A DNA stretch of 64,000 nucleotides from Marinobacter pelagius. GTDB taxonomy: Bacteria > Pseudomonadota > Gammaproteobacteria > Pseudomonadales > Oleiphilaceae. The stretch covers positions 62,001-126,000 of the forward strand of contig NZ_FOUR01000008.1 of NCBI RefSeq assembly GCF_900114925.1, given 5' to 3'. A program made the position numbers and the translations under genes. Shown piece after piece: positions 1-64,000 of the stretch (positions within the stretch are counted from its first letter, which is position 1; every line of letters starts with the position of its first letter). The notes beneath the pieces are model-generated. The model saw only the letters and a program-made list of their open reading frames with translations. It was not told the DNA's origin and did no database searches.

Positions 1-613
1 TTGCCCCGTAGTACAGTGGTACATGCCGAGTAATAGTGGTGATCCGGGTGTCATAGTGAGCATCTGCCCAGGCGTGCCAGCCATGGGCGGTCATCTGGAA
101 GGCCAGTGTGGTCGCGAATGCTGCTCCGAGCCACAGGAACCTCGGGTGCCAGTGCCATATTACCCAGGCAAGCACAATTTCTCCGATCAGTACGCCAGTG
201 GCGACAAAACCTGCCTCAAGCCACGTTCGCCCGGAGAAATTGAAAACTTCCTGTCCCGCCTGTGCGGCCAGCTCCAGGACGAATCCGGACAGATGGAAGC
301 GGTATTGGGCATAGACGGCTGTATCGAGGCTGAGCAGGCAGATGAGTATGGCTGCCCAAAAGCTTCCCAGCGTGATAAGGAGAGTTCGCCAGGGAGCAAA
401 AGCGAGAAGGATCAGGGGCAGACCGAAGACCATTGCCAGCAGAAAGAACTGGCCGCCGTATAGGGTAAATACGTACGCGGTAGTATAACCGTCACTAACG
501 GACATCCACCTCAGATAGTTCAACCCGATCACTGTCGCGATCAGGCCGTTTGCCAAGGTGAATGTCAGCGCCCAGTTGAGGCGCTGCTTGAGTGTCGGCC
601 GGATGTTTCGCAT
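1..613 (-). CDS. PbgA/YejM-like inner-membrane protein, N-terminal part (truncated by window edge)
   Basis: About 204 N-terminal residues are visible, starting MRNIRPTLKQRLNW from an ATG at 613, and the frame stays open to base 1. Several hydrophobic stretches suggest an N-terminal membrane domain. Near residue 180 an HxWxAWADAHY segment followed by RHVPLYYG resembles the end of the DUF3413 domain of PbgA/YejM. That family has a periplasmic sulfatase-like domain and, in enterobacteria, senses LPS and controls LpxC turnover. It lies 42 bp after a lipid A acyltransferase on the same strand, which fits an envelope role. The catalytic-like domain lies outside the window, so the assignment rests on the membrane half only. 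No strong Shine-Dalgarno is visible; an in-frame TTG 27 bp upstream is an alternative start. Confidence 0.72.
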   Translation of the reverse strand, partial: MRNIRPTLKQRLNWALTFTLANGLIATVIGLNYLRWMSVSDGYTTAYVFTLYGGQFFLLAMVFGLPLILLAFAPWRTLLITLGSFWAAILICLLSLDTAVYAQYRFHLSGFVLELAAQAGQEVFNFSGRTWLEAGFVATGVLIGEIVLAWVIWHWHPRFLWLGAAFATTLAFQMTAHGWHAWADAHYDTRITTITRHVPLYYGA

Positions 614-655
614 CGTGGAGTTGGTGTTGAGCTGAATCAATCGGATGAAACAGGG

Positions 656-1561
656 CTAACAGACCCGGTCAGGGTTGTAGGGGTTGATTTCTCCAGGCGG
701 GCGATGTCTCAGGCGCTTGTATTCCCACTGATACTGTTCCGGTGACAGGCGCACCACTTTTTCAACCGACTGGTTGAGAGCCGTGGCCGCAACCGCCGGG
801 TTGTCATCACCCATCCCGGGTTCCGCCTCGGTAACGAGTATGCGGAAGCCCTCTCCGTCAGGGAGCCGCTCGGCATAGGTAACGAGAACATTGGCGTCGG
901 TTTTCTGAATCAGCTTTCCCACGAGGGTCATGGTTTTGACCTCCATGCCAAAAAATGGCGCGAAGGCATTGGTTTTGCCCCGGGGAGACTGGTCAGGGAG
1001 GATGCCGGCCACGCCGCCCTCCTTGAGAATGGCCATCAGGCGGGTGAGCCCCCGGCGATCACCCCGTACCAGTTCAGAGCCCAATCTACCTCTTACCCGG
1101 ATCATGTAATCCTCGAATTCCGGTAGGTGCGGGGGGCTGTATAGCGCCGCCATTTTGTAACGGGAGGAGAAAAATAACCCTGCCAATTCCCAGTTGCCAA
1201 GATGAGGGGCCAGCAGGATCAGTCCCTTGCCAGAAGCCAGGGACTGGTCCACGAGTTCCAGTCCCCGGGTCTCCTTGATCAATCCAAGGCACTTCTCTAC
1301 CGGCCACTCCCACATCAGCGGGATTTCCAACAACGTCATACCCGTCTGGGCCATCGATTCTCTGGAAAGGCGGTGCTGTTCGTCCTCAGAAAGCTCCGGA
1401 AGACAGATAGCAATGTTGGTATCAGTCACTTTTCTGGATTTTGTCGGCAGTACCCAGGCAATCAAGCCCACCAGCCGCCCCAGCTTCTGCGCCATGCCAA
1501 GGGGCATTGAGCCAACTATGCGAAGCAGCCCCGCAATCAGAAAGTACTTCAGCTTGCTCAT
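656..1561 (-). CDS. LpxL/HtrB-family lipid A acyltransferase (first copy)
   Basis: A 301-residue protein of the lysophospholipid acyltransferase family that adds secondary acyl chains to Kdo-lipid A at the inner face of the inner membrane. An N-terminal hydrophobic segment (about 5-37) precedes the catalytic H-x4-E motif (H120, E125 in APHLGNWE). A DQSPRGK motif and a FFGMEVKT segment follow, as expected for the family. The start codon overlaps the manC stop by 4 bp (ATGA), so the two are probably translationally coupled. A second, longer paralogue lies at 7022-8020, so the two may add different chains; which is LpxL or LpxM cannot be decided from sequence alone. Length is normal. Confidence 0.88.
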
Positions 1562-2979
1562 GTTCTGCCGTACAGGTCCTCGAATCGAACAATATCGTCT
1601 TCGCCCAGATAGGAGCCCGACTGGACCTCAATCAGTTCAAGATCGATCACTCCGGGGTTCTCCAGCGAGTGGACCTGGCCCACGGGGATGTAGGTGGACT
1701 GGTTCTCAGTCACCAGGTAGGTTTTTTCCCCGTTGGTCACCTGGGCAGTGCCGCTTACCACGATCCAGTGCTCGGCGCGGTGATGGTGCATCTGTACCGA
1801 CAGTTTGGCGCCGGGCTTTACGGTAATCCGTTTGACCTGGTATCGCTTGCCGCTGTCGATGGAATCATAAACACCCCATGGGCGATACACTTCCCGGTGA
1901 TTCATATGCTCGTGGCGACCGTCGTTGCGGATGGTCTCCACAACCTTCTTCACGTCCTGAACCTTGTCCTTGTGGGCCACCAGTAACGCATCCTTGGTTT
2001 CAATGATGACGAGGTCCTCCACGCCAACCGTGGCGACCAGCCGACTGTCTGCCCGCACGAGGGTATTGCTGGTCTCATGGGCGATCACATCACCGCTGAA
2101 GCTGTTGCCACGCTCGTCCTTCTCGCTGACTTCCCACAAGGCCGACCAGGAACCGATATCACTCCAGCCGGCATCAAGGGATACCACGGCGGCATCATTA
2201 GTCTTTTCCATCACGGCATAGTCAATGGACTCTTCGGGGCAGTCGGCGAAGACACTGGCATTGATGCGGGTGAAATGGAGGTCCTGACTTGCATCGTCAA
2301 CGGCCGCCCGGCAAATTGCGAGGATGTCCGGCCGGTGCTTCTCCAGCTCCTTGAGGTAACGTCGGGCACCAAAGAGGAACATTCCGCTGTTCCAGAGATA
2401 GTCTCCGGAAGCGAGGTATGTCCGGGCGGTATCCAGGTTCGGCTTTTCCACGAAGCTGTCTACCGCGAAGCATCCCGGAGCCAGTTCCGAACCGCGGTGG
2501 ATGTAGCCGTATCCGGTCTCCGGGTGCCCCGGTACAATCCCGAAGGTCACCAGGCTGCCCTGTTGCGCCAGGGGAATGGCCCGGGAAATGCCTGCCTGGA
2601 ACGCGGCCACATCCTGAATCAGGTGGTCTGCGGCCAATACCAGCATCACAGGGTCTTCGTCATCATCACCGAGCTCGTTGACCATCTGGAGAGCCGCCAG
2701 AGCAATGGCGGGTGCGGTGTTTCGGCCGCAAGGTTCGAGAATGATGCGTGCATCGTCAAAACCGGACTGACGCATTTGTTCTGCGGCGAGAAACCGATGT
2801 TCTTCGTTACAGATCAACAGGGGGTCAGCTGCGGCTATTCCGTCCAGTCTGGCTACCGTCATTTGCAGCATGGACAGCCGCTCGTCCGTCAGTTTCAGGA
2901 ACTGCTTCGGGTTCAGCTGTCTGGAAAGCGGCCAGAGGCGGGAGCCGGTGCCGCCGGCCATAATGACGGGGTGTATCAT
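1558..2979 (-). CDS. manC: mannose-1-phosphate guanylyltransferase / mannose-6-phosphate isomerase
   Basis: Bifunctional type II enzyme making GDP-mannose, a sugar donor for LPS or exopolysaccharide. The N-terminal nucleotidyltransferase begins [20 protein letters not shown], with the GGTGSRLWP signature and PKQF close behind; FVEKP is further in. The C-terminal cupin has [17 protein letters not shown], the phosphomannose isomerase type II signature. I chose the ATG at 2979 because GGAG sits 9 bp upstream and the protein then starts at the family's usual position. A longer frame reaches 3015 but adds 12 residues with no homology. The predicted protein is 473 aa, normal for ManC/AlgA/CpsB. It is the first gene of a minus-strand unit with the acyltransferase and PbgA-like genes. 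Confidence 0.95.
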
Positions 2980-3106
2980 GGATTTGCTCCGGGGATTGGG
3001 TTGGTCCAGCATCACTCAGAATTTGTGGGCAAGAATTCTACCACAGGCGCTCTGTTTCGGCAGGCCAGCGATCATTCTACTGTTAAGGTTTTGGCGGTTT
3101 TGAGCT

Positions 3107-3922
3107 ATGAAATTACCGTTATCTGTCTACTACATCACCCAAAACGAGGAAAAAAGGCTCCCGGAGTCCCTCGAACAGGTTCATGACTGGGCCGATGAGG
3201 TCATTGTGGTGGATTCGGGCAGCACTGATAACACCGTAGCTATTGCACGGTCGTTTGGAGCGAGGGTTGTGCATCGCCCCTGGGAGGGCTTTGCCAGCCA
3301 GAAGGCCTACGCAGCCAGTTTATGCCGAAATGAGTGGGTTCTGGACCTTGATGCGGATGAGGTGCTCTCCGGGCAACTGGTGGCCAATATCAAGGCCTTG
3401 TTTTCTGCTCCGTTGCCAGAGGGGGTCGCAGGTTATCGGATGCGCTGGGTGCTGTCCCAGCCAATCCCCGGGCACCCGTTTCGTCATGACAAGACCAAAA
3501 AAATTCTGCGGCTCTACAATCGTTCCCGGGCAGCCATACACGCGGAAAAGGATAGCAATGACGACCGTCCGAGAGTGTTGTCGGGCAAAGTGCTCGATTT
3601 GAAGGGTGACGTCCTCCATCGCACACTCATGTCCCTGGAACAGATGGAACGCAAGTACTGCCAGTTGTCTTCCGAGCAGGCCAGATACATGGCCGCCAGA
3701 GGCCGAAAGATTTCCTCAGGTCGATTGTTCGTGGAGTTTCCCCTCAAGTTCCTCAAGTATTACCTGATCCATCGCCAGATTCTCAATGGCTGGTTTGGTC
3801 TCAGCGTGTCAATTACCGCTGCCAACCGCAACTTCATGCGCCTGGCGAAGGCAAAGGAGATACAGATGCTCGCGGAGTTGGAAGCATCGGGCAAATCCGA
3901 TGCTCAGTCGTCGGGGGCCTGA
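3107..3922 (+). CDS. family 2 glycosyltransferase, WaaE/KdtX-like
   Basis: A 271-residue GT-A fold glycosyltransferase. The N-terminus LSVYYITQNEEKRLPESL and the VVDSGSTDNT motif (about 35-43) are typical of LPS-core family 2 enzymes. DLDADE (80-85) is the metal- and nucleotide-sugar-binding DxD region. The basic, aromatic C-terminal part (FVEFPLKFLKYYL) resembles the membrane-associating tail of WaaE-type proteins. Acceptor and sugar cannot be predicted. It is transcribed away from manC across a 127-bp gap. Its 3' end overlaps the next minus-strand gene by 19 bp, so the two genes converge tail to tail. The Shine-Dalgarno is weak (GAGC). Confidence 0.87.
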   Translation: MKLPLSVYYITQNEEKRLPESLEQVHDWADEVIVVDSGSTDNTVAIARSFGARVVHRPWEGFASQKAYAASLCRNEWVLDLDADEVLSGQLVANIKALFSAPLPEGVAGYRMRWVLSQPIPGHPFRHDKTKKILRLYNRSRAAIHAEKDSNDDRPRVLSGKVLDLKGDVLHRTLMSLEQMERKYCQLSSEQARYMAARGRKISSGRLFVEFPLKFLKYYLIHRQILNGWFGLSVSITAANRNFMRLAKAKEIQMLAELEASGKSDAQSSGA

Positions 3923-4938
3923 TCGACGTAGACCTCCAGTGTGGCACTGGCCATGGCTTCCAGGGTTAGATGTGTTCGGGCGTAGTCAAAAGCCGGTTGC
4001 TCCGAGCGCCTGAGTTCCTCTGGTGCCGACAAGGCTGCACTGATCACGGTCGATAACGCGCGGGCGGAGTGATCCTTGGAGATGGCTTCGCTGGGGAGGA
4101 TCTCAACACAACCGGCCACAGGGGTTGATACAACGGGGCATTGCGCCATCAGGGCTTCGACAAGGATGTAGGGGAATCCCTCCCGCTCGGAGCTGATCAC
4201 CAGGAGATCTGCCTGCTCCAGGACCGGCATCAGGTTGTTCAGATAGCCCGCCAGGGTAATGGATTCGCTGCAACCCAGTTGCTTCGCCTGCTCCAGAAGT
4301 CCGGTTTTCTCGCTGCCATCACCAAAAATGGTCAGATGCGCCGCCGGAAACCGTTCCAGCACTCCGGGCCATGCCGCGATGAGCTTCCGGAAACCCTTGA
4401 CCGGCTCGAGCCGGCCGGCAGCAATCACGTTAATGGCTTGAGGCAGGGGATAACTCTCTACTCGCGATACGGTTTCGTTGCTGTGATGCACATCAATGCC
4501 GTTGAAAATCCGGAATTTTCGGGGGTGGGTCAGGTTGTCATATACCGGTGTGCTCACCGCGATCACTTTGTCCAGCTGCAGGAATGGCCTCTCGGTCGAC
4601 TTGCTGCCGTGAACCGTTCCGATTTTCTGGCATCCGGGAGATAGTCGCATACGGCTCACCATCGTGGCCGCCTTGCTCCCCTGGGCGTGGAGCACATGCG
4701 GATTGACAGCGTTGAGGATCCGTCGCATCCGGTAACTGAGCCAGGGATTCCGCCTGCCCAGTTGCATGGGGCAGGGATGAAACGAGACCCGTTCGACAAA
4801 TTGCTGCCGGTAGGATGGATGGGCGAGAACGTGCACTTCGTGGCCAAGCTCCGCAAGCGCGCCAGCGAGATCGGCGGTGTGTTTTTCCATGCCACCCCAT
4901 CCGGTTCCCGGGGTTCCCAATATCATGGCAATGATCAT
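3904..4938 (-). CDS. family 4 glycosyltransferase
   Basis: A 344-residue GT-B fold retaining glycosyltransferase. The N-terminus carries a GTGWGGMEKHTADLAGAL acceptor-side loop and LGHEVHVLAHPS, typical of GT4 enzymes acting on LPS. The C-terminal donor domain has the AAGRLEPVKGF loop and the E-x7-E signature in EREGFPYILVEALM, followed by CPVVSTPVAG. It is the last gene of the minus-strand unit lpxL, ELM1-like, GT4, GT4, and its start overlaps the upstream GT4 stop by 4 bp. A role in core oligosaccharide assembly is inferred from the neighbours; the sugar and linkage are unknown. Confidence 0.88.
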   Translation of the reverse strand: MIIAMILGTPGTGWGGMEKHTADLAGALAELGHEVHVLAHPSYRQQFVERVSFHPCPMQLGRRNPWLSYRMRRILNAVNPHVLHAQGSKAATMVSRMRLSPGCQKIGTVHGSKSTERPFLQLDKVIAVSTPVYDNLTHPRKFRIFNGIDVHHSNETVSRVESYPLPQAINVIAAGRLEPVKGFRKLIAAWPGVLERFPAAHLTIFGDGSEKTGLLEQAKQLGCSESITLAGYLNNLMPVLEQADLLVISSEREGFPYILVEALMAQCPVVSTPVAGCVEILPSEAISKDHSARALSTVISAALSAPEELRRSEQPAFDYARTHLTLEAMASATLEVYVDQAPDD

Positions 4939-6047
4939 GGACGATGGCGCTGTTTCAGAACGTTGCGATAGACCTCGAGAGTCGCCTCCGTCTGCGCCTC
5001 CAACCGGAACCGGTCCGGAATCAGGATCTCGTGCTCCGGTGCTTCAAGAATCCTCTGAACGGTCGCAGCAAAGGCCCCGGTGTTGTCCGGAGGTACCAGT
5101 CCCTCGCGGAAACAGGCCTGGAGGGTCTCTGCCGCCCCTCCGCGATTGTAGGCAACGACGGGTGTACCTGAGGCCAGGGCTTCGGTCACCGTGCGGCCGA
5201 AGGGTTCGGGTTTGGTAGACATGTGGCAGACCACATCGGCGAACAGATACAGGCTGTTCATGTCGTTGCGCTGGCCCAGGAAGGTCACCTTGTCGGTCAG
5301 GCTCAGGCGGCTGCGTTCCCTTTCAAGCTCCTCCAGAAAGCGTTCCTTGCCCGGTTCCGCACCGCCGGCGATGATGCCATGGCAGTCCGGGCGCAGGCGG
5401 ATCAGTTGGTTCATCATGGCGAGGAAGTCCAGCTGGCCTTTCCAGCGGGAAATTCGGCCGGGCATCATGATGATTTTCTTGCCGGCCAGCTGGGGGTAGC
5501 GGGATAAAAAGTGATCCAGCCATTGCTGGCTGAGTGCCCGGTTGTGGAAGGCCTCCACATTCACGCCGCGCTGGATGACGGTGAGTTTCTCTTTCGGGAC
5601 GTTGAAATTCTTCAGCACGTAATCCCGCACACAGTTCGACACGGCGATCACGTGATCGGCCCTGGCCATGATGGCGCTGTAGGGGTTCACCGAGTACATG
5701 CCATGGAAAGTGGAGACGACCGCAGGTCGATCCTCCGCCGGCAGGCTTTTCAGGGCCAGGTGGATGATCCAGGCGGGCATGCGGGATCGCACGTGGATGA
5801 TGTCCGGTTTCAGGTCCTGTATTAGCCTGCGCATGGGCAGGATCTGCCCGAATGAAGCCAGGGATTTGCGATGGATTGGCATGTGGATATGGGTGGAGCC
5901 ATGCCCCCGCACCTGTTCTGCCATCGGGCCGCCGTTGGAAACCACGTAGGATTCGTGGCCGCGGCGAACCAGCTCGGCGGCGAGATCCACGGTGCCTCGT
6001 TCCACGCCTCCGCTGTACAGGGCTGGCAGTGCCTGAAGAATCCTCAC
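4935..6047 (-). CDS. family 4 glycosyltransferase (second), GTG start
   Basis: A 370-residue GT-B enzyme beginning VRILQALPALYSGGVERGT, the usual GT4 start with the glycine-rich loop after the first strand. The donor domain has PGRISRWKGQ, and the E-x7-E motif lies in EPFGRTVTEALASGTPVVAYNRGG. I chose the GTG at 6047 because AAGGAAA lies about 7 bp upstream and the GTG overlaps the preceding gene's TGA as GTGA. The longer open frame to 6326 lies inside the neighbouring gene and encodes low-complexity Arg/Gly-rich sequence. Its likely role is LPS core or O-chain sugar transfer; the acceptor cannot be told. Confidence 0.88.
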   Translation of the reverse strand: MRILQALPALYSGGVERGTVDLAAELVRRGHESYVVSNGGPMAEQVRGHGSTHIHMPIHRKSLASFGQILPMRRLIQDLKPDIIHVRSRMPAWIIHLALKSLPAEDRPAVVSTFHGMYSVNPYSAIMARADHVIAVSNCVRDYVLKNFNVPKEKLTVIQRGVNVEAFHNRALSQQWLDHFLSRYPQLAGKKIIMMPGRISRWKGQLDFLAMMNQLIRLRPDCHGIIAGGAEPGKERFLEELERERSRLSLTDKVTFLGQRNDMNSLYLFADVVCHMSTKPEPFGRTVTEALASGTPVVAYNRGGAAETLQACFREGLVPPDNTGAFAATVQRILEAPEHEILIPDRFRLEAQTEATLEVYRNVLKQRHRP

Positions 6048-7012
6048 GCTGTGTTTCCTTGTTTGGATGTTCGTTGGCTCTTGAGAAACCGTTCTATAAC
6101 CCATTTGGCCACGCGGTCGGCCTCCCAGAGTTGCCTGCTGGCAACCGTTTGCCGGTCCATGACACTGCGATGATCGCTCCAGTGGGCGACGATTCCCGCC
6201 TCGGCCAGACGATTCACGCCAGTTGCCACCCGGCTGCCCGGTCTGGCGGGCAGGTCTAGCAGTCCCGTAGGCACGCCGGAAGTGGCGGCTTCGCACACCA
6301 TCGACATGCTGTCCGGCGTTGTCCATACCGCCCTGGAAGCAGACAGCTGATGTTTGAGCCAGTTCTCGTGGGTGGCTTCACAGCTCACCACCGTGATCCG
6401 GGGGGCGGCAAGATCCGCGAGGCGCTCCCGCATTGCCGGCGGCGTCCGCCGCGAATCGCTGATGGTCCAGCGCCAGTCCGGGTAACGGGCAACCAGGTCA
6501 TTGATCTGGGTGAGAACGGCATCGTCGTCCCAGTCAAAGTGGGGGGAGGGACCGCCGACCAGAACCAGAGCCTGGCGGTTGTCGGTCAGCTTTGCCAGCG
6601 GGGTGATGGTGTTCATTACGCCTTCGGTGACGAAAACATTGACGGAGGCTTTCACCTCGTCATGGGCGGGAATGATGGCGCCGTCCACCCAGGACAGCGG
6701 GAAGGCCGGTTTCATGATCACCAGGGTTCGGGCGTTGCCAAGGCGTCGGAGTGAGAGCAACAACCGGTGGGTGCCGGTGCCGGCGGCCACGATCAGATCA
6801 GGGCGGGGCAGGTCAGTTGGCAGGGTCGGTGCCACTCCGAGCAGGGCGCGCCATAATGGCACCTGGTAGTCGGTTGCATCCAGCCAATACAAGCGTGCCC
6901 CCGTGTGGGCGCGCAGGCGGTTACCAAGGCCTCTCAACTGGTTCCGGTGGCCGGGTTTGCCGTCGGTCACCAGCCAGACCACTGGCGCATCGTTCTCTGG
7001 CTCCAGGCTCAA
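6044..7012 (-). CDS. ELM1-like protein (mitochondrial fission ELM1 family, Pfam Mito_fiss_Elm1)
   Basis: A 322-residue protein beginning with VVWLVTDGKPGHRNQLRGLGNRL, the DGKPGH signature of the bacterial ELM1/DUF1022 family. LIVAAGTGTHR and LVGGPSPHFDW are two further conserved blocks. The fold is GT-B-like and the bacterial members are found in LPS and glycolipid gene clusters, but no reaction is firmly assigned. The start is a TTG at 7012, supported by AGGAG 7 bp upstream and only 9 bp after the lpxL stop. Its GTGA overlap with the following glycosyltransferase implies co-translation and a joint role in surface glycan assembly. Confidence 0.82.
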   Translation of the reverse strand: MSLEPENDAPVVWLVTDGKPGHRNQLRGLGNRLRAHTGARLYWLDATDYQVPLWRALLGVAPTLPTDLPRPDLIVAAGTGTHRLLLSLRRLGNARTLVIMKPAFPLSWVDGAIIPAHDEVKASVNVFVTEGVMNTITPLAKLTDNRQALVLVGGPSPHFDWDDDAVLTQINDLVARYPDWRWTISDSRRTPPAMRERLADLAAPRITVVSCEATHENWLKHQLSASRAVWTTPDSMSMVCEAATSGVPTGLLDLPARPGSRVATGVNRLAEAGIVAHWSDHRSVMDRQTVASRQLWEADRVAKWVIERFLKSQRTSKQGNTA

Positions 7013-7021
7013 GGGCGACTC

Positions 7022-8020
7022 CTACTTTTTCTTGCGCCGGTAAAAACCAGGGTCGTCGGGGTCCGGCCGGGTCTTGAAGCGCCGGTGCATCCAGAGGTAC
7101 TGGTCCGGGGCTTTGCGGATCTCCTGTTCGATGATCCGGTTGATGCGGGTGGCATCCTCAAGGTCGTCCCCACTGGGAAAGTCCTCCAGTGCCGGGTGGA
7201 AGTAAATGTCATAGCCCGGCTTGTCATCCCGTCGGAAGTGACTGAACGGCACGATCGTGCAACCGCTGCGCTCGGCAATCCGTGAGGTGGCGGTAATGGT
7301 ACCGGCCGGAATGCCGAAAAACGGCGCGAACACGATATCCTTGCGCCCGTAATCCTGATCGGTGGCGTACCATACCGCGCGGTTTTTCTTCAGGCTGCGG
7401 AACAGGCCGCGAAGGTCCTTGGCCCCAAGTACGTTGCCGTAACGCCGGCCCCGGGCGCGGGTCATGACCGCATTCATCAGCGGATTGTTGTGATCCCGCT
7501 GCATGACATCGGCTTCGATGTATTCAGTCACCAGGCTGCCTCCCAGGTCCAGGGTGCTGTAATGACCGCCCAGCAGCAATACACCGCGCCCTGCCTCCAG
7601 GGCCTTTTCGAAATGCTCGATGCCGTGGATGCGGGTGATTCCGGTGAGCTTTGCCGGGTCCCGGAACCAGGCAATGCCCAGCTCCAGTAGCCCGATGCCG
7701 TTGGCGATGAAGGCTTTTCGCACCAGCGCCGCCTGCTGCTGTTCGGTCAGCTCGGGAAAGCATAGCCGGATATTCACTTCGGTAATGTGACGGCGGCTGC
7801 GCGCCAGTTTCCACGCCAGCAGTCCGGCCAGCTTGCCCAGCCCCCACTGCAGACGGATCGGCAGTTGGGCTACCAGCCACATGAAGCCGATACCCAGCCA
7901 GGTCGGCCACCAGCGTGGATGCCGGTAGGCCGAGTAATCCGTGTTGCGCGGCAGTTTGCGGTACTTCTTCTTCAAAACAGGGAACCTTGCATCGACAATG
8001 AGTGAATCCGGGGGCACCAT
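7022..8020 (-). CDS. lpxL: LpxL/HtrB-family lipid A acyltransferase (second copy)
   Basis: A 332-residue secondary acyltransferase of lipid A biosynthesis. The N-terminal membrane region covers roughly residues 40-75, and the catalytic H-x4-D motif is H153/D158 in GGHYSTLDLGG. DQDYGRKD and FAPFFGIPAGT are further family blocks. It starts 57 bp from the divergent waaA, whose product makes its substrate Kdo2-lipid A. It heads a minus-strand unit with the ELM1-like and two GT4 genes. Compared with the copy at 656-1561 it carries a longer N-terminus and the Asp form of the motif, nearer to classical LpxL. The symbol is by family resemblance. Confidence 0.9.
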   Translation of the reverse strand: MVPPDSLIVDARFPVLKKKYRKLPRNTDYSAYRHPRWWPTWLGIGFMWLVAQLPIRLQWGLGKLAGLLAWKLARSRRHITEVNIRLCFPELTEQQQAALVRKAFIANGIGLLELGIAWFRDPAKLTGITRIHGIEHFEKALEAGRGVLLLGGHYSTLDLGGSLVTEYIEADVMQRDHNNPLMNAVMTRARGRRYGNVLGAKDLRGLFRSLKKNRAVWYATDQDYGRKDIVFAPFFGIPAGTITATSRIAERSGCTIVPFSHFRRDDKPGYDIYFHPALEDFPSGDDLEDATRINRIIEQEIRKAPDQYLWMHRRFKTRPDPDDPGFYRRKKK

Positions 8021-8077
8021 GCGGCCCCTTCACGATTTTTGCGCTATGATAACGCACTGTTTTGCCGGGAGTCCTGC

Positions 8078-9331
8078 GTGTTCCAATTTCTCTATTCCCA
8101 GCTCATCCGTCTGATCCTGCCGTTCATCCTGCTGAGACTGTGGTGGCAAGGCCGAAAGGCGCCCGCCCTGCGCCAGGATCTTGGCCATCGCATCGGGCTG
8201 GTTCCCCGGCTTCCGGGACCGGTGGTCTGGGTCCATGCGGTGTCAGTCGGCGAAACCATCGCGGCGGCACCCATGGTGCGACGCCTGCTGGCGCGGGACC
8301 CGCAGATCACCATCCTGATGACCGCCATGACCGACACCGGCCTGGCCCAGGCCCGTAAGATGTTCGGTAACAGGGTTCGTTATGCCTATGCACCCTACGA
8401 TACGCCTGGTTCCATCCGCCGTTTTCTGAATCGCACCCGCCCCCGGATTCTGGTCATCATGGAAACCGAGATCTGGCCGAACATGATACGTCAGAGCCGG
8501 GCCCGTGGGGTGCCGGTATTCCTGATTAATGCCCGGTTATCGGAACGTTCTGCCCGCGGCTATGAAAGGATCCGGAGTCTGGCGCTACCGATCATGCAGA
8601 GTATCAGCTGGGTGGCAGCGCAGGCCGAGAAAGATGCCGAGCGTTTCCGGCGTATCGGGGTAGTCCCGGACAAGGTGGAAGTCACCGGAAGCGTCAAGTT
8701 CGACGTGGATATACCACCGGATGTCCGGCAGGCCGCCCGGGATCTGCGTATGCGGCTGGCGGGGCGGCCGGTCTGGATTGCCGGCAGTACCCACGGTGGT
8801 GAGGACGTCCAGTTACTGACGGCCCACCAGGAATTGCTGGCCGCCCATCCCGATGCCCTCCTGATCCTGGTGCCAAGGCACCCGGAACGATTCGATTCGG
8901 TGGCCAACAAGGCCATGTCCAGGGAACTGACAGTTGCCAGGCGTTCCCTCGGCGAGGATCCGGCTGATGCCCAGGTTTACCTTGGTGACACCATGGGTGA
9001 GCTGATGATGCTCTATGGCGCCAGCGACATCGCCTTTGTCGGTGGTTCGCTGATTGAGCGCGGTGGACACAATCCCCTGGAGCCCGCGGGCTGGGGAATC
9101 CCGGTCTTCTCCGGCCCCCATGTGTTCAATTTCGAAACCATTTATCAGCGCCTGCTGGATGATACCGGCGTAAAGATCGTGGCCAACGCCGAAGAGCTGG
9201 CGACCTTCCTGATTTCCCTGTTCAGCCACTCCGCAGAGCGGGAGGCGATCGGCCGCCGCGCATTGTCTGTGGTGAACAAGAACCGGGGGGCGCTGGAGAA
9301 AGTGGTCGAGGGGATTATCGAGCGGGTGTGA
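8078..9331 (+). CDS. waaA: 3-deoxy-D-manno-octulosonic acid (Kdo) transferase
   Basis: A GT30-family enzyme transferring Kdo from CMP-Kdo to lipid IVA at the cytoplasmic face of the inner membrane. An N-terminal membrane anchor (about 8-24) is followed by WVHAVSVGETIAA; the Glu in this motif (E59) is the predicted catalytic base. METEIWPN and GGSLIERGGHNPLEPA are the classical WaaA donor-site motifs. I chose the GTG at 8078, 417 aa, because GGGAG lies 7 bp upstream. The open frame runs to a TTG at 8039 but those residues have no family match. Divergent from lpxL; convergent with tolC. Confidence 0.95.
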   Translation: MFQFLYSQLIRLILPFILLRLWWQGRKAPALRQDLGHRIGLVPRLPGPVVWVHAVSVGETIAAAPMVRRLLARDPQITILMTAMTDTGLAQARKMFGNRVRYAYAPYDTPGSIRRFLNRTRPRILVIMETEIWPNMIRQSRARGVPVFLINARLSERSARGYERIRSLALPIMQSISWVAAQAEKDAERFRRIGVVPDKVEVTGSVKFDVDIPPDVRQAARDLRMRLAGRPVWIAGSTHGGEDVQLLTAHQELLAAHPDALLILVPRHPERFDSVANKAMSRELTVARRSLGEDPADAQVYLGDTMGELMMLYGASDIAFVGGSLIERGGHNPLEPAGWGIPVFSGPHVFNFETIYQRLLDDTGVKIVANAEELATFLISLFSHSAEREAIGRRALSVVNKNRGALEKVVEGIIERV

Positions 9332-9338
9332 GAGGAGA

Positions 9339-9361
9339 GGCGGGCAGCGCAACTGCCCGCC
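9339..9361. terminator. possible bidirectional terminator stem between waaA and tolC
   Basis: A perfect 9-bp G+C-rich inverted repeat (GGCGGGCAG / CTGCCCGCC) with a 5-nt loop sits 7 bp after the waaA stop and 6 bp before the tolC stop. It lacks a clear T-run on either side, so intrinsic termination is only plausible. Confidence 0.5.
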
Positions 9362-9367
9362 GGAACC

Positions 9368-10726
9368 TTATTGGGCCGGATCGTCCAGGGTCTGCTCCTC
9401 ATTGGCCAGAGCTTCAATGCCCGGGGCGGTTTCGCTCAACCAGTTGTTCAGGTCCACCAGATCCTGTGGGCTCAGGGTGCCGGCGGCCTGTTTCAGTTGC
9501 AGCGTGTTGATCACGTAGTCATACCGGGCATTGGCGTAGTCACGCAGCGCCACGTAATAGGCCCGTTCCGCATCCAGCACTTCCACGATATTCCGGGTAC
9601 CCACTTCATAACCGGCACGGGTGGCATCCAGTGCGCTGCGGCGGGAAATGATGGTCTGTGACAGGGCCGAAGCGGTCTCGACGTTGTTGTTCACGGTCAG
9701 GAACAGGCTGCGGGTATTCACCCGGACATCCCGGCGAATGGTGTTGAGTTGCTGCTCGGATACCGTCACCAGTGAACGCTGTTGGCGAACACCGGCCTGG
9801 GTACCGCCGCCGGTGTACAGGGGTACGTTCAGTTCCAGGCCAATGACGCCCTGAGTACCTTCAAACTGGTTGGGGCTGCCGCCGTCAATTTCGTTGTCAC
9901 CGTAGGAGGCAGTCAGATCCAGGGTCGGGTAGTGGCCCGATTTGGCAACCTTCAGGTTGGCCTCGCTGGCGTTGAGATCGTAGAGCGCGGACTGAATCGA
10001 CCAGTTCTGGTCCAGGGCCGTGGTTTCCCAGGCCGAAGGATCCATCGGTTCAGGGCGACCAAGCGGAAAGTTCCGGCGCAGGTTCTCCAGATCCTCCGGG
10101 TACTCCCCGGTCAGCCGTGCCAGTTGCTCCTTGGCCACGTTGAGCTGGTTTTCGGCGGCAATGCGCTGACTCTTGGCGTCGTCATAGCTGGCGCGGGCCT
10201 CATATACCTCGGTAATCGCAATCAGGCCAACATCAAAGCGCTCCTGGGCCTGTTCGTACTGGCGCTGGATTGCGGCTTCGGTGGCCAGGGCTGTAGTGAC
10301 GGTGTCCTGGGCCCTGAGCACATTGAAATAGGCAGTGGCCACGTCCAGGATCAGCTGCTGCTGGGCCAGGTTGTACTGGGCCCGGGCGGATTCGGTCTGG
10401 AACTGGCTGGCGTCGTAACGGAACCAGGAGTCGGCCCGGAACAGCGGTTGGGTCAGCTGGACACCGTAGCTGGTGGACTTGTAGCTTTCGTCTTGGACGT
10501 CGCCATCCAGGTCCGTATGGTTGGCATTGCCGAAGGCGCCCACTTGTGGCAGCAGTGCACTCTTGCTGACATCGCTCGCGGCCTGCTGGGCCTCGAAACT
10601 GGCCTGGGCGGCCGCAATGCCGGAGTCATAGGAGAGGGCTTTTTCGTAGGTCTCGATCAGGTCAAGGGCAAGGGCCGGTTGGGCAGCCATCACGCCAATC
10701 AGTCCGGAAAGCAGTCGTTTTTTCAT
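9368..10726 (-). CDS. tolC: TolC family outer-membrane efflux channel
   Basis: A 452-residue outer-membrane factor that forms the trimeric tunnel for type I secretion and RND efflux. The signal peptide MKKRLLSGLIGVMAAQPALA is followed by LDLIETYEKAL, the usual mature start. The two repeated OEP domains are rich in coiled-coil helices: AQQQLILDVATAYFNVL in the first half, RSLFLTVNNNVETASAL in the second. The ATG at 10726 has AGGAGAAAGA immediately upstream; an extension to 10750 is rejected. No membrane-fusion or pump gene is adjacent, as for the Pseudomonas orthologue beside thiC. The C-terminus is short and acidic. Confidence 0.93.
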   Translation of the reverse strand: MKKRLLSGLIGVMAAQPALALDLIETYEKALSYDSGIAAAQASFEAQQAASDVSKSALLPQVGAFGNANHTDLDGDVQDESYKSTSYGVQLTQPLFRADSWFRYDASQFQTESARAQYNLAQQQLILDVATAYFNVLRAQDTVTTALATEAAIQRQYEQAQERFDVGLIAITEVYEARASYDDAKSQRIAAENQLNVAKEQLARLTGEYPEDLENLRRNFPLGRPEPMDPSAWETTALDQNWSIQSALYDLNASEANLKVAKSGHYPTLDLTASYGDNEIDGGSPNQFEGTQGVIGLELNVPLYTGGGTQAGVRQQRSLVTVSEQQLNTIRRDVRVNTRSLFLTVNNNVETASALSQTIISRRSALDATRAGYEVGTRNIVEVLDAERAYYVALRDYANARYDYVINTLQLKQAAGTLSPQDLVDLNNWLSETAPGIEALANEEQTLDDPAQ

Positions 10727-10878
10727 TCTTTCTCCTGGGTACCTGTGCACATGGGCGTCAGTCTGGGACGCCTGGTAACCGGCCGCACAGTGCTTTCAAG
10801 CAGCAGGTTGCGCATCCGGCGGGCTTATGGTTGGCCATTATGGACAATATTTCCCCTGGCCTCTACACTTGCAAACGT

Positions 10879-10893
10879 CACACAAATTGTGTG
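10879..10893. promoter_or_regulatory. perfect palindrome in the tolC-thiC divergent region
   Basis: CACACAAATTGTGTG has 7-bp perfect arms around one central base. It lies 152 bp from the tolC start and just upstream of the thiC riboswitch. Its size and placement fit a dimeric repressor or activator site, but I recognise no known operator consensus. Confidence 0.4.
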
Positions 10894-10912
10894 CTGAACC
10901 GAATTTTACTCG

Positions 10913-11012
10913 CGTCTTGACGGGGTGCTGGCTTACCTGATTCCTGGGTGGCCGGCTGAGATTGCATCGCAGAACCCGCGACCTGATCCGGATAATACCG
11001 GCGTAGGGATTA
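10913..11012 (+). promoter_or_regulatory. TPP riboswitch (THI element) of thiC
   Basis: The leader has the conserved thi-box order: GGGGTGC at 10922, the pyrimidine-binding CTGAGA at 10956-10961, then ACCTGATCCGGATAATACC at 10981 continuing into GCGTAGGGA. The arms ACCTGATCCGG and CCGGCGTAGGG flank the pyrophosphate-binding helix. Thiamine pyrophosphate binding would lower thiC expression. A downstream stem (GCAGTC at 11031 with GACTGC at 11053) may be part of the expression platform, about 60 nt before the thiC ribosome-binding site. Confidence 0.93.
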
Positions 11013-11023
11013 AGACCAGATGA

Positions 11024-12994
<1,971 letters not shown>

Positions 12995-13036
12995 TAGCTT
13001 GGTGCTCTGGTTCCCAGGACTGTGACTTCGTGGTTG

Positions 13037-13150
13037 GAGCCCGGTGGGTGGCCCGGTTCAGGACACGCTCCTGACGGCCCATCCCTGGGGCGCTTGGGCT
13101 CCGCCATCCCTGGCTCCGCACAGTCCTGAACCGGGCCACCCACCGAGCTC
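13037..13150 (+). repeat. family A hairpin repeat, copy A1 (short loop)
   Basis: Inverted arms 13037-13064 and 13123-13150 (28 bp, one mismatch that still allows a G-U pair in RNA) enclose a 58-nt loop. The loop begins ACGCTCC and ends CTCCGCACA, as in the other family A copies, while the arm sequence is unique to this site. It starts 42 bp after the thiC stop and faces copy A2. The 487-bp gap 12995-13481 holds these two elements and no gene that I can support. Confidence 0.85.
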
Positions 13151-13257
13151 TACTAGACTCACGGGAATTCGCTTTAAGAAACCGGGAAATCAGAAACGAT
13201 AGGTCCCTGTTATCTAAGTGGCAGGGACTCGACTTGCGATTTGCAGGGCGTCAGATC

Positions 13258-13371
13258 GGGTGAATCGGGAAGCGCCTCCCAAAACTGTGCGGAGCCATGG
13301 ATGGCGGAGCTCAAGCGTCACATGGACGTGCCGCAAGGAGCGTGTTTTGGGAGGCGCTTCCCGATTCATCC
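13258..13371 (-). repeat. family A hairpin repeat, copy A2 (short loop, inverted)
   Basis: Arms 13258-13285 and 13344-13371 pair over 28 positions with one G-U-type mismatch. The 58-nt loop, read on the minus strand, starts ACGCTCCTTGCGGC and ends ATGGCTCCGCACA. Loop length is identical to A1, but the arms are unrelated to A1. A1 and A2 point toward each other across 107 bp. Confidence 0.85.
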
Positions 13372-13481
13372 ACCTCCTTAGCCAACAGGCTAGGTGAGGA
13401 GCCGAAGGGCTACACCATGCGCTTGCAGGAAGCCCCAACAACCGGCTATCGTTCAAAGTCGATTACCAACCGGGGTGAGCG

Positions 13482-14099
13482 ATGACCGAACCGTTCCAGT
13501 TCAAAGCCAGCGACGTCAAAGTCGAAAAACGCGAAACCGTCTTCCAGGGCTTCTTCCGCATGGACAAGCTCTGGCTGACCCACCCGCGTTTTGATGGCCG
13601 AGACATGCCGGTCTTTACCCGGGAGCTCTTCATAAGGGGCGACGCCACCTGCGTGCTGCCCTACGACTGCGACCGGGACGAAGTCGTCCTGCTCGAACAG
13701 TTCCGCCTCGGCGCCCTCGGCCGCAGCCAGTCCCCATGGCTCCTCGAGCTCGTGGCCGGAATGAACGAAGACGGTGAAACCCCCGAAGAAGTAGCCCAGA
13801 GGGAAGGCCAGGAAGAGGCCGGGCTCACCTTCAGCCGGCTCGACAAGATTTGCGATTACCTGGTGTCTCCGGGCGGCAGCACGGAAATGATCCACCTGTA
13901 CTGTGGCCATATCAGCACCGAAGATGCTGGCGGCCTGTATGGGATGGAACACGAGCACGAAGATATCCGGGCCCACGTGGTTTCTGCGGACGAAGCCATA
14001 GCCATGATCCACGATGGCCGGATCAACAACGCTGCCGCTATCATCGCGCTTCAATGGCTTGAACTGAACCGTTCAAGACTCCGTGAAGGAAAGCAGTGA
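13482..14099 (+). CDS. nudF: Nudix hydrolase, ADP-ribose/ADP-sugar pyrophosphatase (NudF/AspP type)
   Basis: A 205-residue Nudix enzyme predicted to split ADP-ribose into AMP and ribose 5-phosphate in the cytoplasm. The Nudix box G-x5-E-x7-R-E-x2-E-E-x-G is complete at about residues 93-115 (starting GMNEDGETPEEV). VVLLEQFRLGAL upstream and the YVSPG-like YLVSPGGSTE segment are typical of the ADP-sugar branch. The ATG at 13482 follows a GGGGTGAG ribosome-binding site. It is coupled to the DUF1249 gene, with cpdA further on, the same order as in Pseudomonas. Confidence 0.92.
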   Translation: MTEPFQFKASDVKVEKRETVFQGFFRMDKLWLTHPRFDGRDMPVFTRELFIRGDATCVLPYDCDRDEVVLLEQFRLGALGRSQSPWLLELVAGMNEDGETPEEVAQREGQEEAGLTFSRLDKICDYLVSPGGSTEMIHLYCGHISTEDAGGLYGMEHEHEDIRAHVVSADEAIAMIHDGRINNAAAIIALQWLELNRSRLREGKQ

Positions 14100-14584
14100 T
14101 GACCGAGTGGACCATGAAACCCAAGCGCTACGTGCCGGATCTCCGGCAGCTCGGCGCCCTGTGCGACGGCAATTACCAGCGCCTGAACAAGTTGCGTCAG
14201 CTGGAAGCCGATGGCAAGCCGGTGTGCGAGTTCGAGTTGCACCGGGAGAACCAGTACCTGGGTCGGGTCCGGATCAAGGTCCTGCAGACGGCGCGATTTA
14301 CCGAAACCCTGTTGCTGGAGCAGATCCACAATTCCGGTCGCTGGCTGAACAATCCCCAGATGACCGTACGTGTGTATCACGACGCTGCCATGGCCGAGGT
14401 GATCAGCTGTTACCGGGACCGACAGATTGCGCCGGTCAATGACTATCCCAACCGCTTCATGCATCACCCGGACGAAAAGGTTCAGGTGAATGGATTCCTG
14501 GCTGACTGGCTGGATTATTGTCTGCGTTTTGGTCATTTGCCCATGGAGTACGCCGCCTGGCCAGCCGGCGAGGGTGTGGACTGA
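14099..14584 (+). CDS. DUF1249 family protein (YqiB-like)
   Basis: A roughly 161-residue cytoplasmic protein with the family's conserved run VPDLRQLGALCDGNYQRL near the N-terminus and VCEFELHRENQYLGRVRI after it. MTVRVYHDAAMAEVISC and a C-terminal LDYCLRFGHLP are also typical. No biochemical role is established for YqiB. Its constant place between the Nudix gene and cpdA suggests shared transcription. The ATG at 14099 overlaps the nudF stop by one base; a GTG at 14096 is also possible. AAGGAAA lies just upstream. Confidence 0.88.
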   Translation: MTEWTMKPKRYVPDLRQLGALCDGNYQRLNKLRQLEADGKPVCEFELHRENQYLGRVRIKVLQTARFTETLLLEQIHNSGRWLNNPQMTVRVYHDAAMAEVISCYRDRQIAPVNDYPNRFMHHPDEKVQVNGFLADWLDYCLRFGHLPMEYAAWPAGEGVD

Positions 14585-14671
14585 CGGTCCGCAGTGGATG
14601 TGTCATAGTTGTCAAAAATAGCAATATGTTGACGGCGCCGGGCGGGAATGTGATTCCGGTTGCAATTGCCG

Positions 14672-14702
14672 TTGACCCTTTCTGACGCGTTCGTCGTACA
14701 CT
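14672..14702 (+). promoter_or_regulatory. possible promoter for cpdA
   Basis: TTGACC at 14672 and TACACT at 14697 resemble sigma-70 boxes, but the 19-bp spacer is longer than ideal. They lie in the 161-bp gap before cpdA, the only place where a separate promoter could act. Confidence 0.3.
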
Positions 14703-14745
14703 TGTCCCTGTTTCAAGTGGTTGCATCAGGCTTAACAGGTTCGCC

Positions 14746-15552
14746 ATGACCAGACCGGACGAGGCCCGCCCCTTGCGGGTACTCCAGATAACAGACCCCC
14801 ATCTGATGGCCCGTGAGGACGGTGCCTTGCTGGGCGTAAATACGCGGGACAGTCTCGCGGCCGTGGTCGATGAGGTGTTGCAGGCCCATGGCCAGCCGGA
14901 CCTGATCCTGGCCACCGGAGATCTGGCCCAGGACGCCTCGGAACAGGCGTATCGCGTTTTCGGTGACAGTCTTTCCTCCTTCCACTGCGGCTCCGCCTGG
15001 CTGGCCGGCAATCACGATGACTCCGGAGTGCTCAACCGTGTTGCGGCGGAGTATCAGGCCGATCGCCACCAGATTCTGCAGGGCGGCTGGCATTTCGTCC
15101 TGCTGGATTCTTCCGTCCATGGCAAGGTTTATGGTGAGCTGGCGGACAGTGAGCTGGCGTTTCTCGAACGCGCGCTTTCCGAATATCCCGATGTGCCGAC
15201 ACTGGTCACGCTGCACCATCATCCGGTGGACATCGGGGCGGACTGGATGGAGCAAATCGGGCTTCGCAATCGCGACGCCTTCTGGGCGGTGATCGACCGC
15301 CATCCCCAGGTGCGGATCGTGCTCTGGGGTCATGTTCATCAGGAGCACGCAGAAATCCGGAACGGGGTGCAGCTGCTTGCCACACCCTCCACCTGTATCC
15401 AGTTCACCTCCGGCGCCAGGGACTTTTCCGTGGAGCCGCTGGCGCCGGGTTACCGCTGGTTCGAACTCCAACCGGATGGTCACTTCAGCACCGAAGTTCA
15501 TCGCGCCAGGGCCTTCGAGTTCGAGCTGGATCAGAAAAGCTCCGGCTACTGA
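14746..15552 (+). CDS. cpdA: 3',5'-cyclic-AMP phosphodiesterase
   Basis: A 268-residue class III phosphodiesterase of the calcineurin-like metallophosphoesterase fold, hydrolysing cAMP to AMP. The metal-binding motifs appear in order: D-x-H in QITDPHL (about 16-22), GDLAQD, AGNHDD, HHHP and [15 protein letters not shown] near the C-terminus is characteristic of CpdA. By lowering cAMP it should damp CRP/Vfr-type signalling. In Pseudomonas the nudF-DUF1249-cpdA run continues to yqiA and parE. Here it is followed by convergent metE, a 7-bp overlap of the two 3' ends. Confidence 0.93.
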
Positions 15553-17858
15553 GATACCAGTTCGCCGTTGTCGGCCGGTTGCGGCAGTCGCTGTCTGAGT
15601 TCTCTGGCTGCCGCGACCATCGCCCGGAGGGCCGGTCTCACCTCGTGCCATTGCCGGGTTTTCAGGCCACAGTCCGGATTCACCCACAGCCTTTGGGCCG
15701 GAATCCTCTCCGCTGCCTTCTCCATCAGGGCAATGATCCCCGCCTGTTCCGGCACGTTGGGAGAGTGAATGTCATAGACACCGGGGCCGATATCGTTGGG
15801 ATACTCGAAATCCTGGAAGGCATCGAGGAGCTCCATGTCGGAACGGGAGGTCTCGATGGTAATGACATCAGCGTCCATCCGGGCAATCGCCTGGATGATG
15901 TCATTGAACTCCGAGTAACACATGTGGGTGTGGATCTGGGTTGTGTCATCGACCCCGTTGGCGGCAATCCGGAAGGCGTCGATGGCCCAGTCCAGATAGT
16001 CCTGCCAGTCGGATTTTCGCAGGGGCAGACCTTCCCGTAGCGCCGCTTCGTCAATCTGGATGATCCGGGTGCCGGCCCTCTCCAGTTCCTGCACCTCTTC
16101 GCGGATGGCCAGGGCCAGCTGCCAGCAGGTCTCGGCCCGGGGCTGGTCGTCCCGGACAAAAGACCAGTTGAGCATGGTGACCGGTCCGGTGAGCATGCCT
16201 TTCACCGGCTTATCGGTCAGCGACTGGGCATATCGGATCCAGTCTACGGTCATTGCCCTGGGGCGAGTGATATCACCGAACAAGATGGGTGGTTTGACAC
16301 ACCGTGAGCCATAGGACTGGACCCAGCCAAACCGGCTGAAGGCATAACCATCCAGTTGCTCCCCGAAATACTCCACCATGTCGTTCCGCTCCGCTTCACC
16401 ATGGACCAGAACATCCAGGCCCAGCGATTCCTGCTCATGGATGCAGTGGGCGATCTCCTGCTTGATCCGGGTCAGGTAATCTGCTTTGGACAGCTTTCCG
16501 GTCCTGTATTGTTGCCGCACCTGCCGAATGTCTCCGGTCTGCGGGAAAGATCCGATGGTGGTGGTCGGAAACAGGGGGAGGGGCAGGGCCTTGCTCTGGA
16601 GCTTGTGGCGAGCCTCGAAAGTGGTGTTTCTCTGGCCAAGCTGCGGCGTAATTCGGGAAATCGCCTCGCGAACTGCCGGGTTGCGGGTTCGCGGCGACCG
16701 CCTGCGGGAGTGAACGGCGATGCGATTGTCCTCAAGCTCCCGGGCAACACTGGCCCGGCCATGATTCAGGGCTTTGGCCAGGGTGGCGAGCTCCCGGAGT
16801 TTCTGACGGGCAAAGCAAAGCCACTGACGAACTTCCGGATCGAGCTTGTCTTCACGCTCCAGATCGACAGGAACATGCAGCAGTGAGCAGGACGGGGCCA
16901 GCCATAGCCGGTCGCCGAGCCGTGAATGCAAGGGTTCCAACCAGTCCAGGGTGGCAATGAGATCGGTTTTCCAGATATTCCGGCCGTTGATGACCCCGAG
17001 CGACAGCACTTTGTGTGGCGCCAGCCAGTCGGCCAGCCGGTCCGCTTCAGGTCGGGCCGCCACGGCATCCAGATGCACCCCGGCCACTGGCAATTCGCAG
17101 GCGAGCTGGAGGTTTTCCCGCAGCTGGCCGAAATAGGTGGTCAGCAGGAGTTTTGGGCGGGCGGCCTTGAGGTGATGGTAGGCAAGGCTGAAGGCATGGC
17201 GCCAGCGATCGTCCAGTTCGGTGACCAGGGCAGGCTCATCCACCTGAACCCATTCCGCGCCGGCCTCGGCGAGCTGGTCGAGCAACTCACCGTAAACGGG
17301 CAGGAGTCGCTCGAGCAGTGCCAGGGGATCGCTTCCGTCCTTGGCTTTGCCCAGCCAGAGATAGGTGACCGGGCCAATGATGACCGGTTTGGCACGGAAA
17401 CCCTGTTTCTTCGCCTCGTCGAGCTGGGCCAGTATCCGGGTGCTATCGAGCCCGAATTCCGTGTTCCGGTGAAACTCCGGGACAATGTAGTGATAGTTGG
17501 TGTCGAACCACTTGGTCATTTCGCCGGCCTGGGTGCCGCAGCAGCCATCGTCGTTGGCGCCGCGGCCCCGTGCGGCCCGGAAGTACCGGTCGAGTTTGTG
17601 ACCGCCCGGCTTGCCCGCCCGTTCAGGGAGGTGTCCGAGGGTTTCGCTCATGTCCAGTACCTGGTCGTACAGGGAAAAGTCTCCTGCCGGCACGAGATCC
17701 AGCGCCTGTTGGTCCTGCCAGTGGCGGCGTCGCAGGTCACTGGCGGTAATCTCCAGCTCCTCCTCGGTCAGCCGGCCTTGCCAGTAGGCTTCCAGAGCGA
17801 ATTTAAGCTCCCGTTGGGCGCCAATACGGGGGTATCCCAGTGAGTGAGTGGTAACCAT
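15546..17858 (-). CDS. metE: cobalamin-independent methionine synthase
   Basis: 5-methyltetrahydropteroyltriglutamate-homocysteine methyltransferase, 770 residues, the last step of methionine synthesis. The zinc ligands correspond to H645, C647, E669 and C730, offset by four from E. coli MetE, in HTHMCYSEF and NPDCGLKTR. The N-terminus [21 protein letters not shown] is the classical MetE start. Divergent from metR, with a perfect MetR box in the 130-bp gap, so activation by MetR with homocysteine is expected. No cobalamin riboswitch is visible upstream. Confidence 0.97.
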
Positions 17859-17956
17859 CTTTTGCTCCTGACGTCTGATTTTTTTGCTTCGGATAAGAGT
17901 CGGTCAGGTTAGGCGGGCTGTGACATGAATAAAAATGGTATTATTTCAATATTCCA

Positions 17957-17969
17957 TGAAATAAATTCA
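17957..17969. promoter_or_regulatory. MetR binding site between metE and metR
   Basis: TGAAATAAATTCA matches the MetR consensus TGAA-N5-TTCA exactly. It lies 20 bp before the metR start and about 98 bp before metE, well placed for activation of metE and autoregulation of metR. A half-site TGAA is also present at 17926. Confidence 0.75.
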
Positions 17970-17988
17970 CGAACTGGCGGGTTGGCCC

Positions 17989-18879
17989 ATGATTGATCGA
18001 CACCATCTCGAGATTCTCCGTGCCGTTGATCGCGACGGCTCCCTGACGGCGGCGGCAGAGTCCCTGCACCTGACGCAGTCGGCACTTAGCCATGCCATTC
18101 GAAAACTGGAGCGTTACCTGGGCACATCCCTGTGGCTCCGGGACGGTCGTCAGCTGCGGCTGACTCAGGCTGGAGAGTATCTGCTGTCACTGTCCAACCG
18201 GCTGTTGCCCCAGCTTGAGCATGCCGAGCAGGTGATTGGCCAGTTTGCCAGGGGGCAGAGGGGTACGCTCCGTATCGGGATGGAATGCCATCCCTGTTAC
18301 CAGTGGTTGCTGAAGGTGGTTGGGCCCTATCTTGAGGGCTGGCCGGATGTGGATGTGGATGTGAAACAGAAATTCCAGTTTGGTGGGATCGGCGCGCTGT
18401 TCGGTCATGACATCGATATGCTGGTGACCCCGGACCCGCTGCATCGGCCCGGATTGGTGTTTGAGCCGGTGTTCGATTATGAGCAGGTCCTGGTGGTCTC
18501 CGGGGATCATCCGTTGGCGAGCAGGGAGTTTGTTGTGCCCGGTGATCTGGAGCGGGAAACCCTGATCACCTATCCGGTGGAGGTGGAGCGGCTGGATATC
18601 TATACCCGCTTCTTCCTGCCGGCTCATGCCAGCCCGGCGAGGCACAAGACCATCGAGACGACGGACATCATGTTGCAGATGGTCGCCGCCGGGCGGGGTG
18701 TGTCTGCGCTGCCGAAATGGCTGGTGGCGGAGTATGCTGAGAAGCTCCCGGTGGTTCCGGTGCGTCTGGGAGAGGAAGGGCTGCCGAAGCAGATCTTTCT
18801 GGGCCTTCGTGAACGGGATTGTGAGGTAGATTACCTGAATTCGTTCATGAACCTGGCCCGGGAGGTTCGCTGGGGCTAG
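17989..18879 (+). CDS. metR: LysR-family regulator MetR
   Basis: A 296-residue LysR-type activator of methionine genes. The winged helix-turn-helix occupies about residues 1-60, starting MIDRHHLEILRAVDRDGSL and containing LTQSALSHAIRKLE. The C-terminal two-lobed effector domain (about 90-296) has GMECHPCYQWL, the segment found in MetR proteins that bind homocysteine. The divergent metE and the TGAA-N5-TTCA box support the assignment over other LysR members. gcvH follows after 45 bp on the same strand. Confidence 0.94.
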   Translation: MIDRHHLEILRAVDRDGSLTAAAESLHLTQSALSHAIRKLERYLGTSLWLRDGRQLRLTQAGEYLLSLSNRLLPQLEHAEQVIGQFARGQRGTLRIGMECHPCYQWLLKVVGPYLEGWPDVDVDVKQKFQFGGIGALFGHDIDMLVTPDPLHRPGLVFEPVFDYEQVLVVSGDHPLASREFVVPGDLERETLITYPVEVERLDIYTRFFLPAHASPARHKTIETTDIMLQMVAAGRGVSALPKWLVAEYAEKLPVVPVRLGEEGLPKQIFLGLRERDCEVDYLNSFMNLAREVRWG

Positions 18880-18924
18880 GCTCTTGCGTTAAACTGCGCG
18901 AAAAATTCAACAGGAAGCACAATC

Positions 18925-19317
18925 ATGAGTGATATTCCCTCAGACCTGAAATACATTGAGACCCACCAGTGGGTGCGGGTGGCTGACGATGGCACAGCTA
19001 CCGTAGGTATTACCGATTTTGCCCAGGAGCAGCTCGGCGATGTGGTCTACATCGGTGTGCCGGATGTTGGTGTGACGGTTAACGGTGGTGAGGAAGCCGG
19101 TGTTGCCGAGTCGGTGAAGTCGGCTTCTGATGTGTTCAGTCCGGTGACCGGTGAGGTGATTGCGGTCAATGAGAACCTTGAGGATGAGCCGGAGCTGGTC
19201 AATGAGGATCCGTATGGTGATGGCTGGATGTTCAAGGTGAAGCTGGAGGATGCCGGTGAGCTGGATGGGCTGATGGATGCCGCCGCTTACGCAGAGCATG
19301 TGGCTGCCGAGGAATAA
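18925..19317 (+). CDS. gcvH: glycine cleavage system H protein
   Basis: A 130-residue lipoyl-carrier protein that shuttles the aminomethyl group between the P and T proteins. The lipoylated lysine is K65 in [15 protein letters not shown] and [13 protein letters not shown] are classical H-protein motifs. No gcvT or gcvP lies next to it. It is preceded by metR with only 45 bp between, leaving no room for a glycine riboswitch. A family A hairpin begins 25 bp after its stop. AGGAAG upstream serves as ribosome-binding site. Confidence 0.97.
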
Positions 19318-19342
19318 AAGCTCTGGCGCCATACTCCGTGCA

Positions 19343-19537
19343 GGAGCAGTCGGGCAGGGCTTTCGAAAACACGCTCCTTGCGGCACCCCTGCGGGGTCCA
19401 GCCCGCAATCACAGATTGCGGTCGTTCGGCTGTCGCATGAAGCTTCGCTTCATAAGCGCTCGGCCTCACCCATGTGACGCTTGAGCTCCGCCATCCATGG
19501 CTCCGCACAGTTTTCGAAAGCCCTGCCCGACTGCTCC
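19343..19537 (+). repeat. family A hairpin repeat, copy A3 (long loop)
   Basis: Perfect 28-bp inverted arms at 19343-19370 and 19510-19537 flank a 139-nt loop. The loop starts ACGCTCCTTGCGGC, ends ATGGCTCCGCACA, and contains smaller stems (GCAATCACAGATTGC; ATGAAGCTTCGCTTCAT). Compared with the 58-nt loops, it carries an extra 81 nt internally. The arms match no other part of the window that I noticed. Confidence 0.9.
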
Positions 19538-19564
19538 CATGTCTGGGTGCAGTGGCCAATTGGC

Positions 19565-19570
19565 TATAAT
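19565..19570 (+). promoter_or_regulatory. -10 box of a likely rlmI promoter
   Basis: A consensus TATAAT lies 38 bp upstream of the rlmI-like ATG and just downstream of hairpin A3. No good -35 box is visible at the correct spacing. Confidence 0.45.
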
Positions 19571-19608
19571 CTCGCATCCTTTGATTTCTTGTTTGGCTGG
19601 TGTATCTG

Positions 19609-20805
19609 ATGAATTTCCCGATTTTGTATCTTCGAAAAGGCGCTGAACGCCGCCTCCGTGCCGGCCATTTGTGGGTTTACAGCAATGAGGTGGATACCCG
19701 CCGTACGCCGCTGACGGAGTTCCAGCCCGGTGATCAGGCCGAGCTGCGAGCGTCCAATGACAAGCCGTTGGGAACGGTGTTTGTGAACCCCCATGCGCTG
19801 ATTTGTGGCCGGTTGATCAGCCGGAATCCGTCCCAGGGGATGACACCGCAGCGGTTGACGGAACGGATGGAGCTTGCGCTGGCGGTGCGGGAGCGGCTGT
19901 TCGACAAGCCGTTCTACCGCTGGGTGTTTGGTGACAGCGACGGGCTGTCCGGGCTGGTGGTTGACCGTTTCGGGGATACCGTGGTGGTGCAGATTTCCAC
20001 GGCGGGCATGGAGCTGATGAAGGAGGCGATTGTTCGCGCTGTTCAGCGTCTGGTGCATGCCAATGCGATCATCCTGAAAAACGACGGCAAGATGCGGAAG
20101 GTTGAAGGCCTTGAGACCTATGTGGAACAGGCGCATGGGCCGGAGGCGGATCTTCTGCAGGTCGAGGAGAATGGCGTTCGCTTTGAGGTGCCGCTGGCCG
20201 GTGGTCAGAAAACCGGGTGGTTCTATGACCACAGGATGAATCGTCAGCGGTTGCAGGCCTACGCGCCCGGTAAGCGGGTGCTGGATGTGTTCAGTTATGT
20301 CGGTGGCTGGGGGCTGCAGGCCGCCTGTGCCGGTGCTACCCATGTGACCTGTGTCGATGCCTCGGCAACGGCAATCGATGCGGTGCACCACAACGCTAAG
20401 ATCAACGGGCTCGACAATATCGAAACCATCGAGGGCGATGCCTTCGAAGCGCTCAAGGCCCTGGCGGACGAGAAAGAAAAGTATGACATCGTGGTGCTGG
20501 ATCCGCCGGCGCTGATTCCGCGGCGCCGGGACCAGAAAGCCGGCGAACAGGCCTATGCCCGGCTGAATCAGCTTGGGCTGCGGCTGCTCGAGCGGGACGG
20601 ATTGCTGGTGTCGGCGTCCTGTTCCATGCATCTGTCCCAGGAAAAGCTGATCGACATCATCCGCAGCAGCGGCCGCAAGATTGACCGGTTCGTGCAGTTG
20701 CTGGAGCAGGGCCACCAGGCGCCGGATCATCCGGTGATCCCGGGGATTCCGGAAACGGATTACATCAAGTCGTGCTTCGTGCGATCGTTGACCGGGTTTA
20801 TGTGA
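19609..20805 (+). CDS. class I SAM-dependent rRNA methyltransferase, RlmI-like
   Basis: A 398-residue protein with an N-terminal PUA-type RNA-binding domain (ILYLRKGAERRLRAGHLWVYSNE) and a C-terminal Rossmann methyltransferase domain. The SAM-binding loop is VLDVFSYVGGWGLQAA, DPPALIP is the catalytic proline-rich motif, and SCSMHLS follows. This layout matches RlmI, the 23S rRNA m5C methyltransferase; related RlmK-type or uncharacterised members cannot be excluded. I take the ATG at 19609, since the three residues before it have no family match. Followed by a three-copy cluster of family B palindromes. Confidence 0.85.
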   Translation: MNFPILYLRKGAERRLRAGHLWVYSNEVDTRRTPLTEFQPGDQAELRASNDKPLGTVFVNPHALICGRLISRNPSQGMTPQRLTERMELALAVRERLFDKPFYRWVFGDSDGLSGLVVDRFGDTVVVQISTAGMELMKEAIVRAVQRLVHANAIILKNDGKMRKVEGLETYVEQAHGPEADLLQVEENGVRFEVPLAGGQKTGWFYDHRMNRQRLQAYAPGKRVLDVFSYVGGWGLQAACAGATHVTCVDASATAIDAVHHNAKINGLDNIETIEGDAFEALKALADEKEKYDIVVLDPPALIPRRRDQKAGEQAYARLNQLGLRLLERDGLLVSASCSMHLSQEKLIDIIRSSGRKIDRFVQLLEQGHQAPDHPVIPGIPETDYIKSCFVRSLTGFM

Positions 20806-20818
20806 AGGGCCTGAAAAC

Positions 20819-20952
20819 GGGGTCAGAAGAAGGCTTTCTTCAGACCCCAATTTAATCCCGGGGTCAGATGAAAGCTTTCATCTGACCCCTCTTTCACTCT
20901 GAATTCGCCCCCGTGCAAACCCGGGGTCTGAAGAAAGCCTTCTTCTGACCCC
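20819..20952. repeat. family B palindrome cluster B1-B3
   Basis: Three 30-bp palindromes at 20819-20848, 20860-20889 and 20923-20952. Each is GGGGTCAGA (or GGGGTCTGA) plus a short AGAA/TGAA segment around AAGCTT or AGGCTT, mirrored to end in GACCCC. They fill the gap between the convergent rlmI-like and HAD genes, 13 bp from one stop and 15 bp from the other. Confidence 0.92.
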
Positions 20953-20967
20953 TCCTTCACCCCGAAC

Positions 20968-21624
20968 TCACCCCCGCAAAGAAATCACCGGCCACCCCGA
21001 TTCCTTCGCCAGCGCCTCCAGCCTCGGGTCCGGATCCACCGCCACCGGATTCTCCACCTGCTTCAGAAGCGGCACGTCATTATGGGAATCGCTATAGAAC
21101 CAGGCCCCCTCCAGCGTGCGTTTGTGATGATCAAGCCAGTCGTTCAGCCTGGTCACCTTGCCGTCCTGGAAGCTGGGGACACCGGCGACCTCCCCGGTAT
21201 ACCGGCCATTCACCAGTTCCGGCTCGGTGGCGATCAGGTGCTCAACCCCTAACAACTCCGCAATCGGCTCGGTGACAAAGCGGTTGGTGGCTGTGATGAT
21301 CATCAGGGTGTGGCCCTGCTGGCGGTGCTGGTCCAGCAGTTCCCGGGCCTTGTCCTGCATCATCGGGCGCACTTTTTTCTCGAGGAAGGCTTCACGCCAC
21401 GCCAGTAGTTCGTCCATGTCATGCCGGGCCAGTGGCTGCAGGGCGAAGCGGAGGTAATGGAAGATGTCCAGCTCGCCGTTCAGGTATTCCTCGTAGAACC
21501 GGTCATTGGCTTTGCGGTATTCCTCGGCATCGACCAGACCTTCTTCCACCAGAAATTCGCCCCAGGCATGGTCGCTGTCGCCAGCCAGCAGGGTGTTGTC
21601 CAGATCAAAAAGTGCGAGCGTCAA
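20968..21624 (-). CDS. HAD-superfamily subfamily IB phosphatase
   Basis: A 218-residue HAD hydrolase. DLDNT in ALFDLDNTLLAGD gives the catalytic aspartates, IITATNRFV is the motif II region, and WFYSDSHNDVPLL carries the motif IV acidic pair. It has SerB-like features and matches the Pseudomonas protein next to rppH and ptsP, which has been described as a histidinol-phosphate phosphatase. The substrate here is unproven. I chose a TTG start at 21624 because GGAGGA lies 6 bp upstream; a GTG at 21666 would add 14 residues. Divergent from rppH across about 170 bp. Confidence 0.83.
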   Translation of the reverse strand: MTLALFDLDNTLLAGDSDHAWGEFLVEEGLVDAEEYRKANDRFYEEYLNGELDIFHYLRFALQPLARHDMDELLAWREAFLEKKVRPMMQDKARELLDQHRQQGHTLMIITATNRFVTEPIAELLGVEHLIATEPELVNGRYTGEVAGVPSFQDGKVTRLNDWLDHHKRTLEGAWFYSDSHNDVPLLKQVENPVAVDPDPRLEALAKESGWPVISLRG

Positions 21625-21749
21625 AGGGTGTCCTCCGCTGTTACAAGGGCTTTCAGGAAGGCTCACAGTCTACCATGACCTGTCGGCATCGGCTCCGTTT
21701 GCCGAACCCTTGGGATTCTGTAAGAATGAGAGCAACTTGGACAATTCTC

Positions 21750-21770
21750 GCCGGTCAGAAATTGACCGGC
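21750..21770 (+). promoter_or_regulatory. hairpin in the rppH leader
   Basis: GCCGGTCA and TGACCGGC form a perfect 8-bp stem with a 5-nt loop, 25 bp before the rppH start. There is no T-run, so it is unlikely to be a terminator. It could be an operator or an RNA element near the 5' end of the message. Confidence 0.45.
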
Positions 21771-21795
21771 GGCCGACTTTTGCGAGGACTGTGCC

Positions 21796-22326
21796 GTGAT
21801 CGATTCAGACGGTTTCAGACCCAATGTCGGAATCATTCTGGCCAACCACAGGGGCGAAGTTCTCTGGGCAAGGCGAATAGGTCAGGACTCCTGGCAGTTT
21901 CCCCAAGGTGGAATCAAGCACAACGAATCACCGGAGGATGCGCTTTACCGGGAGCTTGGAGAGGAAATCGGTCTCACAGCCAGTGATGTGGAAATCATCA
22001 GCTGTACACGGGGCTGGCTGAGGTACCGTCTTCCCAGGAGGATGGTGCGCCATCATTCACACCCTGTGTGTGTGGGCCAAAAACAGAAATGGTTCCTGCT
22101 GAGGATGTTATCGCCGGACGCGCAGGTGCGTGTGGACGGCACGGATTCACCGGAATTCGACGGGTGGCAGTGGGTTAGCTACTGGTACCCGCTGGGCCAG
22201 GTGGTTTCATTCAAACGAGAAGTTTACAGACGTGCGCTGCGGGAGCTGGCTCCACGACTGTTCTACAACATGGAACAGTGGCGGAAAGCCGAGCAGAACC
22301 GGCGGCTGAAGGATCACTCAAGATGA
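21796..22326 (+). CDS. rppH: RNA pyrophosphohydrolase
   Basis: A 176-residue Nudix enzyme that removes pyrophosphate from the 5' end of RNA, triggering RNase E decay. The N-terminus [23 protein letters not shown] and the complete Nudix box (about 38-60, [20 protein letters not shown]) are diagnostic of RppH. The start is GTG at 21796 with AGGAC upstream. The stop is 16 bp from ptsP, and the pairing rppH-ptsP is widely conserved in gammaproteobacteria. The C-terminal tail is basic and polar ([15 protein letters not shown]). Confidence 0.95.
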
Positions 22327-22341
22327 CGGACTGACCCTGCC

Positions 22342-24648
22342 ATGCTGAGCATACTGCGAAGTCTTGTACAAGAGGTAAACAGCGCCCGCGATCTGCAGGA
22401 GGCGCTGGATATCATTGTATCGCGGGTGCAAAAGGCCATGAATACAGAGGTCTGTTCCGTCTACCTGCTCGACCCCGCCACCAACCGCTATATCCTGATG
22501 GCCACCGAGGGCCTCTACCGCAAGGCGGTGGGGCAGGTGAGCCTGGGGTACTCGGAAGGTCTGGTTGGTCTGGTGGGCTCCCGCGAGGAGCCCATCAACC
22601 TCGAGGATGCTCCCTCTCATCCCCGCTATCGCTATTTCCCCGAGACCGGTGAAGAGCGTTTCCGCTCTTTCCTGGGGGTTCCCATCATTCACCATCGCCG
22701 GGTACTCGGTGTGCTCGTGGTTCAGCAGCGGGAGAGCTCCCGGTGTTTTGACGAGGGTGAAGAAGCTTTTCTGGTGACGGTCTCTGCCCAGTTGGCCGGG
22801 GTTATCGCCCACAGTGAAGCCACCGGTGCGATCAGTGGTCTGTCCCTCACCGGCGAGGAAGCCCGGGATGTCAGTTTCAACGGTGTGCCCGGTGCCCCCG
22901 GTGTCGCCATCGGCACCGGTGTGGTGGTGTATCCGGCGGCAGACCTGGATGTGGTCCCGGAAAAACCCACGGAAGATATCGAGGGTGAGCTGAAGCTGTT
23001 CAAGGCTGCGGTCAAGGCGGTACGGGAAGATATTGAACGCGTGGCGAAGCGACTGGCCAGCCAGTTGCGGCCTGAAGAACAGGCGCTGTTCGACGTCTAC
23101 CTGCGCATGCTGGGAGACGAGGCGTTGCCCGGCGAAGTGGCCAACAAGATTGCTGACGGCACCTGGGCCCAGGGCGCTCTCAAGCAGGTGGTCCAGCAGT
23201 ATGTCCGCCACTTCGAGATGATGGATGACCACTACCTGCAGGAGCGAGCGGTAGATATTCGCGATCTCGGACGGCGCCTGTTGTCCCATTTGCAGGAAGG
23301 TGAACAGAAGCACCTGGTCTACCCGGAGAGAACGGTGCTGGTCAGCGAGGAGCTGACGCCCGCCATGCTCGGGGAGGTGCCCAAGGGACAACTGGTGGGC
23401 CTGGTTTCGGTCAAGGGCTCCAGCAACTCCCATGTGGCGATCCTGGCTCGGGCCATGGGCGTGCCCACGGTGATGGGCCTGGTGGATATCCCGGTCAATC
23501 AGCTCGATGGCAAGGAGCTGGTCGTTGATGGCTTCGAGGGCCAGATCTTCGCCTCGCCGTCACAGGATCTCCGCGCCTTCTACCAGGCCATCTGTGACGA
23601 AGAGGATGAGCTGATCCGGGGGCTCGAGGCGCTTCGTGACAAGCCCTGCGAGACCACCGACGGCCACCGGGTCTCCCTGCTGGTGAACACCGGTCTGATG
23701 ACCGACGTGGTGCGGTCGCTCTCCCACGGTGCCGAGGGTATCGGCCTGTACCGTACCGAAGTGCCGTTCATGATCAAGGACCGCTTTCCTTCCGAGCAGG
23801 AGCAGCGGGAGTATTACCGGGAACAGCTGGAAGCCTTCGCCCCCAATCCGGTCACCATGCGCACCCTGGACATCGGTGGCGACAAGGCACTGACGTATTT
23901 TCCGATCAATGAGGAAAACCCGTTCCTCGGCTGGCGTGGCATCCGGGTCACCCTGGACCATCCGGAAATCTTCCTGGTACAGGTCCGGGCCATGCTCAAG
24001 GCCAGCGAAGGGCTGAATAACCTTCAGATCATGCTGCCCATGATCAGCAATATCTCGGAAGTCGAGGAATCCCTGCACCTGATCTACCGCGTGTATCACG
24101 AGGTGAGGGAAGAGGGCTATGACATCCACATGCCGAAGGTCGGCGTCATGGTGGAAATTCCGGCGGCCGTCTACCAGATCCGTGAACTGGCGGACCGGGT
24201 GGATTTCCTGTCCGTGGGCTCCAATGACCTGACCCAGTACCTGCTGGCGGTGGACCGCAACAACCCCCGGGTCGCGCAGCTGTACCATTCCTACCATCCG
24301 GCAGTACTGCAGGCCCTGGTGCGGATTGCCCAGGACGCCCATGCGGTCGGAAAACCGGTAGGCATCTGCGGTGAGCTGGCGGGCGATCCCGGTGGGGCGT
24401 TGCTGTTGATGGCCATGGGCTACGACTCCCTGTCCATGAACGCAGCCAGCCTGCCCAAGGTAAAATCAGTCATCCGGAGCATCAGCCGCGAGTGGGCGAT
24501 ACAGCTTCTGGAAGACGTCCTGCTGCTCGATTCTCCCCATGTCATCAAGAGTTGCGTCGATCTGGCACTTCGGAACGCCGGTTTTGGCCGTTACCTGCGC
24601 CCCGGTCGTAGCTCCTCCATGGCCTTCTCCGAACAGGCCGTTTCCTGA
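22342..24648 (+). CDS. ptsP: nitrogen-PTS enzyme I (phosphoenolpyruvate-protein phosphotransferase)
   Basis: A 768-residue EI-Ntr. The N-terminal GAF domain spans about residues 15-160. The enzyme I region begins near VSFNGVPGAPGVAIG, and the phosphorylated histidine is about H364 in GSSNSHVAILARAMG. The C-terminal PEP-binding barrel holds EGIGLYRTEVPFM and the CGELAGDPGG segment with the catalytic cysteine. It phosphorylates NPr, feeding EIIA-Ntr, and links nitrogen status to potassium and envelope control. The domain order and length are normal. Confidence 0.95.
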   Translation: MLSILRSLVQEVNSARDLQEALDIIVSRVQKAMNTEVCSVYLLDPATNRYILMATEGLYRKAVGQVSLGYSEGLVGLVGSREEPINLEDAPSHPRYRYFPETGEERFRSFLGVPIIHHRRVLGVLVVQQRESSRCFDEGEEAFLVTVSAQLAGVIAHSEATGAISGLSLTGEEARDVSFNGVPGAPGVAIGTGVVVYPAADLDVVPEKPTEDIEGELKLFKAAVKAVREDIERVAKRLASQLRPEEQALFDVYLRMLGDEALPGEVANKIADGTWAQGALKQVVQQYVRHFEMMDDHYLQERAVDIRDLGRRLLSHLQEGEQKHLVYPERTVLVSEELTPAMLGEVPKGQLVGLVSVKGSSNSHVAILARAMGVPTVMGLVDIPVNQLDGKELVVDGFEGQIFASPSQDLRAFYQAICDEEDELIRGLEALRDKPCETTDGHRVSLLVNTGLMTDVVRSLSHGAEGIGLYRTEVPFMIKDRFPSEQEQREYYREQLEAFAPNPVTMRTLDIGGDKALTYFPINEENPFLGWRGIRVTLDHPEIFLVQVRAMLKASEGLNNLQIMLPMISNISEVEESLHLIYRVYHEVREEGYDIHMPKVGVMVEIPAAVYQIRELADRVDFLSVGSNDLTQYLLAVDRNNPRVAQLYHSYHPAVLQALVRIAQDAHAVGKPVGICGELAGDPGGALLLMAMGYDSLSMNAASLPKVKSVIRSISREWAIQLLEDVLLLDSPHVIKSCVDLALRNAGFGRYLRPGRSSSMAFSEQAVS

Positions 24649-24751
24649 CCCCCGGCCCCGCCCGGGGAATATAGGGTGTGTTTTCTAAATTCGACTGTTA
24701 TGTTGTGGTCAAGGGATACCGACAACGCTACGGTCCGGAGACTGACTGATT

Positions 24752-25993
24752 ATGAGTGCCTCAACAGACCTCAAACCGAAACCCAGAATCGGCCTCGCCC
24801 TCGGTGGCGGTGGGCCGCTGGGCGGCATTTACGAGATCGGTGCACTCAGGGCGCTCGATGAGGCGCTGGATGGCCTGGATTTCAACAATCTGGATGTCTA
24901 TGTGGGCGTCAATGCCGGCTCCTTCGCCGCTGCCAATCTGGCAAACCAGATGACCACAGCCCAGCTGTGCCGGATTTTTGTTCGAAATGAGGCGGAGGTG
25001 CACCCGTTTCATCCGGAAGTCTTCTATCGTCCGGCGTTCCGTGAAATCGGCAGCCGTTTGCTGGCGGTACCGGGCCTGATGTCTACCGCGGTCAGCCGGT
25101 TCATCAATAACCCCTACGATCAGAGTTTCCTGGAGGCGTTGACCATCCTGGCCCAGGCCGCCCCGGCCGGCCTGTTCGATAATGAAGGGCTGCACGACTA
25201 CCTCAAGCGTGCCTTCACCATGCTCGGGCGCACCAACGATTTCCGGGAGCTGAAGCGCAGCCTTTATGTGGTGGCGGCCGATGTGGAAAGCACTGAAGCC
25301 GTGTGTTTCGGGGCGCCGGGTTTTGACCATGTACCGATATCCAAGGCTATCCAGGCCAGCACCGCATCGCCGGGGCTCTATGTGCCGGTGGAAATCGATG
25401 GCCGTTACTATGTTGACGGCACCCTGCGCAAAGGCCTGCATGCCTCGGTTGCCTTCGAGGATGGCGCCGATGTGGTATTTGCCGTGAATCCCCAGGTACC
25501 CATTGACGCCAGCGCCGCCGTGCGGGCCGGCACCATGAAGCCGGGTGAACTCACTCGCTCAGGTATGCCCAACCTGCTGTCCCAGACCTTCCGGACCATG
25601 GTCTATTCGCGCATGCAGTCCGGCATCGCCCAATACGCGAGAGATTATCCGGACAAGGAAATTCTCCTGTTCGAGCCGACCCGCGATGATGCCAAGCTGT
25701 TCTTCTCCAACGTGTTCAGTTTCCAGAGCCGCCGGATGGTGTGCGAACACGCCTACCAGATGACCCGCCGGGATCTGCTAAATCGGGCCGACGAACTGGA
25801 GCCGAAACTGGCCCGCTATGGAATCAAGCTGCGCCGGGACCGTCTCGAGGATGAGCAGAGAACCATCAGTACCAGCCTGTACGGTGAGATGTTGCCGTTG
25901 TACGTGGCGAAAGGCAGGAAAAATCAGGCGGAGAAGGGAAAGATCGCCGCCAGCCTGGAGAACGTGACGCACCTGTTTTCCAGGGCCCAGTGA
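24752..25993 (+). CDS. patatin-like protein with Asn in place of the nucleophile Ser
   Basis: A 413-residue protein of the bacterial patatin-like phospholipase family. The oxyanion-hole loop is LALGGGGPLGGIYEIGAL (about 15-32). At the nucleophile elbow, where patatins have G-x-S-x-G, the sequence reads G-V-N-A-G-S, with N54 at the serine position (codon AAT at 24911). The dyad aspartate is present as D222 in YYVDGTLRKG. The protein may therefore be catalytically altered or use S57, or be a pseudoenzyme. It stands alone between ptsP and hslU with a 103-bp upstream gap. The C-terminal 150 residues are basic and not recognised. Confidence 0.82.
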   Translation: MSASTDLKPKPRIGLALGGGGPLGGIYEIGALRALDEALDGLDFNNLDVYVGVNAGSFAAANLANQMTTAQLCRIFVRNEAEVHPFHPEVFYRPAFREIGSRLLAVPGLMSTAVSRFINNPYDQSFLEALTILAQAAPAGLFDNEGLHDYLKRAFTMLGRTNDFRELKRSLYVVAADVESTEAVCFGAPGFDHVPISKAIQASTASPGLYVPVEIDGRYYVDGTLRKGLHASVAFEDGADVVFAVNPQVPIDASAAVRAGTMKPGELTRSGMPNLLSQTFRTMVYSRMQSGIAQYARDYPDKEILLFEPTRDDAKLFFSNVFSFQSRRMVCEHAYQMTRRDLLNRADELEPKLARYGIKLRRDRLEDEQRTISTSLYGEMLPLYVAKGRKNQAEKGKIAASLENVTHLFSRAQ

Positions 25994-26005
25994 CGGAATG
26001 AAAAA

Positions 26006-26211
26006 GGGGTCAGATGAAAGCGTTCATCTGACCCCACGTTTTACCGCCAAACCTCGAAGTTGCTGTCCCGGCCGGGGTCTGATGAAAGCCTTCATCTGAC
26101 CCCATCTTCACCAACAGGCCTCGGAGATGAAGTCCAAATCGGGGTCAGAAGAAAGCTTTCTTCTGACCCCAACTTCAGGCCGTGGTCTGATGAAAACCTT
26201 CATCTGACCCC
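26006..26211. repeat. family B palindrome cluster B4-B7
   Basis: Four 30-bp palindromes at 26006-26035, 26074-26103, 26141-26170 and 26182-26211, with the same GGGGTCAGA/TCTGACCCC ends. The last begins GTGG instead of GGGG. They fill the whole convergent gap between the patatin-like gene and hslU, 12 bp and 9 bp from the two stops. Spacing between starts is 68, 67 and 41 bp. Confidence 0.92.
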
Positions 26212-26220
26212 ATGTTCCCG

Positions 26221-27552
26221 TCAGAGAATATACCGACTCAGGTCCTCATCCTCGGACAACTCCCCAAGCTTCTCGTCCACATACTCTGCCGTCACCTCAA
26301 AGCTCTCGGTCACCTGGTCACCCGCATCGTAGGACAGGCTCTCCAGCAACCGCTCCAGCACCGTATGCAGGCGACGGGCACCAATATTCTCGGTAGTCTC
26401 GTTGACCTTCCAGGCCACCTCCGCAATCCGGGCAATGGCATCCTCGCCGAAGGTCAGTTTGACCCCCTCGGTCGCCATCAGCGCTTCATACTGCTGGACC
26501 AGTGACGCATCCGGCTCGGTCAGGATGCGCTTGAAGTCATCCGGCGTCAGGGCCTGCAGCTCAACCCGGATCGGCAGGCGACCCTGCAGTTCCGGAATCA
26601 GGTCCGAAGGTTTGGACAGGTGGAAGGCACCGGAAGCGATGAACAGGATGTGATCGGTGCGCACGGAGCCATACTTGGTACTCACCGTGCTGCCTTCGAT
26701 GAGCGGCAGCAGGTCCCGCTGCACGCCTTCCCGGGAAACGTCGGAGGAGGTGTTTTCCGAGCGCTTGGCAACCTTGTCGATCTCATCAAGAAACACGATG
26801 CCATTCTGCTCCACCGCCTGAATGGCCTTCTGCTTGATCTCTTCCTCGTTCACCAGTTTGGCCGCTTCCTCGTCCTTGGCCTGCTTGAGCGCGTCGGCCA
26901 CCCTCATCTTCCGGGTCTTGCGCTTGTCGGAAGACAGGTTGGAGAACATGCTCTGCAGCTGGTTGGTCATCTCCTCCATGCCCGGAGGCGCCATGATCTC
27001 CACGCCCGCACCGGCGCTGCGCAGGTCGATCTCGATTTCCTTGTCATCGAGTTCACCTTCCCGCAGTTTCTTGCGGAATAGCTGGCGGGTGGAGGAATCG
27101 TTGCTGGCCCGCTGGCTTTCTTCGTTGAAATCCCGGGGCGGCGGCAGCAGGGCGTCCAGGATCCGTTCCTCGGCGGCATCCAGGGCGCGGCTTTCGTGGC
27201 GCTTCATTTCCTTCTCGCGCAACATTTTCACTGCCATGTCCGCCAGATCGCGGACAATGGACTCCACATCCCGTCCGACATAGCCCACTTCGGTGAACTT
27301 GGTGGCTTCCACCTTCAGGAAGGGAGCATCGGCCAGCTTGGCCAGGCGACGGGCGATTTCGGTCTTGCCGACACCGGTGGGGCCGATCATCAGGATGTTC
27401 TTGGGGGTAATCTCGTCCCGCAGGCTGCTGTCCAGCTGCATCCGGCGCCAGCGGTTACGCAGTGCGATGGCCACCGCGCGTTTGGCTTCTTCCTGGCCCA
27501 CGATGTGTTTGTTGAGCTCGTGGACAATTTCTCGGGGAGTCATTGCAGACAT
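26221..27552 (-). CDS. hslU: HslU, ATPase subunit of the HslVU protease
   Basis: A 443-residue AAA+ unfoldase that feeds substrates into HslV. Walker A is GPTGVGKT (57-64), Walker B lies in IVFLDEIDK, and the intermediate I-domain is between them. The C-terminal LSRYIL tail, which inserts into HslV pockets, is present. The pore loop GYVGRD is at about 91-96. It starts 12 bp after the hslV stop and is probably co-transcribed from a sigma-32-like promoter upstream of hslV. Length matches the family. Confidence 0.97.
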
Positions 27553-27564
27553 GGTCGCTCCGGA

Positions 27565-28095
27565 TCAATCTTTGGTGGGTAGCACTTCGACGGTGCGATT
27601 GTGGTTGGTGTAGATACAGATGTCGGCCGCGATATCCAGGCCTTTTTCCACAATCTCATGGGCGGACAGCTCGGTGTTCTCCAGCAGGGCACGGGCGGAT
27701 GCCTGGGCGAAGGGGCCGCCGGAACCGATGGCGATCAGACCCTGCTCGGGCTCGATGACGTCACCGTTGCCGGTAATGATCAGCGAGGCGGTCTTGTCCG
27801 CCACGGCCAGCAGGGCTTCGAGTTTTCTGAGAGCCCGGTCCGTTCGCCAGTCTTTTGCCAGCTCGACCGCGGCCCGGGTCAGGTTGCCCTGATGTTTTTC
27901 CAGTTGAGCTTCGAACCGTTCGAACAGGGTGAAGGCGTCCGCGGTTCCTCCGGCAAAGCCGGCAATTACCTGGCCGTTGTAGAGACGGCGTACCTTGCGG
28001 GCGTTGCCTTTCATCACGGTGTTGCCGAGGGAAACCTGGCCGTCGCCTCCCATGGCGACTTCGTCGTCTCGCCGGACAGAAAGAATGGTAGTCAT
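27565..28095 (-). CDS. hslV: HslV, peptidase subunit of the HslVU protease
   Basis: A 176-residue proteasome-like threonine peptidase. After removal of Met, Thr2 in MTTILSVRR becomes the nucleophile; [14 protein letters not shown] and [14 protein letters not shown] are diagnostic. The ATG at 28095 has GGAG 5-6 bp upstream. The open frame extends to 28248, but that adds 51 residues translated from the intergenic A4 repeat region and would bury the catalytic Thr, so it is rejected. Confidence 0.97.
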
Positions 28096-28134
28096 TGGGG
28101 CTCCAATTGCCTGTTTGAAATTGGTATTCCGAAG

Positions 28135-28162
28135 TAATGGAGGCTTATGGTGGGAATTCAAG
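28135..28162 (-). promoter_or_regulatory. sigma-32-like heat-shock promoter for hslVU
   Basis: On the minus strand, CTTGAA (28162-28157) is followed after 13 bp by CCTCCATTA (28143-28135). This closely follows the sigma-32 consensus CTTGAA-N11-16-CCCCATNT. It lies 40 bp upstream of the hslV start, where a heat-shock promoter is expected for hslVU. Confidence 0.65.
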
Positions 28163-28180
28163 AGGTTTGGCTTTGGGAGT

Positions 28181-28379
28181 AGGCCGGGTTTGGAGACCGT
28201 TTTCCAAAACACGCTCCTTGCGGCACCCCTCCGGGGTCCAGCCCGCAATCACAGATTGCGGTCGTTCGGCTGTCGCATGAAGCTTCGCTTCATAAACGCT
28301 CGGCCTCACCCATGTGGCGCTTGGGCTCCGCCATCCATGGCTCCGCACAGTTTTGGAAACGGGTCTCCAAAGCCGGCCT
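28181..28379 (+). repeat. family A hairpin repeat, copy A4 (long loop)
   Basis: Arms 28181-28210 and 28350-28379 pair over 30 positions with three mismatches. The 139-nt loop is the same length as in A3 and nearly identical to it, again from ACGCTCCTTGCGGC to ATGGCTCCGCACA. The arm sequence differs from A3. It lies 19 bp upstream of the hslV heat-shock promoter and faces copy A5. The gap 28096-28556 holds only the promoter and repeats A4 and A5. Confidence 0.9.
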
Positions 28380-28429
28380 CAGATCTGTGAGTTAACCTCA
28401 ATTAAGTTGAATCAACCTGAGGACTCTGG

Positions 28430-28538
28430 GCACCTTTTGGGTCTGGCTTTCCGAAACCCTGCGGAGCCATGGATGGCGGAGCGGAGCGTACATGGACGTA
28501 TTCACAGCGTGTTTCGGAAAGCCAGACCTAAAAGGTGC
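28430..28538 (-). repeat. family A hairpin repeat, copy A5 (short loop, inverted)
   Basis: Arms 28430-28457 and 28511-28538 (28 bp, one mismatch that allows G-U pairing) enclose a 53-nt loop. Read on the minus strand, the loop begins ACGCTGTG and ends ATGGCTCCGCAGG. It starts 18 bp after the SPOR gene's stop and points toward A4 across 50 bp. Confidence 0.85.
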
Positions 28539-28556
28539 TTACACCAAGGTTGGAAA

Positions 28557-29186
28557 TCAGCCCTCTTTGGGAATCTTCCGAATCAAAGGCTGGATGTTCA
28601 GTGAAACCAGCTTGTCGATGGCCGAGTTCATCTGGCTGCGGGAGGTGAACGGTCCGACATTCACCCGGTACCAGACCGAACCGTTGTCCAGGTCGATCCG
28701 CTGGACGCTGGCCCGTAGTCCCTGGAAGGCAATCTGGGCCCGTTGGCGTTCGGCGTCTTCACGGCTGCGGAAGGAGCCGGACTGGACCAGGTAATCGAAG
28801 TTCTGCTTGGTGGGGGAGGGGCTGTATTCCTCTACCTTGGGCGGCACCACCTCGGATTCTGGCAGCATTTCGTAGAAGCGGAAATTCTGCTTCTTTTCTT
28901 CCTGGGTGGCGGTTTCCGGCGCCTTCTGTACCGGTGCCTGAACCTGGGCTGGCGCTTTGGCCTGCTGGCTGGTGGCAGGCAGGGAGTTGAGGTACACAAT
29001 AAACCCGATAAAGCCGCCCACCGCCGCGAGGGACAGGATCCACTTCAGTGACAGGCTGCCGTGCTGGCGGTGTGCCGGTGCTGCAGGCCGGGCACGCTGT
29101 TTTGAACGTGCAGGCTTTGCGGGCGCCTTCTTTGGCGTGGCGGAAGACCGGCTGGGCCGGTCTTTGCGGGCGTAGTCTCGGGACAT
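28557..29186 (-). CDS. SPOR-domain inner-membrane protein (FtsN-like)
   Basis: A 209-residue protein with FtsN-like topology: a basic cytoplasmic N-terminus (1-45, rich in Lys, Arg and Pro), one membrane helix (about 47-66, WILSLAAVGGFIGFIVYL), an Ala/Gln/Pro-rich periplasmic linker, and a C-terminal SPOR domain (about 127-205, beginning YLVQSGSFRSREDAER). SPOR domains bind denuded peptidoglycan at the division septum. Its place between argS and hslV is conserved in Pseudomonas. Similarity to FtsN is mainly architectural, so the symbol is left empty. The stop is followed by the A5 hairpin. Confidence 0.9.
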   Translation of the reverse strand: MSRDYARKDRPSRSSATPKKAPAKPARSKQRARPAAPAHRQHGSLSLKWILSLAAVGGFIGFIVYLNSLPATSQQAKAPAQVQAPVQKAPETATQEEKKQNFRFYEMLPESEVVPPKVEEYSPSPTKQNFDYLVQSGSFRSREDAERQRAQIAFQGLRASVQRIDLDNGSVWYRVNVGPFTSRSQMNSAIDKLVSLNIQPLIRKIPKEG

Positions 29187-29195
29187 TGGGTTGTC

Positions 29196-30881
29196 TTACA
29201 TCACTTCCGGTGCGCTGACGCCCAGCAGGTCCAGGCCGTTTTCGAGTACCTGGCGAACCGCGAGGTACAGGCTAAGGCGTGCGTCCCGCAGGGCGGTATC
29301 TTCAATCAATACCTTGTGCGCGTTGTAATAGGTGTGGAACTGCCCGGCCAGCTCGCGCAGGTAGTGGGCCACGTGGTGCGGCTCGCGCTGGGCGGCGGCG
29401 TTGGCAACCAGTTCCGGGTATTTCGCCAGCTGGTTGGCCAGGTCCTTTTCCTCATCCAGGGTCAGAATGGACAGGTCGCCCACGCATTCATGGCGGTCGC
29501 GGTGAACGCCTTCGTCCGCCAGTTTGCGCAGTACGCTGCAAATCCGGGCATGGGCATACTGGATGTAGTAGACCGGGTTTTCATTGGTCTGGGAGCGGGC
29601 CAGGTCGATATCGAAGGTCAACTGGGAGTCTACCCGGCGCGCCGCCAGGAAGAACCGGGTGGCGTCCCGGCCCACTTCGTCGATCAGGTCGCGCACGGTC
29701 ACGTAGCTGCCGGCACGCTTGGAAATCTTCACTTCCTGGCCGGAGCGGGTCACCATGACCATCTGGTGCAGCACGTAATCGGGCCAGCCCTGGGGGATAT
29801 CGGCCTTGAGTGCCTGAAGGCCGGCCCTGACCCGGGTGACGGTGGAGTGGTGGTCTGCGCCCTGTTCGTTGATGACGGTAGTAAAGCCCCGCTGCCATTT
29901 GTCGAGATGGTAGGCCACATCCGGCAGGAAGTAGGTGTAACCGCCATCCTTCTTGCGCATCACCCGGTCCTTGTCATCACCGAACTCGGTGGTGCGCAGC
30001 CACATGGCGCCATCCTGTTCATAGGTATAGCCGTTCTCCTGCAGGCGCTTGACGGTGGCTTCTACCTTGCCGTCCTCGTACAGGGAAGATTCCAGGAAAT
30101 AGACGTCAAAGTGCACGCCGAAGGCCTTCAGGTCCAGGTCCTGTTCCCGGCGCAGATAGGCCACTGCAAACTCCCGGATAGCATCCATATCTTCCGGGTC
30201 GCCCTTGCCGGTCACTTCCCGGTCGTCGGCAGTCACGGTCTCACCCGCCAGGTAGGACTTGGCCACATCAATAATGTAGTCGCCGCGGTAACCGTCAGCC
30301 GGCCAGCTGTCATCGTCAGGGGTCAGGCCCTTGGCGCGGGACTGGACAGACAGCGCCAGGTTGTTGATCTGGGCGCCGGCATCGTTGTAGTAGAACTCGC
30401 GGGTAACGTTGTAACCATTGGCTTCCAGAAGCCGGCACAGGCTGTCACCAATCGCTGCGCCGCGACCATGTCCTACGTGGAGTGGGCCGGTGGGGTTGGC
30501 GGAGACAAATTCCACCTGCACCTTTTCGCCTTTGCCGCTGTCATTGCGGCCGAACCGGTCCCTCTCGTTCAGGACGGCTTCCACGATTTCGAAGGCACTG
30601 GCCGTGCTCATGAAAAAGTTGATGAAGCCGGGCCCGGCAATCTCCACCTTGGCCACCGCCTTGCTCTCCGGCAAACGGTCAACCAGAGCCTCGGCAAGTT
30701 GGCGTGGCGGGCAGCCTGCGGCCTTGGAAGCAACCAGGGCAATGTTGCAGGCGTAATCGCCGTGCGCCTTGTCCTTGGTGTTGCCTACTTGCGGGGTAAA
30801 GGTCTGGTCCGCGGGCAGGGTGCCTTCAGATTGCAGCGCCGCCAGCGCAGACTGGAGCAGCTCGGAAACGGTCTCTTTCAT
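29196..30881 (-). CDS. argS: arginyl-tRNA synthetase
   Basis: A 561-residue class I synthetase charging tRNA-Arg. The HIGH motif is HVGH in [13 protein letters not shown], and the KMSKS-like loop is [10 protein letters not shown]. The Add-1 N-terminal domain and the C-terminal DALR anticodon-binding domain ([21 protein letters not shown]) are visible. It ends 9 bp before the SPOR gene, so the two are probably co-transcribed. The lipoprotein gene upstream on the same strand has its own terminator, suggesting a separate argS promoter in the 134-bp gap. Confidence 0.98.
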
Positions 30882-30979
30882 GCTGTCAGATGACTCGGTT
30901 TTCAGGAGAATGGGTGTCAGGGCAGGGAGCCCGATGGAAACAGAAGGCGGGTATTATCGCGGAAAGTTTGGATGTAAGC

Positions 30980-31009
30980 AAAAAGCCCGGCGCTGGGGCC
31001 GGGCTTTTT
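30980..31009 (-). terminator. intrinsic terminator after the lipoprotein gene
   Basis: A 12-bp stem (AAAAAGCCCGGC with GCCGGGCTTTTT) and a short loop lie 6 bp downstream of the lipoprotein stop on the minus strand. The T-run on the minus strand fits Rho-independent termination. Confidence 0.88.
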
Positions 31010-31015
31010 GCCAAT

Positions 31016-31861
31016 TCAGTTTTTGAGTCCCCGGAAGTAAGCGACCACTACACCGTTGGTTCCAACGACCAGAACCTGGTCGCCTCCGAAAGTTCCCAAT
31101 GCGGAGTAGTCTCCATTTCGCTGTTCTGCGCTTGAGCCTCCAGCACTACCGCAGTTCTCAGCGGTGAATCGCACCTGGAAAACATTAACGGATTCGTCTG
31201 GAATGTTTGCCAAACCGTTAAAGATGCAGCCGCGCTGGTCAGTGCCGGTAACAACACCGTCCGAATCGATGGATATTTGGGTTGTGACGAGCCCGGTATC
31301 CTGCATCAGATATGAGCCGGATAGCTCCGCAAGAGAAATGGGCGTATCGCTGATGGAGTTGTTTCTGGAGATTTCGACCACCGATTGATAGCCGGTTTCT
31401 GGTGCTTCGACATTCAATGTGGCAGATTCCGAGTCTGCTGCCTGGCCGCTGACGGAGCCGTCAACCTGGCTCCATGTGTCGGAATAAAAGATATTGGTGC
31501 CGGCTCCAATAATCTGATTTTCCCCAGTGCCTGCCAATACGCCGAATGTGGCGTCTGTCTGTGAGATAAAAGTGACGAAACTGCCGTCTGGGTCAATGAT
31601 TGTCGCAACACCCGCGAATGTGTCGCCACCTTCAACAGTCACAGTCGTCTCGTAAAAGCCGGGGCTGATCGGCAGTGAAACTACTTGCTCGGAATCGCCC
31701 GTTTCAGTCTGGGTATTGGTTGGTGGGGTCCACGGTTCGAATAGGGGGGAAGGTGGATTCCCCTGCGGAGCCAGAGGTTGGGAATATTCTTCGCCGCCGC
31801 ACGCGGCCAACAAGAAAGTCACAGATAATGTTAGACCAAGTACGGTGTGTCTCCCTCGCAT
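31016..31861 (-). CDS. hypothetical lipoprotein
   Basis: A 281-residue protein with a lipoprotein signal: MRGRHTVLGLTLSVTFLLAAC, with the lipobox LLAAC and Cys at about residue 21. Gly at +2 does not match the Asp retention signal, so outer-membrane sorting is plausible. The mature part is rich in Ser, Thr, Gly and Asp and looks like beta structure, with repeated short patterns (FAGVATIIDPDGSFVTFISQ; SYLMQDTGLVTTQISIDSDG). Two cysteines (RGCIFNG and AENCGSAG) might form a disulfide. I recognise no family. It separates argS from priA, which are neighbours in Pseudomonas. Confidence 0.85.
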   Translation of the reverse strand: MRGRHTVLGLTLSVTFLLAACGGEEYSQPLAPQGNPPSPLFEPWTPPTNTQTETGDSEQVVSLPISPGFYETTVTVEGGDTFAGVATIIDPDGSFVTFISQTDATFGVLAGTGENQIIGAGTNIFYSDTWSQVDGSVSGQAADSESATLNVEAPETGYQSVVEISRNNSISDTPISLAELSGSYLMQDTGLVTTQISIDSDGVVTGTDQRGCIFNGLANIPDESVNVFQVRFTAENCGSAGGSSAEQRNGDYSALGTFGGDQVLVVGTNGVVVAYFRGLKN

Positions 31862-32049
31862 ACGAATCTCCCTGAATTATGTTTGGCTTAGCCTAGTGCT
31901 CGATTAGAGTTTCTGGAAAAGGCTTAGACGATTAATGAAAATAAAGAAATGTTAATATGTATTCTTGATATTAGCATCGTCTGCGCTGATGTCCATTCCC
32001 GCCGCGAAAACTCCAAAAATTCAGACTGATACCGTGGCTGGCAGGCTTG

Positions 32050-34230
32050 TTACCCAATCTCCAGCGGATCCACATCCACCATCCATTTCACCTTTGGCGG
32101 TAGCTTCTGCTGATCCAGGTGCTGGCAGATGCCGGCGAGAACCGCGTTGAGCCGCCCCCGTTGGTTGCTGAGCAGTACCAGCTGGGCGCGATGGCGGTCG
32201 GCGCGGCGGGCGATCAGGGCGGGCAGGGGCCCCCAGGTTTCGATGCCGGGGCCGGAGGCTGAGGGTTTGATGGCGTCCAGCAGTTCCAGGCTGTTCTGCA
32301 TGGTGTCGGCTTCGGCGCGGAAGATGGCCATGTGCCGGAACGGTGGGAACTGGCCCTGCTCCCGTTCTGCCATCAGTTGGTCGGCAATGCTCAGGTAGTT
32401 TTCCGTGCACAGTGATTTGAGCAGCGGATGGTCGCTGTGGCAGGTCTGGATCAGCACCTTGCCGGCCTTGCTGCCACGGCCGGCCCGGCCACTGACCTGG
32501 AGCAGGGTCTGGATGAGCTGCTCGGGTGCGCGGAAATCCACGCTGAACAGTCCGCCGTCGGCATTCACCACCACCACGAGTGTCACATTCGGGAAGTCGT
32601 GGCCCTTGGCGAGCATCTGGGTTCCCACCAGCACGCAGGGAGCGCCGCTGTTCACCTTGTCCAGGATGGCCTGGATGCTGCCTTTTCTCTGGGTGCTGTC
32701 CCGGTCGACCCGAACCACCGGCACGGCCGGAAAAGCTTCGGCCAGCGTGTCTTCGGTCCGCTCGGTACCCTGGCCAACCGGCTTGAACGCCTCGCTCTGG
32801 CACTTGGGGCAATGACTGGTGGCGGCGGCCTGGTAGTCGCAGTGGTGGCAGCGCATGGCACGGTCCCGGCGATGGTAGGTCAGCCGGGTGTCGCAGCGGG
32901 GGCATTCGACCATGTGGCCACAATCAAAGCACATCATGACCGGGGCATAGCCTCGGCGGTTCACGAACACCAGGGCCTGCTCACCCCGATCAAGGGTGTC
33001 CCGGATGGCGTTCAGGGCAGGGCGGGAAAGGCCTCCCTCGAGTGGACGGCTGCGGATATCGAGCAGGCTGAGGGTTGGCGGTACTGCCTTCTTCGCCCGT
33101 TCTTCGAGTTTCACCAGCCGGTACTTGTCCTGTCTGGCATTGTGGTAGGACTCCAGGGATGGGGTGGCAGAGCCAAGTATGATCGGGCACTTGTTAAGGT
33201 GGGCCCGGTAAACCGCCAGGTCCCGCCCTGAATAGCGGAAGCCCTCGCCCTGCTTGTAGGAGCTGTCGTGCTCTTCGTCAACGATGATGGTTTCAAGGCC
33301 GGTAAAGGGCAGCAGCACGGCGGAGCGGGTGCCGATCAGGATGACCGGTTGGCCGCGGCGGACCTTGAGCCAGGTGTTCAGCCGTTCGCCGTCATTCAGC
33401 GCCGAGTGCCACACCACGATGCGGTCTCCGAAATAATGTCGGAAACGGGCAACGGTTTGCGGGGTCAGGTTGATCTCCGGCACCAGCACTAACGCCTGGC
33501 CCGTATCGGTCAGGCGTTCCTTGAGGTAATGAAGGTAGATCTCGGTTTTACCGCTGCCGGTGATTCCGTACAGCAGGGTGGCGTCAAAGCCTTTCCGGCC
33601 TGCGGGAAGCTGGCTTGCCGCGTTCTGCTGTGCTGGTGTCAGGGTCGGTCGAAGGTCCGGGGATAACAGTGCGCCTGCCTGGTTATGATCTTGCTGTGCT
33701 TTCTCGATCAGCTCCTTCCCGGCCAGGCCGGTAACCTGGGCGCGGGTAAATCCGGCCTTGATGATGGCGCTGGTACTGGCAGGACCCGGTTGCTGGCTCA
33801 TCCATTGCAGCAGGGCCTTCTGGCGGTGGGCATTGGCCGGCAATTCACTACCCGAACTTTTTGCCGTCCAGCTATCTTCCTCTTTTTCCCGTGCGGGCCG
33901 GCCCCGTCGGAGGGCAGGTGGTAGTGCGGTGAACAGGCATTCTCCGAGTGGATGCTGGTAATAGGTGCTGGCCCAGCTAAGCAGTTCAAAGGTTTCCGGT
34001 GGCAGCGCCTGCCAGTCCTCAAGAGCATGGCTGATGGTTTTCAGGGTGATGCCTGCGGGTGGCTCCACATCTGTTTCCACCACCAGGCCGGTCAGCTGTT
34101 GCCGCCCGAACGGAATCTGCACTCTTTGCCCCCGGGTAACCTGCATGCCTTCAGGGACAAGGTAATCGAACAGTCTCCGTAGTGGCCGGTTGAGGGCAAT
34201 TCGTGCGGTTCGGGGCACTCGGGACTCCAT
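32050..34230 (-). CDS. priA: primosomal protein N' (replication restart helicase)
   Basis: A 726-residue superfamily 2 helicase that reloads the replisome at collapsed forks. The N-terminal 3'-DNA-binding domain (about 1-105) is followed by Walker A GITGSGKTEIYLHY and the DEEH box in VDEEHDSSYKQ. The zinc-binding insertion has paired cysteines in CFDCGHMVECPRCDTRL, MRCHHCDY and HCPKCQ. Motif VI is QVSGRAGRGSKAGKV. The ATG at 34230 overlaps no other gene. 246 bp separate it from divergent rpmE. Confidence 0.97.
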   Translation of the reverse strand: MESRVPRTARIALNRPLRRLFDYLVPEGMQVTRGQRVQIPFGRQQLTGLVVETDVEPPAGITLKTISHALEDWQALPPETFELLSWASTYYQHPLGECLFTALPPALRRGRPAREKEEDSWTAKSSGSELPANAHRQKALLQWMSQQPGPASTSAIIKAGFTRAQVTGLAGKELIEKAQQDHNQAGALLSPDLRPTLTPAQQNAASQLPAGRKGFDATLLYGITGSGKTEIYLHYLKERLTDTGQALVLVPEINLTPQTVARFRHYFGDRIVVWHSALNDGERLNTWLKVRRGQPVILIGTRSAVLLPFTGLETIIVDEEHDSSYKQGEGFRYSGRDLAVYRAHLNKCPIILGSATPSLESYHNARQDKYRLVKLEERAKKAVPPTLSLLDIRSRPLEGGLSRPALNAIRDTLDRGEQALVFVNRRGYAPVMMCFDCGHMVECPRCDTRLTYHRRDRAMRCHHCDYQAAATSHCPKCQSEAFKPVGQGTERTEDTLAEAFPAVPVVRVDRDSTQRKGSIQAILDKVNSGAPCVLVGTQMLAKGHDFPNVTLVVVVNADGGLFSVDFRAPEQLIQTLLQVSGRAGRGSKAGKVLIQTCHSDHPLLKSLCTENYLSIADQLMAEREQGQFPPFRHMAIFRAEADTMQNSLELLDAIKPSASGPGIETWGPLPALIARRADRHRAQLVLLSNQRGRLNAVLAGICQHLDQQKLPPKVKWMVDVDPLEIG

Positions 34231-34475
34231 TTTGGTGATGTTGTGGTTTTCACTTAGGGGTCGGGCCCGGCAGCCTGGTGGTATCGTGGCTGCGAAGCAG
34301 GTAATGAAGCGCCCTTAAGGCTTGCCTGCTACAGGGATTGCAAGTATGATTCGCGGTCTGTTTTCGGCAGGGCATGATTGTGCCTCGCCTTTCACTTTGA
34401 TTCAAACATGCGGTGCCAGGCGCCAGGGATTGATTCCCCGTGACCGGGTAGCGGCATGACCGAAAGAGGTTCGCC

Positions 34476-34697
34476 ATGAAAGAAGGTATTCACCCGAAGT
34501 ACGAAGAGATTACCGCCACCTGTTCCTGCGGTAATGTCATCAAGACCCGTTCTACCGTTGGCCACGATCTGCAGCTGGACGTTTGTTCCCAGTGCCACCC
34601 GTTCTACACCGGCAAGCAGAAGGTTATGGACACCGGCGGTCGTATCGAGCGTTTCAACAAGCGTTTCGGTGGCCGTATCGGTGGCAACAAGTCCTGA
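34476..34697 (+). CDS. rpmE: 50S ribosomal protein L31
   Basis: A 73-residue ribosomal protein of the zinc-containing C+ type. The cysteines are C16, C18, C37 and C40, in CSCG and CSQC. The N-terminus [12 protein letters not shown] and the [20 protein letters not shown] segment are diagnostic. AGAGG precedes the start. In bacteria with two L31 forms the C+ type is used when zinc is plentiful; no C- paralogue lies here. A strong terminator follows. The upstream 245 bp hold no gene that I can support. Confidence 0.97.
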
Positions 34698-34714
34698 TAT
34701 CGACTGTTGCACGC

Positions 34715-34746
34715 AAAAAAAAGCGCCTCCGGGCGCTTTTTTTTAT
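34715..34746 (+). terminator. intrinsic terminator of rpmE
   Basis: A short G+C-rich stem (AGCGCC / GGCGCT, 4-nt loop region) flanked by a run of eight A and eight T, 17 bp after the rpmE stop. The flanking A/T runs allow function on both strands. Confidence 0.92.
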
Positions 34747-34824
34747 GGCCATTTGTTAGTGTGTAGTAATTTACGATATACGCAATTAGCCCTATTGACT
34801 GATCACAAATTGCGCTGTTGCCAC

Positions 34825-34854
34825 TTGTCGTTTCGGGACGGGCGGGCCATAATG
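34825..34854 (+). promoter_or_regulatory. possible promoter for the malic enzyme gene
   Basis: TTGTCG at 34825 and CATAAT at 34849 are separated by 18 bp, a plausible sigma-70 promoter 66 bp before the start codon. Both boxes deviate from consensus. Confidence 0.35.
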
Positions 34855-34919
34855 GCGCGCTCCGCTGGGCAAGCTCCGGCGGTTTATTACCTTTAAACGT
34901 GACAAACGGAACAGTGGCA

Positions 34920-36185
34920 ATGTCTCAAGATCTGAAAGAAGCAGCCCTTGAATATCACGCCAAGCCGCGGCCTGGTAAGCTGAGTGTTGAAATCACCAAG
35001 CCCACCCAGACCTCCCGCGACCTTTCCCTGGCGTATAGCCCCGGGGTTGCCGAACCGGTCCGCGAGATCGCAAAGGACCCGGAGAACGCATACAAGTACA
35101 CCGCCAAGGGCAACCTGGTGGCTGTCATCTCTGACGGTTCCGCGATTCTTGGTCTGGGTAACCTGGGTCCGCTGGCGAGCAAGCCGGTAATGGAAGGCAA
35201 GGGCGTACTGTTCAAGCGCTTTGCCGGAATTGATGTCTTTGATATAGAGGTCAATTCCGAAAGCCCGCAGGCGTTTATTGAAACGGTCGAGCGTATCGCC
35301 GATACGTTTGGTGGTATCAACCTCGAAGACATCAAGGCACCTGAGTGCTTCGAGATTGAGCGAGCTCTGATCGAAAAATGTAACGTGCCTGTCTTCCATG
35401 ACGACCAGCACGGTACGGCAATCGTGACTGCAGCCGGCATGATTAATGCCCTTGAACTGCAGGGCAAGAAAATTGAAGAGGCGAAAGTGGTGTGCCTGGG
35501 TGCCGGTGCGGCCGCTAACGCTTGCATGAAGCTGCTGATCAGCTGCGGTATTCTCTCTGAGAACATCTTCATGCTCGACCGTAAGGGTGTGATCCACTCT
35601 GGTCGTGACGATCTCAACCAGTACAAGGCGATGTTCGCAAACGATACCGACAAGCGCACACTGGACGACGCCATTGATGGTGCGGACGTGTTTGTTGGCC
35701 TCTCCGGTCCGGATCTGCTGTCAGCCGAGCAGCTGAAGAAAATGGCTCCGAACCCGATCGTGTTCGCCTGTTCTAACCCTGATCCGGAAATCAGCCCCGA
35801 GCTGGCGAACTCGGTTCGTGATGATCTCATCATGGCTACCGGCCGTTCCGACTACCCGAACCAGGTCAACAACGTTCTGGGCTTCCCATTCATTTTCCGT
35901 GGAGCGCTGGACGTTCGTGCCACCGCGATCAACGAGGAAATGAAGGTGGCTGCGGTCAACGCGATCCGCGAACTGGCGAAAGAGCCGGTACCGCAGGAAA
36001 TCTGTGAAGCCTACGGCGTAGACAAGTTGGAGTTCGGCAAGGAATACATCATTCCGAAGCCGATGGATGTGCGCCTGCTGGAAGTGGTTCCGGCGGCGGT
36101 TGCCCGTGCAGCCGTGGATTCCGGTGTTGCCCGCAACCCGTATCCGGCCCACTACCCGCTCAAGTCCATGGACGACATCATCTGA
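34920..36185 (+). CDS. malic enzyme (short form, without phosphotransacetylase domain)
   Basis: A 421-residue NAD(P)-dependent malic enzyme converting malate to pyruvate and CO2. The N-terminus carries the Tyr/Lys catalytic region (LAYSPGVAEPV), then AVISDGSAILGLGNLGPLASKPVMEGK, and the metal-binding DDQHGTAIV segment. The dinucleotide loop is VCLGAGAAANACMKLL. It lacks the C-terminal phosphotransacetylase-like domain of the long MaeB form. The true start is the ATG at 34920 (MSQDLKEAALEYH); upstream codons in the open frame have no homology. The gene order rpmE...malic enzyme-mrcA matches Pseudomonas. Confidence 0.95.
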   Translation: MSQDLKEAALEYHAKPRPGKLSVEITKPTQTSRDLSLAYSPGVAEPVREIAKDPENAYKYTAKGNLVAVISDGSAILGLGNLGPLASKPVMEGKGVLFKRFAGIDVFDIEVNSESPQAFIETVERIADTFGGINLEDIKAPECFEIERALIEKCNVPVFHDDQHGTAIVTAAGMINALELQGKKIEEAKVVCLGAGAAANACMKLLISCGILSENIFMLDRKGVIHSGRDDLNQYKAMFANDTDKRTLDDAIDGADVFVGLSGPDLLSAEQLKKMAPNPIVFACSNPDPEISPELANSVRDDLIMATGRSDYPNQVNNVLGFPFIFRGALDVRATAINEEMKVAAVNAIRELAKEPVPQEICEAYGVDKLEFGKEYIIPKPMDVRLLEVVPAAVARAAVDSGVARNPYPAHYPLKSMDDII

Positions 36186-36200
36186 TCGTTCCCGGGATAT

Positions 36201-36233
36201 AAAAAAACCGGCGGTGATCCCGCCGGTTTTTTT
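36201..36233. terminator. bidirectional intrinsic terminator
   Basis: A 14-bp stem in total (AAAAAAACCGGCGG with CCGCCGGTTTTTTT) lies between the convergent malic enzyme and mrcA genes. The A- and T-runs support termination in both directions. Confidence 0.92.
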
Positions 36234-36251
36234 GTGCCTGAAGGAAAGGGG

Positions 36252-38777
36252 TCAGAACAGTTGGCGGGAGAGGTCACTGCCACCGTTGTCACTGCCGCCA
36301 CCGTTGCTGTCCTCGGCTGTCAGTGCTGGTGGCGCTTCCTCTTCCTTGAACAGTTCGAATATGCCTTCCTCCCCGGGGCGCGCCCGTTCGCCGGTCTCCG
36401 GATTGATGCGCACGTTCACAATGCCGTTCGGGCGTGGCATCACGGCTGGTGGCGCGTCCTTGAGGGCGACCTGCATATAATCGATCCAGATCGGCAGGGC
36501 GGTGCTGGCGCCGTACTCGCCGCGGCCCAGAGGCGCCGGCTGGTCGAAGCCTACCCATACGGTGGTGGCAACCTTGTGGTTGAAGCCGGCAAACCAGGTA
36601 TCCCGCTGCTCGTTCGTGGTTCCGGTCTTGCCGGCGATGTCGCTGCGACCGAGGGCCTGTGCCCGGCGGCCGGTGCCGCGGCGGATCACGTCCTGCATCA
36701 TCGAGTGCAGGATATAGACAGAGCGCTCGTCGGCAAGCCGCTTCATGAGCCGAATCGATTGGTCATCCCGGGTGTCTGTCAGCCCCTCGCTGGTCAGGTC
36801 CTTCGGGTTGGCGTCTGTCAGCGATTCGGGAGTCTCTTCGAGCTCTTCTTTGGCGACCAGGTCGTCGCAGTTGTCCTCGCAAAGGATGGTCTTGGGAGCC
36901 TGGTAGACCACCTCGCCGTTCATGTCCCGAATTTCCTCGATGAGGTAGGGTTCCACATCGAAGCCGCCATTGGCGATAACGGCCTGGGCGCGGGCCAGTT
37001 GCATGGGGGTGATCAGACCACTGCCGAGCGCCAGAGACAGGTTGTCCGGCATGTTATCGACGGGGATGCGAAGCTGTTCCAGGTTCTCGAGCGTGGTCCT
37101 GATGCCGACATCGCGTAACAGCCGGACGGAAACGAGGTTCTTGGAGCTATAAAGTGCCTCTCGAAGCCGGGTCGGACCACCGAAGCGGCCTGACGAGTTT
37201 TCCGGTCGCCAGGCGGTTTCCAGTTCTGAGTCCTCGAACACGATCGGCGCATCATTGTAGATGGTCGCCGGAGTCATGCCGTTCTCGAGTGCCGTCAGGT
37301 ACAGGAATGGCTTGAAGGTGGAGCCGGGCTGGCGATCAGCCTGGGTTGCCCGGTTGTATTTGCTCTGATTGAAGCTGTAGCCACCGGCGAGCGCCTCGAT
37401 GGCGCCGGTGTCTGCTTTGAGGGAAATCAGTGCGCCCTCAACTCTCGGTACCTGGCTCAGGGCCACCTTGACCGGGGTGATTCGAGGCTCTTCGGAGCCT
37501 GTGTCTTCCGGGTCGATCATGGCCGGGTTCTGCAGCTTCACGTAGATCACGTCACCGACCGCAACCACATCGGAAGGCTTCTTGGGCTCGGGTCCGGCCA
37601 GGTCCTCGGTTTTGTAGCGTTTGGCCCAGGTCATGGTTTCGAAGGGCATGACGGCTTGCCCTATACCTCTGGCATGGACGAGGGCCTGCTGTTCCTCATC
37701 GCTGACTGAGGTGACGATTGCGGGCAGAAGAGACTCGACCCGCGGGTAATTGCTGGCCAGTTCCGCTACGTCGCGTTCCTGCAGCTCTGAAGGTTCAAGC
37801 TGGCCGATCGGCCCCCGGTAGCCATGTCGCTGGTCATAGGCTTCCAGTCCGGCACGCAGGGCTTCTGTCGCCGTCTGTTGCTTGTCACCTTCCACCGTCA
37901 GGGTGACGGAGTAGCCGTCGGTATAGGCGTCCTCGCCAAATCGGCGCACCATCTCGGCCCGCGCCATTTCCGCAACATAGTCGGCATCCACTTCCGCTTC
38001 GGTCGCGTTATAGCTGGCGGTCAGCGGGGCGTTTACTGCCAGGTCATAGGCATCAGCGGTGATGTAGCCCAGTTCCTGCATGCGCCCAAGGATCCAGTTC
38101 CGGCGGATCAATGCGCGCTCCGGGTTGGCCAGCGGGTTATAGGCCGAGGGAGCCTTTGGTAGGCCGGCCAGCATGGCCATCTGAGCCAGTGTCAGCTCAT
38201 TGACAGGTTTGTCGTAGTAAACCTGTGCCGCCGCGGCAATGCCGTAGGCCCGGTTGCCCAGGTAGATCTTGTTCAGGTACAGCTCGAAAATGCGATTCTT
38301 GTCCAGCTCACGCTCTATCTGAAGAGCCAGAAGTATCTCATTGAACTTCCGTATAAAGGTCCGATCCCGTGACAAAAAGTAATTTTTTGCAACCTGCATT
38401 GTGATGGTACTGCCGCCGGACTGGATTTCACCGGTGGAGACCAATTGCACTGCAGCCCGCATCAGGCCTTTGATATCGACTCCGAAATGTTCATAGAACC
38501 GGGCGTCTTCAGCCGCCATGAAGGCTTGTAACTGAATTGTAGGGATCTGTTCGATTGTGATTGGTGCCCTTCTCTTTTCCCCGAATTCTGCTATTAATCT
38601 GTGGTCCTTGGAGTAGACCCTCAGCGGCGTCTGGAGTTTGATGTCCAGCAATTGCTCGACGGGGGGTAGCCCGGGACGAAGGTAAAGATAGAAGCCTGAC
38701 GCTGTAATAACGGCGACACTCAGTCCGGTTAGAAACAGCCAGGCGAAAAGACGAGATGTACGCAACAAATGAGACAT
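36252..38777 (-). CDS. mrcA: penicillin-binding protein 1A
   Basis: An 841-residue class A PBP polymerising and crosslinking peptidoglycan. After a membrane anchor (about 9-30), the transglycosylase domain shows EDARFYEHFGVD and GGSTITMQVAKNYFLS. The transpeptidase domain has the active-site S-x-x-K in GSTFKPFLY, SKN in SSKNLVS, and KTGTT. A long insert between the two, with a QNPAMID region, is usual for PBP1A. Divergent from pilMNOPQ over a 196-bp gap, the order seen across gammaproteobacteria. The 3' end faces the malic enzyme. Confidence 0.96.
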   Translation of the reverse strand: MSHLLRTSRLFAWLFLTGLSVAVITASGFYLYLRPGLPPVEQLLDIKLQTPLRVYSKDHRLIAEFGEKRRAPITIEQIPTIQLQAFMAAEDARFYEHFGVDIKGLMRAAVQLVSTGEIQSGGSTITMQVAKNYFLSRDRTFIRKFNEILLALQIERELDKNRIFELYLNKIYLGNRAYGIAAAAQVYYDKPVNELTLAQMAMLAGLPKAPSAYNPLANPERALIRRNWILGRMQELGYITADAYDLAVNAPLTASYNATEAEVDADYVAEMARAEMVRRFGEDAYTDGYSVTLTVEGDKQQTATEALRAGLEAYDQRHGYRGPIGQLEPSELQERDVAELASNYPRVESLLPAIVTSVSDEEQQALVHARGIGQAVMPFETMTWAKRYKTEDLAGPEPKKPSDVVAVGDVIYVKLQNPAMIDPEDTGSEEPRITPVKVALSQVPRVEGALISLKADTGAIEALAGGYSFNQSKYNRATQADRQPGSTFKPFLYLTALENGMTPATIYNDAPIVFEDSELETAWRPENSSGRFGGPTRLREALYSSKNLVSVRLLRDVGIRTTLENLEQLRIPVDNMPDNLSLALGSGLITPMQLARAQAVIANGGFDVEPYLIEEIRDMNGEVVYQAPKTILCEDNCDDLVAKEELEETPESLTDANPKDLTSEGLTDTRDDQSIRLMKRLADERSVYILHSMMQDVIRRGTGRRAQALGRSDIAGKTGTTNEQRDTWFAGFNHKVATTVWVGFDQPAPLGRGEYGASTALPIWIDYMQVALKDAPPAVMPRPNGIVNVRINPETGERARPGEEGIFELFKEEEAPPALTAEDSNGGGSDNGGSDLSRQLF

Positions 38778-38964
38778 TTTTTTCTGACAACTGTTGGATA
38801 TAGGTCTATCATTTGAGAAATTGCTTTAGGAAGAGTAACTCACTTCGCTGTTAAGCAATGCATCTCAAAAAAGAAGAACAGGCATTGTAGACGGAAAGCA
38901 GAAGAAATTCTCTTACATAAAAAACACATAAGTTATTTAACCGGGTGCATGTAACCAGGTATAG

Positions 38965-40037
<1,073 letters not shown>

Positions 40038-40038
<1 letters not shown>

Positions 40039-40601
40039 TGGCAAAGATTAACCTCAGACCCTGGCGGGAAGAGCTGCGCGCCGAGAAGCAGAAGCAGTTC
40101 GTGGTCATGATCCTGGCTGCAGCGATTATTGGCGCCGGTAGTGTGTTCCTCTGGAAAACCGACATGGACAACCGGATTGCCTACCAGCAATCCCGTAACG
40201 CCTACATAGAAACAGCGTCCAAGAAACTGGATGCCCAGATCAAGGAAATCGAGAACCTCAAGCGCAAGCGCGACGAGCTGCTGGCGCGGATGCAGGTTAT
40301 CCAGGATCTCCAGGGCAAGCGTCCGGTGATTGTTCGGGTGTTTGATGAACTGGTAAAAACCCTCCCGGACGGTCTTTTCTACACGGACCTGAAGAAAACC
40401 GGCGACAGCATCCAGATTGTCGGTATGGCCGAGTCCAACAGCCGGATTTCCACCCTCATGCGCGATTTCGAGAAGTCAGACTGGTTCGCCGATCCAAACC
40501 TCTCCAATGTTGCCGCTGCCGACCAGCGCCGCGCCGGATACAGCCAGTTCAACCTGTCTGTGAAACAGAAAACCCCCGAGCCCGAAGGGGAGGATAAGTA
40601 A
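40038..40601 (+). CDS. pilN: type IV pilus assembly protein PilN
   Basis: A 187-residue inner-membrane protein. The cytoplasmic N-terminus AKINLRPWREE is the INLLPWR-type motif that docks into PilM. One membrane helix (about 20-38) is followed by a coiled-coil region and a periplasmic domain. It heterodimerises with PilO. The ATG at 40038 overlaps the pilM stop, and the open frame upstream lies within pilM. The stop overlaps pilO by one base. Confidence 0.94.
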
Positions 40602-41212
40602 TGAGCCTCGCGGACTCTCTCAAAAGCCTGAATGAATTCGACGTCAATGATCTGGACCTCAACAACGCCGGCATCTGGCCGACACCGGTCAAGATCATTG
40701 TTGCCCTGATCGTGTTCGGACTGATCGTCGGCGGCGGTTACTGGTTTTTCGTCAAGGATCAGTATGCCCAGCTCGAACGGGTGCAGAAAACCGAACAGGA
40801 ATTGCGCAAGAAATACGAAGAGAAAGCCTATCAGGTAGCCAACCTGGATGTGTTCAAGGCGCAAATGGCCGAAATGGAGGAAACCTTTGGCGCGCTGGTG
40901 CGTCAGTTGCCCAGTGAAACCGAGGTGCCCGGCCTGCTCGAGGATATCACCAACACCGCTCTTGGCAGCGGGCTGTCGTTGCAGGAAATCAAACTGCAAC
41001 CGGAGCAGCAGCGTGATTTCTATGCTGAGTTGCCCATCAATATCCGGGTTTCCGGCACCTACCACGAGCTGGCGTCATTTGTGAGCAGTGTTGCAAGTCT
41101 CCCGCGGATCGTGACACTGCACGATTTAACCATCAAACCAACAGGCGGAGATGGAGAGCAGCTTGATATGCAGGTTGTCGCTCGTACTTACCGCTACCGG
41201 GCTGGAGAGTGA
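40601..41212 (+). CDS. pilO: type IV pilus assembly protein PilO
   Basis: A 203-residue bitopic protein with a short cytoplasmic N-terminus (SLKSLNEFDVNDLDLNNAGIW), one membrane helix (about 28-48), a coiled coil, and a ferredoxin-like periplasmic domain (GLSLQEIKLQPEQQ; YHELASFVSSVASLPRIVTL). It partners PilN and bridges to PilP. Overlapping starts and stops on both sides indicate one operon. Confidence 0.94.
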   Translation: MSLADSLKSLNEFDVNDLDLNNAGIWPTPVKIIVALIVFGLIVGGGYWFFVKDQYAQLERVQKTEQELRKKYEEKAYQVANLDVFKAQMAEMEETFGALVRQLPSETEVPGLLEDITNTALGSGLSLQEIKLQPEQQRDFYAELPINIRVSGTYHELASFVSSVASLPRIVTLHDLTIKPTGGDGEQLDMQVVARTYRYRAGE

Positions 41213-41214
41213 GC

Positions 41215-41763
41215 ATGGCAGCAAAGCATGCAGGTAAGGCCTGGCTGGGAGTGTGTCTGGTGTCCTTGCTGACGGCCTGTACCCAGGAAAGCGGTTTTTC
41301 GGATCTGGATCAGTTCATGGCAGAAACCCGGGCCAAGCCCCGAGGGCACGTAGAGCCATTGCCGGAATTCAAGGCGTATGAGGCGTTTACCTATTCGGCA
41401 GCGGACCGGCGTGCGCCATTCGAGCCACCGGTGGACGTTCAGCTGACCATGGTCGATGACCAGCCTGTCAGCGACGTCGAGCCGGATCTGGATCGGCCCC
41501 GTGAGGTGCTGGAGAACTTTGATCTGAAAGAGCTCAGCATGGTGGGCACGCTTCAGGGGCCGACAGGCAATCTGTTCGCACTTATTCGCGATAACTCCGG
41601 TGGTATTCACCGCGTTCGTTCCGGCAATTACATGGGCCAGAATTATGGCCGGATTGTTGGTGTCAGCGAAACCCGCATCGAACTGATTGAAATCGTTCCG
41701 AATGGCTCGGGCGGATGGGTCGAGCGTCCTCGTTCCCTGTCTCTGGACGAGGAACAAGGCTAA
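41215..41763 (+). CDS. pilP: type IV pilus lipoprotein PilP
   Basis: A 182-residue lipoprotein with the lipobox LLTAC near residue 20-24. The C-terminal HR domain (MVGTLQGPTGNLFALIRDNSGGIHRVRSGNYMG, written here as separate motifs MVGTLQG and HRVRSGNYMG) links the PilN/PilO pair to the PilQ secretin. The ATG at 41215 has GGAGAG 5 bp upstream; a GTG at 41209 would add two residues. pilQ starts 11 bp after the stop. Confidence 0.93.
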   Translation: MAAKHAGKAWLGVCLVSLLTACTQESGFSDLDQFMAETRAKPRGHVEPLPEFKAYEAFTYSAADRRAPFEPPVDVQLTMVDDQPVSDVEPDLDRPREVLENFDLKELSMVGTLQGPTGNLFALIRDNSGGIHRVRSGNYMGQNYGRIVGVSETRIELIEIVPNGSGGWVERPRSLSLDEEQG

Positions 41764-41774
41764 GGAGCGGCACA

Positions 41775-43895
41775 ATGAAATTTGAAAGAAACATGCACGA
41801 ACAAAAAGGTTTGGGGTCGAGGCTAGCGATGTTCAAAAAACTCAATGTATACGTCGGCGTGATTGCTTTGGGGTTGTTCTCCGGCCTGGCCAGTGCGGTC
41901 ACGCTGGAAGACGTGTCGTTTTCCTCGCTGCCGGGAGAACGCCTGGAGGTAACGCTCCAGTTTGACGGGCAACCGCCCGAGCCCTCCGGCTACACTATCG
42001 AGCGCCCGGCTCGTATCGCTGTGGATCTGCGTGATACCACCAGCGGTCTGGACAGCCGGAGCATCCCCCTCGGCGGTGGCAATGCCCAGAGCATGACGGT
42101 AGTGGAAACGCCCGATCGCACCCGCCTGATTTTCAATCTGGTGGAACTGGTGCCTTACGACACAGTTCGCCGCGACAACTCATTGGTGATGACCATTGGC
42201 GGTGAAGGCGCTGCCGAGGCATCTGCCGGTACTAGTGGCTCCGCGGCTCCGGCCACTACGTCTACTCGCACTGCTCCCAATACCCTGGCGGGTGTGGATT
42301 TCCGCCGCGGCAAGGATGGCGAGGGGCGTGTCATCATCGATCTCGGTTCCGGCAGCACGCCGGTCGATCTGTCCGAGCTCGGTGGCCGGATCCGCCTGAC
42401 CATGCCTGAGCTGTCAGTTCCGGAGAACCTGCGCCGTCGCCTGGATGTTACCGATTTCGCGACTCCGGTAACCCGTATCGACACCTACACCGAAGATGGC
42501 AATGCTGTCGTCGAGATCCGTCCCGAAGGTAATTACGACTACATCGCTTACCAGTCCGGCAGCGAGTTCACCGTAAGTGTGGAAAAACTGACCGAACAGG
42601 AGGCCGAAGCCCGTCGCGAAGAGAAGTTCCCGTACACAGGGGATAAGCTGTCCCTGAACTTCCAGGACATCGAAGTGCGTTCGGTGCTGCAGCTGATCGC
42701 GGATTTCACCGGCCTGAACCTGGTAGCCAGTGACACCGTGAGTGGCAGCATCACACTGCGTCTGCAGAACGTACCCTGGGATCAGGCTCTGGACCTGATT
42801 CTCAAGACCAAGGGCCTGGACAAGCGCCAGATCGGTAATGTTCTGCTGGTTGCGCCAGCGGATGAAATCGCAGCCCGCGAGAAACTGGAACTTGAAACCA
42901 CCAAGCAAATTGCCGAGCTGGCGCCGGTTCGCCTCGATATCATCCAGGTCAACTACGCCAAGGCCGCCGATGTCGTCGAGCTGATCAAAGCGGACGAAGA
43001 GCTCATTTCGGATCGTGGTTTCGTGTCTTCAGATGTGCGTACCAACACCATCAGCGTGCGTGAGACCTCCCAGAAGCTCGAGGAAATCCGCCGTCTGGTG
43101 TCCACCTGGGACGTACCGGTACGCCAGGTGTCCATTGAAGCGCGGATCGTTCGCGCCCAGACCAACGTTGCCGAGAACCTGGGTATTCGCTGGGGTGGCG
43201 CGGCTTACGATGTGAGCGGCGACAACGTGTTCACCGTCGGTGGCTCTCAGGGTACCCTGCAGGAGGCCCGTGACGCGGCCTCCGGCACCGACAGCACCAT
43301 TACCTTCCCGGGTGCGCTGGCTGTGGATCTGGGTGTCAGTGGTGAGGGCGCCTCTTCCTTCGCTATCGGCTGGGGCAGCGACGACTTCCTGGTGGATCTG
43401 GAACTGTCGGCCCTGGAAAGTGACGGTCAAGCCGAGGTTGTTTCCCAGCCGCGTGTCGTGACCGCTGATCGCCAGACGGCCTCCATCAAGTCCGGTGAGG
43501 AAATTCCTTACCAGGAGGCCTCTTCCAGCGGTGCCACCTCCGTATCCTTCAAGGAAGCGGTGCTGTCCCTGGAAGTGACTCCGCAGATCACGCCGGATGA
43601 CAAGATCATCATGGATCTGGTGGTGAACCAGGATTCCCGCGGCGAGGTTACTGCCGGTATCCCGTCCATCAACACCAATGAGGTCACCACGCAGGTGCTC
43701 GTCGGTAATGGTGAAACCGTGGTTCTGGGCGGTATCTTCCAGTCTGAGGTGGCCACCCAGGTGACCAAGACGCCGTTCCTTGGCGACATTCCCTATCTGG
43801 GTCGCCTGTTCAAGCGGACCGAACACATCGACGAGCGTAGCGAGCTGTTGATTTTCATCACGCCGAAAATCATCAAGAACGATTTGCTCCGGTAA
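41775..43895 (+). CDS. pilQ: type IV pilus secretin PilQ
   Basis: A 706-residue outer-membrane secretin through which the pilus emerges. A signal-like segment (about 18-36) precedes two AMIN domains (VTLEDVSFSSLPGERLEV; VDFRRGKDGEGRVII), then the STN/N0 domain (KLSLNFQDIEVRSVLQLIADF), an N1 domain and the C-terminal secretin beta-barrel (VVLGGIFQSEV; FLGDIPYLGRLFK). I chose the ATG at 41775, supported by AAGGAG 7 bp upstream; the open frame begins 60 bp earlier within pilP. The operon ends with a terminator. Confidence 0.95.
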   Translation: MKFERNMHEQKGLGSRLAMFKKLNVYVGVIALGLFSGLASAVTLEDVSFSSLPGERLEVTLQFDGQPPEPSGYTIERPARIAVDLRDTTSGLDSRSIPLGGGNAQSMTVVETPDRTRLIFNLVELVPYDTVRRDNSLVMTIGGEGAAEASAGTSGSAAPATTSTRTAPNTLAGVDFRRGKDGEGRVIIDLGSGSTPVDLSELGGRIRLTMPELSVPENLRRRLDVTDFATPVTRIDTYTEDGNAVVEIRPEGNYDYIAYQSGSEFTVSVEKLTEQEAEARREEKFPYTGDKLSLNFQDIEVRSVLQLIADFTGLNLVASDTVSGSITLRLQNVPWDQALDLILKTKGLDKRQIGNVLLVAPADEIAAREKLELETTKQIAELAPVRLDIIQVNYAKAADVVELIKADEELISDRGFVSSDVRTNTISVRETSQKLEEIRRLVSTWDVPVRQVSIEARIVRAQTNVAENLGIRWGGAAYDVSGDNVFTVGGSQGTLQEARDAASGTDSTITFPGALAVDLGVSGEGASSFAIGWGSDDFLVDLELSALESDGQAEVVSQPRVVTADRQTASIKSGEEIPYQEASSSGATSVSFKEAVLSLEVTPQITPDDKIIMDLVVNQDSRGEVTAGIPSINTNEVTTQVLVGNGETVVLGGIFQSEVATQVTKTPFLGDIPYLGRLFKRTEHIDERSELLIFITPKIIKNDLLR

Positions 43896-43913
43896 TCGTT
43901 CTGCTGAAGCCAG

Positions 43914-43945
43914 AAGCCGCCGCGTAAAACCGGCGGCTTTTTTTG
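43914..43945 (+). terminator. intrinsic terminator after pilQ
   Basis: AAGCCGCCG pairs with CGGCGGCTT around a short loop, and a T-run follows. It lies 18 bp after the pilQ stop and before aroK. Confidence 0.88.
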
Positions 43946-43984
43946 TGATATTCTCACCCGCCTGAAACCTGTTGAGCGGAAGTT

Positions 43985-44551
43985 ATGTCTTTGCCCAAAC
44001 GCATTGTTCTGGTTGGCCCGATGGGCGCCGGGAAAAGTACTATCGGTCGCATGCTGGCCCGTGAGCTGGGTTACCGTTTTCTCGATACCGACCGGATCAT
44101 CGAAGAGCGGTGCGGTGCCAATATCCCGTGGATTTTTGATGTTGAAGGCGAAGATGGTTTCCGGCAGCGGGAAACTGCCATGCTTGAGGAGTTGTCCGCT
44201 GAGCCTCAAACCGTCCTTGCCACGGGCGGGGGGGCGGTAATGCGTCCCGAGAATCATCCTTTGTTGAAGCGGGATTCAATCGTGGTCTACCTCAAGACCT
44301 CGATCGATCAACAGGTTGAGCGAACCCGCAAAGACAGGAATCGCCCGCTGTTGCAGAATGATGATCCCGAGGCGGTCTTGCGCCGGTTATTCGAGCTCCG
44401 GGATCCGATCTACCGGCAGTTGGCAGACGTTGTCATGTATACGGACCGGAAAAGCCCTCGCCTGGTGGTCCGGCAACTGATCAATCGTATTAACCCGAGA
44501 ACGCCACGGCATCGGCGCCAGGTGCGTAAGGAAGGTCGCAACCATGTCTGA
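43985..44551 (+). CDS. aroK: shikimate kinase
   Basis: A 188-residue P-loop kinase phosphorylating shikimate in the aromatic amino acid pathway. Walker A is GPMGAGKS (about 11-18). DTDRIIEER binds shikimate and magnesium, and ATGGGAV is the other substrate loop. The LID region is [11 protein letters not shown]. It overlaps aroB by 8 bp. The C-terminal 15 residues are basic and beyond the usual end of the family. Confidence 0.96.
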
Positions 44552-45638
44552 GATATTCCGGGAGCTCACCGTTGATCTGGGTGAGCGAAGCTATCCGATC
44601 ATCATCGGTTCAGGGCTGTTGGGTAGCACCGATCTTTCCCCTTACGTCGCCGGCTCCCAAGTCATGATCGTAACCAACGACACCGTGGCTCCCCTTTACC
44701 TGGACAAGATCCGCAACAGTTTTCCGGGCAAGCAGGTCGATACCGTCGTGCTTCCGGACGGCGAAAAATTCAAGGACTGGCAAACCCTCAATCAGATTTT
44801 CGATGCGCTGCTGGAGCAGCGGCACAGCCGGAAGACCACGCTGGTGGCCCTCGGCGGCGGTGTCATCGGGGATATGGCCGGGTTTGCCGCTGCCTGTTAC
44901 CAGAGGGGCGTGCCTTTTATCCAGGTGCCTACAACCCTTTTGTCACAGGTTGATTCCTCTGTCGGCGGCAAGACCGGCATCAATCATCCGCTTGGCAAGA
45001 ACATGATCGGAGCCTTCCATCAGCCGCAGGTGGTGCTGATCGACACCGATACCCTGCAAACCCTGCCACCGCGGGAAGTGTCAGCGGGGCTGGCGGAAGT
45101 GATCAAGTACGGCTTGATCCGGGATACAGAGTTTCTTGCCTGGCTCGAAGACAATATGGATGCGCTGGTGGGGCTGGAAGCAGGGGCGCTGGCCGAAGCG
45201 ATCTATCGCTCCTGTGCCTGCAAGGCGGAGGTCGTGGCTCTTGATGAGAGGGAAGGGGGGCTGCGGGCCATCCTTAACCTGGGCCACACATTTGGTCACG
45301 CCATCGAGACATTCGCCGGTTATGGAACCTGGCTCCATGGCGAGGCAGTGGGTACCGGAATGCTCATGGCGGCGGACCTGTCTGTTCGTGAAGGCATGAT
45401 TTCGCGAACCGATTACGAGCGTACCGCGAATCTCATCATTCGCGCTGGGTTGCCGAGATTACCCCCGGAAACCATGGTGCCGGATGATTTTATGCGTCTG
45501 ATGGCAGTGGACAAGAAAAACGTGGACGGTCAGTTGCGTTTGGTTTTGCTGAAAGCCATCGGTAATGCAATAGTGACAGCTGGTGCTTCCTCTGGACACC
45601 TTTCTGGGACCCTGAGCTCTTTTTGTCAGGAGGCCTGA
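44544..45638 (+). CDS. aroB: 3-dehydroquinate synthase
   Basis: A 364-residue NAD- and zinc-dependent enzyme making 3-dehydroquinate, the second step of the shikimate pathway. NAD-binding is in LPDGEKFK and [15 protein letters not shown]. The zinc ligands are in the conserved Glu of GLAEVIKYG and the histidines of [11 protein letters not shown] and [25 protein letters not shown] is diagnostic. Coupled to aroK by overlap. In Pseudomonas a SPOR/ATPase gene separates aroB from gltB; here only 147 bp do. Confidence 0.97.
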
Positions 45639-45663
45639 AAACCGGGAAGAAAAACAAAAAAGT

Positions 45664-45692
45664 TTGTATACGTAGATCTACGTGTGTAAAAT
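45664..45692 (+). promoter_or_regulatory. likely gltB promoter with palindromic operator in the spacer
   Basis: TTGTAT (45664-45669) and TAAAAT (45687-45692) are separated by exactly 17 bp. The spacer contains ACGTAGATCTACGT at 45670-45683, a perfect 14-bp palindrome directly after the -35 box. This is a natural position for repression of gltBD. A small hairpin (GCACCATTTTGGTGC, 45728-45742) lies in the 5' leader. Confidence 0.6.
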
Positions 45693-45785
45693 CGCTTCCC
45701 CATTTTTTTGGAGTCAGTGCATGTTTTGCACCATTTTGGTGCGTAACTCACTGATTGAAAAGCATTTATACGCGAGAGAACGCTT

Positions 45786-50234
<4,449 letters not shown>

Positions 50235-50294
50235 CCGCCCGGTTCGAAGAGGTTTGGGGGTGTACGGCGGGTCCGGCACCCCGGTCGAAATTGA

Positions 50295-51731
<1,437 letters not shown>

Positions 51732-51744
51732 GGCGTTAGCCCAA

Positions 51745-51840
51745 GGGGTCTGAAGAAAGCCTTCTTCTGACCCCGAGTTAGCGACAAGCCCCGAAACCAG
51801 AGTCCAAGACGGGGTCAGAAGAAAGCTTTCTTCAGACCCC
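51745..51840. repeat. family B palindrome cluster B8-B9
   Basis: Two 30-bp palindromes at 51745-51774 and 51811-51840, both of the AGAA variant, 66 bp apart from start to start. They lie between the co-directional gltD and hemE, beginning 13 bp after the gltD stop. Confidence 0.92.
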
Positions 51841-51931
51841 TCGTTCTGCCCCCTTGTTCACGCCTTCCCAATTCCCCCAAACCGCGTATCATTGCACCCC
51901 AGAAAATTTGATACCCAGGCCAGGAGTTCCC

Positions 51932-52996
51932 ATGACCGAGCTGAAAAATGACCGTTTCCTGCGTGCCCTGATGCGCCAGCCCGTAGACCGTACCCCGGTG
52001 TGGATGATGCGCCAGGCCGGCCGCTATCTGCCGGAGTACCGTGCCACCCGGGCCAAGGCCGGTGATTTTCTCAGTCTGTGCAAGAACACCGAGCTGGCTT
52101 GTGAGGTCACTCTGCAGCCCCTGGAGCGCTTCCCGCTGGATGCCGCCATTCTGTTCTCCGACATCCTGACCATTCCGGATGCACTCGGACTGGGGCTGTA
52201 TTTCGAGACCGGTGAAGGGCCCAAGTTCAAGCACACCATCCGTTCGGCGGCGGATGTGGATGCGCTGCCGGCGATGAACCCGGAAGTGGACCTGGACTAC
52301 GTCATGAACGCCGTGTCCACGATTCGCTCTGCGCTCGGCGGGCGGGTACCGCTGATCGGGTTTTCGGGAAGCCCCTGGACCCTGGCGACCTACATGATCG
52401 AGGGAGGCTCATCGAAGGATTTCCGCGAGGCCAAGAAGCTCATGTATGGCCAGCCGGAGGTGATGCATCGTCTGCTGGATCATCTGGCGAACGCCGTGAT
52501 TGACTACCTCAACGGTCAGATCAAGGCCGGCGCCCAGGCGGTGCAGATCTTTGACACCTGGGGTGGCGTGCTGAGCAGCTGGGCTTACGAGGAATTCTCC
52601 CTCCGTTACATGAAGAAGATTGTCGACGGCCTGATTCGTGAGAGTGAAGGCCGGCGGGTGCCGGTGATCCTGTTCACCAAGAATGGTGGCCAGTGGCTGG
52701 AAACCATTGCCGATTCCGGTTGTGATGCTGTGGGCCTGGACTGGACCACCGATATCGGCAACGCCCGGGCCCGGATTGGTGACCGCGTTGCCCTGCAGGG
52801 CAATATGGACCCGGCCATGCTGTATGCCCCGAAAGAGCGTATCCGTCAGGAAGTGGCGGACATCCTGCGCCGCTATGGTTCCGGTCCCGGCCATATCTTC
52901 AACCTTGGTCATGGTATTACGCCGGATGTGGATCCGGAGCATGCCGGTGCCTTTATCGAGGCGGTTGTTGAGCTGAGTCCGGAATATCACCGGTAA
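51932..52996 (+). CDS. hemE: uroporphyrinogen decarboxylase
   Basis: A 354-residue TIM-barrel enzyme decarboxylating uroporphyrinogen III to coproporphyrinogen III in heme synthesis. The signature [14 protein letters not shown] (about 25-38), [17 protein letters not shown] and the catalytic Asp in [12 protein letters not shown] are all present. [13 protein letters not shown] lies near the C-terminus. The ATG at 51932 has AGGAG upstream; the longer open frame to 51854 passes through the family B repeats and is rejected. Confidence 0.97.
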
Positions 52997-53023
52997 GAGC
53001 CTGACTGTCTGGTCATAGAAAAA

Positions 53024-53053
53024 GGGGGCAGATGAAAGCTTTCATCTGACCCC
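53024..53053. repeat. family B palindrome, single copy B10
   Basis: One 30-bp palindrome of the TGAA variant, starting GGGGGCAGA rather than GGGGTCAGA, 27 bp after the hemE stop. It stands alone, 110 bp before the PilZ gene. Confidence 0.88.
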
Positions 53054-53163
53054 ATGTTCACCCCGTCAAACCAGGCCGAACTCCCCCATTTCCCCCTGAT
53101 TACTGGCCGGTTTATCCTGTCCGGACTATGGTCATATAAAAAACCGACAACAGGAGCAACCGC

Positions 53164-53535
53164 TTGTCCGCACACGTCCAAGACAAACGCCGTTTTCAGC
53201 GCATCGAATTCGACGCGCCCTGTGAGCTGCACTGGCAGGATAACGTCTGGCGCACCGAGGTTCTGGATATCTCCATGAGGGGAGTACTGGTGAAGCGGCC
53301 GGAAGGCTGGTCAGCGCCGCTCCGGCAGCCCTGCGAGGTGGTGATTCACCTGGACGATCACTCGGCCGCCATCGTCATGGCGGTGGAGCTGAAGCATGTG
53401 GATGAGCAGCGGCTGGGGTTCAGCTGTCAGTACATTGACCTGGAGAGCGCCACCCACCTCAAGCGCCTGGTGGAATTGAATCTTGGGGATCCGGCGCTGC
53501 TGCAGCGGGAATTCGCCAGGTTGGTGGATAAGTAA
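53164..53535 (+). CDS. PilZ-domain protein, MapZ-like (PA4608 orthologue)
   Basis: A 123-residue single-domain PilZ protein that should bind cyclic-di-GMP. The binding residues appear as R-x-x-x-R in KRRFQRIEF (about 8-16) and D-x-S-x-x-G in LDISMRG. The C-terminus YIDLESATHLKRLVELNLG closely resembles the P. aeruginosa PilZ protein MapZ (PA4608), which binds the chemotaxis methyltransferase CheR1. In both genomes it sits beside radA. The start is TTG at 53164, with AGGAG 8 bp upstream. No chemotaxis gene is nearby. Confidence 0.88.
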   Translation: MSAHVQDKRRFQRIEFDAPCELHWQDNVWRTEVLDISMRGVLVKRPEGWSAPLRQPCEVVIHLDDHSAAIVMAVELKHVDEQRLGFSCQYIDLESATHLKRLVELNLGDPALLQREFARLVDK

Positions 53536-53552
53536 AAACGTGGCCCAAAAAC

Positions 53553-53713
53553 GGGGTCAGATGAAAGCTTTAATCTGACCCCACCCTCATGCACCAAAGC
53601 TTGGACACCTAACTCAGGGGTCTGATGAAAACCTTCATCTGACCCCATCTTCAAGTCACATCCCAGCTTTGAAATCTAACTCCGGGGTCAGAAGAAGGCT
53701 TTCTTCTGACCCC
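53553..53713. repeat. family B palindrome cluster B11-B13
   Basis: Three 30-bp palindromes at 53553-53582, 53617-53646 and 53684-53713, 64 and 67 bp apart. B11 and B12 are the TGAA variant, B13 the AGAA variant. B11 has one base changed in the right half. They fill the convergent gap between the PilZ gene and radA, 17 bp and 10 bp from the stops. Confidence 0.92.
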
Positions 53714-53723
53714 TGCTTCACAC

Positions 53724-55100
53724 CTAAAACTCCTCCAAAGCTGCCAACGCATCACTCAGCTTGGCCACCGGCACCACCTTCATCCCCTCAACCGGCTTGC
53801 GCGGCACATTGGCCTTGGGTACCAGCGCCCGGGTGAAACCATGCTTGGCCGCCTCGTAAATCCGTTCCTGCCCGCTGGGCACCGGCCGAATCTCGCCGGA
53901 GAGCCCGACCTCCCCGAAGATCACCAGATCCTGGGGCAGGGCGCGGTCGCGGAAGGAGGAGACAATGGCTGCCAGAAGCGCCAGGTCGGCACTGGTCTCG
54001 TTGACCTTAACGCCGCCCACCACGTTGACGAATACATCCTGATCCGACACATGCATGCCTCCGTGCCGATGGAGCACAGCCAACAACATGGCCAGCCGGT
54101 TCTGATCCAGGCCCACCGCAACCCTTCGGGGATAGCCGCCCTGGGCCATGTCCACCAGTGCCTGAATTTCCACCAGCATCGGCCGGGTGCCTTCCCAGAC
54201 CACCATGACCACACTGCCGGGCGCGGCCTCCTCGCCCCGGTTCAGGAAGATGGCGCTGGGGTTCTTCACCTCTTTCAGGCCCTGTTCGAGCATGGCGAAC
54301 ACGCCCAGCTCGTTCACCGCGCCGAAGCGGTTCTTGATTCCGCGCAGGGTGCGATACCGGCTGTCGCTGGAGCCTTCCAGCAGGATCGAGCAGTCAATCA
54401 TGTGCTCGAGAACCTTGGGGCCTGCCAGGCTGCCGTCCTTGGTGACGTGCCCCACGAGGAACAGGATGGTGCCGGTCTGCTTGGCAAAGCGGGTCAGGAA
54501 TGCGGCGCTCTCCCGGACCTGTGACACCGAGCCCGGGGCCGACTCGATGTCGGCAACATGCATGACCTGGATACTGTCCACCACCAGGATTTTCGGCTTT
54601 TCCGCCTCGGCCACCTGCATGACCCGCTCGACGCTGGTTTCCGACAGCATCTTCAGATCCCGGGTGGGTAGGCCCAGGCGCTTGGCACGCATGGCTACCT
54701 GCTGCAGGGATTCCTCGCCGGTGACGTAGAGCGCTGGAACGCTCTCGGCCAGGTGACAGACCGCCTGCAGCAGCAAGGTACTCTTGCCGGCGCCGGGGTG
54801 GCCGCCCATGAGTACCGCCGAGCCCTCCACCAGGCCGCCGCCAAGGACCCGATCAAACTCCTGCATGCCGGAGCTGATGCGAGGCTGCTCGGCCAGGCTG
54901 ACCTCGTCCAGGCTCTGGACCTCCGACAGGCTGCCGGCAAAACCCTCGAACCGGGCGCCCCGGGCTCCCTTGGCATTGCTGCTCACGCCGCGCACTTCGC
55001 TGATGGTGTTCCAGGCCTGGCACGCGGTGCACTGGCCCTGCCACTTTGAATAGTCGGCGCCGCACTCGGTGCAGACGTAGGCGGTTTTTGCTTTGGCCAT
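53724..55100 (-). CDS. radA: DNA repair protein RadA
   Basis: A 458-residue RecA-like branch-migration ATPase acting in recombinational repair. The N-terminal zinc ribbon is CTECGADYSKWQGQCTAC (about 10-27). Walker A is GHPGAGKST, and the RadA-specific KNRFG motif is in KNRFGAVNE. The C-terminal Lon-protease-like domain includes GEVGLSGEIRPV. Its start overlaps the ettA stop by one base (TAATG), so the two genes are probably co-transcribed. Confidence 0.97.
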   Translation of the reverse strand: MAKAKTAYVCTECGADYSKWQGQCTACQAWNTISEVRGVSSNAKGARGARFEGFAGSLSEVQSLDEVSLAEQPRISSGMQEFDRVLGGGLVEGSAVLMGGHPGAGKSTLLLQAVCHLAESVPALYVTGEESLQQVAMRAKRLGLPTRDLKMLSETSVERVMQVAEAEKPKILVVDSIQVMHVADIESAPGSVSQVRESAAFLTRFAKQTGTILFLVGHVTKDGSLAGPKVLEHMIDCSILLEGSSDSRYRTLRGIKNRFGAVNELGVFAMLEQGLKEVKNPSAIFLNRGEEAAPGSVVMVVWEGTRPMLVEIQALVDMAQGGYPRRVAVGLDQNRLAMLLAVLHRHGGMHVSDQDVFVNVVGGVKVNETSADLALLAAIVSSFRDRALPQDLVIFGEVGLSGEIRPVPSGQERIYEAAKHGFTRALVPKANVPRKPVEGMKVVPVAKLSDALAALEEF

Positions 55101-56761
55101 TACGCCAACTTCTTGTACTTCATCCGCTTGGGCTGCATCGCGGAATCGCCCTTGCGCTTCTTGAAGTCCTCGTCGTACTCGCTGAAGTTGCCTTCGAAGT
55201 AGACCACCTCACCATCATCCTCGAAGGCGAGGATATGGGTGGCCACCCGGTCCAGGAACCAGCGGTCGTGCGAGATAACCAGGGCGGAGCCCGGGAAGTT
55301 CAGCAGGGCTTCTTCCAGGGCGCGGAGGGTTTCCACGTCCAGGTCGTTGGTGGGCTCGTCCAGCAGCAGCACGTTGCCGCCCTGTTTCAGCAGCTTGGCC
55401 AGGTGCAGGCGGTTACGCTCACCACCGGACAGGTCGCCGACCCGCTTCTGCTGGTCGCTGCCCTTGAAGTTGAAGCGGCCCACATAGGCGCGGGACGGGG
55501 TTTCGTAGTTACCGACCTTGATGATGTCCTGGCCGTCGGAGAGCTCTTCCCAGACGGTCTTGCTGCCGTCCAGGTCACGCATCTGGTCGACGTAGGCGAT
55601 GTCCACTGTCTCACCGAGAGTAATGTCGCCGGAATCGGGTTTGTCAGAACCCGCAATCATCTTGAACAGCGTGGACTTACCGGCACCGTTACCACCGATA
55701 ATGCCGACAATGGCTCCCGGCGGAACGCTGAAGGAGACATCTTCGTACAGCAGGCGGTCGCCGAAGGACTTGCTGATGCCCTCCACCTCGATCACCTTGT
55801 TGCCCAGCCGTGGTCCGGGCGGAATGTACAGCTCGTTGGTCTCGTTGCGCTTCTGGAATTCCTGGGAGCTCATCTCCTCGAAGCGGGCCAGACGGGCCTT
55901 GCTCTTGGACTGGCGGCCCTTGGCATTACTGCGGACCCACTCCAGCTCCTGCTTGATGGCCTTCTGGTGGGAAGCCTCCTGCTTGGCTTCCATCTCCAGA
56001 CGCTTCTCCTTGTTCTCCAGCCACTGGCTGTAGTTGCCCTCGAACGGGATGCCGTGGCCACGGTCCAGTTCCAGGATCCAGCCTGCAACGTTATCCAGGA
56101 AATAGCGGTCGTGGGTGATGGCAACCACGGTGCCTTCGTAGTCGTGCAGGAAGCGCTCCAGCCAGGCGACCGATTCGGCATCCAGGTGGTTGGTGGGCTC
56201 GTCCAGCAGCAGCATGTTCGGGCCGGACAGCAACAGGCGGCACAGGGCCACGCGGCGGCGCTCACCACCGGAAAGAACGCTCACTTTCTGATCCCAGGGC
56301 GGGAGACGCAACGCATCGGCGGCGACTTCCATCTTGCGCTCGATGTCGTGGCCGTCGGTGGCCTGGATGTAAGCCTCCAGTTCGCCCTGTTTCTTGGCCA
56401 GGGCGTCGAAGTCGGCATCCGGCTCGGCATAGGCGGCGTACACCTGGTCCAGTTCCGCCAGGGCGTCATGGACGCCGGAAACCGCTTCATCGACGATTTC
56501 CTTGACGGTCTTGTCTTCGTCCAGCTCCGGCTCCTGGGGCAGGTAGCCGACGTTGATGCCCGGCTGGGGGCGGGCTTCGCCGATGTAATCCTGATCCACG
56601 CCGGCCATAATACGCAGCAGGGTGGATTTACCGGCACCGTTCAGACCCAGTACGCCGATCTTGGCGCCCGGGAAGAAGCTCAGGGAGATGTCCTTGAGGA
56701 TTTCACGCTTGGGCGGAACCACCTTGCCCACGCGGTTCATGGTGTATACGTACTGGGCCAT
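55100..56761 (-). CDS. ettA: energy-dependent translational throttle protein EttA (ABC-F)
   Basis: A 553-residue ABC-F ATPase that binds the ribosomal E site and gates translation by ATP/ADP ratio. The two ATPase domains each have Walker A (GLNGAGKST near residue 40; GGNGAGKST near 357), an LSGGE signature, and DEPTNHLD or DEPTNDLD. The arm and P-site tether linker (about 240-330, Lys/Arg/Gln-rich) is present. The N-terminus AQYVYTMNRVGKVVPPKREIL is specific to EttA rather than Uup or YheS. Confidence 0.95.
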   Translation of the reverse strand: MAQYVYTMNRVGKVVPPKREILKDISLSFFPGAKIGVLGLNGAGKSTLLRIMAGVDQDYIGEARPQPGINVGYLPQEPELDEDKTVKEIVDEAVSGVHDALAELDQVYAAYAEPDADFDALAKKQGELEAYIQATDGHDIERKMEVAADALRLPPWDQKVSVLSGGERRRVALCRLLLSGPNMLLLDEPTNHLDAESVAWLERFLHDYEGTVVAITHDRYFLDNVAGWILELDRGHGIPFEGNYSQWLENKEKRLEMEAKQEASHQKAIKQELEWVRSNAKGRQSKSKARLARFEEMSSQEFQKRNETNELYIPPGPRLGNKVIEVEGISKSFGDRLLYEDVSFSVPPGAIVGIIGGNGAGKSTLFKMIAGSDKPDSGDITLGETVDIAYVDQMRDLDGSKTVWEELSDGQDIIKVGNYETPSRAYVGRFNFKGSDQQKRVGDLSGGERNRLHLAKLLKQGGNVLLLDEPTNDLDVETLRALEEALLNFPGSALVISHDRWFLDRVATHILAFEDDGEVVYFEGNFSEYDEDFKKRKGDSAMQPKRMKYKKLA

Positions 56762-57020
56762 AACTGGCTGTGTCCTCTGTTAAATTCGGAGGTAATAAAA
56801 AGCAACGTGCAGATTAGCCACGTAAGGTAGCGAAACAGGCCCGCTATGGCAATTGACGGAAAACCGAAGATTGCGATGTGACGGTATCTGCGGACGGTTT
56901 AAAGGATGATTTTTCACCCGATTTCAAGATAGAATAGCGGCCCAATTTTTCCGGGCCACCGGCGTTTTGTCTTCTCGGGCAGGGCGCCGGGCCAGCAAAG
57001 CACACAGAGGCAGCACATCC

Positions 57021-58274
57021 ATGTTTAATCGTGATATGAAAATCGCCGGCTACGACGACGAACTCTGGACCGCGATGGAAGAGGAGCGCAAGCGTCAGGA
57101 AGCGCACATCGAGCTGATCGCATCCGAGAACTATACCAGCCCGCGGGTGATGGAAGCCCAAGGCAGTGTGCTGACCAACAAATACGCTGAAGGCTATCCC
57201 GGCAAGCGCTACTACGGTGGCTGCGAGTTTGTCGACAAGGCCGAGGTGCTGGCCATCGAGCGTGCAAAAGAGCTGTTCGGTGCCGCCTACGCCAACGTGC
57301 AGCCGCACTCCGGCTCCCAGGCCAACTCCGCAGTGTTTATGGCCCTGCTCAAGCCGGGCGATACCGTGCTGGGAATGAGCCTGGCTCACGGTGGTCACCT
57401 GACCCACGGTGCCAGCGTCAACTTCTCCGGCAAGATCTACAACGCCGTTCAGTACGGTATCAACAACGAAACCGGCCTGATCGACTACGACGAAGTCGAG
57501 AAACTGGCCGTCGAGCACAAGCCGAAGATGATCATCGCCGGCTTCTCTGCCTACTCCCAGGAGCTGGATTTTGCCCGCTTCCGCGCCATCGCGGACAAGG
57601 TCGGTGCCTACCTGTTCGTGGACATGGCCCACGTGGCCGGTCTGGTTGCCGCTGGTGTTTACCCGGACCCGGTACCCCACGCCCACGTGGTGGCAACTAC
57701 TACCCACAAGACCCTGCGCGGTCCCCGTGGTGGCCTGATCCTCGCCTGTGACGACGAAGACCTGCAGAAGAAGCTGAACTCTGCCGTATTCCCGGGCGGC
57801 CAGGGTGGCCCGCTGATGCACGTGATTGCCGCCAAGGCCGTGTGCTTCAAGGAAGCCATGAGTGACGAGTTCAAGGCCTACCAGCAGCAGGTGGTCAAGA
57901 ACGCCGCTGCCATGGCCGAGGTGTTTATCGAGCGTGGCTATGACGTGGTGTCCGGTGGTACCAAAAACCACCTGTTCCTGGTCAGCCTGATCAAGCAGGA
58001 CATCACCGGTAAGGACGCGGATGCGGCCCTGGGCCGTGCCCATATCACCGTCAACAAGAACGCGGTCCCGAACGATCCGCGTTCCCCGTTCGTCACTTCC
58101 GGTCTGCGGATCGGCACCCCGGCCGTGACCACCCGTGGTTTCGGTGAGTCCGAGTGCCGTGATCTGGCCGGCTGGATGTGCGACATCCTCGACAATCTGG
58201 AAGACGAGGCCGTCAACGCCCGGGTGCGCGAGCAGGTCGAAGCCCTGTGTGCCCGCTTCCCGGTCTACGGCTAA
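57021..58274 (+). CDS. glyA: serine hydroxymethyltransferase
   Basis: A 417-residue PLP enzyme interconverting serine and glycine with tetrahydrofolate, supplying one-carbon units. The PLP lysine is in [16 protein letters not shown], and the N-terminus [18 protein letters not shown] is diagnostic. The ATG at 57021 begins [16 protein letters not shown]. The open frame extends 54 bp upstream but those residues are low complexity. Divergent from ettA over 259 bp; TAGAAT at 56930 is a candidate -10 box. Probably followed in the same unit by nrdR, 69 bp on. Confidence 0.98.
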
Positions 58275-58343
58275 ACTTCAGGCAAGACCCCGCCGGACCG
58301 GTCAACTGATTGCCGGTCCGGCTCCTCTCCGGAGTTCCCGATT

Positions 58344-58862
58344 ATGCATTGTCCTTTCTGTGGTGAAGCAGATACCAAGGTGATTGACTCTCGGCTGGTG
58401 GCCGAGGGGGATCAGGTGCGCCGCCGCAGGGAGTGCCTGTCCTGCCATGAGCGCTTCACAACCTTTGAAACCGCGGAGCTGGTCATGCCCCGCGTGGTCA
58501 AGCAGGACGGCACCCGTCAGCCCTTTGACGAGGACAAGTTGCGGGCCGGACTCATGAAGGCGCTGGAGAAGCGCCCGGTCAGTATCGAGGAGATTGATGC
58601 GGCCCTGAACCGGATCAAGTACCGCCTGCGGGCCACCGGCGAGCGGGAAGTGAAGTCCATGCAGCTGGGCGAAGAAGTGATGACCGAGCTGCGTCAGCTG
58701 GACAAGGTGGCCTATGTCCGCTTTGCCTCGGTCTACCGGAGTTTTCAGGACATCAACGAGTTCAAGGAAGAGATCGAGCGGTTGTCTGCCAACAACGGCG
58801 AGAATGCCGTGGACGTGGCCAAGGCACTGGCGGACAACCATTCCCGGAAAGGCAAGTCATGA
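58344..58862 (+). CDS. nrdR: transcriptional repressor NrdR
   Basis: A 172-residue repressor of ribonucleotide reductase genes that senses nucleotides. The zinc ribbon has CPFCG (3-7) and CLSCHERF (about 31-38), with the basic RRRRECLSC stretch. The ATP-cone domain (about 49-139) includes the [19 protein letters not shown] motif. It is the first gene of the riboflavin operon and overlaps ribD by 4 bp. No nrd genes are in this window. Confidence 0.96.
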
Positions 58863-59974
58863 TCGACGTCCGTGACAGGGCGATGATGGCCCGCGCCGTC
58901 CAGCTGGCCTGGCGGGGGCGTTACTCCACCCACCCGAACCCGCGCGTTGGCTGTGTCATTGCCCAGGGTGACCGTATCGTGGGTGAGGGCTGGCACGAGC
59001 GTGCCGGCGAGGCCCACGCCGAGATCCGGGCACTGAGCCAGGCCGGTGCCGAGGCACGGGATGCAACGGCTTACGTGACCCTGGAGCCGTGCAGTCACTT
59101 CGGCCGGACGCCACCCTGTGCCCGTGCGCTGATTGAAGCGGGGGTAACCCGGGTATTTGCGGCGACCAAGGATCCCAACCCGTCGGTTTCCGGGCGCGGT
59201 CTGGACATGCTCCGGGAGGCCGGTATCAAGGTGATTGAGGGTTTGCTGGCGGATGAAGCCGTCCGGTTGAATCCGGGCTTCATGAAACGAATGAATACCG
59301 GTCGCCCCTGGGTGCGCCTGAAGATGGCGGCCAGTCTCGACGGCCGAACTGCCATGGCCTCTGGCGAGAGCCAGTGGATCACCGGCCCGGAGTCAAGGCG
59401 TGATGTCCAGCGCCTGCGGGCCATGAGCGATGCCATCCTGACCGGTGTCGGTACGGTGCTGGCGGATGATCCTTCCATGACCGTGCGTCGGGAGGAATTG
59501 GGCGACATCGGTGATGCCACCGAGCCCTCGCGTCAGCCGCTTCGGGTGATCGCGGACCGGGATGCCCGTACACCGCCTTCGGCCACCATCCTGCGGGGTG
59601 GCAATGTCCAGCTGTTTTGCGCCTCGTCGGCCCTGCCGTCAGCGCCGGCCCAGGATCTCGCGGCACTGGGGATCAGCCTTACCGGTGTGGCTTGGAAGGA
59701 CAACGGTGTGGACGTGGCCGAGCTGCTGGATTCCCTGGGCGAACTGGGGATCAACGAGCTGCTGGTGGAGGCCGGGCCGACCCTGGCCGGAACGTTCATC
59801 AGCGAAAACCTGGTGGATGAACTCTGGCTTTACCAGGCACCGGTATTTCTCGGTAGTACCGGGCGACCGACGGCAAACCTGCCACTGGAAACGATGGCGG
59901 ACAAGGTACAATGGAACGTACTGGACAGGCGCCAGGTTGGAGAGGATCAGCGCCTGATCCTGGCTCCACGCTAA
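58859..59974 (+). CDS. ribD: bifunctional riboflavin deaminase/reductase
   Basis: A 371-residue enzyme performing the deamination and reduction steps after GTP cyclohydrolase. The N-terminal zinc deaminase has HAEIRAL and [12 protein letters not shown] with the metal-binding His and Cys. The C-terminal reductase carries [17 protein letters not shown] and the [14 protein letters not shown] segment. Coupled to nrdR by ATGA overlap. The gene downstream is ribBX with a 65-bp gap and no riboflavin synthase between. Confidence 0.96.
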
Positions 59975-60039
59975 TTCACTAAATTCATGGCCCGGGCAGG
60001 GTGGATGTCTGCCGGGAAGCCAAAAGGGTGCGACACCGT

Positions 60040-61155
60040 ATGGCACTGAACAGCATTGAAGAAATCATCGAAGATATCCGTCAGGGCAAGATGGTCATCC
60101 TGATGGATGATGAGGACCGGGAAAACGAGGGTGACCTGGTGATGGCGGCCGAGCACTGCACGCCGGAAGCCATCAACTTCATGGCCCGGTTCGGCCGTGG
60201 CCTGATCTGTATGCCCATGACCCGGGATCGCTGCGAGCAGCTGGGCCTGCCCCTCATGGTGCAGCAGAATGCTTCCGGGTTCGGTACCAAGTTCACCCTG
60301 TCTATTGAAGCCCGGGAAGGTGTGACCACCGGCATTTCCGCTGCCGATCGCGCCCGTACCGTGCAGGCTGCGGTGGCGCGGAACGCCAAGGCGTCGGACC
60401 TGGTCCAGCCGGGACATATTTTTCCGCTCATGTCCGATCCCGGTGGTGTGCTCAGCCGTGCCGGCCACACCGAAGCCTCCTGTGACCTGGCCGCGCTGGC
60501 CGGATGCGAGCCGGCCGGTGTGATCTGCGAGATCATGAACGACGACGGCTCCATGGCCCGCCGGGAAGATCTGGAGCGCTTCGCTGAGGAGCACGATCTC
60601 AAGATCGGCACCATCGCCGACCTGATCCATTACCGCACCATGAACGAGCGGACCATCGAGTGCGTTGAGGAAAACGAGCTCGATACCGAATACGGTGTGT
60701 TCAACCTGCGCACCTACCGGGACAACATCCAGGGTGCCACTCACCTGGCCATGGTCATGGGGGATATCACCCCGGAAGAGCCGGCCTTTGTTCGGGTCCA
60801 CATTACTGACACCCTGCGTGACCTGCTGGGTGCGCGCCGGAAGGACTCCCGGAGCTGGCCGTTGCACCATGCCCTGGAGAAGGTCGCCAGTGAGGGCCGT
60901 GGTGTCGTGGTACTGCTCAACAGTGCGGAAGACAGTTACAACCTCGAGGACCGGATTCACGAGTTCTTCGACGAAGGCCAGAAATCTGCCGGCAAGGGCA
61001 GTTCCGGCGTGTATTTTACCGTGGGAACCGGGTCGCAGATCCTGCGTGACATCGGCGTTGGCAAAATGCGCCTGCTGAGCCCGCCCATCAAGTTTTCTGC
61101 CATTTCCGGCTTTGATCTGGAAGTGGTGGAGTACGTTCCCTACACCCCCGAATGA
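60040..61155 (+). CDS. ribB: DHBP synthase fused to a degenerate GTP cyclohydrolase II-like domain (RibBX)
   Basis: A 371-residue protein. The N-terminal half (about 1-205) is complete 3,4-dihydroxy-2-butanone 4-phosphate synthase, with [16 protein letters not shown] and [12 protein letters not shown]. The C-terminal half resembles RibA but lacks the three zinc cysteines of GTP cyclohydrolase II: the region that should read as an R-C-D-C motif is [17 protein letters not shown]. This matches the RibBX variant described in proteobacteria, so this half should not be an active cyclohydrolase. I chose the ATG at 60040 ([10 protein letters not shown]). A separate ribA is expected elsewhere. Confidence 0.93.
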
Positions 61156-61202
61156 GAAACCCGGCCGTCCAACAGCCTGGACGGCCAGTGAAGGAGCCAT
61201 CG

Positions 61203-61679
61203 ATGGCAGATATCAAAGTAATTGAAGGTGATTTTACCCAGTGCAGCGGCCGTTACGCCCTGGTGGTGGGTCGTTTTAACGGTTTCGTTGTGGAAAGCCT
61301 GGTTGAGGGTGCGATCGATACCCTGCGCCGGCACGGTATCTCCAACGACGACATCGCCATTATCCGGGTGCCAGGTGCCTATGAAATGCCGCTGGCAGTC
61401 AAGCGCGTGGCCGAGACCAGCGAGTACGACGCCATCATCGCCCTGGGCGCGGTCATCCGCGGTGGCACTCCGCACTTCGAATACGTGGCCGGTGAGGCCT
61501 CCAGTGGTCTGGGCGCGGTCAGCCTGGATACCGATGTACCGGTAACCTTTGGTGTTCTGACCGTCGATTCCATCGAGCAGGCCATCGAGCGCTCCGGCAC
61601 CAAGGCCGGCAACAAGGGTGCTGAAGCGGCCATCACCGCGCTGGAAATGGTCAGCCTGTTCAAGAAGCTGGGTGAGTAA
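61203..61679 (+). CDS. ribH: 6,7-dimethyl-8-ribityllumazine synthase
   Basis: A 158-residue lumazine synthase that condenses the pyrimidine product with dihydroxybutanone phosphate. [17 protein letters not shown] and [10 protein letters not shown] form the substrate pocket, and [14 protein letters not shown] holds the catalytic histidine. The ATG at 61203 has GGAG upstream; the longer open frame adds residues without homology. Its TAA overlaps the nusB ATG by one base. Confidence 0.96.
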
Positions 61680-62155
61680 TGAGCGAAACTGACGGCACCA
61701 CCCCTCAGCAGCCTGCCTCCGGGCAACCCAAGGCCGGCGATCGCCGTCGAGCCCGGGTGCTGGCAATGCAGGGTCTGTATCAGCGTCACTTCAGCAAGAG
61801 TTCGATCTCCGACATCGAAGCCGAGTTCATGGTCGACAACGACATGAGCAAGGTCGACCTGCTGTATTTCCGGGACCTGCTCCGTGGCGTGCACCGTGAG
61901 CAGGGTGAGCTCGACGGTTTGCTGGAACCGTTCCTGGACCGTCCCCTGGCCGAGGTGGACCCCATTGAACTGGCCATCGTCCGTCTGGGTGCCTACGAGC
62001 TCAAGAACCGGCTGGACGTTCCCTACCGGGTCGTGATCAATGAAGGGATCGAGCTGGCCAAACGCTTCGGTGGCACCGAAGGTCACAAATTTGTTAACAG
62101 CATCCTCGACAAGCTTAGCCGCCGTCTTCGCCTGGCCGAGACGCGTCCGCGCTGA
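61679..62155 (+). CDS. nusB: transcription antitermination factor NusB
   Basis: A 158-residue helical protein that joins NusE in boxA-dependent antitermination of rRNA operons. An acidic-polar N-terminal extension (1-20) precedes [19 protein letters not shown]. The family's [41 protein letters not shown] region (seen as motifs HREQGELD and [11 protein letters not shown]) and [13 protein letters not shown] follow. Its neighbours ribH and thiL are the usual ones. Confidence 0.96.
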
Positions 62156-62158
62156 GAA

Positions 62159-63112
62159 ATGGGTGAGTTTGACCTGATCCGTCGTTATTTCCTGCCGGTC
62201 GCTGAACAGCAGGGACATCCGGACCTGCTGCTGGCTCTGGGAGATGATTGCGCAATCCAGCGCGTTCCGGCGGATCAGGACCTAGTGTTCTCGGTGGACA
62301 CCCAGGTGGAAGGCGTTCACTTCCCGCGAGACTACCAGCCCGAGTACACCGCCTGGCGGGCGCTGGCGGCGGCCGCCAGTGATCTCGCGGCCATGGGCGC
62401 GACCCCGGTCTGTTTTACCCTCGCCCTGACCCTGCCGGAGGCCAATGAAAGCTGGCTCGAAGGATTTGGCAGAGGCCTGGCGCAGGCCGCCTCCCGGTTC
62501 GGGCTGGCCCTGGCTGGTGGCGATACCACCCGCGGCCCGCTGACCATTTCCATACAGGTTCACGGAACGGTTCCGAAAGGGCAGGGGCTGATGCGCTCCG
62601 GCGCGAAGGTCAATGATCTGGTGGCGGTTTCCGGAACCCTGGGCGATGCCGGCGCCGCCCTGGACTATCTTGACGTACCGGAGCCGGATGACGACGAGCG
62701 TGCCCTGCTGGAGCGGTACCATCACCCTCTGCCCAGGTTAGAACTGGGCCTGGCCCTGCGAGGGTTCGCCTCCGCCTGCATTGATATCTCCGATGGCCTG
62801 CGTGCCGATCTTGGTCACATCCTTGAGCGCTCCGGTGTGGGCGCGACACTCAATACGTCTTTGCTGCCGTTATCCGGGCCACTGACGAGGTGTACCGGTG
62901 AGCGTGCTCCACGCCTGGCATTGTCCTCCGGCGACGATTACGAGCTGTGTGTTACTGTCAGTGAGGAACGCTGGGCCAGTCTGCCCGAGGGGATAAAGAA
63001 CCAGTTGACGGTGATCGGGCGTATCGACGGTGGAGAGGGCATCCGCTTTGACGGTGGTGCGGTTGCGAATTCGGGCCCGCAGGGCTTCGATCATTTCGGG
63101 AGTAATTCATGA
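62159..63112 (+). CDS. thiL: thiamine-monophosphate kinase
   Basis: A 317-residue ATP-dependent kinase of the PurM-like superfamily, making thiamine pyrophosphate from thiamine monophosphate. GDDCAI near residue 29 and SVDTQVEGVHF are the metal- and ATP-binding motifs. AAAASDLAAMGATP and GGDTTRGP are characteristic. It overlaps pgpA by 4 bp. Its product is the ligand of the riboswitch that controls thiC at the other end of the window. Confidence 0.95.
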   Translation: MGEFDLIRRYFLPVAEQQGHPDLLLALGDDCAIQRVPADQDLVFSVDTQVEGVHFPRDYQPEYTAWRALAAAASDLAAMGATPVCFTLALTLPEANESWLEGFGRGLAQAASRFGLALAGGDTTRGPLTISIQVHGTVPKGQGLMRSGAKVNDLVAVSGTLGDAGAALDYLDVPEPDDDERALLERYHHPLPRLELGLALRGFASACIDISDGLRADLGHILERSGVGATLNTSLLPLSGPLTRCTGERAPRLALSSGDDYELCVTVSEERWASLPEGIKNQLTVIGRIDGGEGIRFDGGAVANSGPQGFDHFGSNS

Positions 63113-63636
63113 GTCGTGAGCAGGATCTTGGAGAACCGGAACTGACCCAGGCGCTCCTGCCGCCGGGATTCCTGAAGAATCCGGTGCACCTGCTGGCGTT
63201 CGGGTTCGGCAGCGGCGCAGCGGCCCGGGCTCCCGGAACCTGGGGCAGCCTGGCTGCCATCCCGCTGTGGTACGGGATTGCCTGGCTTCCCGGAGCGGTC
63301 TACTGGGCTGTGGTTGCGCTGGCCTTTCTCGTCGGGATCTGGCTATGCGGAAAAACGGCGGAGGACCTGAAGGTTCACGACCATGGCGGCATTGTCTGGG
63401 ATGAGTTCGTCGGCATGTGGATTGCGCTGGGCCTGTTCCCGGACCAGATCTACGGCGTGCTCATGGCCTTTGCCCTGTTCCGGCTGTTCGACGTCGTCAA
63501 GCCGTGGCCCATCGGCTGGCTGGACGAACGCCTGCCAGGCGGTCTGGGCATTATGGTTGATGACGTGGTGGCCGGCTTTATGGCCCTCGGCTGCCTCTAC
63601 GCCATTGACCGCTGGCTTATGCCCATCATTATCTGA
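63109..63636 (+). CDS. pgpA: phosphatidylglycerophosphatase A
   Basis: A 175-residue integral membrane phosphatase converting phosphatidylglycerophosphate to phosphatidylglycerol. FGFGSGAAARAPGTWGS (about 27-43) and DHGGIVWDEFVGMWIAL contain the conserved acidic residues. Membrane helices alternate through the C-terminal half. It is the last gene of the nrdR-pgpA operon and ends 21 bp from a convergent small gene. Confidence 0.95.
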   Translation: MSREQDLGEPELTQALLPPGFLKNPVHLLAFGFGSGAAARAPGTWGSLAAIPLWYGIAWLPGAVYWAVVALAFLVGIWLCGKTAEDLKVHDHGGIVWDEFVGMWIALGLFPDQIYGVLMAFALFRLFDVVKPWPIGWLDERLPGGLGIMVDDVVAGFMALGCLYAIDRWLMPIII

Positions 63637-63657
63637 CAGGCAAAGGCCAGGCGCGGG

Positions 63658-63861
63658 TCAGTGCAGTTTCTGCTCTTCCGGAAGCATCCGGACGACGTGC
63701 AAAAACCGCTTCAGGCCAATTTCAGCCCTCTCCCGAGAACTGAAGGGGCCACTGTCAAATCCTTCCCGGGTGGTGAAGTACCACTTGCTTCCGACGCAGA
63801 AGAAGCGACTGCTGCGGAAGGGCACGGGCCCTTCTTCTCCGGACCTGCATTGAGTGTCCAT
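63658..63861 (-). CDS. small DUF6316-like protein
   Basis: A 67-residue protein with RSGEEGPVPFRSSRFFCVG, WYFTTREGFDSGPF and SSRERAEIGLKRFL. These resemble the DUF6316 family of small proteins in Pseudomonas and relatives, whose function is unknown. AGGAGA lies about 6 bp upstream of the ATG at 63861. No signal peptide or membrane segment is visible. Convergent with pgpA. Confidence 0.75.
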   Translation of the reverse strand: MDTQCRSGEEGPVPFRSSRFFCVGSKWYFTTREGFDSGPFSSRERAEIGLKRFLHVVRMLPEEQKLH

Positions 63862-64000
63862 TGATGTCTCCTGAGCCCGTTTCTGGTTTTATTCTTTCGG
63901 GCGCCGTATGGATTCAGCCGATGGTTTAAAATTAATCCAATCCGGACCAAATTCAACATTTTTTTACATTTTTACGGGGCCGGTCCCAAAACTGGATTTC

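Follow-up and report, generated by a model that had tools for sequence, protein, structure and literature searches.

A dispersed hairpin family in Marinobacter with two CsrA-type sites on a stem conserved for pairing: a candidate distributed CsrA sponge or transcript tag

Five places in the 64,000-nucleotide stretch of Marinobacter pelagius DNA analysed here (the window) carry the same loop ends between long inverted arms, and the arms look different from place to place, which raises the question of how a repeat can keep its centre while the stem around it is free to vary. An earlier note made from the letters alone had offered three answers, namely insertion into the tip of a pre-existing long hairpin, formation of the second arm by template copying, or an RNA stem maintained by compensatory change. 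All five inverted-arm structures that it described are present, the start of the fourth being corrected from 28181 to 28183 (Table 1). When folded on the RNA strand argued for below, elements 1, 2, 3 and 5 gave z-scores of -8.3 to -9.6, and 0 of 200 shuffles was as good. The window also contains a second dispersed palindrome family, one copy of which was in addition seen in the spacer of a divergent pair of elements (C11:78759-78930).

Table 1. Elements, CsrA-type sites and other features in the window. Gene calls come from a simple codon-usage scan.
Feature	Position	Strand	Description	Basis
Element 1	13037..13150	(-)	arms 13037-13064 / 13123-13150, 28-bp; 58-nt loop	R1 109.8 bits, fold z -8.33
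Element 1, CsrA-type site 1	13105..13112	(-)	CAGGGAUG, hairpin loop	sequence, fold
Element 1, CsrA-type site 2	13080..13087	(-)	CAGGGAUG, hairpin loop	sequence, fold
Element 2	13258..13371	(+)	arms 13258-13285 / 13344-13371, 28-bp; 58-nt loop; divergent partner of element 1	R1 121.2 bits, fold z -8.83
Element 2, site 1	13296..13303	(+)	CAUGGAUG	sequence
Element 2, site 2	13321..13328	(+)	CAUGGACG	sequence
Element 3	19343..19537	(-)	arms 19343-19370 / 19510-19537, 28-bp; 139-nt long-loop variant, loop 19371-19509; gcvH-like gene on one side, next gene on the other	fold z -9.57
Element 3, site 1	19492..19499	(-)	CAUGGAUG	sequence
Element 3, site 2 position			CAUGGGUG; GGA lost	sequence
Element 4	28183..28377	(-)	arms 28183-28210 / 28350-28377; 139-nt long-loop variant, loop 28211-28349
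Element 4, sites			site 1 (CAUGGAUG) retained, site 2 lost
Element 5	28430..28538	(+)	arms 28430-28457 / 28511-28538, 28-bp; 53-nt loop; divergent partner of element 4	R1 103.8 bits, fold z -9.27
Element 5, site 1	28468..28475	(+)	CAUGGAUG	sequence
Element 5, site 2	28491..28498	(+)	CAUGGACG	sequence
TPP riboswitch	10911-11026		upstream of thiC-like gene	Rfam
L31 ribosomal protein leader	34407-34470			Rfam
Second palindrome family	20814-20971; 26001-26230; 51740-51859; 53019-53732		GGGGTCAGATGAAAGCTTTCATCTGACCCC; 13 copies, clustered; REP-like look

The hairpins belong to a family with about 98 copies in the 3.8 Mb Marinobacter genome of the window, 92 of them full-length and about 6 with long or odd loops. 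Collecting copies by their loop ends, as had been suggested, recovers about 42 of these, and the higher count was reached with R1, a covariance model trained on 57 copies. Among the matches listed for the exact loop pattern, all named contigs were from Marinobacter, and a plain loop query matched 35 of 58 relatives, all in the genus of the window. R1, the E-values of which are rough (shortened calibration), matched 91 of 245 genomes of the order (48 of 112 genera) and 43 of 274 genomes of the class, and a full count gave as many as 132 matches in one genome outside Marinobacter; in 49 copies from other genera the arms were again paired and locus-specific. No match to the element was found in the plasmid and phage collections searched. 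A long-loop subfamily (132-139 nt; L001, L002 and L003) carries extra hairpins, has lost the second GGA and occurs in many Marinobacter species.

What the arms have in common is above all their length and their pairing. In Marinobacter, the Watson-Crick fraction is still about 0.77-0.80 at bp 28, falls to 0.40-0.47 one position further out and reaches 0.19-0.30 at bp 30, a sharp end of the stem that bears out the nearly constant arm length noticed before; some stems in other genera are a few base pairs longer. Among 5122 arm pairs (bp 1-26) from 197 Marinobacter copies, 96.2% were Watson-Crick. In an alignment of 57 copies, 98.5% of the cells were paired and two-sided changes occurred at 28 of 35 pairs, with a covariation score of 0.750 compared with 0.170 for shuffled alignments and no more than 0.137 for slid partners, and in a second alignment two-sided changes were seen at 31 of 35 pairs, with a score of 0.835 compared with 0.186 after shuffling. 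Own-genome copies with the 58-nt loop were 94% identical in their loops, 54% in their arms and 42% in the outer 15 bp. Calling the arm sequences unrelated nevertheless overstated the case, since alignment brings out a weak shared consensus, GGGnnnGGCTTTCCAAAAC on the 5' side, with GGCTTTCCAAAAC as inner arm consensus and GGG at bp 17-19, and arms at one and the same locus are homologous between species. At both the gcvH locus (the site at 19343) and the thiC-nudF locus (13037/13258), the element is present in most Marinobacter species examined, and the arms form a recognisable series across species with paired changes (for example, GGGCTGCCC/GGGCAGCCC versus GGGCTACCC/GGGTAGCCC). Between orthologous arms at gcvH, 147 position pairs differed on both sides and 49 on one side, and the second locus agrees. 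Compensatory change at the same locus was thus found when the comparison proposed earlier was run between species, and the idea that the arms are made anew at each locus has to be given up, given that they are homologous across species and change in pairs.

The mismatches that remain within the arms differ between the strands. Read in RNA sense, those of the 197 Marinobacter copies (bp 1-26) comprised 114 G.U and 19 A.C, an excess with p about 1e-17 by simple count. On the strand read by the earlier note, the same mismatches appear as 114 A.C or C.A and 19 G.T or T.G, so that its remark on mismatches that often keep G-U pairing was right in kind and applies to the opposite strand. The bias reappeared in a further set of 47 copies from the genome of the window (24:5) and in the 49 copies from other genera (24:9), and it had one sign throughout when copies were divided by the four arrangements of flanking genes (25:3, 31:9, 14:1 and 25:3). 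A mutation bias of transcription as the source of the excess was rejected, since it would flip with gene orientation. Because the G.U excess lies on one strand whatever the orientation of the genes, we conclude from sequence comparison that pairing is selected in RNA read from the strand opposite to that of the earlier note. Of the three answers originally offered, compensatory change in an RNA stem has good support, namely from two-sided changes, one-strand G.U intermediates and homologous orthologous arms. The RNA strand shows nearly no preferred direction with respect to neighbouring genes, for which reason the element was rejected as a fixed-orientation 3'UTR or 5'UTR feature. The elements are presumed to be transcribed, and transcription of the right strand at every copy is put in doubt by this near-random orientation and by sigma-70-like promoter scores that were no higher upstream of the RNA strand than in shuffled or antisense sequence.

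In RNA sense, the constant loop consists of two hairpins, each with the loop A-N-G-G-A-N on a closing C-G pair. Its A, G, G and A do not vary, all four bases occur at the first N and the last N is mostly C or U, and the hairpin stems vary around these fixed loops. Site 2 matches CANGGANG in 184 of 188 short-loop Marinobacter copies and, as the search pattern included site 1 and not site 2, its conservation in the first set is not a product of the search. Two sites were present in 47 of 47 further own-genome copies (set A3) and two CANGGANG sites in 41 of the 49 copies from other genera; the model that retrieved sets A2 and A3 itself includes GGA, so that part of the GGA content of these sets reflects how they were chosen. 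In long-loop copies, the one at 19343 among them, site 1 is retained and site 2 reads GGG, not GGA. Some predicted folds pair the two CAUGG sites with one another. Crystal structures of the CsrA/RsmA family show recognition of ANGGAN in a hairpin with contacts to A, G, G and A (PMC3791407), and ANGGA in hairpin loops is the preferred CsrA target according to a review (PMC7366521). The invariant bases of the two loops suggest that CsrA binds the elements. The genome encodes one csrA with a canonical protein, and csrA is present in 38 of 42 class genomes that carry the element, three of the four without it being incomplete assemblies; since csrA is near-universal, its co-occurrence with the element is weak evidence.

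Elements that lie close together are divergent in 15 of 15 pairs, with the RNA 5' ends facing each other at a spacing of 34-170 bp (for example C11:163767/163991, C12:141022/141218 and, in the window, 13037/13258 and 28183/28430), and this arrangement is independent of flanking-gene direction and the same in other genera. No shared motif was found by eye in the spacers of these pairs, and a shared outward promoter was looked for there and not seen. Short hairpins in many intergenic copies, with close pairs inverted, are also typical of REP/REPIN and MITE repeats. However, the copies of a REP or MITE have their arm sequence in common, whereas in the present family the head is constant and the arm varies freely, and we found neither target duplication nor, in the stretches compared, empty sites between close species. 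Integron attC sites, too, have inverted arms that are conserved in structure and not in sequence, and they are strand-specific, as are the elements described here. To our knowledge, attC sites have no constant head, unlike the present elements, which in turn show no cassette arrangement. These parallels bear on the possibility that the element acts as a strand-specific single-stranded DNA hairpin for a recombinase or a REP-associated (HUH) transposase and that its likeness to ANGGAN is coincidental. Such a hairpin would account for the strand bias, the high copy number and the head-to-head pairs (15/15), which recall REP doublets, and G.T is the mildest mismatch in DNA as well. We nevertheless consider it unlikely, since the stems of REP hairpins are their own and those of the elements are free, with only the ANGGAN that corresponds to the CsrA contacts fixed, and since element positions are conserved between close species. 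It is likewise improbable that the elements are simply stable hairpins at mRNA ends, acting only as a nuclease block or transcription end and with CsrA irrelevant. GC-rich 28-bp stems that often lie 10-60 bp from gene ends would suit this role, but it leaves both the invariant ANGGA in two loops and the gene-independent orientation unexplained, and no T-run was present after those stems that were inspected.

The way in which arms and loops diverge can be followed between two close species (G000 and G060), the flanks of which are mostly 91-98% identical. No clear empty site was found between them, 17 of 17 comparable true G000 elements being present in G060, and losses of the element are seen at genus depth. 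One apparent absence (B1:205598) was rejected as a missed variant that is present in both species, another (A6:284769) resembles a chance match to the pattern, and the alignment of A6:207080 between the two genomes was poor. In about eight elements the arms differ at no more than four positions and the flanks are usually close to identical, and in about as many both arms differ at 6-14 of 28 positions and the divergence extends into the adjacent 20-60 bp, as replacement of the entire block by a divergent allele would produce. Loop-only exchange is seen between A6:121023 and B1:238369, the arms of which differ at 0 and 1 positions and the flanks of which match at 127/130 and 126/130, with loops of 58 versus 139 nt. 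Furthermore, the chimeric alleles L293 and B1:236882 (G060:C1 near 2386883) combine left and right arms of different lineages in stems with mismatches, which suggests recombination within the loop that both lineages share. Gene conversion of loop tracts among copies, combined with purifying selection on the CsrA contacts, would explain why fixed heads sit on free stems. At a loop-less gcvH site (L087), the arms are fused at TTTCGAAA, which looks like a deletion between TTTCGAAA repeats; these arms have since drifted apart, as if pairing were no longer selected after loss of the head. Most elements have a weak C/A-rich consensus directly 3' of the stem (RNA sense, ~nCCCCAAAG) and a similar weak one 5'. 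As a candidate target duplication this flank motif was rejected, because it showed no within-element excess, direct flank similarity being 5.07 within elements and 5.22 between elements.

Near-perfect pairing, arms that diverge far more than loops, and arms that differ by equal numbers at several loci in close species could also result from a DNA process, template switching or hairpin-templated correction, which keeps the arms complementary and involves no RNA function. As such a process treats both strands alike, equal numbers of A.C and G.T would be expected, whereas the observed ratio is 114:19 and holds in every gene orientation. Moreover, chimeric alleles with at least seven uncorrected mismatches persist (L293 and B1:236882), and strongly differing arms come with differing adjacent flank, which points to allele replacement and not to correction. 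We therefore regard a DNA process of this kind as very unlikely, and the proposal that the second arm is formed by template copying is contradicted by the same one-strand G.U bias and mismatched chimeras. Just as hard to credit is a mobile element consisting of the loop alone, which inserts into hairpin tips or rebuilds the second arm on arrival, for although the family is dispersed and high-copy, has identical loops in unrelated arms and changes loops while arms and flanks stay, no hairpin lacking the loop was found that could represent an empty site (L087 has the appearance of a deletion), all 17 comparable G000 elements have their counterpart in G060, orthologous loci carry homologous arms, and there is neither target duplication nor a match in the plasmid or phage collections. 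With no empty hairpin found and no empty site seen between the two close species, insertion into a hairpin tip survives only in the sense that loops do change independently of arms, as in A6:121023 versus B1:238369.

Taken together, we think it likely that the family represents a structured RNA module whose head bears two CsrA-type sites and that would serve as a distributed CsrA sponge or buffer, as a transcript tag, or as both. In this model, the 28-bp outer stem, which must pair and is almost free in sequence, would carry a head of two short hairpins, each exposing an ANGGAN hexaloop closed by C-G as the predicted recognition site of dimeric CsrA/RsmA, and one CsrA dimer would dock on both loops of one head. 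The roughly 98 dispersed copies, with close to 190 sites, may act jointly as a sponge or buffer, and/or each element, bound by CsrA and resistant to nucleases, may tag the transcript in which it lies. Arms would drift via G.U intermediates and compensatory changes and would differ between loci because only pairing is selected, and loops would be alike within a genus because the CsrA contacts are selected and short-tract exchange homogenises the copies.

The proposed module has a counterpart in TwoAYGGAY (RF01731), which was identified in a comparative screen (Weinberg et al. 2010; PMC2864571), has been reported from gamma-proteobacteria and Clostridiales and was proposed in 2014 to bind CsrA on the basis of its motif (PMC4333381). 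The two share AYGGAY-type loops on two hairpins, on the same strand, and a poorly conserved outer stem that encloses both hairpins, here of 28 bp with covariation; in Marinobacter, the first N is any base, slightly wider than Y, and the second N is mostly C/U. At the gathering cut-off, an Rfam scan of the window returned the TPP riboswitch and the L31 leader only (Table 1), and the link to TwoAYGGAY is visible only at a relaxed threshold. Across the own genome, the RF01731 model found 43 places at E<=1, of which those listed coincide with R1 elements on the same strand, and the best copy scored 41.3 bits against the gathering cut-off of 43 bits, with 0 copies over it; L233, a relative in another genus, reaches 45.1 bits with this model. 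To judge from these scores and the shared architecture, the Marinobacter element is a relative that would work like TwoAYGGAY and not a filed member of that family. What sets it apart is a copy number of about 98 per genome, a stem of constant 28-bp length, genus-homogenised loops and divergent pairs, none of which we found in the literature searched. CsrB/CsrC and RsmX/Y/Z likewise have ANGGA hairpin loops and several sites per RNA, and like them the elements would titrate CsrA; however, those RNAs are single genes with their own promoters and many sites each, whereas here two-site modules occur at about 98 loci with no sigma-70-like promoter detected. In the open-access literature, with subscription papers mostly outside the search, we found no report of CsrA repeats in Marinobacter or of dispersed CsrA-binding repeats, and the high-copy dispersal, the exchange of loops with arms staying put and the strict divergence of close pairs appear to be new.

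It is also conceivable, albeit less certain than the reading for Marinobacter and somewhat short of probable, that many gamma-proteobacteria carry a dispersed, genome-wide CsrA-binding repeat, in which tens to more than 100 two-site hairpins jointly buffer CsrA, with heads homogenised within a genus by loop-only exchange and stems diverging under a pairing-only constraint. The CsrA sponges known so far come from a small number of dedicated sRNA genes, and if close to 200 perfect CsrA sites at about 98 loci do act on CsrA, genes of the CsrB/RsmZ type alone could not explain CsrA availability. An Rfam family that has been of unknown function since 2010 would thereby gain a role, along with model organisms that offer about 100 natural replicates each. 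Finally, the fixed head on a free stem provides a natural experiment on compensatory change, in which each locus would be an independent 28-bp stem of known strand.
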